IMG/VR virus record: IMGVR_UViG_3300006916_000250
Location: 1 to 29,401 of that record
DNA: 29,401 nt
Reading direction: 5' to 3' (one strand)
From: a virus
In this document: positions 1-29,401 of the stretch, one piece after another
Layout of the letters: each line of letters opens with the position of its first letter
Position numbering within the stretch: position 1 is the stretch's first letter
Made by a program: the position numbers and the translations under genes
The notes under the pieces: generated by a model
What the model was told of the DNA's origin: nothing
The model's input: only the letters and a program-made list of their open reading frames with translations
Database searches by the model: none

Positions 1-107
1 ATTACCATTGCGTGTAAGAACTCTCCATGATACTGTTCAAAATTACACGTATATTCTCTTCTTACCCATGCCTTGAAGTATGGGATGTTACTCTGTAAAA
101 ACGCCAC
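1..107 (-). CDS. Conserved hypothetical phage protein, N-terminal part (runs off the left edge)
   Basis: An open frame starts at a GTG (105-107) and runs off the window with no stop, giving about 35 residues that begin (V/M)AFLQSNIPYFKAW. AAGGG in the end of the upstream 34-codon gene lies about 7 nt before the GTG and is a good ribosome site. The N-terminus resembles a conserved uncharacterised protein of marine podoviruses as I remember it; I assign no function. It continues the leftward late gene series, 3 nt after its neighbour. The plus-strand frame over the same DNA is low-complexity and looks like a shadow. Confidence 0.6.
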   Translation of the reverse strand, partial: MAFLQSNIPYFKAWVRREYTCNFEQYHGEFLHAMV

Positions 108-110
108 TCG

Positions 111-215
111 TTACCCTTTTTTACTATTCTTCTTCTTTTTCTTCTCTCCAATAGCAATCATTACTATAAAAGCAGGTTTTTTACTGGTCTTTTTATTATC
201 TGCTTTCTTTTTCAT
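111..215 (-). CDS. Small very basic 34-residue protein
   Basis: The ATG (213-215) lies 2 nt after the TAG of the preceding gene, and a TAA closes the frame at 111-113. The product is about 40% lysine, with Lys-rich ends around a short hydrophobic core (AFIVMIAIG, residues 15-23). It could be a nucleic-acid-binding peptide or a very small membrane-active protein. Tight packing between two better-supported genes is the main support; no family was recognised. Confidence 0.5.
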   Translation of the reverse strand: MKKKADNKKTSKKPAFIVMIAIGEKKKKKNSKKG

Positions 216-217
216 CG

Positions 218-511
218 CTACCACTTTACTTTATCTGCCCAATATGCTGCAGACATCTTGCCTTTTGCAATATTTTTAGCGTGTCGTGCCTTAAAACTCT
301 TACGCTTGTTCTTCATTGTCTTAGATTCGCCCTTCTTTGGCGCACCTGCTGTACCTTTTACCGTACCAACTTTCTTTCCTTGCTGACCAAAGCGTATAAT
401 CTTCTCTTTACCCTTCTCACAAGCCTTAACAATGTGTGATTTTGTCTTATGTTTGGGTGTTCGCCTTGGTTTATTGCAAGGCATAGACTTTTTATTTACT
501 TTGGTTGCCAT
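218..511 (-). CDS. Basic late protein, 97 residues, conserved in marine phages
   Basis: The product is strongly basic. It has an N-terminal segment (MPCNKPRRTPKHKTKSH, residues 11-27), an acylated-looking core (ACEKGKEKIIRFGQQGKKVG, residues about 30-49) and a C-terminal block ending KMSAAYWADKVKW. As I recall, this architecture recurs in uncharacterised proteins of marine podo- and cyanophages. The ATG at 511 lies 3 nt after the stop of the M15 peptidase gene. Lys and Arg content and position among late genes suggest a DNA-associated or virion-packaging role, which is inference only. Confidence 0.75.
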   Translation of the reverse strand: MATKVNKKSMPCNKPRRTPKHKTKSHIVKACEKGKEKIIRFGQQGKKVGTVKGTAGAPKKGESKTMKNKRKSFKARHAKNIAKGKMSAAYWADKVKW

Positions 512-514
512 ATT

Positions 515-1000
515 TTAGTTTAATTCAAAGTGTGGTCCGTCTATAAATGGTCTTCGCCCTTGACTCCTACGTAAATCTACGTAAGCATTCATGGCTTGTT
601 CCATTGTTCCGTCCCATTTTGTTATATCATCTATTTGCCATGCAGCGCCCCACCTAATTTTAGCTCCTACTTTCAAGGCAGCAGCTTTCATTGCGTCTGC
701 TATGTCATCATACATGACCAAATCCCAACTTGGGTTACTACCATCATAAGCCATAAGGTCAACAGCGTGTGATGTTTTGTCATCTTGTATGAGATGTTTA
801 GACTTCATCGTCTGCGATCTTTTAGATTCATACAATTTCTTTTGCTCTTCAAGAGAACGTACCCCATAGATCACTCCAAAGTCCACAGAACTTAGTTTGA
901 TAGCTTCTTTTACAGTGTCAACAAGAATAGGGTTGACTCCCTCTAACTTTTCTAGGCTTCTACTCGATAATTTAAACATTGGGATACTCCATTTTGCCAT
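515..1000 (-). CDS. M15-family peptidase endolysin (L-alanyl-D-glutamate type)
   Basis: This 161-residue protein probably cleaves the peptide cross-links of peptidoglycan at the end of infection. The family metal site is visible: His69 in SKH, Asp81 in AVDL and His157 in the C-terminal PHFEL box, with FGVIYGVRSLEEQ (41-53) before it. The spacing between His69 and Asp81 is 12 residues instead of the common 7, so a short insertion (IQDDKT) sits in the SxHxxGxAxD motif. No signal peptide is seen, so export needs the holin encoded just upstream. Its ATG overlaps the holin stop as TAATG at 998-1002, which couples the two lysis genes. Confidence 0.85.
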   Translation of the reverse strand: MAKWSIPMFKLSSRSLEKLEGVNPILVDTVKEAIKLSSVDFGVIYGVRSLEEQKKLYESKRSQTMKSKHLIQDDKTSHAVDLMAYDGSNPSWDLVMYDDIADAMKAAALKVGAKIRWGAAWQIDDITKWDGTMEQAMNAYVDLRRSQGRRPFIDGPHFELN

Positions 1001-1359
1001 TACTTCTTTCTCATATTAAATAATTTACTCGCAGACCGTGTGGCAAAGCTTGCAGATACAATAGCTCCTAACGCAATCTGATACCACTGCGGCATTCCTG
1101 CCAGTGCCTCAAATCCGTCTGCTACTATACCCCTTCCCCACTCACCACAGAAGCTCAGTACTAGAGGAATGCTAAACAAAAGTGTAAGCCATTCGTCTTT
1201 CCACGAGGACTGCGATGCCCTCATAGCAGCTAAGTCCCAATCTATTTCACCTGTTGCCTCTTTCATTCGTATTGTGGCTTCAGCTTTTTGTATTGCTGTC
1301 TTGCCTTCGATGTAAGAGGATGCTAAACTAGAAACTGAACTAAGTATTGTGCCTAACAT
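1000..1359 (-). CDS. Holin, GTA-type (PF11351-like)
   Basis: The product is a 119-residue membrane protein. A polar helix containing TGEIDWDLAAMRASQSSWKDEW (residues 36-57) is followed by hydrophobic segments at about 58-73 and 92-107 and a basic tail (MRKK). The WD...SSWKDEWLTLLFSIPL pattern matches the family 'holin of 3TMs, for gene-transfer release', known from alphaproteobacterial GTAs and phages. It would permeabilise the inner membrane and release the M15 endolysin encoded immediately downstream. The start lies 2 nt after the preceding stop. Assignment is from pattern recall, not a search. Confidence 0.75.
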   Translation of the reverse strand: MLGTILSSVSSLASSYIEGKTAIQKAEATIRMKEATGEIDWDLAAMRASQSSWKDEWLTLLFSIPLVLSFCGEWGRGIVADGFEALAGMPQWYQIALGAIVSASFATRSASKLFNMRKK

Positions 1360-1361
1360 AT

Positions 1362-1562
1362 TTATCTTTTTTTACGTTTTTTAGTTAAGCCACCTTTGTT
1401 GTAAAACTTTGTGCCTAACATTCGTGTTAGCTTTTTCATTATATCTGCTTTTGTTTTTAAACCTGATATATCTATAGCTTCTCTTTTTGCTATTGCTCTT
1501 AAATCTTTAACAGTTAAACCTGTTACAGATTCACCTGACCTATCAGCCATTAGTGTAGCCAT
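1362..1562 (-). CDS. Small SAP-like basic protein, 66 residues
   Basis: Residues 16-50 (LTVKDLRAIAKREAIDISGLKTKADIMKKL, with short interruptions) have the helix-extended-helix pattern of SAP or Rho-N-like modules that bind nucleic acid. The C-terminus is glycine- and lysine-rich (NKGGLTKKRKKR). AAGGAAACATAC precedes the ATG as a ribosome site. It lies among lysis genes, so it may be a virion or packaging accessory rather than a lysis factor. The plus-strand frame on the same DNA is a shadow. Confidence 0.65.
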   Translation of the reverse strand: MATLMADRSGESVTGLTVKDLRAIAKREAIDISGLKTKADIMKKLTRMLGTKFYNKGGLTKKRKKR

Positions 1563-1577
1563 GTATGTTTCCTTTAC

Positions 1578-1691
1578 TTACAGTCCGTCATAAGGTTCTT
1601 TTTTAATAGTGCAGTCACAGTCATCGTGACACTTCTTGTTTAGGACTGCACACCAAATACGTTTTAAATATTTTAACACATATGAAATCAT
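1578..1691 (-). CDS. Cys-rich 37-residue lysis-region peptide
   Basis: The ATG (1689-1691) overlaps the TGA of the upstream two-helix membrane protein as ATGA, and the frame closes at 1578. The product has an amphipathic basic N-terminus (MISYVLKYLKRIWCAVLN), then a CHDDCDC cluster and a polar tail. A short helix followed by Cys could suggest a membrane-anchored peptide or metal site; no family was recognised. A longer frame on the same DNA up to 1886 exists, but its N-terminal part runs antiphase through the neighbouring gene, so the short form is preferred. Confidence 0.6.
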   Translation of the reverse strand: MISYVLKYLKRIWCAVLNKKCHDDCDCTIKKEPYDGL

Positions 1692-1909
1692 TTGTCCATA
1701 CCTTTTTCGTTTGAGCGTTCTGCGTTCATCCAAATGGCGAAACTGCCTGTCATCGCTCCAGTAATCACGGATATTAATCCTGCTTGTTGGGTAGTCAACT
1801 CTGGTCCAAGACTCAAAGCCCATTCTACGCAGCGAATGTAGACGGCTGTCATCGTAAGCATCATTAGTCTTGGCAGAATCTTCCATCTATCTAGCATCTC
1901 TGGTGTCAT
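1688..1909 (-). CDS. Two-helix membrane protein, putative second holin
   Basis: The 73-residue product has hydrophobic segments at about 11-33 and 42-62 joined by a short turn (SLGPELTTQQA), and a charged C-terminus (NAERSNEKGMDK), as in class II holins. I start it at ATG 1909 (MTPEMLDRWK), with AGAGG about 11 nt upstream. A GTG at 1984 would add 25 residues overlapping the previous gene, and an ATG at 1897 is also possible. It is coupled by ATGA to the 37-codon gene. A holin or antiholin role beside the GTA-type holin is inference. Confidence 0.65.
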   Translation of the reverse strand: MTPEMLDRWKILPRLMMLTMTAVYIRCVEWALSLGPELTTQQAGLISVITGAMTGSFAIWMNAERSNEKGMDK

Positions 1910-2168
1910 AGGAACAGTAACCTCTAGGCTCGTATGGTTCAAGCACCTCATCAGGACGTAGAAGTCCCTCAAGATACATAGCACGTTCTACGTGATCTAG
2001 GGAATAGAGAGTCCCAGTTTTCATATAGATGGCTTTACGTACATAAAAAACATCTGACTTAGGAATATGTACTTGTTTTAACTTTCTTTCGTTTTTACTG
2101 GCTAATGCTTCGTAAAATTCTTCTATAACATTATCAGATGGATATAGTTTTACTCTGTTCTTTTTCAT
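1887..2168 (-). CDS. Conserved hypothetical protein, first gene of the leftward operon
   Basis: The 93-residue soluble protein starts MKKNRVKLYPSDNVIEEFYEAL and contains VFYVRKAIYMKTGTLYSLDHVERAMYLEGLL (interrupted by no obvious motif), a pattern I associate with uncharacterised marine podovirus proteins. The preferred start is ATG 2168; a TTG 6 nt upstream would add two residues. AGAG lies about 9 nt before the ATG. It is the first gene after the minus-strand promoter at 2303-2331, and its end overlaps the next gene by 23 nt. Function unknown. Confidence 0.75.
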   Translation of the reverse strand: MKKNRVKLYPSDNVIEEFYEALASKNERKLKQVHIPKSDVFYVRKAIYMKTGTLYSLDHVERAMYLEGLLRPDEVLEPYEPRGYCSYDTRDAR

Positions 2169-2216
2169 TGTCAACTCTTTTTTACTAGGAAATAAAATAA
2201 TAATTAATATAAGAGT

Positions 2217-2286
2217 AGTTATAACTTTATAGTTATAATGTTATTTAAGTTATTATTTAAATAGTTAAGACTTTATAGTTATAACT
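2217..2286. repeat. Cluster of AGTTATAAC repeats between late promoter and first late gene
   Basis: The palindrome AGTTATAACT occurs exactly at 2217-2226 and 2277-2286, and AGTTATAATG at 2231-2240. The larger unit ACTTTATAGTTATAA is duplicated at 2224-2238 and 2270-2284. They lie between the predicted transcription start (about 2296, leftward) and ATG 2168, so they could be operator, antitermination or mRNA-leader elements. Confidence 0.6.
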
Positions 2287-2302
2287 AAAAGGCTCTGCCT
2301 AT

Positions 2303-2331
2303 GTTATACCATGTTTTTCGCTGCCTGTCAA
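2303..2331 (-). promoter_or_regulatory. Sigma-70 promoter for the leftward late/lysis genes
   Basis: Reading leftwards, TTGACA (2331-2326), a 17-bp spacer and TATAAC (2308-2303) give a near-consensus promoter. Transcription would start near 2296, leaving a 128-nt leader before ATG 2168. No phage RNA polymerase gene is present in the window, so host polymerase use is consistent. Confidence 0.75.
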
Positions 2332-2373
2332 GCACAAAACTACCCATTTAGCCAGAGTGTCAAATAATAGTGG

Positions 2374-2411
2374 TACACAGCCTAAAAACCCCTTCTGTGT
2401 ATTACTGTGTA
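2374..2411. repeat. Inverted repeat TACACAG / CTGTGTA with a duplicated right arm
   Basis: TACACAG (2374-2380) is the exact complement of CTGTGTA at 2395-2401 and again at 2405-2411. The element lies 43-80 nt upstream of the leftward -35 box, a usual place for an activator or repressor site. Chance cannot be excluded for 7-mers in AT-rich DNA. Confidence 0.4.
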
Positions 2412-2506
2412 TACGCTAACGGACTACCCCCCTATGGCTCTTGCCACCCCTATTTTATCTAAGTCATTGATATTATTATCTTTTTTATTTATTGTCTTAT
2501 TTATAG

Positions 2507-2644
2507 CCCTTATTTTATTAGCTATTATTTATTTCTACACACTATTTATATACTTAAGTTATTGTTTTTATTAGTTTTTATAAGTGTTATTGTATCACTA
2601 AGCTAGTATAGTACACCCCATCCCCCTTATTTTATTGGCTATTG
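2507..2644. repeat. Imperfect direct repeat in the AT-rich tract
   Basis: CCCTTATTTTATT followed by A/G and GCTATT A/G T occurs at 2507-2527 and 2624-2644, with about 19 of 21 positions identical, start to start 117 bp. A shorter relative (CCCCTATTTTATCT) lies near 2447. Such repeats next to an AT-rich tract resemble origin or regulator-binding arrays. Confidence 0.5.
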
Positions 2645-2675
2645 TAATTTTTTTATAGTGGATGCATTTTTTTAT

Positions 2676-2704
2676 TTGACATATGTTTTTTATTTCACTA
2701 TCTT
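2676..2704 (+). promoter_or_regulatory. Predicted rightward sigma-70 promoter inside the control region
   Basis: TTGACA (2676-2681), a 17-bp spacer and TATCTT (2699-2704) match sigma-70 consensus, with 4 of 6 in the -10 box. The predicted start near 2711 coincides with the point where the plus strand turns A-rich. Its transcript would carry about 565 nt before the first credible start codon (3276). Confidence 0.5.
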
Positions 2705-3131
2705 TGTAGTTGTAGCGAGTTAAAGTATTACAAAGTTTCTTAAGTGTAAATATACATTAGTAGATTGAAAAAGAATAACAGCACTTAATATTATAAACTT
2801 AGTAATCTAAACAATGATAGAAACAACTACACAAATTGACGACCTAGTAAAATATAAATAGTAAAACTTAGTAAAAAAAAAACTTGACGACTAAAACAAA
2901 AACGACTAAATTAAGACTATACAAGTTGGTTGAATCCGACAAGCAGATTGGTAGACGTAGAAGAAATAGAACCAAATAGTAGGACAGCTTGAAACACGCT
3001 GATACGACAGATCGATAAGTAAATGATGGTCGGTTATACTACAATAACTCACTGAGATTCGTGGGTGCTGAGCTAGACAACACAGAATTGCAACTAGCCG
3101 AAGGACGGAACTGGACAAGTATGTTTGATGT

Positions 3132-3173
3132 AGGGGTGTGAGCTATGGTGACATAGGTGACAACCACACCCTT
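3132..3173 (+). ncRNA. Two-tier RNA hairpin with GTGA tetraloop
   Basis: AGGGGTGTG (3132-3140) can pair with CACACCCTT (3165-3173; one G-U). Inside it, CTATG and CATAG form a perfect stem (3143-3147 with 3152-3156) closed by GTGA, a GNRA-type loop. GGTGAC occurs twice across the element. It sits just upstream of the main early promoter and has no strong T tract after it, so it may be the 3' end of a leader RNA or a regulatory structure. Confidence 0.4.
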
Positions 3174-3209
3174 ATATCGTCACTCTTAAAGTGTCTATCA
3201 ATAAAGTTA

Positions 3210-3239
3210 TTGACAAGTAATTAGTATTGATAGTATAAC
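3210..3239 (+). promoter_or_regulatory. Main early promoter (sigma-70)
   Basis: TTGACA (3210-3215), an 18-bp spacer and TATAAC (3234-3239) lie directly before the first rightward gene. Transcription would begin near 3246 and reach the GAGG ribosome site at about 3265-3268. It is the best candidate to drive the whole plus-strand operon. Confidence 0.75.
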
Positions 3240-3275
3240 ATTAATCAGCCATAAATTAGAAAGCGAGGTCACATT

Positions 3276-3506
3276 ATGACAAAGAAAGTTAAAACATTTA
3301 AAGTAACAGATATATCATTCCGTAAAGTAGGTAATGGTCAAATGCGAGTGCGTAAAGGCTACCAAGCTCATGGCACTATCATAGGCGGTAACCTTTACAT
3401 TCTGCGAGATCCTATCAGCGGTAGATTGCAGAATGAGAAAGCTAGGAATAAATTAGAAAAGCAAGTAAGGAAAGCTTACAAAGAAGGTCAAGCTCTATTC
3501 AATTAG
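3276..3506 (+). CDS. Basic early protein, 76 residues
   Basis: This is the first gene behind the early promoter. It starts at ATG 3276 after a GCGAGGT ribosome site. The product is basic, rich in Lys and Arg, with two likely beta segments (FKVTDISFRKV; GTIIGGNLYILRD) and a C-terminal amphipathic helix (KARNKLEKQVRKAYKEG). First early genes of phages often encode small host-takeover proteins, and the charge would suit nucleic-acid binding. No family was recognised. The last codons lie in a 7-bp hairpin. Confidence 0.8.
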   Translation: MTKKVKTFKVTDISFRKVGNGQMRVRKGYQAHGTIIGGNLYILRDPISGRLQNEKARNKLEKQVRKAYKEGQALFN

Positions 3507-3510
3507 AGCT
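3491..3510 (+). other. Perfect 7-bp hairpin over the stop codon of the first early gene
   Basis: AGCTCTA (3491-3497), a 6-nt loop and TAGAGCT (3504-3510) form a perfect stem containing the TAG stop. There is no following T tract, so it is more likely a weak attenuator, processing or stability element than a full terminator. Confidence 0.45.
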
Positions 3511-3562
3511 TACCTTAACTTGATAGGCACTTTAAGATTGACAACTAACAGCGAGGTATGAT

Positions 3563-3667
3563 ATGACTAATTATCTATTAGGAGAAATAATATTAGGTAT
3601 GATGTTTGGATCTGCACTAATATTCTTATTTATAATTTGGTGGATTTGGAGAGGTTATCAGCCATGA
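3563..3667 (+). CDS. 34-residue single-helix membrane peptide
   Basis: ATG 3563 follows GCGAGGTATGAT, and the frame closes with TGA at 3665-3667, overlapping the next ATG as ATGA. The product is almost entirely hydrophobic (ILGMMFGSALIFLFIIWWIW, residues 10-29) with a short Arg-containing tail. Translation appears coupled to the Cys-rich protein downstream. A membrane function such as superinfection exclusion is possible but unproven. Confidence 0.65.
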   Translation: MTNYLLGEIILGMMFGSALIFLFIIWWIWRGYQP

Positions 3668-4281
3668 ACTTACAGCAAGTACACGTATCAAAAATGACAG
3701 GAAAGCTTATAGAATTTGATGCTATATCTACAAATACTACAAGCAATAATTTTTGTCAGAAGATGTTTAAAGCTAAGAAAAAGACTATATGTAAGAAGTG
3801 TTATTCTTGGCAAATGCTTATGACATATCGTAAAAACATGGTAGATTGTTTGGAGAGAAACAGTAAGCTATTGAGTGAGAGTGTCTTACATAGTCAACAA
3901 CTACCTACGATTATGAAATTATACTTTAGGTTTTCTGCTCATGGAGAATTGATCAATCTTACACATTTGATTAATCTGTTCAACATATGCGAGAAGAATG
4001 AGCTTACTACATTTGCACTGTGGACAAAGCGTAAAGACTTGATTAAGAAGATACTAAAGACTAGAGACAAGCCTAAGAACTTGATATTAGTATATAGTAA
4101 TCCTATAATGAGTGATATAATGTACGAGCCACCTGAAAACTTTGACAAGGTGTTCAACAATGTGCTAGAACATGAGAATGTAGAGGAGCAAAACTGTACT
4201 GGTCAAAAATGCAAGGATTGTCTAGCTTGTTATAAGTTTGGGGGTACGAATGTAATAGTAGAAAAAGTAAAGAAGTATTGA
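3664..4281 (+). CDS. Cys-rich GP88-like protein
   Basis: I choose ATG 3664 (MNLQQVHVSKM), coupled by ATGA to the upstream membrane peptide and preceded by GGAGAGG, rather than a GTG at 3637. The 205-residue protein has SKMTGK near its start, CKKCY at 43-47 and a C-terminal cluster with Cys178, 183, 186 and 189 (ending CLACY). It also has a central RFSAHGELIN stretch (89-98). This resembles the 'gene product 88' family of phage proteins, whose biochemical role is unknown. The Cys sets look able to bind zinc or an Fe-S cluster. Confidence 0.6.
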   Translation: MNLQQVHVSKMTGKLIEFDAISTNTTSNNFCQKMFKAKKKTICKKCYSWQMLMTYRKNMVDCLERNSKLLSESVLHSQQLPTIMKLYFRFSAHGELINLTHLINLFNICEKNELTTFALWTKRKDLIKKILKTRDKPKNLILVYSNPIMSDIMYEPPENFDKVFNNVLEHENVEEQNCTGQKCKDCLACYKFGGTNVIVEKVKKY

Positions 4282-4305
4282 CAAATAGTATCAACGAGGT
4301 ATAAC
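4278..4305 (+). promoter_or_regulatory. Promoter-like TTGACA/TATAAC overlapping a ribosome site
   Basis: TTGACA (4278-4283), 16 bp, then TATAAC (4300-4305) spans the CAACGAGGT ribosome site of the 48-codon gene. Transcription would start around 4312, just past that gene's ATG at 4308, so it could only serve the genes from 4414 onwards. It shares the TTGACAA...CGAGGT layout with other intercistronic gaps, so it may be a copied leader cassette rather than an active promoter. Confidence 0.35.
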
Positions 4306-4307
4306 AA

Positions 4308-4454
4308 ATGTATGAGATTATAAACGGATTATATAAATTAGCAGATTGTCAGCATTGCGGAGATGAGTGGGAATATCAATGCGGAGAGTGTGAAAAAGCA
4401 GAAGAGGAAAGTGATGAAACTAATAGAGAGTACAAAAGAATTAAAAGTAGGTGA
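4308..4454 (+). CDS. 48-residue zinc-ribbon-like protein
   Basis: ATG 4308 follows ACGAGGTATAACAA. The product has two CxxC pairs (Cys14-Cys17 in CQHC and Cys25-Cys28 in CGEC), then an acidic segment and a basic tail. Paired CxxC knuckles about 8 residues apart suggest a small zinc-binding module. It overlaps the next gene by 41 nt. No named family was recognised. Confidence 0.65.
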   Translation: MYEIINGLYKLADCQHCGDEWEYQCGECEKAEEESDETNREYKRIKSR

Positions 4455-4749
4455 CGTATGCCGACTAGGTTACGATTGCGTAAATAGTGATGAGTTTATG
4501 TGGGAGACTACAAAGATTACAGAAGACAGAGTACATGGTAAATTCTGCTATCTAGATATGGGTAGCGAATGGTCAGCAGAGGGCGACTATCTGTACATGT
4601 GTAATGGGTTCTTATGTAGAGGTAGCGGAGCAGAGCCACTATGGATTTTAAAAGACTATGAAAAATATATTGACATTCGATACCATAAAGATTATAGAAG
4701 AAGTATGAGCTATGAGAAAGATGGAGAGAGATACTTGAGATGGGCATAA
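4414..4749 (+). CDS. Hypothetical protein, 111 residues
   Basis: I start at ATG 4414 (MKLIESTKELKVGDVCRL), because GAAGAGGAAAGTG gives a ribosome site and the frame upstream is occupied by the zinc-ribbon gene. The protein is rich in aromatic and charged residues, with beta-like strands around KVGDVCRLGYD and DRVHGKFCYLDMG, and five Cys. It may be a small OB- or SH3-like fold, but I see no defining motif. Its end overlaps the PP-loop enzyme by 10 nt. Confidence 0.65.
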   Translation: MKLIESTKELKVGDVCRLGYDCVNSDEFMWETTKITEDRVHGKFCYLDMGSEWSAEGDYLYMCNGFLCRGSGAEPLWILKDYEKYIDIRYHKDYRRSMSYEKDGERYLRWA

Positions 4750-5495
4750 CAAACAAAGATATTACTGTATGGTTTTCATGTGGGAGTGCTAGTGCCATAG
4801 CTACACTAATGACGCTGAAACACTACGGAGATACTAACAATGTGAGAGTAGTAAATAATCCAGTCAAAGAAGAACATGAGGACAACCAAAGATTTCTGCA
4901 TGATGTGGAGAAGTGGCTAGGTATAAAGATAGAGTACGCTATCAATGAGGATTTTCCTGATTGCTCTGCGGAAACTGTATGGGATAAACATAAGTACATG
5001 GCAGGAATAGCAGGTGCGCCTTGTACTATGCGACTAAAAAAACACGCTAGACAGCAATGGGAGAACAAGAACAACTCCGACTATCTAGTACTTGGATTTA
5101 CTGCTGAGGAGAAGAACAGAGCAGATAGATTTAAGATGACAGAACGTGACACCTTGCTACCTATACTTGTAGATCTTGGGTTAACTAAACAAGATTGTTT
5201 TGACATATTAGCAAAGAACAATATAGAGTTGCCTAAGATCTATAGGTATGGCTTTCCTAATGCGAATTGTATTGGGTGTGTCAAAGCAGGGTCACCTACC
5301 TATTGGAATCTTGTACGTGAGAAGTTTCCTGAGGTATTTGAGAAGAGACTAGAACAATCCAAACGTATTGGAGCAAAGCTAGTCAAGTACAAGGGTAAGC
5401 GATTATTCTTGCATGAGTTACCTAAAGATGCTAAGGGTAGATCACTAAAGAACTATAGCTTTGAGTGTGGTATATTTTGTGAGGAGAGATTATGA
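4740..5495 (+). CDS. PAPS reductase-like PP-loop enzyme
   Basis: The 251-residue protein opens with the PP-loop signature SCGSASA (residues 13-19) of N-type ATP pyrophosphatases and the PAPS reductase/DndC superfamily. GAPCTMRLKK (Cys95) and LGFTAEEKNRADR (118-130) match phage members. Cys177 and Cys180 (NCIGC) and Cys243 and Cys247 (CGIFC) could complete a metal or Fe-S site with Cys95. Phage homologues are often named phosphoadenosine phosphosulfate reductase, but true sulfate reduction is doubtful. A role in tRNA or DNA thiolation is possible. Four-base overlap with the next gene. Confidence 0.75.
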   Translation: MGITNKDITVWFSCGSASAIATLMTLKHYGDTNNVRVVNNPVKEEHEDNQRFLHDVEKWLGIKIEYAINEDFPDCSAETVWDKHKYMAGIAGAPCTMRLKKHARQQWENKNNSDYLVLGFTAEEKNRADRFKMTERDTLLPILVDLGLTKQDCFDILAKNNIELPKIYRYGFPNANCIGCVKAGSPTYWNLVREKFPEVFEKRLEQSKRIGAKLVKYKGKRLFLHELPKDAKGRSLKNYSFECGIFCEERL

Positions 5496-5572
5496 AAAAA
5501 CAATTTAATATATTCATTGCATTAGTAACCATATGCTATATACTAGACGTAGCGTATAACTATTATTTTTAA
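5492..5572 (+). CDS. 26-residue membrane peptide
   Basis: ATG 5492 overlaps the upstream TGA as ATGA and has the strong ribosome site GAGGAGAG inside the previous gene. The product is one hydrophobic helix (FNIFIALVTICYILDVA) with a basic start. Despite its size, the strong coupling and start signal argue that it is translated. Function unknown. Confidence 0.5.
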   Translation: MKKQFNIFIALVTICYILDVAYNYYF

Positions 5573-5592
5573 CAACTAACGAGGTCAAACAA

Positions 5593-5958
5593 ATGTTATT
5601 AAACAGAAAGCTAGTAAAAGAGATGCGGTCAGTTTTAGAGAACAAGCTGACAGATCTGGACAACTTTGAAGTAGAGGTGGGTAGTGCTAACTTTAGTGAT
5701 ACCGAAGTAACATTCAAAGTTAATCTTAGAATAAAAGGTGCTAAGTCTCAGAGTGAGAAGGAGCTAGAAGATTGGGCAGGTATATACAAGCTTGATCTTA
5801 ACAAAGTGGCTAGGCTTGATGGCAAAGAGTTCAAGCTATCAGGTTACAGACGCAGAGCTAGAAAGAAACCTTTCTTAATAAAAGACTTGCAAAATGGTGG
5901 AGAGTATATTATAAGTGACGATATAGCTAAGAAATACTTTGCAAAGGAGACAGCGTAA
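5593..5958 (+). CDS. Conserved hypothetical protein, 121 residues
   Basis: ATG 5593 follows AACGAGGTCAAACAA. The product pairs an N-terminal helix (LVKEMRSVLENKLTDL) with two beta strands (FEVEVGSANFSD and TEVTFKVNLRIKGA). A basic block follows (GYRRRARKKPFLIKDL, about 84-99) and a tail reads GGEYIISDDIAKKYF. I recall homologues in many tailed phages annotated only as hypothetical. The basic YRRRARKKPF patch suggests nucleic-acid contact. It overlaps the next start by one base (TAATG). Confidence 0.75.
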   Translation: MLLNRKLVKEMRSVLENKLTDLDNFEVEVGSANFSDTEVTFKVNLRIKGAKSQSEKELEDWAGIYKLDLNKVARLDGKEFKLSGYRRRARKKPFLIKDLQNGGEYIISDDIAKKYFAKETA

Positions 5959-6356
5959 TGAAAGCGATATTGATAGACCCAATGTTTGAAACTGTACAAG
6001 AGGTTGAGTACAGCGGAGATTACAAAGACATATATAAGCTTATAGGATTTCAAAACGTATACATGAATGATAAAAAGCTTATGTCAGGATACACACCTAG
6101 AGCGTTTGATGTAGTTCGAATACCTGTAGGATTTGATGGCATATATGTAGACGATGAAGGATTATATGCTGAGTTACAGTTTAGATGGGAGTACAGATAT
6201 AGTCGAATGCACCCACCTATACAGCTAGTCAACAAAGGATTAGTATTAGGGTGTGACGATGAGGGTGATAGTATCTCTCCAGATTCGACAGTTGAATCAA
6301 TCAAGAGATCTATAACTTGGGAATGGACAAATGAAAAGAAAGTCAAAACAGCCTAA
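5958..6356 (+). CDS. DUF3846-like early protein
   Basis: The 132-residue protein starts MKAILIDPMFETVQEVEYSGDY, which resembles the 'idP...tv.ev....d...iy.lIg' start of DUF3846-type phage proteins. FDVVRIPVGFDGIYVDDEGL (110 nt into the gene's middle) and a later KGLVLGCDDEGDS are further landmarks. Such proteins are common in early regions of marine phages, and their function is unknown. It is coupled by TAATG to the gene before and overlaps the next by 26 nt. The family call is tentative. Confidence 0.65.
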   Translation: MKAILIDPMFETVQEVEYSGDYKDIYKLIGFQNVYMNDKKLMSGYTPRAFDVVRIPVGFDGIYVDDEGLYAELQFRWEYRYSRMHPPIQLVNKGLVLGCDDEGDSISPDSTVESIKRSITWEWTNEKKVKTA

Positions 6357-6495
6357 GAATAGAAACCCAATGTTTATCCGTAAGGCAACCATGACTATCA
6401 ATGACAAGAGAGAAAAGGTTGCCAAGCGGAGACATGAACATGAGATGTTTCAAGCTAAACTTTTACGGAAGGACTTAAAAGATGTCGATAAGTAA
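6331..6495 (+). CDS. Basic 54-residue protein
   Basis: ATG 6331 lies inside the end of the previous gene and the frame closes with TAA at 6493-6495. The product is rich in Lys and Arg (MKRKSKQPKNRN start; NDKREKVAKRRHEHEM in the middle) and probably helical and nucleic-acid-binding. Support is the tight tiling: it bridges two neighbours with overlaps of 26 and 14 nt. Confidence 0.55.
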   Translation: MKRKSKQPKNRNPMFIRKATMTINDKREKVAKRRHEHEMFQAKLLRKDLKDVDK

Positions 6496-6649
6496 ATTAT
6501 ACTTTGATATAATAGATTTAAAAGCTACCATTGACGCACATGAGTTAAGAGATATTAAGCGTGTGCATGATGGCACAGATAATGAAGATACTATTGGAGA
6601 TTTAGTAGACGATTTAGTTGAAGGAATAGAGGAGTTAAAAGATGTATAA
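6482..6649 (+). CDS. Acidic 55-residue protein
   Basis: ATG 6482 overlaps the previous gene, with GGAAGG about 12-17 nt upstream, and its TAA at 6647-6649 overlaps the methyltransferase start. The product is strongly acidic (DNEDTIGDLVDDLVEGIEEL in the C-terminal half). Small acidic phage proteins sometimes mimic DNA or inhibit host enzymes, but nothing here shows that. No family was recognised. Confidence 0.55.
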   Translation: MSISKLYFDIIDLKATIDAHELRDIKRVHDGTDNEDTIGDLVDDLVEGIEELKDV

Positions 6650-7709
6650 AGTAGTAGCAAGTTTCTTTGATGGTTTCTCAGGCACTATGTTTGCATTAAA
6701 CAAACTAGGTATTGAGCCTGACGAGTATCATGCGTTTGAGATAGATCCCTATCCTATTGCAGTGAGCAAGTATAACTTTCCTAGTATCATTCAACATGGT
6801 GATGCTAGGAACTGGACAAAGCTAAAAGGCAAGAAGATTGATCTGTTAGTAGCAGGATTCCCTTGTCAGAGCTACTCAGTTGCAGGTTTGCAGAAGTTCC
6901 AAGATGACCCAAGAGACATGTCTAAGGTGCTGATACAAGCTCTCAAAGAACTAGACGTTGACAAAGTATTGATTGAGAATGTAGCATCTATGCCTACAGA
7001 GTGGCGAGACTACTTTACGCAGACATTCAAAGAGATATTCCCTGACATAAGTCTTTACTTAGAGAATAGTGCCAAGAGTTCTCCGCAGAGTAGGAAAAGA
7101 TTTTACTGGACAAACATCATCTATAATGATATAAAGGATGAGGGTATGGTACTCAATGATATATTAGAAGATGGTGGTATGGCAGATAGAGACAAGTCAC
7201 ATTGCTTAGATGCAAACTATTTTAAAGGTGGTAATCTTAGGCATTACTACAACAAAGCTAGACGACAGATAGTCTTTGACAAGAATGGTTGCAAACAAGT
7301 TGGTGTAGCTGATCTCAAAGGCTATGACATTATCAAGCGTGTCTACAGTAGGCAAGGCAAGAGTCCTACGCTGACAACTATGCAAGGCGGTTGGAGAATG
7401 CCAAAGGTAGAGTGTGATAATTGGATAAATCAAACCACTTTACTAAAAGAAAACGCAGATGTAGACGAGCTTTTTTGGAGAGCATTAACTCCTCTAGAAT
7501 GTGAACGCTTACAAACTGTGCCTGATGGATGTACGCAGTATGGTGACTTTTATGTGTATGAGGAAATAAAGATGCCTTACGAAACTGTTACACACAGAGT
7601 TCGTAAAACAAAAAAGATTAGTAATTCACAACGATACAAGATGCTAGGTAATGGCTTCTGTGTCTCAACAATAGCTAACATATTAAAAGGAGTAGAGATT
7701 AATGACTAG
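6642..7709 (+). CDS. DNA (cytosine-5) methyltransferase
   Basis: This 355-residue protein has the ordered C5-MTase motifs: motif I FDGFSGTMFAL (9-19), motif IV GFPCQSYS with catalytic Cys75, motif VI IENV (111-114), motif VIII QSRKRFYW (149-156), motif IX around TPLECERLQTVP (283-294) and motif X YKMLGNGFCV (332-341). It transfers a methyl group from SAM to cytosine in a specific DNA site. No restriction enzyme is adjacent, so it is an orphan enzyme, likely protecting phage DNA from host nucleases or marking it. It overlaps its neighbours by 8 nt on each side. Full length with all key residues intact. Confidence 0.93.
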   Translation: MYKVVASFFDGFSGTMFALNKLGIEPDEYHAFEIDPYPIAVSKYNFPSIIQHGDARNWTKLKGKKIDLLVAGFPCQSYSVAGLQKFQDDPRDMSKVLIQALKELDVDKVLIENVASMPTEWRDYFTQTFKEIFPDISLYLENSAKSSPQSRKRFYWTNIIYNDIKDEGMVLNDILEDGGMADRDKSHCLDANYFKGGNLRHYYNKARRQIVFDKNGCKQVGVADLKGYDIIKRVYSRQGKSPTLTTMQGGWRMPKVECDNWINQTTLLKENADVDELFWRALTPLECERLQTVPDGCTQYGDFYVYEEIKMPYETVTHRVRKTKKISNSQRYKMLGNGFCVSTIANILKGVEIND

Positions 7710-7869
7710 TGATGATTGGTTTGACAAGCATGTTATTGTAAGCTTTGGTGACTACGATAACAGAGAAGATAACAAGAAAGCAGACGAGCTTAAACAAAAG
7801 CTCAAAGAGAAAATGATAATATACACACACATGCTAGAGGGAGAGCTAGAAGATGCAGAGGGAAGTTAA
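7702..7869 (+). CDS. Hypothetical 55-residue charged protein
   Basis: ATG 7702 sits in the last codons of the methyltransferase gene, with AAAAGGAGTAGAG as ribosome site about 8-15 nt upstream. The product is hydrophilic, with a predicted coiled helix (REDNKKADELKQKLKEKMII, residues 21-40) and an acidic end. It overlaps the following gene by 17 nt. No family was recognised. Confidence 0.6.
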   Translation: MTSDDWFDKHVIVSFGDYDNREDNKKADELKQKLKEKMIIYTHMLEGELEDAEGS

Positions 7870-8071
7870 GTGGGCGATACTCTTCACACCCTTTGAAGAA
7901 GAGGATACTGAGTACGTCAAAGAGGGATGTGGTGCAATGTGGACAGACAAATCTCCAGTCAAAGTATTCGACACTTATGAAGATGCACAGAAAGAATGTG
8001 CTAAGTGGAATACTGGAGAGATTGTACGATGGATTGTTAACGAGAACCATAACTTTGAGGAGGAAATATGA
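7853..8071 (+). CDS. Hypothetical 72-residue protein
   Basis: ATG 7853 follows GGGAGAG and the product is MQREVKWAILFTPFEEEDTE at its start, with a WTDKSPVKVFDTYEDAQKEC segment near 30-49. The latter has the look of small phage proteins that align with the pattern 'f.t.eeA...a..w'. Coupled by ATGA to the next gene. A different frame within this stretch is a shadow. Confidence 0.7.
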   Translation: MQREVKWAILFTPFEEEDTEYVKEGCGAMWTDKSPVKVFDTYEDAQKECAKWNTGEIVRWIVNENHNFEEEI

Positions 8072-8307
8072 AACCATATCATAACGAAGGGTTTGGTAAA
8101 GCATTCTTTGTAGTGTTCTTACTACTTGTACCGCTACCCATACTAGGACTATGGGCGGTGGACGGACAAGATTGGGTAGATAGATTCACTACAAAGTATT
8201 TCTCACCTTGGCAGTCAGAGTGTTGGGAAACAGCCAAGCATGAGAGAGTGTGCAAGGGGGATAACAACTGTAAATTTTGGAGGAACTTTTGCCATGAAGA
8301 AGAATGA
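8068..8307 (+). CDS. Single-span membrane protein with Cys-rich outer domain
   Basis: ATG 8068 follows GAGGAGGAAAT, one of the strongest ribosome sites in the operon. A hydrophobic segment (AFFVVFLLLVPLPILGLWAV, about 12-31) precedes a 48-residue domain with four Cys (Cys53, 63, 69 and 76 approximately) that could form two disulfides in the periplasm. It may also be a signal-anchor protein. Candidate roles are superinfection exclusion or membrane stress, unproven. Overlaps the next gene by 14 nt. Confidence 0.7.
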   Translation: MKPYHNEGFGKAFFVVFLLLVPLPILGLWAVDGQDWVDRFTTKYFSPWQSECWETAKHERVCKGDNNCKFWRNFCHEEE

Positions 8308-8422
8308 TAACGACAACAAAGATCCAACAGAAGGTCAAGCTTTACTCTTGACAATGACTATGTTAATTGGTATAACACTTATTCTAAATGGATGTGCTGA
8401 ATTTTTTATAAGGATAATGTGA
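8294..8422 (+). CDS. 42-residue single-helix membrane protein
   Basis: I start at ATG 8294 (MKKNDNDNKDPTEGQ) after GGAGGAAC; a longer frame from 8240 has no good ribosome site. The product has a polar N-terminus and one membrane helix (ALLLTMTMLIGITLILNGCA, about 16-35). The LNGC at 31-34 looks like a lipobox, but the preceding segment is too far from the start with a long acidic head, so a plain anchor is more likely. Confidence 0.65.
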   Translation: MKKNDNDNKDPTEGQALLLTMTMLIGITLILNGCAEFFIRIM

Positions 8423-8423
8423 T

Positions 8424-8594
8424 ATGGAAAAACAAAGTGGTTATATAATAGTAAAGGTAGAGCATGAAGCAAAAGATCTAGAAACTATATGCAAGGAGTG
8501 TGCATGGGATATGGATCACGAGCTAATGTTAGACGCAAAGATAATAGGATATGTAGAACACAATCCTGATTTTGATTATGAGGTATTACACTAA
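8424..8594 (+). CDS. Hypothetical 56-residue protein with CxxC
   Basis: ATG 8424 lies one base after the preceding stop. The product has CKEC at residues 23-26 and an acidic C-terminus, and a likely compact alpha/beta shape (GYIIVKVEHEAKDLETICKE). A single CxxC could be a redox pair or half a zinc site. It is joined to the next gene by TAATG at 8592-8596. No family was recognised. Confidence 0.6.
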   Translation: MEKQSGYIIVKVEHEAKDLETICKECAWDMDHELMLDAKIIGYVEHNPDFDYEVLH

Positions 8595-8743
8595 TGAAAC
8601 ATGAATTTGAAAATGACTGGAACGACCTATCTATATTAGATGGTAAACTTATTGATAAAGAGTTTGACAATACTATTGAAGAGGACTTCAGTATTATACA
8701 ACGATTCAAGAAGATAATAAATGAAGAAAAGACAGAAGAGTAA
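8594..8743 (+). CDS. Acidic 49-residue protein
   Basis: ATG 8594 is coupled by TAATG to its neighbour. The product is acidic (MKHEFENDWNDLSILDGKLI and later NTIEEDFSII) and probably helical. It overlaps the following membrane-protein gene by 23 nt. No function can be assigned. Confidence 0.55.
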   Translation: MKHEFENDWNDLSILDGKLIDKEFDNTIEEDFSIIQRFKKIINEEKTEE

Positions 8744-8873
8744 TTTAGTTAAACAAAAGAAAACTGGTAGAGAGTGGTTACAAGATCTAATTGTAGCTCT
8801 AGTAGTTATAACTATAGTGGGCGGTATGATAGTCTATGCTCACTTTGATATAGTAAGGATAGTAAACGGATGA
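8721..8873 (+). CDS. 50-residue membrane protein with basic head
   Basis: ATG 8721 starts a product with a basic N-terminus (KKRQKSNLVKQKKTGREW) and one membrane helix (LIVALVVITIVGGMIVYA, about 23-40), ending in a short outer tail. Its TGA overlaps the SleB ATG as ATGA at 8870-8873. This type II-like topology next to a wall hydrolase suggests a holin-like, pinholin-like or signal-arrest partner, which is inference. Confidence 0.6.
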   Translation: MKKRQKSNLVKQKKTGREWLQDLIVALVVITIVGGMIVYAHFDIVRIVNG

Positions 8874-9298
8874 TATTAGAAACAGCATTGATGTGCATGG
8901 CTACCAACATCTACCATGAAGCTAAGAATCAGCCAATGGCAGGACAGATAGCTGTAGCACAAGTAGTAATGAACAGAGTTAACGATAGCCGTTATCCTGA
9001 CAATGTGTGTGATGTAGTTAAGCAAGGACTCACATACAAAAATGGTAAAGTAGTTCTTGGCAAATGCCAGTTCTCATGGTATTGTGATGGCAAGAAAGAT
9101 GATGTCAATACGGAGAGTGAGAAGTGGCAAAACTCTATTCGATATGCGTCTATGGTTCTGACAAATAGGATAACACTAGATGTTACAGAGGGTGCGACTC
9201 ACTATCATGCAACTTATGTGCGACCTGCATGGGCAAGAACAAAGACTAAAACAGTTAGAATAAATAGACATATATTCTACAGATGGGAAAAGAAATGA
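8870..9298 (+). CDS. SleB-type cell wall hydrolase
   Basis: The 142-residue protein has the SleB/CwlJ (hydrolase_2) pattern: ATNIYHEAKNQPMAGQIAVA with catalytic Glu17, VVMNRV (32-37), QFSW (67-70) and the C-terminal HYHATYVRPAWA (111-122). It would cut the glycan strands of peptidoglycan. There is no convincing signal peptide, so it is a cytoplasmic endolysin needing a holin. It is unusual that it lies in the early/middle operon, far from the M15 lysin, flanked on both sides by small membrane proteins (8721-8873 and 9295-9420) that could be its exit partners. Confidence 0.85.
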   Translation: MILETALMCMATNIYHEAKNQPMAGQIAVAQVVMNRVNDSRYPDNVCDVVKQGLTYKNGKVVLGKCQFSWYCDGKKDDVNTESEKWQNSIRYASMVLTNRITLDVTEGATHYHATYVRPAWARTKTKTVRINRHIFYRWEKK

Positions 9299-9420
9299 TA
9301 TTTTGGGATTTACAAATACTAATTTTTGTAGTATTATGGCTTTTGATTTTTATAGGAATGTGCGTAGGTAATTATAATGACCTTACAAAAAGACATAAAA
9401 GAAATAAAGAACTTGAGTGA
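9295..9420 (+). CDS. 41-residue holin-like membrane peptide
   Basis: ATG 9295 overlaps the SleB TGA as ATGA. The product is MIFWDLQILIF then a long hydrophobic helix (residues 7-25) followed by a strongly basic tail (KRHKRNKEL). This helix-plus-basic-tail form, coupled to a lysin gene, is typical of small holins. It overlaps the integrase start by 44 nt. Function inferred from context. Confidence 0.6.
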   Translation: MIFWDLQILIFVVLWLLIFIGMCVGNYNDLTKRHKRNKELE

Positions 9421-10300
9421 TATGGTAGGCTACTACCTACGTAGTCCTCAGTTCTTAGCACTTAGACCACAAACTCAGAAAGGTTATGAGTATAGATTGT
9501 CTAATGTGTTACGTACACCAATAACTCCTGCATCAAAGATAGGCGATACTAAGTTGTCAAAACTCAGTGTGGCTCACTGTAAGACAGCCTATCAGATGTG
9601 GTTGAAGAGAGGTGTACGAACTGCTAACGTGATGGCGACAACGACTTCAATAGTTCTTAATATGGCTGAGGAACTGGAGTTGATTGTGCGTAACCCAATG
9701 CGGAGCGTTAGTAAGATGAAGGAGCGTGGACGTAAGGTCATGTGGACAAGCGACCAAGTAAAGGTATTCTTAGATACGGCTTACTCTCAATATAAGTGGA
9801 GAAGCATTGGTTTGATTGTACACATGGCTTACTCTTTCGCTCAAAGGGTGGGGGATATGAGATCTCTAGAATGGAGCAATATCAACTTTGATGAAAAAAG
9901 ACTTGACCTCGAACAATCAAAGAAGAGGGCAGAGGTACACTTGCCTATAGAGGAGAATCTACTTGTCATGCTCACTAAACAGCATGAAGAGTTTGGATTT
10001 CAAAACTATGTTGTACCTCACCCCTACCCTAGAGGTGGACAGTACAGGATCTACAATGATGTAGACATCAGCCCACTGGTAAACAAAGTAAAAGAAGAAG
10101 CGAACTTACCAAAGGAACTTACAGCAATGGATATGAGAAGAACAGCTATCACTGAGATGGTTGAAGCAGGTGTTGATACAACGCAGATCATGGCGGTATC
10201 AGGACACAATAGTCCCAACTCAATCGCCCCCTACATCAAACATACCTACAACTCAGCGAGTAACGCACTCAGTAGAAGGGAGACATATAAGAATGCCTAA
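9377..10300 (+). CDS. int: Tyrosine recombinase / phage integrase
   Basis: The 307-residue protein has an N-terminal SAM-like core-binding part (about 10-110) and a catalytic domain with Arg157 (QRVGDMRSLEW), a Lys near 183, Arg254 (MDMRRTAITEM), His277 (SGHNSPNSIAPY) and the nucleophile Tyr286. The box II His (three residues before Arg254) is Met251, a change that also occurs in some active integrases. It should recombine attP with a host site, indicating at least the remnants of a temperate lifestyle. HMO-2011 also encodes an integrase. It lies inside the early operon with no adjacent non-coding attP and no repressor gene in view. The gene starts at ATG 9377. Confidence 0.9.
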   Translation: MTLQKDIKEIKNLSDMVGYYLRSPQFLALRPQTQKGYEYRLSNVLRTPITPASKIGDTKLSKLSVAHCKTAYQMWLKRGVRTANVMATTTSIVLNMAEELELIVRNPMRSVSKMKERGRKVMWTSDQVKVFLDTAYSQYKWRSIGLIVHMAYSFAQRVGDMRSLEWSNINFDEKRLDLEQSKKRAEVHLPIEENLLVMLTKQHEEFGFQNYVVPHPYPRGGQYRIYNDVDISPLVNKVKEEANLPKELTAMDMRRTAITEMVEAGVDTTQIMAVSGHNSPNSIAPYIKHTYNSASNALSRRETYKNA

Positions 10301-11081
10301 CATACCCTCAAGAGATTTCTTACAGAATCTTGACATCAAAGAAGGAGAGACAATTAATATGGATTGTCCCAAGTGTAATGGTGTTAAGAAGTTTTCGGTT
10401 AGTAACCTAGATGGCATGTTGCTATACAACTGCTATCGTGCATCCTGCGATGTGAAGGGTTCTTTCCTGACAAACATGTTAGTTGATACTATCAAACAAA
10501 AACTAAGTGGCGAGATAGAAGGAAAGCCACACGAAAAGTTTGAGATGCCTGAGCATATAACAGATGGAGACAACTCTTATATACAACGCTTTAGATCACG
10601 ATGGGATTTAATGATAGATGTGTTGTACGATGTTAAAGATAAACGAGCAGTGTTCCCAATATACAAGAATGGCAGACTTGTTGACGCTATTGGTAGAGCA
10701 TTGTATGATGCGTACCCAAAGTGGTACAAGTATGGGAAGGCAGGTAAGTATTATTCTTACTGTATAAAGCCATGCAAAAAGATAGCTGTTGTAGTTGAGG
10801 ATTGTATATCCGCTACGGTGGTAGGTCAGCATATAATAGGAGTCACTGGTGTTGCACTTCTAGGAACGAATCTTTTGAGAGAGCATAAAGAATATCTTGA
10901 TACGTTTGACAAGATTATTGTTGCTCTTGATCCAGATGCTCTTGGTAAAACAATAGAGTATACCAAAGAGTTGAAAAGCTACTGTGATCCCTCTGTGGTA
11001 ATAGCGATGCCCATAGAGGATGATCTTAAATATAAACGAGAAGCAGACATGCTTAAATTAAGGGAGTTAGTTAATGCTTGA
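10293..11081 (+). CDS. DNA primase (zinc-binding plus TOPRIM)
   Basis: I start at ATG 10293 (MPNIPSRDFLQ), overlapping the integrase stop by 8 nt, with GGGAG upstream. The 262-residue product has a zinc ribbon (CPKC at 25-28, then Cys47 and Cys52), like the N-terminus of T7 gp4. Its TOPRIM core has Glu169 (VVEDCISA) and the Asp213-x-Asp215 pair (ALDPDALGKT). It lays RNA primers on the lagging strand. Unlike T7 gp4, the helicase is a separate gene, with a nuclease gene between them. Longer readings from 10161 run through the integrase in another frame. Confidence 0.88.
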   Translation: MPNIPSRDFLQNLDIKEGETINMDCPKCNGVKKFSVSNLDGMLLYNCYRASCDVKGSFLTNMLVDTIKQKLSGEIEGKPHEKFEMPEHITDGDNSYIQRFRSRWDLMIDVLYDVKDKRAVFPIYKNGRLVDAIGRALYDAYPKWYKYGKAGKYYSYCIKPCKKIAVVVEDCISATVVGQHIIGVTGVALLGTNLLREHKEYLDTFDKIIVALDPDALGKTIEYTKELKSYCDPSVVIAMPIEDDLKYKREADMLKLRELVNA

Positions 11082-11571
11082 TACAATAAACCCATTGACA
11101 GGTAAGAATTATTATTATAAAGATAGTGTTGAGGCAGTAAAGAAAAGGAACGATGCACAGATGTATGTAGACGGTAAGTACGTACCCAAGTCACACCCAT
11201 TGTATAAGCCGGGAAAGTATAAAACATTTAATGATGCTGCTTTTTCTGCTTTACAGAACTATGAGACTTGTCCAAAAGGAGAAGTATACATTCTTAAAAA
11301 TCCTGCGTGGAAGGATTGGTACAAGGTAGGTAAGGCTGTCGATGCGACAGATAGATGTAAGAGCTATCAGACTAGCAGTCCTCATAGAGACTACGAGCTA
11401 GTTACATTTGCGAAGGTTGAGGACAGAAACAAAGCAGAGAAGTTACTACATAGTCACTTTACTTTTAAATCAAGAGAGCGAAGGGGCGAGTGGTTTCATC
11501 TTACTAATTATAATAAAAGCAAATTCGATTCAGCATTAAGGAGAGTTAATGATAGAACTAGCACTAATTAG
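11074..11571 (+). CDS. T5orf172 / GIY-YIG superfamily nuclease
   Basis: In this 165-residue protein, GEVYILKNP (69-77) and WYKVGKA (82-88) correspond to the GIY and YIG strands. Arg94 (DRCKSYQT), Glu122 (KAEKLLHSHF) and GEWFHL (138-143) complete the T5orf172/MUG113 pattern. The N-terminal 65 residues may bind DNA or partners. It would nick or cut DNA, in recombination, host DNA degradation or homing. It lies between primase and helicase with 8-nt and 23-nt overlaps, so it is integrated in the operon rather than loosely inserted. Confidence 0.85.
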   Translation: MLDTINPLTGKNYYYKDSVEAVKKRNDAQMYVDGKYVPKSHPLYKPGKYKTFNDAAFSALQNYETCPKGEVYILKNPAWKDWYKVGKAVDATDRCKSYQTSSPHRDYELVTFAKVEDRNKAEKLLHSHFTFKSRERRGEWFHLTNYNKSKFDSALRRVNDRTSTN

Positions 11572-12772
11572 GAGTCTAATGCAAAAAGATTTCTATGACG
11601 ATCATAAGGGCAGTAAATGTCCAGATAGATTGTTTAGTAAAGATGTTAGGAAGATTAAGCAAACGCTTGATACAACGATGAACAAGTATGAAAGGGATGT
11701 CTCTTTGACAGAGCTACAAGCATTGTTCTTTTCTAACAACGGCACTATGACATCAGCGAACAGAGCTTCTTACGAGGTTCTGTTCAGCAAGCTGTCTAAA
11801 GAAGACGCTATGAATAACGAGATAGCGAAGGAAGTGCTGTCTAAATTATTTCAACAGATGGTAGGAGAGGAGATTGCCAATCTTGGATTTGACTATGTAA
11901 ACGGAACGAAGACCAACCTAGAACCCCTACGAAACATACTTGACAACTATCAAGATGACTTTACACCTAGCTTCCGCTTTGAGGGAGATGATATAAGTTT
12001 CAATACGTTACTAGAACATCTTAATGTAAAGTATCAGTGGAAGTTTAACATCCCGTCCTTGCGTAGACGAGTTGAAGGACTAAGTGGCGGTCACTTTGTG
12101 ATAGTCGGTGCAAGACCTAACACTGGTAAAACATCTTTTCATGCTAGTCTTATAGCATCAGAGGGTGGCTTTATAGATCAAGGTGCAAAGTGTGTAGTGC
12201 TGTGTAATGAAGAAGCCTATAAGCGAGTCGGTCTGCGGTATCTGTATTGTAAGTCTAAAATGTCTAGCGAAGAAGTTTTAGAGAACAGAGACTTAGCTAT
12301 CAAGAGATACGCTCCTGTAAAAGAGTTACTATCTATCAAGGATGCTACAGATAAACGTATGGATTATGTAGAACAGCTTGCAAAAAGCGTCAAACCTGAT
12401 ATAATAGTTCTCGATATGGGAGATAAGTTTGCAGTGTCAGGTTCAGATAGATCAGATATTTATTTAAAAGAGGCAGCGATTCACGCTAGAAATATAGCAA
12501 AGAAGTACAACTGTGCTATTATATGGATGTCTCAGCTATCAGCAGAGGCTGAAGGTAAGATAAATGTCAATCAATCTATGCTTGAAGGCAGTAAAACTGG
12601 TAAGGCAGCCGAAGCAGATTTGATGTTATTAATTAGTAAGAACCCTGAGATTGAGGGTCAGGACAGTAACGATCCTCAACGTCACATTAGATTGGCTAAA
12701 AACAAACTAACAGGTTGGCATGGCACAGTGCATGTCGAGCTAGATGTAGAGAGAGGTATATATTCAGCATGA
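11549..12772 (+). CDS. Replicative DnaB-like helicase
   Basis: The 407-residue protein carries a RecA-type motor: Walker A GARPNTGKTS (187-196), Walker B DIIVLDMGD (284-292) and a WMSQLSAEAEGK sensor region. GSKTGKAAEADLML and RLAKNKLTGWHG match the DnaB H3/H4 and arginine-finger area. It unwinds the fork 5' to 3' as a hexamer. The N-terminal about 150 residues replace the DnaB N-domain or T7 linker. AAGGAGAG precedes the ATG, and the TGA overlaps the polymerase ATG as ATGA. Confidence 0.9.
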   Translation: MIELALIRSLMQKDFYDDHKGSKCPDRLFSKDVRKIKQTLDTTMNKYERDVSLTELQALFFSNNGTMTSANRASYEVLFSKLSKEDAMNNEIAKEVLSKLFQQMVGEEIANLGFDYVNGTKTNLEPLRNILDNYQDDFTPSFRFEGDDISFNTLLEHLNVKYQWKFNIPSLRRRVEGLSGGHFVIVGARPNTGKTSFHASLIASEGGFIDQGAKCVVLCNEEAYKRVGLRYLYCKSKMSSEEVLENRDLAIKRYAPVKELLSIKDATDKRMDYVEQLAKSVKPDIIVLDMGDKFAVSGSDRSDIYLKEAAIHARNIAKKYNCAIIWMSQLSAEAEGKINVNQSMLEGSKTGKAAEADLMLLISKNPEIEGQDSNDPQRHIRLAKNKLTGWHGTVHVELDVERGIYSA

Positions 12773-14841
12773 AGATTGTACTTGATGTAGAGAATACTAC
12801 AACAAAGAGGGATGGCAAGTTACATCTTGACCCTTTTGAACCTGACAATTCTTTGACACTCGTTGGTGTGTCAGATTATCTTGACAATGATACGACCGTA
12901 TTTGTGTTTGACCACAAAGAAAAGACTATAGAAGATGATGATGCAGACAAAAGATTGCAAAGAGTGCTTGACAACACTACATTATTGATAGGTCACAACC
13001 TACAATATGACCTTCAATGGCTTTGGGCATGTGGTTTTAAGTATGATGGCGAGATTTTTGACACAATGTTAGGTGATTATATACTACAACGTGGTCAGAA
13101 GGGGTCTGTGAGCCTAGAAAACTGTGCAATACGGCACAATTTGGACATGAAGAAGTCAGATACACTAAAAAATTACTTTACCAGAGGGTTTCAGACAGAT
13201 GATATACCTCTTGACGAGCTATCAGAGTATCTAAAGCAGGATCTCAGGGTAACACGAGAGCTTTATTGGAAGTTAATGGACGAATATGCCAAGCCTGAGT
13301 CCCAATCTTTAGTAAATGTTCGTGATATAAACAACGAAGTGTGCAAAACACTAGCAAGAATGTACATGAATGGCTTTGCAGTGGACAAAGATGCTCTTGC
13401 TCACGTTAGAAAAGACTTTGAAGACGAGCTTTTGGATATAGAAAACAGGTTAAATACATTTGTCAAGAAATTAATGGGCGATACACCAATAAATCTCAAC
13501 TCTCCTGAGCAGGTTAGTCAAGTTATCTACTCTAGAATACTACATGATAAGAAAAAGTGGGCGGTTGCCTTTGATCATGCTGACACAAAAGAAGAATTTA
13601 GAAAGGCTGTCAAGGAAAATAGTTCTATGATGGTAAAAACTAAGGCTAGTGTATGTAAAACGTGCAATGGTGAGGGTAAAATACGCAAGATAAAGAAGGA
13701 TGGGACTCCATTTGCCAAGCCTAGTCGCTGTGTAGACTGCGATACGAGAGGTTATAAGCTTACAAAACTAAAAGAAATGGCAGGTCTTGGCTTCTTTCCC
13801 CCATCAAAGACATGGGTTAGTGCCAATGGTTTCTCTACAAGCAAGGGTAATCTAGAAGGTCTTATAAATATAGCTAAGGCAAAGGATCTTACCTACGCAG
13901 AATCATTCTTGTCAGATCTCAAGAGACAGAGTGCTGTGTCTAGTTATCTCTCTGCGTTTGTTGAGGGGATAACAATACATACAAAGAGCGACAATAGGCT
14001 ACACGTAAAGCTACTACAGCACAGAACTGCCACTGGTAGATTTAGCGGAGCAGATCCTAACATGCAGAATATGCCAAGGGGCGGTACGTTTCCTGTTAAG
14101 AAAGTATTTGTGTCTCGTTGGAACTGTGATCAGTTTGGCATGAAGGGTAAGATACTAGAAGCAGACTTTGCACAGCTAGAATTTAGAGTGGCAGCACTTC
14201 TGTCGCAGGATAAAGTTGCAATGCAAGAAGTATCTACAGGTTTTGATGTTCACTCCTACACGGCTAAAATTATCTCTGAGGCAGGTCAACCTACCACTAG
14301 GCAAGAAGCTAAGGCACACACCTTTGCACCCCTCTATGGAGCTACAGGGTTCGGTAGAACGAAAGCTGAGGCTGAGTATTACACACACTTTATGAGCAAG
14401 TACAAAGGTATAGCTAAATGGCACAAGAAGTTAGGTGACGAGGCTATAAATCTTGGCAGAGTGAAGATACCATCAGGTAGACAGTATGCTTTTCCTGATG
14501 TAGAGAGAAGAGCAAGTGGTGCGCCTACGCACTTCACCATGATAAAGAACTATCCTGTGCAAGGCTTTGCCACTGGTGATATAGTTCCTATAGTTTTATT
14601 AGAGATAGAGAAGCTATTGAAGATAGATAATTTAAAGAGTATGTTAGTAAATAGTGTGCATGATTCTGTAGTGTTGGATGTCCATCCTGCAGAAGTTGAC
14701 AAGGTGCTGAACATAATACGACAAGTTAATAAGAACCTAAAGATTATAATAGAAAGTCATTACGATATAGATGTAAATGTACCAATGTTATTAGAATCAA
14801 AAATAGGTGATAATTGGCTTGACGTAGCAGATGTTCAGTGA
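12769..14841 (+). CDS. polA: Family A DNA polymerase with DnaJ-type zinc finger (HMO-2011 type)
   Basis: The start is ATG 12769, coupled to the helicase by ATGA (690 residues). The proofreading domain is intact: Asp6 and Glu8 (LDVEN), Asp81 (GHNLQYD) and Asp158 (YLKQD). Two CxxC knuckles follow, CKTCNGEGK (Cys296, 299) and CVDCDTRGY (Cys321, 324), a partial DnaJ central domain. Polymerase motif A is LEADFAQLEFR (Asp466), motif B is RQEAKAHTFAPLYG (Arg511, Lys515, Phe519, Tyr523) and motif C is VHDSVVLD (His631, Asp632). Ser633 stands where Pol I has Glu, and Phe519 equals residue 762 of E. coli Pol I. It replicates the phage genome. The finger is the hallmark that ties the window to HMO-2011-type phages. 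Confidence 0.95.
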   Translation: MKIVLDVENTTTKRDGKLHLDPFEPDNSLTLVGVSDYLDNDTTVFVFDHKEKTIEDDDADKRLQRVLDNTTLLIGHNLQYDLQWLWACGFKYDGEIFDTMLGDYILQRGQKGSVSLENCAIRHNLDMKKSDTLKNYFTRGFQTDDIPLDELSEYLKQDLRVTRELYWKLMDEYAKPESQSLVNVRDINNEVCKTLARMYMNGFAVDKDALAHVRKDFEDELLDIENRLNTFVKKLMGDTPINLNSPEQVSQVIYSRILHDKKKWAVAFDHADTKEEFRKAVKENSSMMVKTKASVCKTCNGEGKIRKIKKDGTPFAKPSRCVDCDTRGYKLTKLKEMAGLGFFPPSKTWVSANGFSTSKGNLEGLINIAKAKDLTYAESFLSDLKRQSAVSSYLSAFVEGITIHTKSDNRLHVKLLQHRTATGRFSGADPNMQNMPRGGTFPVKKVFVSRWNCDQFGMKGKILEADFAQLEFRVAALLSQDKVAMQEVSTGFDVHSYTAKIISEAGQPTTRQEAKAHTFAPLYGATGFGRTKAEAEYYTHFMSKYKGIAKWHKKLGDEAINLGRVKIPSGRQYAFPDVERRASGAPTHFTMIKNYPVQGFATGDIVPIVLLEIEKLLKIDNLKSMLVNSVHDSVVLDVHPAEVDKVLNIIRQVNKNLKIIIESHYDIDVNVPMLLESKIGDNWLDVADVQ

Positions 14842-14847
14842 TATAAT
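14819..14847 (+). promoter_or_regulatory. Internal sigma-70 promoter before the putative SSB gene
   Basis: TTGACG (14819-14824), a 17-bp spacer and perfect TATAAT (14842-14847) overlap the last codons of the polymerase gene. The start would fall near 14854, 22 nt before ATG 14876. The gap also holds the strong ribosome site TAGGAGAA. It is the only clear intergenic gap between 9.3 and 19.7 kb. Confidence 0.75.
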
Positions 14848-14875
14848 TCACTTTCTTATTTAGGAGAAAATATAT

Positions 14876-15757
14876 ATGGAAAATGGTTTAGCAATAATTG
14901 GAAAATCTAGTGCTGATTTAGCAGAGTTGATGGGTATGTCAAATCTACCTGCTCGTTCTACCTCAGCACTGGCAGAGATTAAACAGGTTCATCAGAACGT
15001 AATGGGTACAAAGAAGGTGGATGGTGAGATGATGGAAGTTGCCATTGTTAAGGCAGGTGCTTTCTCAGTAGTGTTCCCTGATGAATCTGTTTATTACAGT
15101 GACAAGATAACTATACGACCTTTCATGCAACGCTTTCAGTTTCAGCGATACGATAAAAACTATCAAAGACCTGATGGCGGTGAAGGTAGAATGTTACGCA
15201 CTGTTATGGCAACGTCCTTGAATGGGGACTTAAAGGATAACTATGGTGGGTTCAACTGTGGAAGACCATCAGGTTACGTCAAAGACTTTGACTCGTTGCC
15301 ACAAGAGACACAAGACCTTATGAGAAGCACCGACAGGTTCAAGATCATATTTGGTTTGTGTACACTCGACAGCCCAAAGGATGCTGAGGGTAAACCAACT
15401 GAAGTAAAGGAGTTTCCTTTCTTAATGAGAATAAAAAACCGTGACAGTTTTAAGGCTATGACTGACTTGTTTTCTCAGATACAAAGAAAGAATAGACTTC
15501 CTATTCAACATTTAGTTCACATGTCGTCACAAGTAAAGAGTATACCTAGTGGTGCTACCTACGCTGTTATGAAACCGTATCTAGGTGAGTTAGTAGAGAT
15601 TAATACTGACGATCAGGAGACACTAAATAATTTTGTCGAGTGGGTTGAGTCTATGAACTCTATCACATTAAGTAAATGGGAGGAGCATCATCGTCCTGAC
15701 GAGTTGTCAGGAGACGAAGAAGAGATTGCTTCTGAGATTATTGAGATAGAGGAGTAG
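14876..15757 (+). CDS. Putative single-stranded DNA-binding protein
   Basis: The 293-residue protein shows no motif I know for certain. It has many beta-type segments rich in aromatics and basic residues (ITIRPFMQRFQFQRYDKN, about 79-96; PFLMRIKNRDSFKAMTDLF, about 185-203). It ends in a strongly acidic tail (DELSGDEEE to EIIEIEE). That tail, its place between polymerase and exonuclease (where T7 has gp2.5) and its own strong promoter and ribosome site all suit an abundant SSB. The call is inference; a structural or recombination mediator is an alternative. The exonuclease starts 2 nt after its stop. Confidence 0.6.
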   Translation: MENGLAIIGKSSADLAELMGMSNLPARSTSALAEIKQVHQNVMGTKKVDGEMMEVAIVKAGAFSVVFPDESVYYSDKITIRPFMQRFQFQRYDKNYQRPDGGEGRMLRTVMATSLNGDLKDNYGGFNCGRPSGYVKDFDSLPQETQDLMRSTDRFKIIFGLCTLDSPKDAEGKPTEVKEFPFLMRIKNRDSFKAMTDLFSQIQRKNRLPIQHLVHMSSQVKSIPSGATYAVMKPYLGELVEINTDDQETLNNFVEWVESMNSITLSKWEEHHRPDELSGDEEEIASEIIEIEE

Positions 15758-15759
15758 GC

Positions 15760-16626
15760 ATGAACCATCCTGCAGAGTTGGCGGTACACTCCTTCTTACA
15801 GAAAGTCATGCTAGGCGAAGCTAGTGTTGACGGTGCTATTCTTGACCTCGTAGCTAAAGATGTAAGAGATTCATTAGACCGCCAGTTCTCAGGGGGGAAG
15901 AGAGAATTTAAGTTGAGGATGTCCAACATAGGACGTAAGAGATGTCAGCTTTGGTTTGATAAGAACTCTCCTGAGGATAAGTTACCCAACTCCCCTTTCT
16001 TCATTATCAATATGATTCTAGGTGATATTGTAGAAGCGGTGTTTAAAGGATTGCTACGAGCGTCTGATGTAAAGTTTGACGACAGTGATAAGGTCACACT
16101 AAAACTTAGCGACAGTGAAGTTGATGGATCGTATGACATGGTTATGAATGGTAAGGTTGACGATGTAAAGTCAGCCTCTCCTTGGTCTTACGAAAACAAG
16201 TTTACAGATTTTGCTACACTAAGTGGTAAGGATAGCTTTGGCTATGTTGCACAATTAGTTGGTTATGCCAAAGCCAAGGGTGTTCCTGTTGGGGGTTGGT
16301 GGGTAATCAACAAAGCTAATGGTAACTTCAAGTATGTGAGTGCTGAGGATGTAGATATGGATGCTGAACTCAAGAAGATACAAGAGACAGTAACTTACAT
16401 TAATAATGGCGGTGCGTTTGAAAGATGCTATGAACCTATAGAGGAAACATACTATGGCAAGCCTAGTGGTAATATGAAACTAGGAGTAGAATGTGGCTTG
16501 TGTAATTACAGAGAGAAATGTTGGGAAAACTTACAAGTCTTACCTTCTAAAGTATCTAAGTCAGCTAACCCACCTTTAGTAAACTACGTGTATCTTAGCA
16601 ATGCCCAAGATACAGTACAGGAGTAG
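15760..16626 (+). CDS. PD-(D/E)XK exonuclease with Fe-S-type Cys set (Cas4/RecB-like)
   Basis: In this 288-residue protein the nuclease core is visible as GSYDMVM (Asp126), DDVKS (Asp135 and Lys137, the D-x-K half) and YVAQLVGYA (Gln165). Cys62 (KRCQLW) together with Cys245, 248 and 254 (ECGLCNYREKC) matches the four ligands of the Fe-S cluster in Cas4/AddB-type nucleases. It likely degrades or processes double-stranded DNA ends, replacing T7 gp6 for host DNA recycling and recombination. GAGGAGTAGG precedes the ATG, and its end overlaps the endonuclease gene by 26 nt. Confidence 0.85.
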   Translation: MNHPAELAVHSFLQKVMLGEASVDGAILDLVAKDVRDSLDRQFSGGKREFKLRMSNIGRKRCQLWFDKNSPEDKLPNSPFFIINMILGDIVEAVFKGLLRASDVKFDDSDKVTLKLSDSEVDGSYDMVMNGKVDDVKSASPWSYENKFTDFATLSGKDSFGYVAQLVGYAKAKGVPVGGWWVINKANGNFKYVSAEDVDMDAELKKIQETVTYINNGGAFERCYEPIEETYYGKPSGNMKLGVECGLCNYREKCWENLQVLPSKVSKSANPPLVNYVYLSNAQDTVQE

Positions 16627-17011
16627 GTTTGAAGAGGACGTAGCAAAGTTATTACGTTCTCAAAAGCAAAGGATTAGATATGAAAAACTATCAGTCAAAT
16701 ACGCAGTGCAAATGTTTCGCTTGTATAAGCCTGACTTTATTCTTAACAATGGTATTATTATCGAAGCAAAAGGATGGTTTAAACCAACTGATAGAGTGAA
16801 GCATTTGTTAGTGCAAGAGCAGTACCCTGATCTGGACATCAGGTTTTTATTTCAAAACGCATACAACAAGATTCATAAAAATTCTAAGACACGCTACTGC
16901 GATTGGTGTGATAAGTATGGGTTTCTATGGACAGATAAGGAGATACCAAAAAAGTGGTTGACAGAAAAGAAAAAGAAGATACAACTAGGTGTACTGAACA
17001 AGTGGACTTAG
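16601..17011 (+). CDS. T7 endonuclease I homologue (Holliday junction resolvase)
   Basis: The 136-residue protein fits the gp3 fold of T7. Glu11/12 and Glu28 lie in the N-terminal helix and strand, followed by Asp45 (YKPDFILNN), Glu55 and Lys57 (IIIEAKGWF), with the same D-x9-E-x-K spacing as T7 Asp55, Glu65 and Lys67. A downstream CDWC (about 99-102) adds a possible zinc pair. It resolves branched replication intermediates and helps degrade host DNA. Located next to the exonuclease, as nuclease genes cluster in T7-like phages. Confidence 0.9.
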   Translation: MPKIQYRSRFEEDVAKLLRSQKQRIRYEKLSVKYAVQMFRLYKPDFILNNGIIIEAKGWFKPTDRVKHLLVQEQYPDLDIRFLFQNAYNKIHKNSKTRYCDWCDKYGFLWTDKEIPKKWLTEKKKKIQLGVLNKWT

Positions 17012-17226
17012 TGAATAGTCCACCTCATTACAATAACGGTGGGGTGGAATGTATAGACTATATTGAGCAACAACTAGGTAAAGAATTTGCTTTTTATTGT
17101 CAAGGTAATGTGATAAAATACATACATAGATGGCGATATAAAGGTAATGGTAGTGAAGATCTTAGAAAGGCGCAATGGTATTTAAGTAGAATGATAACGA
17201 GTTTGGAGAGGAGCAATGAAATTTAA
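16954..17226 (+). CDS. DUF3310 protein
   Basis: The domain starts at VNSPPHYNNGGVECIDYIE and continues with FYCQGNVIKYIHRWRYKG and DLRKAQWYL, the full DUF3310 (SaV-like) signature. Its function is unknown, though it is very common in phage replication modules. The start is uncertain. GTG 16954 has AAGGAG about 11 nt upstream and gives 90 residues. A second GTG at 17011-17013, overlapping the previous TAG, would start exactly at the domain. It overlaps the next gene by 11 nt. Confidence 0.85.
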   Translation: MVDRKEKEDTTRCTEQVDLVNSPPHYNNGGVECIDYIEQQLGKEFAFYCQGNVIKYIHRWRYKGNGSEDLRKAQWYLSRMITSLERSNEI

Positions 17227-17395
17227 GATTGTAGCAGAGGTGGAGATAGACGATGAGTCTAGTCATCTGCCTGTCACTTGCGATGCAGAGAGTAAGAAGA
17301 GAGAGGGAGAGAAAGTAATGTCGGATATAATTAAAGATCTCCTCTACGATATGGACGATATAGAAATATTACAGATGAAGGTAACAAAAGTATGA
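17216..17395 (+). CDS. Hypothetical 59-residue acidic protein
   Basis: ATG 17216 follows GGAGAGGAGC and the TGA overlaps the RNR ATG as ATGA at 17392-17395. The product begins with a beta strand (MKFKIVAEVEID) and ends with an acidic helix (SDIIKDLLYDMDDIEIL). Its position directly before RNR, with translational coupling, may mean it is co-expressed with nucleotide metabolism. No family was recognised. Confidence 0.65.
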   Translation: MKFKIVAEVEIDDESSHLPVTCDAESKKREGEKVMSDIIKDLLYDMDDIEILQMKVTKV

Positions 17396-19275
17396 ATGAT
17401 TATCAAAAATTTATAGCCGTATCTAGATATGCAAGATGGCTACCAAACGAGAACAGAAGAGAAACATGGGAAGAAACAGTCAACAGATACGTTGACTTTA
17501 TGTCGTTGAAGGTTAAGGGACATTTACCTGTACAGCAAATAAAAGATGCTATAACTAAATTAGAAGTTATGCCTTCTATGAGAGCGTTGATGACAGCAGG
17601 TCTTGCCCTTGAGAGAGACAACACTGCAGGATATAACTGTAGTTATCTTCCTGTTGACGATCCTAAGTCTTTTGATGAAGCTATGTATATACTTCTATGT
17701 GGTACAGGTGTAGGCTTTTCTGTAGAGAGGCAGTACGTAAGTAAATTACCAGACATACCTGAGCATATGGAAGAGGTTGATACTGTTATAAAAGTACAAG
17801 ACAGCAAAGAGGGATGGGCAAAGGCATTACGTAAACTAATAGGACACCTGTATATGGGTGAAGTACCAACATGGGACACATCTGCCATTAGACCTGCAGG
17901 AGCTAGGTTAAAGATATTCGGAGGTAGAGCGTCAGGACCTGCACCGCTAGTAGACTTGTTTAGGTTTACTGTATCTTTATTTAAGCACAACGCAGGACGT
18001 AAGCTGTCTAGCTATGACTGTCATAATCTAATGTGTAAGGTTGGGGAAGTTGTTGTGTCAGGTGGTGTGCGTAGATCTGCTATGATAAGTTTGTCTAACC
18101 TATCTGATGGACGTATGCGACATGCTAAGTCTGGACAATGGTGGGAAACAGCACCACAAATGGCACTTGCTAATAACTCTGTATGCTACACAGACAAGCC
18201 TGATGGAGAGACATTCCTGAGAGAATGGACATCTCTTGTCGAGTCTAAGTCAGGAGAGCGTGGTATATTTAATAGAATATCTGCAAAGGAACAAGCAAAG
18301 AAGTTTGGTAGACGAGATGCTGACTATGAGTTTGGCACTAATCCTTGCAGTGAAATAATACTTAGACCCTATCAGTTCTGTAACTTAACTGAAGTTGTGA
18401 TACGAGAGAAAGATAAGTTTGAAGATCTGAAGAGGAAGGTAATGCTTGCGACTATACTTGGTACGGCACAATCTACCTTGACTAAGTTCCCTTATCTACG
18501 TAAGGTATGGAAAGATAACACAGAGGAAGAAAGACTACTTGGTGTTAGCCTTACAGGGATAATGGATAACGAACTAACGAGTGGAAAGAAACATGGACTG
18601 GATAAGACGCTTGAATCCCTACGGCAGGTTGCCGTTGAAACAAACAAAGAATGGGCAACAATCTTTGGAATCCCCCAAAGCACAGCCATCACCTGCGTTA
18701 AACCCAGTGGGACAGTATCACAGCTTGTGGACTCAAGCAGTGGTATCCACCCTCGTCATAGCAGTTATTATATTCGTACCGTTAGGGGCGATAATAAAGA
18801 TCCTCTTACTAACTTCATGGTAGACAGTGGTGTTCCTAGTGAACCTGATGTAATGAAGCCTGATACCAACATGGTGTTTAGCTTTCCTATGAAGTCACCT
18901 CGTAAATCAGTTATGAGAGACGATATGACAGCCATAGAACAGCTACAGACATGGCTCACATACCAAAGACATTGGTGTGAACACAAGCCGTCAGTAACCA
19001 TTTCTGTACGAGATGACGAGTGGATGGAAGTAGGAGCATTTGTCTTCAAACACTTTGACGAAATGTCAGGTGTATCTTTCTTACCACACTCCGACCATAC
19101 TTACCAACAAGCACCCTATCAAGAGTGTACAGAAGCTGTATACAATGAGTTTCGCAGTAAGTTCGGACATATAGATTGGGATAAATTCCAAAGTTATGAA
19201 AACGAGGATAACACACATTCCTCACAAACCCTTGCATGTTCTGGCGATTCATGTGAAATAGTGGATCTTACATGA
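17392..19275 (+). CDS. nrdJ: Class II (B12-dependent) ribonucleotide reductase, monomeric
   Basis: The 627-residue enzyme reduces ribonucleoside triphosphates to deoxy forms, using adenosylcobalamin to make the radical. It has the active-site NPCSEI (Asn317, Cys319, Glu321). Cys83 (YNCSY) and Cys330 (FCNLTE) form the reducible pair, PSGTVSQLVDSSSGIHPRHS is a late loop, and Cys616 and Cys621 make the C-terminal shuttle (CSGDSC). It matches the Lactobacillus leichmannii-type monomer but is about 110 residues shorter than that enzyme. No small subunit or activase gene is near, as expected for class II. It needs host or environmental cobalamin. Confidence 0.92.
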   Translation: MNDYQKFIAVSRYARWLPNENRRETWEETVNRYVDFMSLKVKGHLPVQQIKDAITKLEVMPSMRALMTAGLALERDNTAGYNCSYLPVDDPKSFDEAMYILLCGTGVGFSVERQYVSKLPDIPEHMEEVDTVIKVQDSKEGWAKALRKLIGHLYMGEVPTWDTSAIRPAGARLKIFGGRASGPAPLVDLFRFTVSLFKHNAGRKLSSYDCHNLMCKVGEVVVSGGVRRSAMISLSNLSDGRMRHAKSGQWWETAPQMALANNSVCYTDKPDGETFLREWTSLVESKSGERGIFNRISAKEQAKKFGRRDADYEFGTNPCSEIILRPYQFCNLTEVVIREKDKFEDLKRKVMLATILGTAQSTLTKFPYLRKVWKDNTEEERLLGVSLTGIMDNELTSGKKHGLDKTLESLRQVAVETNKEWATIFGIPQSTAITCVKPSGTVSQLVDSSSGIHPRHSSYYIRTVRGDNKDPLTNFMVDSGVPSEPDVMKPDTNMVFSFPMKSPRKSVMRDDMTAIEQLQTWLTYQRHWCEHKPSVTISVRDDEWMEVGAFVFKHFDEMSGVSFLPHSDHTYQQAPYQECTEAVYNEFRSKFGHIDWDKFQSYENEDNTHSSQTLACSGDSCEIVDLT

Positions 19276-19496
19276 AGCCATATGAACAAGGATACAGCAC
19301 CTTTGTTAGAGGTAAGTTCTCTGAGGGGACAAAGATGCTGAGAGGTAACCCATTTCACCTCGGAAGTGTAGCTTTTAAAGAATGGGAAAGAGGCTTCAAT
19401 GCCGCTTATTATCGCAACTTGGGGAGGCGACATGACTTCAGCGAGGAGAGAAGCAGAAAAAGCTTTCAAAAAAACGGAGGTAAATATGGAAGATAA
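19272..19496 (+). CDS. Ribosome modulation factor-like protein
   Basis: The 74-residue product has YEQGYSTFVRGKFSEG then GNPF and EWERGFNAAYYRN. These match the 'GY.a...G......NP......W..GF..A' spacing of the RMF family, which dimerises and silences ribosomes in bacteria. The C-terminus is basic (RSRKSFQKNGGKYGR). The ATG overlaps the RNR stop as ATGA. Phage RMF-like proteins might tune host translation. The call rests on pattern spacing, so it is moderate. Confidence 0.55.
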   Translation: MKPYEQGYSTFVRGKFSEGTKMLRGNPFHLGSVAFKEWERGFNAAYYRNLGRRHDFSEERSRKSFQKNGGKYGR

Positions 19497-19725
19497 AATT
19501 AGTCTAGAAGATATGGCAAAAGAAATTGAAGAGTTGGATACACAACTCAGAGATATGAAAAAAGCCTATCGTGAAAAGCGTATGTCAGGTTTGAAATCTG
19601 CTATGGAGGCACGTAAATCTGCAGATGAAGCAGTACGTGACGAGCTTAGAGCGTTAGGTGTTTCAGGCTATTCATCTTCATGGTCTAGTTTAGATCCACA
19701 TAAACTCTATACCAAATGGTATTAA
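19486..19725 (+). CDS. Coiled-coil protein, last gene of the rightward operon
   Basis: I choose ATG 19486 because GGAGGTAAAT is a near-perfect ribosome site; an in-frame ATG at 19432 is weaker. The 79-residue product has a long charged helix (ISLEDMAKEIEELDTQLRDMKKAYREKRM, residues about 5-33, in two stretches) and a Ser-rich end. The shape recalls small oligomeric DNA-binding or H-NS-like helices, but no signature is visible. It overlaps the RMF-like gene by 11 nt. Confidence 0.7.
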   Translation: MEDKISLEDMAKEIEELDTQLRDMKKAYREKRMSGLKSAMEARKSADEAVRDELRALGVSGYSSSWSSLDPHKLYTKWY

Positions 19726-19738
19726 TCTAGAGTATTAC

Positions 19739-22700
19739 TTAGTAAGGGGGTAACTCGTCAAAGAGTTCCCTCTTTCTTTTTAAGTATCCCTCTAAAGTTG
19801 TTAGTTCAACATTAGTCATATCTTTAAGTTTATTCTTTATACCAAGCTCATTCATAATTCTTTTTAGTTTGGCATCTCCAACTTGTCTGTCTATCTTAAC
19901 CCTTCTGTAGTCTATACCCTCTTTAGTATTAGGCATTACACTTAGCTCATCTCTTACAACAGCCTTAGCTCTCCGAATCGCAGCCTGTACGTATTGTTGT
20001 TTATCTGCAAGACTTGCGTTCTTAAAACCTTTTCTCTTTAACAGTAGTTCAGCCTCTTGTTCTAGTACAGGTGTTATTATACGGTTAACGTAGTTATCAT
20101 GCTTAGGTATACCTGTGTATATACTACTTCTCCAGTTAGGTTTACCCACCATACCAAACATTATTTCTGTAGCAGTTCTAGGTTGTTTAACTCGCACACC
20201 CATTATGGTTTGCATTGGACTAGGATCATAAATATCACCCTCTCTGTATGCAACCTGAGCTTTCTCTCCCATTAAAAACTCATCATCATCTGTAAACATT
20301 CTTGTTAGACTCTCAAATATATTATCTGTGTATTTAAGACCGTTTAACGACAATGCTCCCCCAAACCCATCCGCTAATCTTCGGTCTATTCCCGGATCTG
20401 TGTCTGAAGCGTACCCCACTATTCTGTTTACTGGATCTAAAAACCTAGTGTACCCTGACCCTATGTTCCCTAGTAGTGTCCCAAAACCTTGGTTTAGTAG
20501 AAACTTTACATAAGAACCTTCGTCTCCCTCAAGTAATCCTCTCTCAATAAATGAGTACAGCTTAGTAAGATCGTTACCAAAAGATAAGTCTTTTGCTGTT
20601 TGACCAATGGCAATTTGTTTACCAAACTCTAGTGCTATGTCTGAGGTGTCACCCCCTTTTAGTAGCGTGTTAAAGTACCTACCTGCTGCCATAACTAAAG
20701 ATAGTGGGAAGGTGTTTGCTATATCCACAACATCCCCACTACCTGTTTCTATCTCGTTAAAAGCATATCCCTTTGCTTCTTGCTTTTCTTGAAAGTCCAT
20801 TGATAAAAACAACGCTGTAGTACCCACCGTTGCTTTTGATAAAGCTTCAACAGCGTCTACCTTTTGCCCTCTAAACATAGCACCTATAGCAGGTAATAGT
20901 CCAGTTGGTCCCCATGCGTAAGAGAATGCTACTACGTTATTCATAAATCTACCAAAGGGTAGTATAAATCCACCCACAGGATTGCCTGAAACAAACTCTA
21001 CACCCTTTGCTAATTCTCTTCCATAGTATCCGGGTCTGTCAAAAATATTTACATTTTCTAATTGTTTGGTATAGTCAAAAGAAAACACAGACTTCATTGT
21101 GTCCTCTAGAGCTTTGTCCACAACCTCCTCAGATAATTCAGAAAAGTCTCCTTTTTCTATAGCATCTGAAAATGTCATTTGCTTTTGTATACGTAATTGT
21201 TTATCCAAAGAGTTCATAAACACTTGACTCTTCGTAACACTGTCCTGTAAACGCACACCTGATATTTTGGCAGCTCCATCCGCTATACTTTCAAAAGCTC
21301 TGAATATACCATTAGCTTCGTCTATATCAAATCTCTTTGCTGTTCTGTCAACACCGCCTGAAAAGGTATCAAATAATCTTTGTCTTAACTTAGGATCAGT
21401 TTGAAGTATCTGCATGTATGAGTCATAGGTTGCGTATGGATCAACAAGAGTTTTAAACTTTTCTTTTTGAAGTTGAAACATAGCTTTGGATAAAGCAAAG
21501 TCTTTACGTCCTGCTTCACTTAGGCTACCACCTTTCATTAAACCTAACGTAGCGTAGATACCCCCTTGTAAAACTTCAGCAAGAGCATTAGCGGTGTACC
21601 ATTGTCCCCAACCAAACACGTTAACGGCTGTTGTTTGTGGCGCAGATACAAGCATTCTTTTCCATAAGTTTTGTGCATAGCCTATAGATACAGGCGATCC
21701 TGTTCTCTTTTCATCAGCCATAGCTTCTAATACTTCTTCTACAAAATCTCTAGGCAATGCCTGTTCGTCTGCTATTTTCTGAGATACCGTACCTTGTAGG
21801 TAAGCTAAATCTTCTCTTAACTTCTTGCCCTGTACAGCCACAAGAGTTTGTGCAGAGTCACGTATACTTCTAGCAACAACACCTGCTATTCTTGGTGCTA
21901 AGTTATCACGTATACTACCAAATCGCATGCCTGTATGTTTATGAACTAGGTCATCAATCTGTCTGGCTTTTGGTTCAGGTAAACTACTTAGTATTATACC
22001 TAGTTGATCTGATTTTGTTGTGCTAGATGGAAACTTAAACCCTGCTTCTTTTGCTAGATCTATTATGTATGTGCCGTCTTTTTTGTTACCTATCAAGCGA
22101 GTAACAACATTGGGACGTAATGGCATATCTAACTTCTTTTCTTTTCTAACAAACACATTTCCTAGCTCGTCTATCTGTATAGTAGATAGTCCCTCTAGAT
22201 CTGCTGCTTCATTATCTAAAGCGTTTTTTGCCAGTATCTTTTGTCCTTCACGAGCTAACTCTTGTTGTATTAGACCGCCATCTTTTTCTTGTTCAAATGT
22301 TTTTTCTAAAGCTTTTTCAAATTTATCACCAAACTTTACTCTTGATTGTTTAGTTACTTGCACACCTTCAGTTGTCTTTTTTGCAGCTCTTCTGAGCTTG
22401 TTATACATACCATCTCTATCTGTCTTTACTTTTGTTTTTGGTAAAGATGCTATAGCAAGAGATGTACCTGCTAAAGAAGAACCTCCTGCAACAATAGTTT
22501 GTGATAGATCAAAATCATCTCTAGATCCTGCTTTTATTTCTGTAGCCTGAAGTTGTCTGTCCTGTGCAACAGCCACACCTGCGTCTGCAACACCAGTTGC
22601 TCCTGCTACTTTTAAGCGTTGTTGGTTTAGACCTTTTTGTATTACGTCATTGTATGCTTTTCTTGCTGACTCTTTTGACACACCTATATTGGGGTACTCT

Positions 22701-23230
22701 GAAGTCAACTTTTTTCTGTAGGCTTGCATGGCTTTCTTCTTAACTGCTTTTGTAGCAGCCTTACCACCTAGCATACTCAAACCTTTACCTACACCAAATC
22801 CTAAATAAGTAGAGGGGGAAGATACTATAGCTTGTATGTAATCAGACACACCATCAACAGCCCCATACAGCCCATCGTTTACAAACACATTGCCTAGTCT
22901 GTCGTAAACCTTAAAGGCTTCTGCAGCTCTTGCTCTTTTTGCATCATCCGCTTTGTGCATATATAAAGCCTCTGCCATAGTAGACGCTTCGTTAACATTA
23001 AAGAATCGCATATGCCGTGTGAAAGCATCTACGACTTCTTCTGGGTTTTTTGTGAGAAAGTGCTTACCTTTTCTGTCTACCATGTATGCTCTGATTGCAT
23101 CTAGGTAAGCAGTGTTTTGTTCTAAATCATCCATAGTTAGAGCAGAATCTTCTCCAGATAATGTTCTTTCTACAGGTGTTATTTTAGCAGGGTTATTATC
23201 CCCCATGTACTCTTGAAATAAATTAGCCAT
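19739..23230 (-). CDS. Large virion protein, putative internal/ejection protein
   Basis: The 1163-residue protein is the last gene of the leftward virion operon. It has an N-terminal helical region, Gly/Ala-rich hydrophobic stretches (for example STYLGFGVGKGLSMLGGKAA near 138-157 and GPTGLLPAIGAMF near 785) and long amphipathic helices. It has no enzyme motif that I can see. Its size, amphipathic hydrophobic segments and position beside the 961-residue protein and the LysM transglycosylase suit an internal core protein ejected during entry, like T7 gp16. Five bases separate its ATG from the previous stop. Confidence 0.7.
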   Translation of the reverse strand: MANLFQEYMGDNNPAKITPVERTLSGEDSALTMDDLEQNTAYLDAIRAYMVDRKGKHFLTKNPEEVVDAFTRHMRFFNVNEASTMAEALYMHKADDAKRARAAEAFKVYDRLGNVFVNDGLYGAVDGVSDYIQAIVSSPSTYLGFGVGKGLSMLGGKAATKAVKKKAMQAYRKKLTSEYPNIGVSKESARKAYNDVIQKGLNQQRLKVAGATGVADAGVAVAQDRQLQATEIKAGSRDDFDLSQTIVAGGSSLAGTSLAIASLPKTKVKTDRDGMYNKLRRAAKKTTEGVQVTKQSRVKFGDKFEKALEKTFEQEKDGGLIQQELAREGQKILAKNALDNEAADLEGLSTIQIDELGNVFVRKEKKLDMPLRPNVVTRLIGNKKDGTYIIDLAKEAGFKFPSSTTKSDQLGIILSSLPEPKARQIDDLVHKHTGMRFGSIRDNLAPRIAGVVARSIRDSAQTLVAVQGKKLREDLAYLQGTVSQKIADEQALPRDFVEEVLEAMADEKRTGSPVSIGYAQNLWKRMLVSAPQTTAVNVFGWGQWYTANALAEVLQGGIYATLGLMKGGSLSEAGRKDFALSKAMFQLQKEKFKTLVDPYATYDSYMQILQTDPKLRQRLFDTFSGGVDRTAKRFDIDEANGIFRAFESIADGAAKISGVRLQDSVTKSQVFMNSLDKQLRIQKQMTFSDAIEKGDFSELSEEVVDKALEDTMKSVFSFDYTKQLENVNIFDRPGYYGRELAKGVEFVSGNPVGGFILPFGRFMNNVVAFSYAWGPTGLLPAIGAMFRGQKVDAVEALSKATVGTTALFLSMDFQEKQEAKGYAFNEIETGSGDVVDIANTFPLSLVMAAGRYFNTLLKGGDTSDIALEFGKQIAIGQTAKDLSFGNDLTKLYSFIERGLLEGDEGSYVKFLLNQGFGTLLGNIGSGYTRFLDPVNRIVGYASDTDPGIDRRLADGFGGALSLNGLKYTDNIFESLTRMFTDDDEFLMGEKAQVAYREGDIYDPSPMQTIMGVRVKQPRTATEIMFGMVGKPNWRSSIYTGIPKHDNYVNRIITPVLEQEAELLLKRKGFKNASLADKQQYVQAAIRRAKAVVRDELSVMPNTKEGIDYRRVKIDRQVGDAKLKRIMNELGIKNKLKDMTNVELTTLEGYLKRKRELFDELPPY
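19748..19781 (+). terminator. Terminator of the rightward operon
   Basis: GGG-T-AACTC (19748-19756) pairs with GAGTT-CCC (19663+100 = 19763-19770) around a GTCAAA loop, with one bulged T, followed by the T-rich TCTTTCTTTTT (19771-19781). It lies inside the 3' end of the convergent virion gene and 22 nt past the last plus-strand stop. Confidence 0.6.
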
Positions 23231-23235
23231 TAAGT

Positions 23236-24522
23236 TTACCTTACTTTAGGTTTACCATTTTCGTTATAGTATTTACCCCAACTCTGTTTCCATTTTCTCT
23301 TTGCTTCTTTTTCCTGTGGCATAGGAGGTCCATCAGGTAGTTTCTGTCCATACCTTGCAAGATGGGACGCACCAAAAGCCTGAAGAAAATCATATATAGC
23401 TCTACTACCATTCTGTGCTACCATTTCAGGTAAGGCATTTCTAGCACCGTCTAAATTATCGCCTCCTGTTGTAGTATCTGTTGTACCGCCTGTTGTAGTA
23501 TTTGTTGTATTGTCTGTTCCACCACCTGTAGTAGTGCCTGTAGTAACGCTTATAGTAGTCCCTTGTAAGAAAGGTATTTCTTTTACTTGTGCTTCGCTTA
23601 GATCAAACACATCTATAACTTTTTGTCTAGCTCTTGCCTCAGCATATGCTTTTGCTATTTGATATATATCACCACCAAATCCTAAAGATTCAAAAGCAGG
23701 ATCTATTGTTTGATTTAGTATGCCCTGTGTAATTTTAGATCTGTTAGCCATTGTTGGATTCAACCCAAACGCCTTTATTATCTCTGCCTCATTCTTTAAC
23801 AAGTCATCAATAGTATCAGCGTAAAGCTTTTCGTATCTAGCTCTGTCTGTACTGCTTATAATGACAGGAAACTTAGTTACATCCATCTCTGCAGCCTCAA
23901 ACTCACCACCAAAAGCATCAGCATACCTGCTCTTCATTGCTATCTCGTTGATGTCCTTAATACTATAGTCACCCTTGTACATAGTGTTCTCTAACTTTCG
24001 TCTTACTCTTTCCTTTGGATTTAAATTAAGAGCTGCAAAAATTAAGTTACCCATGAATGCTTCATCGTTGTCTGATGGCATAGCCTTTTCGTTTTCTTTG
24101 AATAGGTTAAATGTTCTATTCCAAAACTCTTCCATAGGCATAGCATCATCTTTAAACTCAGCAGGTAAATCAAGTATCTCGTCAACCATTTCTGGAGTTA
24201 GTTCTTCAGGATTCCTACTTGTAAGTTTCTGTTGCTTTATCTCTCTTAGTTTCTTTTCTATTTCTTTAAGGCTAGTAATAGGATCTCCATCCTTTGCATA
24301 ATACATAATGTGTCTATTCTTAGCCCCTAATCCTCTAAGTTTAGTTGCTAAATTTTTAGCAGTGTCTACATCTAACAATCTCTTTTTAAAATCTTGCTTG
24401 TTAATATCAAATCTGTCCATTTCCTTTTCTTCAAAGGCAAGACCAATAGTTCCTCTATCTTTTATACCTTGCGTCATCTGATTCAAAAATGCTGCTGTAA
24501 ATGCTTTACCTTGTCTACTCAT
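23236..24522 (-). CDS. Virion-region protein with Thr/Gly-rich linker
   Basis: The 428-residue protein is mainly helical and charged, with NPEELTPEMVDEILDLP and NPKERVRRKLENTMY as landmarks. Around residues 320-353 it has a low-complexity linker of TTGGGTD-, NTTTGGTT- and TTTGGD-type units, then a short C-terminal domain rich in basic residues. Such linkers join domains of virion proteins. Its ATG overlaps the previous TAA by one base (TAATG). No known family was recognised, and a structural role is inferred from position. Confidence 0.7.
   Translation of the reverse strand: MSRQGKAFTAAFLNQMTQGIKDRGTIGLAFEEKEMDRFDINKQDFKKRLLDVDTAKNLATKLRGLGAKNRHIMYYAKDGDPITSLKEIEKKLREIKQQKLTSRNPEELTPEMVDEILDLPAEFKDDAMPMEEFWNRTFNLFKENEKAMPSDNDEAFMGNLIFAALNLNPKERVRRKLENTMYKGDYSIKDINEIAMKSRYADAFGGEFEAAEMDVTKFPVIISSTDRARYEKLYADTIDDLLKNEAEIIKAFGLNPTMANRSKITQGILNQTIDPAFESLGFGGDIYQIAKAYAEARARQKVIDVFDLSEAQVKEIPFLQGTTISVTTGTTTGGGTDNTTNTTTGGTTDTTTGGDNLDGARNALPEMVAQNGSRAIYDFLQAFGASHLARYGQKLPDGPPMPQEKEAKRKWKQSWGKYYNENGKPKVR
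23459..23566 (-). repeat. Tandem-like repeat coding the Thr/Gly linker
   Basis: On the plus strand, units such as CCTGTTGTAGTA and TCTGTTGTA recur, and on the coding strand these read ACT/ACA and GGA/GGC-rich triplets. The copies are imperfect. Such triplet-rich DNA can gain or lose units in frame. Confidence 0.55.
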
Positions 24523-25070
24523 TACATACTCCTAGCCATTAATCCTTTGCCTTCTTTGGGCATATCAGGCATTTCTTCCTGTTCCTGAGGGACGTTTTCA
24601 GCCCCTTCATCCGTAGATACCATCGACTCTTCTAAACTTTCGTCCTCTGACAGCCCTAATTCTACCTCTCTAGCGACTGCATTTCTGACTTGATCTGCTT
24701 GTCTCTTCTTCACTCTCTCATTTTCACTGACAGGAAGTTCTTTTACGTTTATTCCATAATCTTTGGCTGTTGCTAATATTAGTTCATGTAATACAGGAGC
24801 TATAAGTAAACCTATATCTATGCTGTGTTTACCCTCCATCACTCCGTTCATGTATATACCTTTTACTAATGTCGCAAGAGGGAAGCCGTTCTCAAGAGCT
24901 AACATCATGTCCTCAACTATTTCTTTATCTGTTAGTCTAGGTAAATAATATTTTAGAGCATCCTCTGTTGTGGTAAATTCTGCAGGTCTTTCCCACGCAT
25001 ATCCTTTAGGTTCGTCTGTTAAAGACTGTCCGGGAATTGGGGCTTTTAAACGTACACCTTCTTTTATCAT
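24522..25070 (-). CDS. Conserved virion-region protein (182 residues)
   Basis: The N-terminus (VRLKAPIPGQSLTDEPKGYAW, 6-26, in two motifs) and the core with DKEIVEDMMLALENGFPL, GKHSIDIGLLIAPVLHE and an acidic tail resemble a protein conserved in marine podoviruses and T4-like cyanophages, where it is annotated as virion or hypothetical. The PIPGQSLT motif is the recognisable mark. The tail (EQEEMPDMPKEGKG) is probably flexible. Coupled by ATGA to the transglycosylase gene and by TAATG to the next gene. Confidence 0.75.
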   Translation of the reverse strand: MIKEGVRLKAPIPGQSLTDEPKGYAWERPAEFTTTEDALKYYLPRLTDKEIVEDMMLALENGFPLATLVKGIYMNGVMEGKHSIDIGLLIAPVLHELILATAKDYGINVKELPVSENERVKKRQADQVRNAVAREVELGLSEDESLEESMVSTDEGAENVPQEQEEMPDMPKEGKGLMARSM

Positions 25071-26305
25071 CGTACAAACCTCTTTGGTCTAGCCACTATG
25101 GACTGTTTCTCTTCTTCCGTTTTATCATCTAATATTCTGTCTACAAAAGGACTACCTTCTGGAAACGACTTTTCTACTCTATCTTTAAACGTCACTGATC
25201 TTTCCTCTATCTGCCTTATAATCTCGTAAGCTTCTTCTAGAAGTTTTTTACCATCCTGTAACATAGTGGTATTATCTTTTGAGCTATCTGTTACATTGTC
25301 TATCTCTCTTTTTAATGTATTTAATTCCTTCATTAACTGTGCTGACAGTATAGACTCATCCATATCAAAACTATCCGCACCTAAAAACTGCTCTTGGCTA
25401 CCTTTAAATGCGTCTGGTATTTCTGACTCTTTTACCTCGTCCTCTTTAAATGAATCAAATTTAAAAGGTTCTATATTCTCCATAATATTCAACACTGAGT
25501 TAGCGTACTTTGTTGCTTTCTTGTTGCCAGAGCGCACAGCATTAGGACCACCGTTGTACATAGTGGCTATGTCTTTCAGACTTTCTGCACCGTATTTATC
25601 TCTTAGCATAGCAAGATACGCTACACCTGCCTCAACAGATCTCTGTATATTATAACTTCCTGAGCCTTTAGTTAATTGATCCATAGTTATAGGATTACCT
25701 TTAAATTCTTTGTAAAATTTATTAACATCTTTTAGAGCAATGGGTCTGACTTGCATAATGCCTTCTTCATCTAACGCACCCTTTCTATATTTTAAACCTG
25801 ATTCTTGTGTAGCGACAGCCTTAATAAAATTGTAAGGTAGGTCATACTTCTTTGACAGGTCATTCATTATTACATTAAGGTTAGACCCTTCAAACCTATC
25901 GTCAGTAGTGGTGGGAATTATAATATCAGTGTCCTTAGGCTTTGTAAGATTTATAGTGCCACCTGCATATATCATATCTTTATCTCTAATAGCAGGATTA
26001 TCTTGATTTAAACGTAATATCTCAGGGACTGACATATTATATTTAAGTGCAAGTTCAGATAATGTGTCTCCTGATCTCAACTCGTATTGAAATGTGTCCC
26101 CTGCATAATCAGCATTATCTCTTTCATACAGAATGTTTTGTGCCACAGCAACAGGATCATCCGTATTTTCTGCCATAAACTCTGTAACTTTTTGTGATGT
26201 AGGTGCGCCAAGCCCTGACAAAGATATGCCTGTATCTTGACCTGTTCGAGAATCAATATAGTTTTGTCTTGATCTGTTCAAACCTGCTAAATAATCTACT
26301 GCCAT
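25067..26305 (-). CDS. Virion LysM / lytic transglycosylase (SLT) protein
   Basis: The 412-residue protein has a LysM domain (YELRSGDTLSELALKYN to about 121) for peptidoglycan binding. It also has an SLT domain at about 143-280 with catalytic Glu168 (ATQESGLKY), GIMQV (182-186) and YNGGP (250-254). The C-terminal third is charged coiled coil. It cuts glycan chains locally to let DNA and internal proteins cross the wall, as T7 gp16 does with its own domain. No signal peptide. Located between the two large virion proteins. Confidence 0.88.
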   Translation of the reverse strand: MAVDYLAGLNRSRQNYIDSRTGQDTGISLSGLGAPTSQKVTEFMAENTDDPVAVAQNILYERDNADYAGDTFQYELRSGDTLSELALKYNMSVPEILRLNQDNPAIRDKDMIYAGGTINLTKPKDTDIIIPTTTDDRFEGSNLNVIMNDLSKKYDLPYNFIKAVATQESGLKYRKGALDEEGIMQVRPIALKDVNKFYKEFKGNPITMDQLTKGSGSYNIQRSVEAGVAYLAMLRDKYGAESLKDIATMYNGGPNAVRSGNKKATKYANSVLNIMENIEPFKFDSFKEDEVKESEIPDAFKGSQEQFLGADSFDMDESILSAQLMKELNTLKREIDNVTDSSKDNTTMLQDGKKLLEEAYEIIRQIEERSVTFKDRVEKSFPEGSPFVDRILDDKTEEEKQSIVARPKRFVR

Positions 26306-26308
26306 GTT

Positions 26309-29194
26309 TTATCCTGCTCCTGCCCTAATTGTTGCTGCAGCTTTATCTCCATAATAACCAAATATACCGTTAACAACTGCCCCTGCAAAATTACCTAATG
26401 CGCTAGAGTATGCGGTATCTGCTGCCCCATCTGCACTTAGTTCTGCTTTAAGAAGCTCTACTCTTCTAGTCTCAGCGTTCTCTGCAGAAGCAAAAGCATA
26501 CGACATCAAGTCACGCTCTCTTTGCCATATCTCATCAAGACCTTTTTGTGTAAGAGCGTTAGCTTGCAGTGCATCCTGTCTATTTGCTTCGTTCTGTGCA
26601 GCATTGTTTATAGTTGTTAACTGCTGTCTCCATTGTGCGTTAGCTTGGGCTATGACTAACTCGTTTCTTGCATTAAACATATCTCTTTGATTGTTTAGTT
26701 CTTCTTGGAACTTGGTAAGAGCGTTGTCTTCTCCTGCGTTAAACTGTTCCATTGCATTCTTCTGTGCAGAGTTGAACTCGTCTACTTGTGTTTCTAGCTT
26801 TAAGAAAAACTGATTCGCTTGGTTTTCACTTGTAGCGTTAAACTGTTTCATTGCGTTCTCAGAAGCTACATCTGTAAACAAACCTTGTATGATAGATTGA
26901 TTAGCAAACATGTCAACTTGTTGTTCTGCATTAAAGTTTGCCATATCCATTTGTAAAAATGCGTCTGCGTTTCTTACTTCAGCTTGTTGTCTGTTATTAA
27001 GATTAGCCATATCAGCCTGTTGAATAGCTGCAGCTTTTGCCATTACAAGAGCTTGTTTATTACCTAGAACTGTTAAGTCCGTAGTCTGAGCTAACTGAGC
27101 ATTCTCTAATGCTATTTGCACTTCGGCTGTAAAGTTTCTATTTGCTATATCTGATATAGTTGCAGCATTTCGTACTCTTGCTTGGAATCCTTGATCAAAC
27201 TCCATACCTAAAAACTGCGCTCTTTGTTGAGCAGCTAGTATAGCACGTTGCTGTCTATTACTAATATTTTGTGCCTCAAACGATGCTACTGTCTTTGCAT
27301 CTTGCATAGCTATAGGTAATGCACTCTCCATTGCAGCCTGTACGATAGCTTGTCCTGCCATAGAACTTGCCGCCAAGCCTCTTTGTGCCATGATAGCGGT
27401 GGCTTGACGCATAGCACCTGCAGCCCAAGGTGGAGGATTGCCACCCTCAAACTGTGTCATAAGACTTGTAAGTTGTCCTTGTACAGTAGCCTGACTTGAT
27501 GGTGCGCCTGTTGCTGCCTCAACTCCTTCAAGAAAGTTTTTAGCAACTTCTGCATTTGCAACACCTGATATTAACTCGCCTTGCTCTAGTTTTCTTTTAG
27601 CAGGAGATTCTACTTGCACATTGTTTGTGTCTGTGGCAGCCTCTTCATCACGAATAGCTAACTCATCTTGTTTTATTGTTTGTGCTTTTGCCTCAGCATC
27701 TGGACTTAATGTGCCTGTGGTAGTTTTTAGTGTCTCATCTCTTATGTCCTGAGCTACTTCTGAGGCAGTCTTCGTTACTGTGGTTGGTTGTGTAGGATCA
27801 CCAACAGTGTCTGCTGTGCCTTCTCTTACGTCTGCATCTGTTCTATCGTCTACCTCTCCAGTGCCTTCTGTTATAAGTTGGTTTGCTATTGACGTATCAT
27901 CACTAGGGATAAGATTGACTTGTTGCCTTGTTAATATGTCATCAGGTGTGGACACAGTAGTGCCAACCGCTTCGGCTGCAGTGGGTATACCAACAGACTG
28001 AAAGGACTGTGAAGCAGAAGAAACCGCAGCTTCTTTCTGTGTAAGTGTTACCCCCATGTTAGTTATTTTATCTACAAGCTCTTGTCTTTTCTTGTCAGAC
28101 GCTTCATCAGTAGGTAACTGAGCCAATTCTTGTTGTAGGTTAGCTAACTTTTGTCGTTCTGCTGCTAGTTCTGCTTGCGCAGTATTAAGATTTTTTCTAG
28201 CGTCATCTCTAGCTTTAGAGTCTGTATTCCCTCCTGTAGTTGGGAATGGATTTACCACATTAGGATCTTTTACGTCACCCCCTTCTTGAAACTCAGGCTT
28301 ACCTTGACGCTCTAAAAACTTCTCTCTGCGTCTCTCGTTAAACTCCTGCATCTCACGCATTTGGTCTTTGTCAATTTGTTCTTGCGATCTTTCGTATAAT
28401 CTTTGTTCTTCTTGTTCTCTCTTTCTTATCTCGTCTGCAAGTCTTCCTGTAAAATCCTCACGTTGCATAAGCATTTTATTCTTGCGGTCTACGTCCTCTT
28501 GCATTCTTTTCTGATAAAGAGGTATTTCTCCTGTAGGCTCTTGCGCCCCTTGTGGCATCTCTTTATCTGCGTAAGATAGAAGTTCTTTATATAGTTCGTT
28601 ATCTGCTTTAGCATCTTTACCTGCAAACATCAATCTAGTTGAGAAAGGCATGTCTGCTTGTCTACCTATCTTAGCATCTACACTATTAGCAAGTAACTTT
28701 AAATAGTGATCTTCTGCTATTCTTCCTAAGAAAGGTAACTTTTCTATTAACTCATATGTTTGTCTGTCTCCTTGAAAGTCTACGTTTGCTTTTACTCTTT
28801 CAGCTAGTATCTTTCTTTTTACCTGATTGTCTCGCATCAAGTTATCTACATCACCACCGTTTGCATAACCCATCAACGGATCTGCAGTAGTAGGATAAAC
28901 CATAGTAGGATTACCTCTAGTCTCTATAACATTGTCTAAATATCTTTGAATCTCAGGAGACTTTGGTTCTGTGCTTGCAGTTCGTTTTACGGCAGCATCA
29001 AATAGTTTGCTAGACTTATTATCAAAGCCACCCACTTGACCGCCGTACTGAAAGCTTCTCTCTTCTAACATGTCTTGCGCTCTCTTGTGCATACCTGCTA
29101 GATACTCAGCACCCTCTCGTGTGTTAGCTCTCAAACCTTTTTGCTGTAACATTTTACTAGCCTGATCAGGTGTAAATCCTAAAAACTGTTTCAT
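26309..29194 (-). CDS. Internal virion-like protein with Asn/Gln/Ala-rich coiled coil
   Basis: This 961-residue protein begins with a small helical domain (GFTPDQASKMLQQKGLRANT) and has three [FY]xxGG[QD]V boxes (48-54, 110-116 and 302-308). Highly charged coiled coils lie at 230-300, and a Thr/Ala/Asp-rich middle follows. From about 640 to 920 it is alanine-, glutamine- and asparagine-rich with near-repeats such as ADMANLNNRQQ and MDMANFNAEQQ. The extreme C-terminus is Gly/Ala-rich and hydrophobic. This pattern is typical of ejected core or internal proteins of marine podoviruses. Coupled to the upstream membrane-protein gene by ATGA. Confidence 0.75.
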   Translation of the reverse strand: MKQFLGFTPDQASKMLQQKGLRANTREGAEYLAGMHKRAQDMLEERSFQYGGQVGGFDNKSSKLFDAAVKRTASTEPKSPEIQRYLDNVIETRGNPTMVYPTTADPLMGYANGGDVDNLMRDNQVKRKILAERVKANVDFQGDRQTYELIEKLPFLGRIAEDHYLKLLANSVDAKIGRQADMPFSTRLMFAGKDAKADNELYKELLSYADKEMPQGAQEPTGEIPLYQKRMQEDVDRKNKMLMQREDFTGRLADEIRKREQEEQRLYERSQEQIDKDQMREMQEFNERRREKFLERQGKPEFQEGGDVKDPNVVNPFPTTGGNTDSKARDDARKNLNTAQAELAAERQKLANLQQELAQLPTDEASDKKRQELVDKITNMGVTLTQKEAAVSSASQSFQSVGIPTAAEAVGTTVSTPDDILTRQQVNLIPSDDTSIANQLITEGTGEVDDRTDADVREGTADTVGDPTQPTTVTKTASEVAQDIRDETLKTTTGTLSPDAEAKAQTIKQDELAIRDEEAATDTNNVQVESPAKRKLEQGELISGVANAEVAKNFLEGVEAATGAPSSQATVQGQLTSLMTQFEGGNPPPWAAGAMRQATAIMAQRGLAASSMAGQAIVQAAMESALPIAMQDAKTVASFEAQNISNRQQRAILAAQQRAQFLGMEFDQGFQARVRNAATISDIANRNFTAEVQIALENAQLAQTTDLTVLGNKQALVMAKAAAIQQADMANLNNRQQAEVRNADAFLQMDMANFNAEQQVDMFANQSIIQGLFTDVASENAMKQFNATSENQANQFFLKLETQVDEFNSAQKNAMEQFNAGEDNALTKFQEELNNQRDMFNARNELVIAQANAQWRQQLTTINNAAQNEANRQDALQANALTQKGLDEIWQRERDLMSYAFASAENAETRRVELLKAELSADGAADTAYSSALGNFAGAVVNGIFGYYGDKAAATIRAGAG

Positions 29195-29401
29195 TTAATA
29201 TCCCTACTCAACACTCTGTCTAATTTATCTTCTAATCTATGCAGTGCATCCATCACAATTTGCATCTCATCTTTTACTTCTGCCCTAGACGCATAGTCTT
29301 CTCGTGTTCTGTTTAGCAGTATGTCTATACGCTTTACCTCTGCCATCATGTTCCGAAAAGCCCACACTGCAGGAGCTATGATGAGTGTCAACACTACGTT
29401 C
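29191..29401 (-). CDS. Membrane-anchored coiled-coil protein (start beyond the right edge)
   Basis: The frame is open from the window edge to a stop at 29191-29193, giving about 69 residues. A hydrophobic segment (NVVLTLIIAPAVWAF) precedes a charged heptad helix (MMAEVKRIDILLNRTREDY and EDKLDRVLSR). A GTG at 29392-29394 could be a start, but it would cut into the hydrophobic segment, so the true start probably lies outside. It is upstream of the internal-virion gene. It may be a tail/virion accessory or spanin-like piece. Confidence 0.65.
   Translation of the reverse strand, partial: NVVLTLIIAPAVWAFRNMMAEVKRIDILLNRTREDYASRAEVKDEMQIVMDALHRLEDKLDRVLSRDIK

Follow-up and report, generated by a model that had tools for sequence, protein, structure and literature searches.

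The window, i.e. the whole stretch of 29,401 nucleotides analysed here, a 29.4 kb fragment that constitutes the virus record IMGVR_UViG_3300006916_000250, codes for a replicative family A DNA polymerase that very probably bears a single-zinc, DnaJ centre II-like finger at the tip of its thumb, through which it may grip DNA or a replisome partner. For this account as a whole we estimate a probability of roughly 0.7. A DnaJ-like finger is already known as a hallmark of the HMO-2011 group of phages. New are the placement of the finger at the thumb tip, its identification with zinc centre II, the single gain and the proposal of a mechanism. The HMO-2011 group is among the commonest ocean phages, and the polymerase is their replication enzyme. 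A thumb-tip placement beside the processivity insertion of T7, though not at the same site, makes an odd annotation directly testable.

A polymerase of the HMO-2011 group

The plus-strand frame of polA is open over 690 residues, the minus strand is closed, and the ATG shares four bases with the end of the upstream helicase gene. The following features of the gene and its two neighbours were delineated.

11549–12772, plus strand: DnaB-type helicase gene adjoining polA (Pfam)
12769–14841, plus strand: polA, HMO-2011-type family A DNA polymerase, 690 aa
12784–12792, plus strand: exonuclease motif I, D6xE8, invariant in the 68-row alignment
12994–13011, plus strand: exonuclease motif II, HNxxxD, residues 76–81, with H76, N77 and D81 invariant
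13228–13242, plus strand: exonuclease motif III, Y154xxxD158, invariant
14158–14181, plus strand: polymerase motif A, EADFAQLE, residues 464–471, with the catalytic D466
14299–14337, plus strand: polymerase motif B, R511...K515...F519 (762 position)...Y523
14656–14667, plus strand: polymerase motif C, VHDS, residues 630–633
14876–15757, plus strand: conserved ORF directly 3′ of polA, with an acidic C-terminal tail

Pfam profiles assign residues 42–172 to a 3′-5′ exonuclease and residues 352–684 to DNA_pol_A, with DnaJ_CXXCXGXG (290–331) between them. The exonuclease is intact, as the first-pass annotation had stated, for D6, E8, N77, D81, Y154 and D158 do not vary across the 68 aligned sequences. 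By alignment, R754, K758 and Y766 of the E. coli enzyme correspond to R511, K515 and Y523, and the equivalent of residue 762 is F519. The earlier reading of motif C as HDS (V630-H-D-S633) and of Phe at position 762 was thus correct in both respects. We considered these two features as hallmarks of the finger clade and rejected them, because relatives that have no finger possess both. They occur in StenR269 and in the more distant ICP2, MEP401 and SBSphiC, and so predate the finger.

In full-length tblastn comparisons the best phage matches were the Roseobacter phages CRP-2 (61%) and CRP-603, and Puniceispirillum phage HMO-2011 reached 56.9%. CRP-2 is the closest cultured relative, and identity to isolates is at most 61%. 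The genes follow in the order integrase, primase, DnaB-type helicase, polA, ORF, Cas4-like exonuclease, endonuclease I and class II RNR. The order of the replication module matches that of HMO-2011 and CRP-2, and the integrase gene lies upstream, as in subgroup I. HMO-2011-type phages are characterised by a partial DnaJ domain with two CXXCXGXG motifs in the DNA polymerase (PMC9038755), and such a domain is present here. That this domain is a published hallmark had been stated correctly; the GenBank record of HMO-2011 gp12 itself lists PF00684. As homology, neighbourhood and the annotated PF00684 all match, the observation from which the analysis set out is an ordinary one for the group, and the polymerase almost certainly belongs to the HMO-2011-type marine phages and their known architecture.

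The surroundings of the module hold further genes. An ORF of the GIY-YIG/T5orf172-MUG113 type (11074–11571, plus strand) lies between primase and helicase and has no counterpart in the replication module annotated for HMO-2011. Two more genes lie upstream of the integrase gene on the plus strand; one is PAPS-reductase-like (4740–5495), and the other codes for a C5 cytosine DNA methyltransferase (6642–7709). The integrase itself (9377–10300, plus strand) is of the tyrosine type, so a temperate lifestyle is possible, as published for some members of the HMO-2011 group.

In a polA phylogeny computed with the insert columns removed, the polymerase falls inside the clade of the HMO-2011 isolates (support 100/99). 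In this tree all rows with a finger lie on one side of one branch (100/99), i.e. a single change accounts for its distribution. From a phylogenetic perspective, the finger was gained once in the HMO-2011 group, and no loss was seen. The sister clade (98/93) consists of StenR269-type polymerases, which have a short thumb tip and in which we found no pair of CxxC pairs. The absence of the DnaJ-like domain from MEP401 and MEP402 has already been published (PMC10580990). Two side observations concern these relatives: in StenR269 a thioredoxin-domain gene (388–654 of the StenR269 locus) lies just upstream of the finger-less polA, and the polymerases of MEP401 and ICP2 are each split into two ORFs, as published for MEP401.

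Conservation and predicted fold of the finger

The finger comprises two cysteine knuckles and the loop between them.

13633–13779, plus strand: zinc-finger hairpin, residues 289–337; strands 289–295 and 329–337 bracket both knuckles
13654–13677, plus strand: knuckle 1, C296xxC299xGxG303
13678–13728, plus strand: inter-knuckle loop, residues 304–320, net charge +6
13729–13752, plus strand: knuckle 2, C321xxC324xxxG328

The CxxCxGxG unit at residues 296–303 and the second CxxC at 321–324 are exactly where the first-pass annotation had placed them; the remaining cysteines of the polymerase are at positions 88, 119, 192 and 453. Its description of the second CxxC as degraded does not hold with regard to possible zinc ligands: both cysteines are kept, together with G328, and position 326 alone varies (G/T/A/S). 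In the window polymerase knuckle 2 reads CxxCxTxG, as in part of the HMO-2011-type isolates. An HMM search against DnaJ_CXXCXGXG matched residues 290–331 with E-values of 1e-3 (whole protein) and 1.9e-5 (fragment), at scores of 19.7 and 25.3 bits, which are under the curated cut-off of 32.7 bits. The same profile matches 68/68 members of the finger alignment (best E 1.5e-8), and on sequence grounds the motif is not due to chance. PF00684 has four motifs and two zinc sites; the finger has two motifs and one possible site, and no J-domain was among the Pfam matches of the polymerase.

The four cysteines are invariant in the 68-row alignment. In a set of 257 full-length polymerases, which was collected from IMG/VR and includes three distant finger-less outgroups, each of the four columns is Cys in 254. 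Both CxxC pairs occur in every clade member sampled, none of which had lost one pair alone. In a wider set, enlarged by further IMG/VR relatives, the spacing between the pairs is exactly 21 residues in 313 of the 314 sequences having both and 33 in one; the polymerase of phage CRP-738, with a 12-residue insertion between the knuckles, is an exception to the rule. The knuckle glycines are more variable than the cysteines: one Gly is missing in six members, which a regular expression for the full motif did not pick up, yet both CxxC pairs were confirmed in all six. Cysteine pairs kept together at a fixed spacing are the pattern that a single four-Cys metal site predicts.

When 50,697 phage records were searched with the finger region (tblastn), only HMO-2011-type phages matched above chance. 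Matches in bacterial genome assemblies are mostly phage contigs within MAGs. The same HMO-2011-type contigs are filed in two unrelated MAGs, Flavobacteriales TMED123 and Neomarinimicrobiota MED589, which is probably a binning artefact and not a host assignment.

AlphaFold2 modelling of the full-length protein, based on the 68 aligned sequences, gave a mean pLDDT of 90, with block means of 83–93 in the finger region. The alignments used in the analysis are shallow; Neff is about 2.5 for the full-length one. According to DSSP, strands 289–295 and 329–337 of the model flank the knuckles, with short strands at 304–305 and 319–320 between them, and residues 278–346 modelled alone adopted the same hairpin. 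Among PDB sequences, the finger profile matches E. coli DnaJ best (1exk, E 4e-5), over the stretch with motifs 2 and 3, followed by the phage antitermination protein Q (E 0.017). In DnaJ, motifs 2 and 3 pair as zinc centre II. Foldseek returned DnaJA2, BSD2 and Anti-TRAP as top matches (probability 0.95–0.99, E 0.2–0.4) and, lower, the DNA-binding protein UvrA (35 columns, 2.1 Å, E 1.1). The weak E-values are expected because the finger has only 69 residues; the list of matches is nonetheless coherent. Furthermore, the Pfam Anti-TRAP profile matches 22 of the 68 members. At the sequence level the finger thus matches DnaJ zinc centre II, and its predicted fold agrees with DnaJ-type zinc domains.

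That both knuckles form one zinc-binding element, as proposed earlier, is supported by the AlphaFold2 hairpins, by the 1exk and Foldseek matches and by the fixed cysteine spacing. The models gave no sign of cysteines lying far apart; the joining of the knuckles by an antiparallel hairpin, and with it the convergence of the four cysteines, is suggested by the strand pairing in the two models and by the fold matches. C296, C299, C321 and C324 very probably make up one putative zinc site at the thumb tip. Literature searches on a zinc finger in the polymerase of HMO-2011 and on zinc in the thumb of T7 retrieved nothing, and the literature searched held no biochemical data on the HMO-2011-type finger.

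Position of the finger in the thumb

Two conserved thumb motifs locate the insertion that contains the finger.

13492–13512, plus strand: thumb motif NLNSPEQ, residues 242–248, equivalent to FNLSS of E. coli Pol I and FNPSS of T7
13537–13824, plus strand: thumb-tip insertion, about residues 257–352, missing in E. coli Pol I and for the most part in StenR269-type polymerases
13831–13857, plus strand: thumb motif FSTSKGNLE, residues 355–363, equivalent to STSEEVLEEL of E. coli and VVDDEVLEGV of T7

The NLNSPEQ helix and FSTSKxNLE flank the finger insertion within the thumb. In a profile alignment with E. coli Pol I the insert falls between FNLSSTKQLQTILFEKQG and STSEEVLEEL, and the alignment with StenR269, the nearest relative lacking a finger, shows the same insertion site, with a short tip in place of the finger. 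The finger had been described as lying between the exonuclease and the polymerase; according to both alignments it is instead nested inside the polymerase thumb, which supports the suggested thumb location. The placement relative to E. coli relies on the profile alignment together with the StenR269 alignment; the pairwise local alignment of the thumb motifs is non-significant alone (score 30, shuffle maximum 39). Because a global profile alignment made directly to T7 misplaced the thumb, the T7 placement is based on the local alignment of E. coli FNLSS...STSEEVLEEL with T7 FNPSS...VVDDEVLEGV (score 69, shuffle maximum 55).

The thioredoxin-binding domain (TBD) of T7 polymerase comprises approximately residues 258–333 and is N-terminal of FNPSS. 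The T7 enzyme has a flexible region near residue 300 (PMC5984650). It had been suggested that the finger replaces the thioredoxin-binding loop of T7. The motif alignment rules out a replacement at the same site: the T7 insert precedes FNPSS, whereas the finger follows NLNSPEQ and precedes FSTSK, one loop away. Since one comes before and the other after, they are separate insertions that flank the same thumb helix. The suggestion was right in spirit, i.e. with regard to the thumb tip, and wrong in position.

A basic loop and its possible role

No other stretch of 17 residues in the polymerase is as basic as residues 304–320. The charge of the inter-knuckle loop is between +4 and +7 in 68/68 members, whereas the whole proteins average −6, and K307, K310 and G312 are kept in the 68-row alignment. 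In the mechanism that we propose, zinc would staple a β-hairpin at the loop of the polymerase thumb tip, and the basic tip of this hairpin would touch the newly made duplex or dock an acidic-tailed replisome partner. The finger could thereby help to hold the polymerase on DNA, with an effect like that of the thioredoxin-binding insertion of T7, though it is not the same insertion. For the grip itself, be it on DNA or on a partner, we see about even odds; loops of basic character bind RNA or proteins as well. A bolder version, in which the finger is a self-contained zinc-stapled processivity clamp that was gained once and takes over the task of TBD and thioredoxin together, with no need of a host factor, is tentative and rather unlikely.

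The finger might contact no DNA and serve purely as a dock for a replisome partner, either the protein encoded by the ORF at 14876–15757 or the DnaB-type helicase. The tail of this conserved adjacent ORF is acidic, with a mean charge of −8.6 over the last 25 residues (59 loci), and the thumb insertion of T7 docks the C-tail of SSB (PMC7699545). On the other hand, the helicase tail is not acidic, and neither Pfam nor neighbourhood comparison assigned the ORF to a family or revealed an SSB domain in it; we regard its product as a candidate ssDNA-binding protein and polymerase partner. The loop charge, the T7 parallels and the acidic tail fit DNA grip and partner dock alike, without separating them. 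Docking to the exclusion of DNA contact we consider unlikely.

A purely structural role, with zinc merely stabilising a long thumb-tip loop, is a little less probable still. MEP401, ICP2 and Scott have Cys-free thumb-tip inserts at a similar place, so this loop tolerates varied inserts. However, a loop charge of +4 to +7 in all 68 members and the retention of K307, K310 and G312 exceed what the stability of a fold would need. Recruitment of the host chaperone DnaK, as by zinc centre II of DnaJ, is very improbable. The match to motifs 2 and 3 would agree with it, centre II is reported as important for the DnaK interaction in a paper that cites earlier work on it (PMC4428491), and DnaJ serves the replication of lambda (PMC9038755), but the polymerase has no J-domain, the part that drives DnaK, and the same type of finger occurs in BSD2 and Anti-TRAP, which are devoid of a J-domain. 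Finally, a role of the CxxC pairs as thiol switch or reductase in the stead of thioredoxin, to which the weak thiol-reductase activity of the DnaJ zinc domain (PMC4428491) and a glutaredoxin gene near polA in CRP-2 might lend colour, is likewise very improbable, as T7 needs no redox function of thioredoxin (PMC5984650) and the four cysteines keep the fixed spacing typical of structural zinc.

Comparison with known systems

The HMO-2011-type polymerases of HMO-2011, CRP-1/2/3 and HTVC033P (PMC9038755, PMC6918029) share full-length homology and the same exonuclease-finger-polymerase order with the window polymerase; in comparison to these isolates, the phage in the window is an uncultured member. 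The polymerase of StenR269 has HDS and Phe762 in common with it; StenR269-type polymerases lack the finger. The central zinc domain of DnaJ (PF00684) likewise has a pair of CxxCxGxG-type knuckles making one four-Cys site on a hairpin. Unlike DnaJ, the polymerase finger is devoid of centre I and of a J-domain, is inserted in a polymerase and has a longer, more basic inter-knuckle loop. Anti-TRAP and BSD2 are DnaJ-type zinc domains that lack a J-domain and match the finger in predicted fold; in contrast to the finger, they are small stand-alone proteins that act in RNA regulation or Rubisco assembly. T7 polymerase differs from the window polymerase at the 762 position, where it has Tyr, and in motif C, which reads HDE. 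Its TBD is also a thumb-tip insertion with basic residues in a phage family A polymerase, and in simulations these residues touch the DNA backbone (PMC5984650). In contrast to the finger, the TBD lies on the opposite side of the FNPSS helix, is zinc-free and binds thioredoxin.
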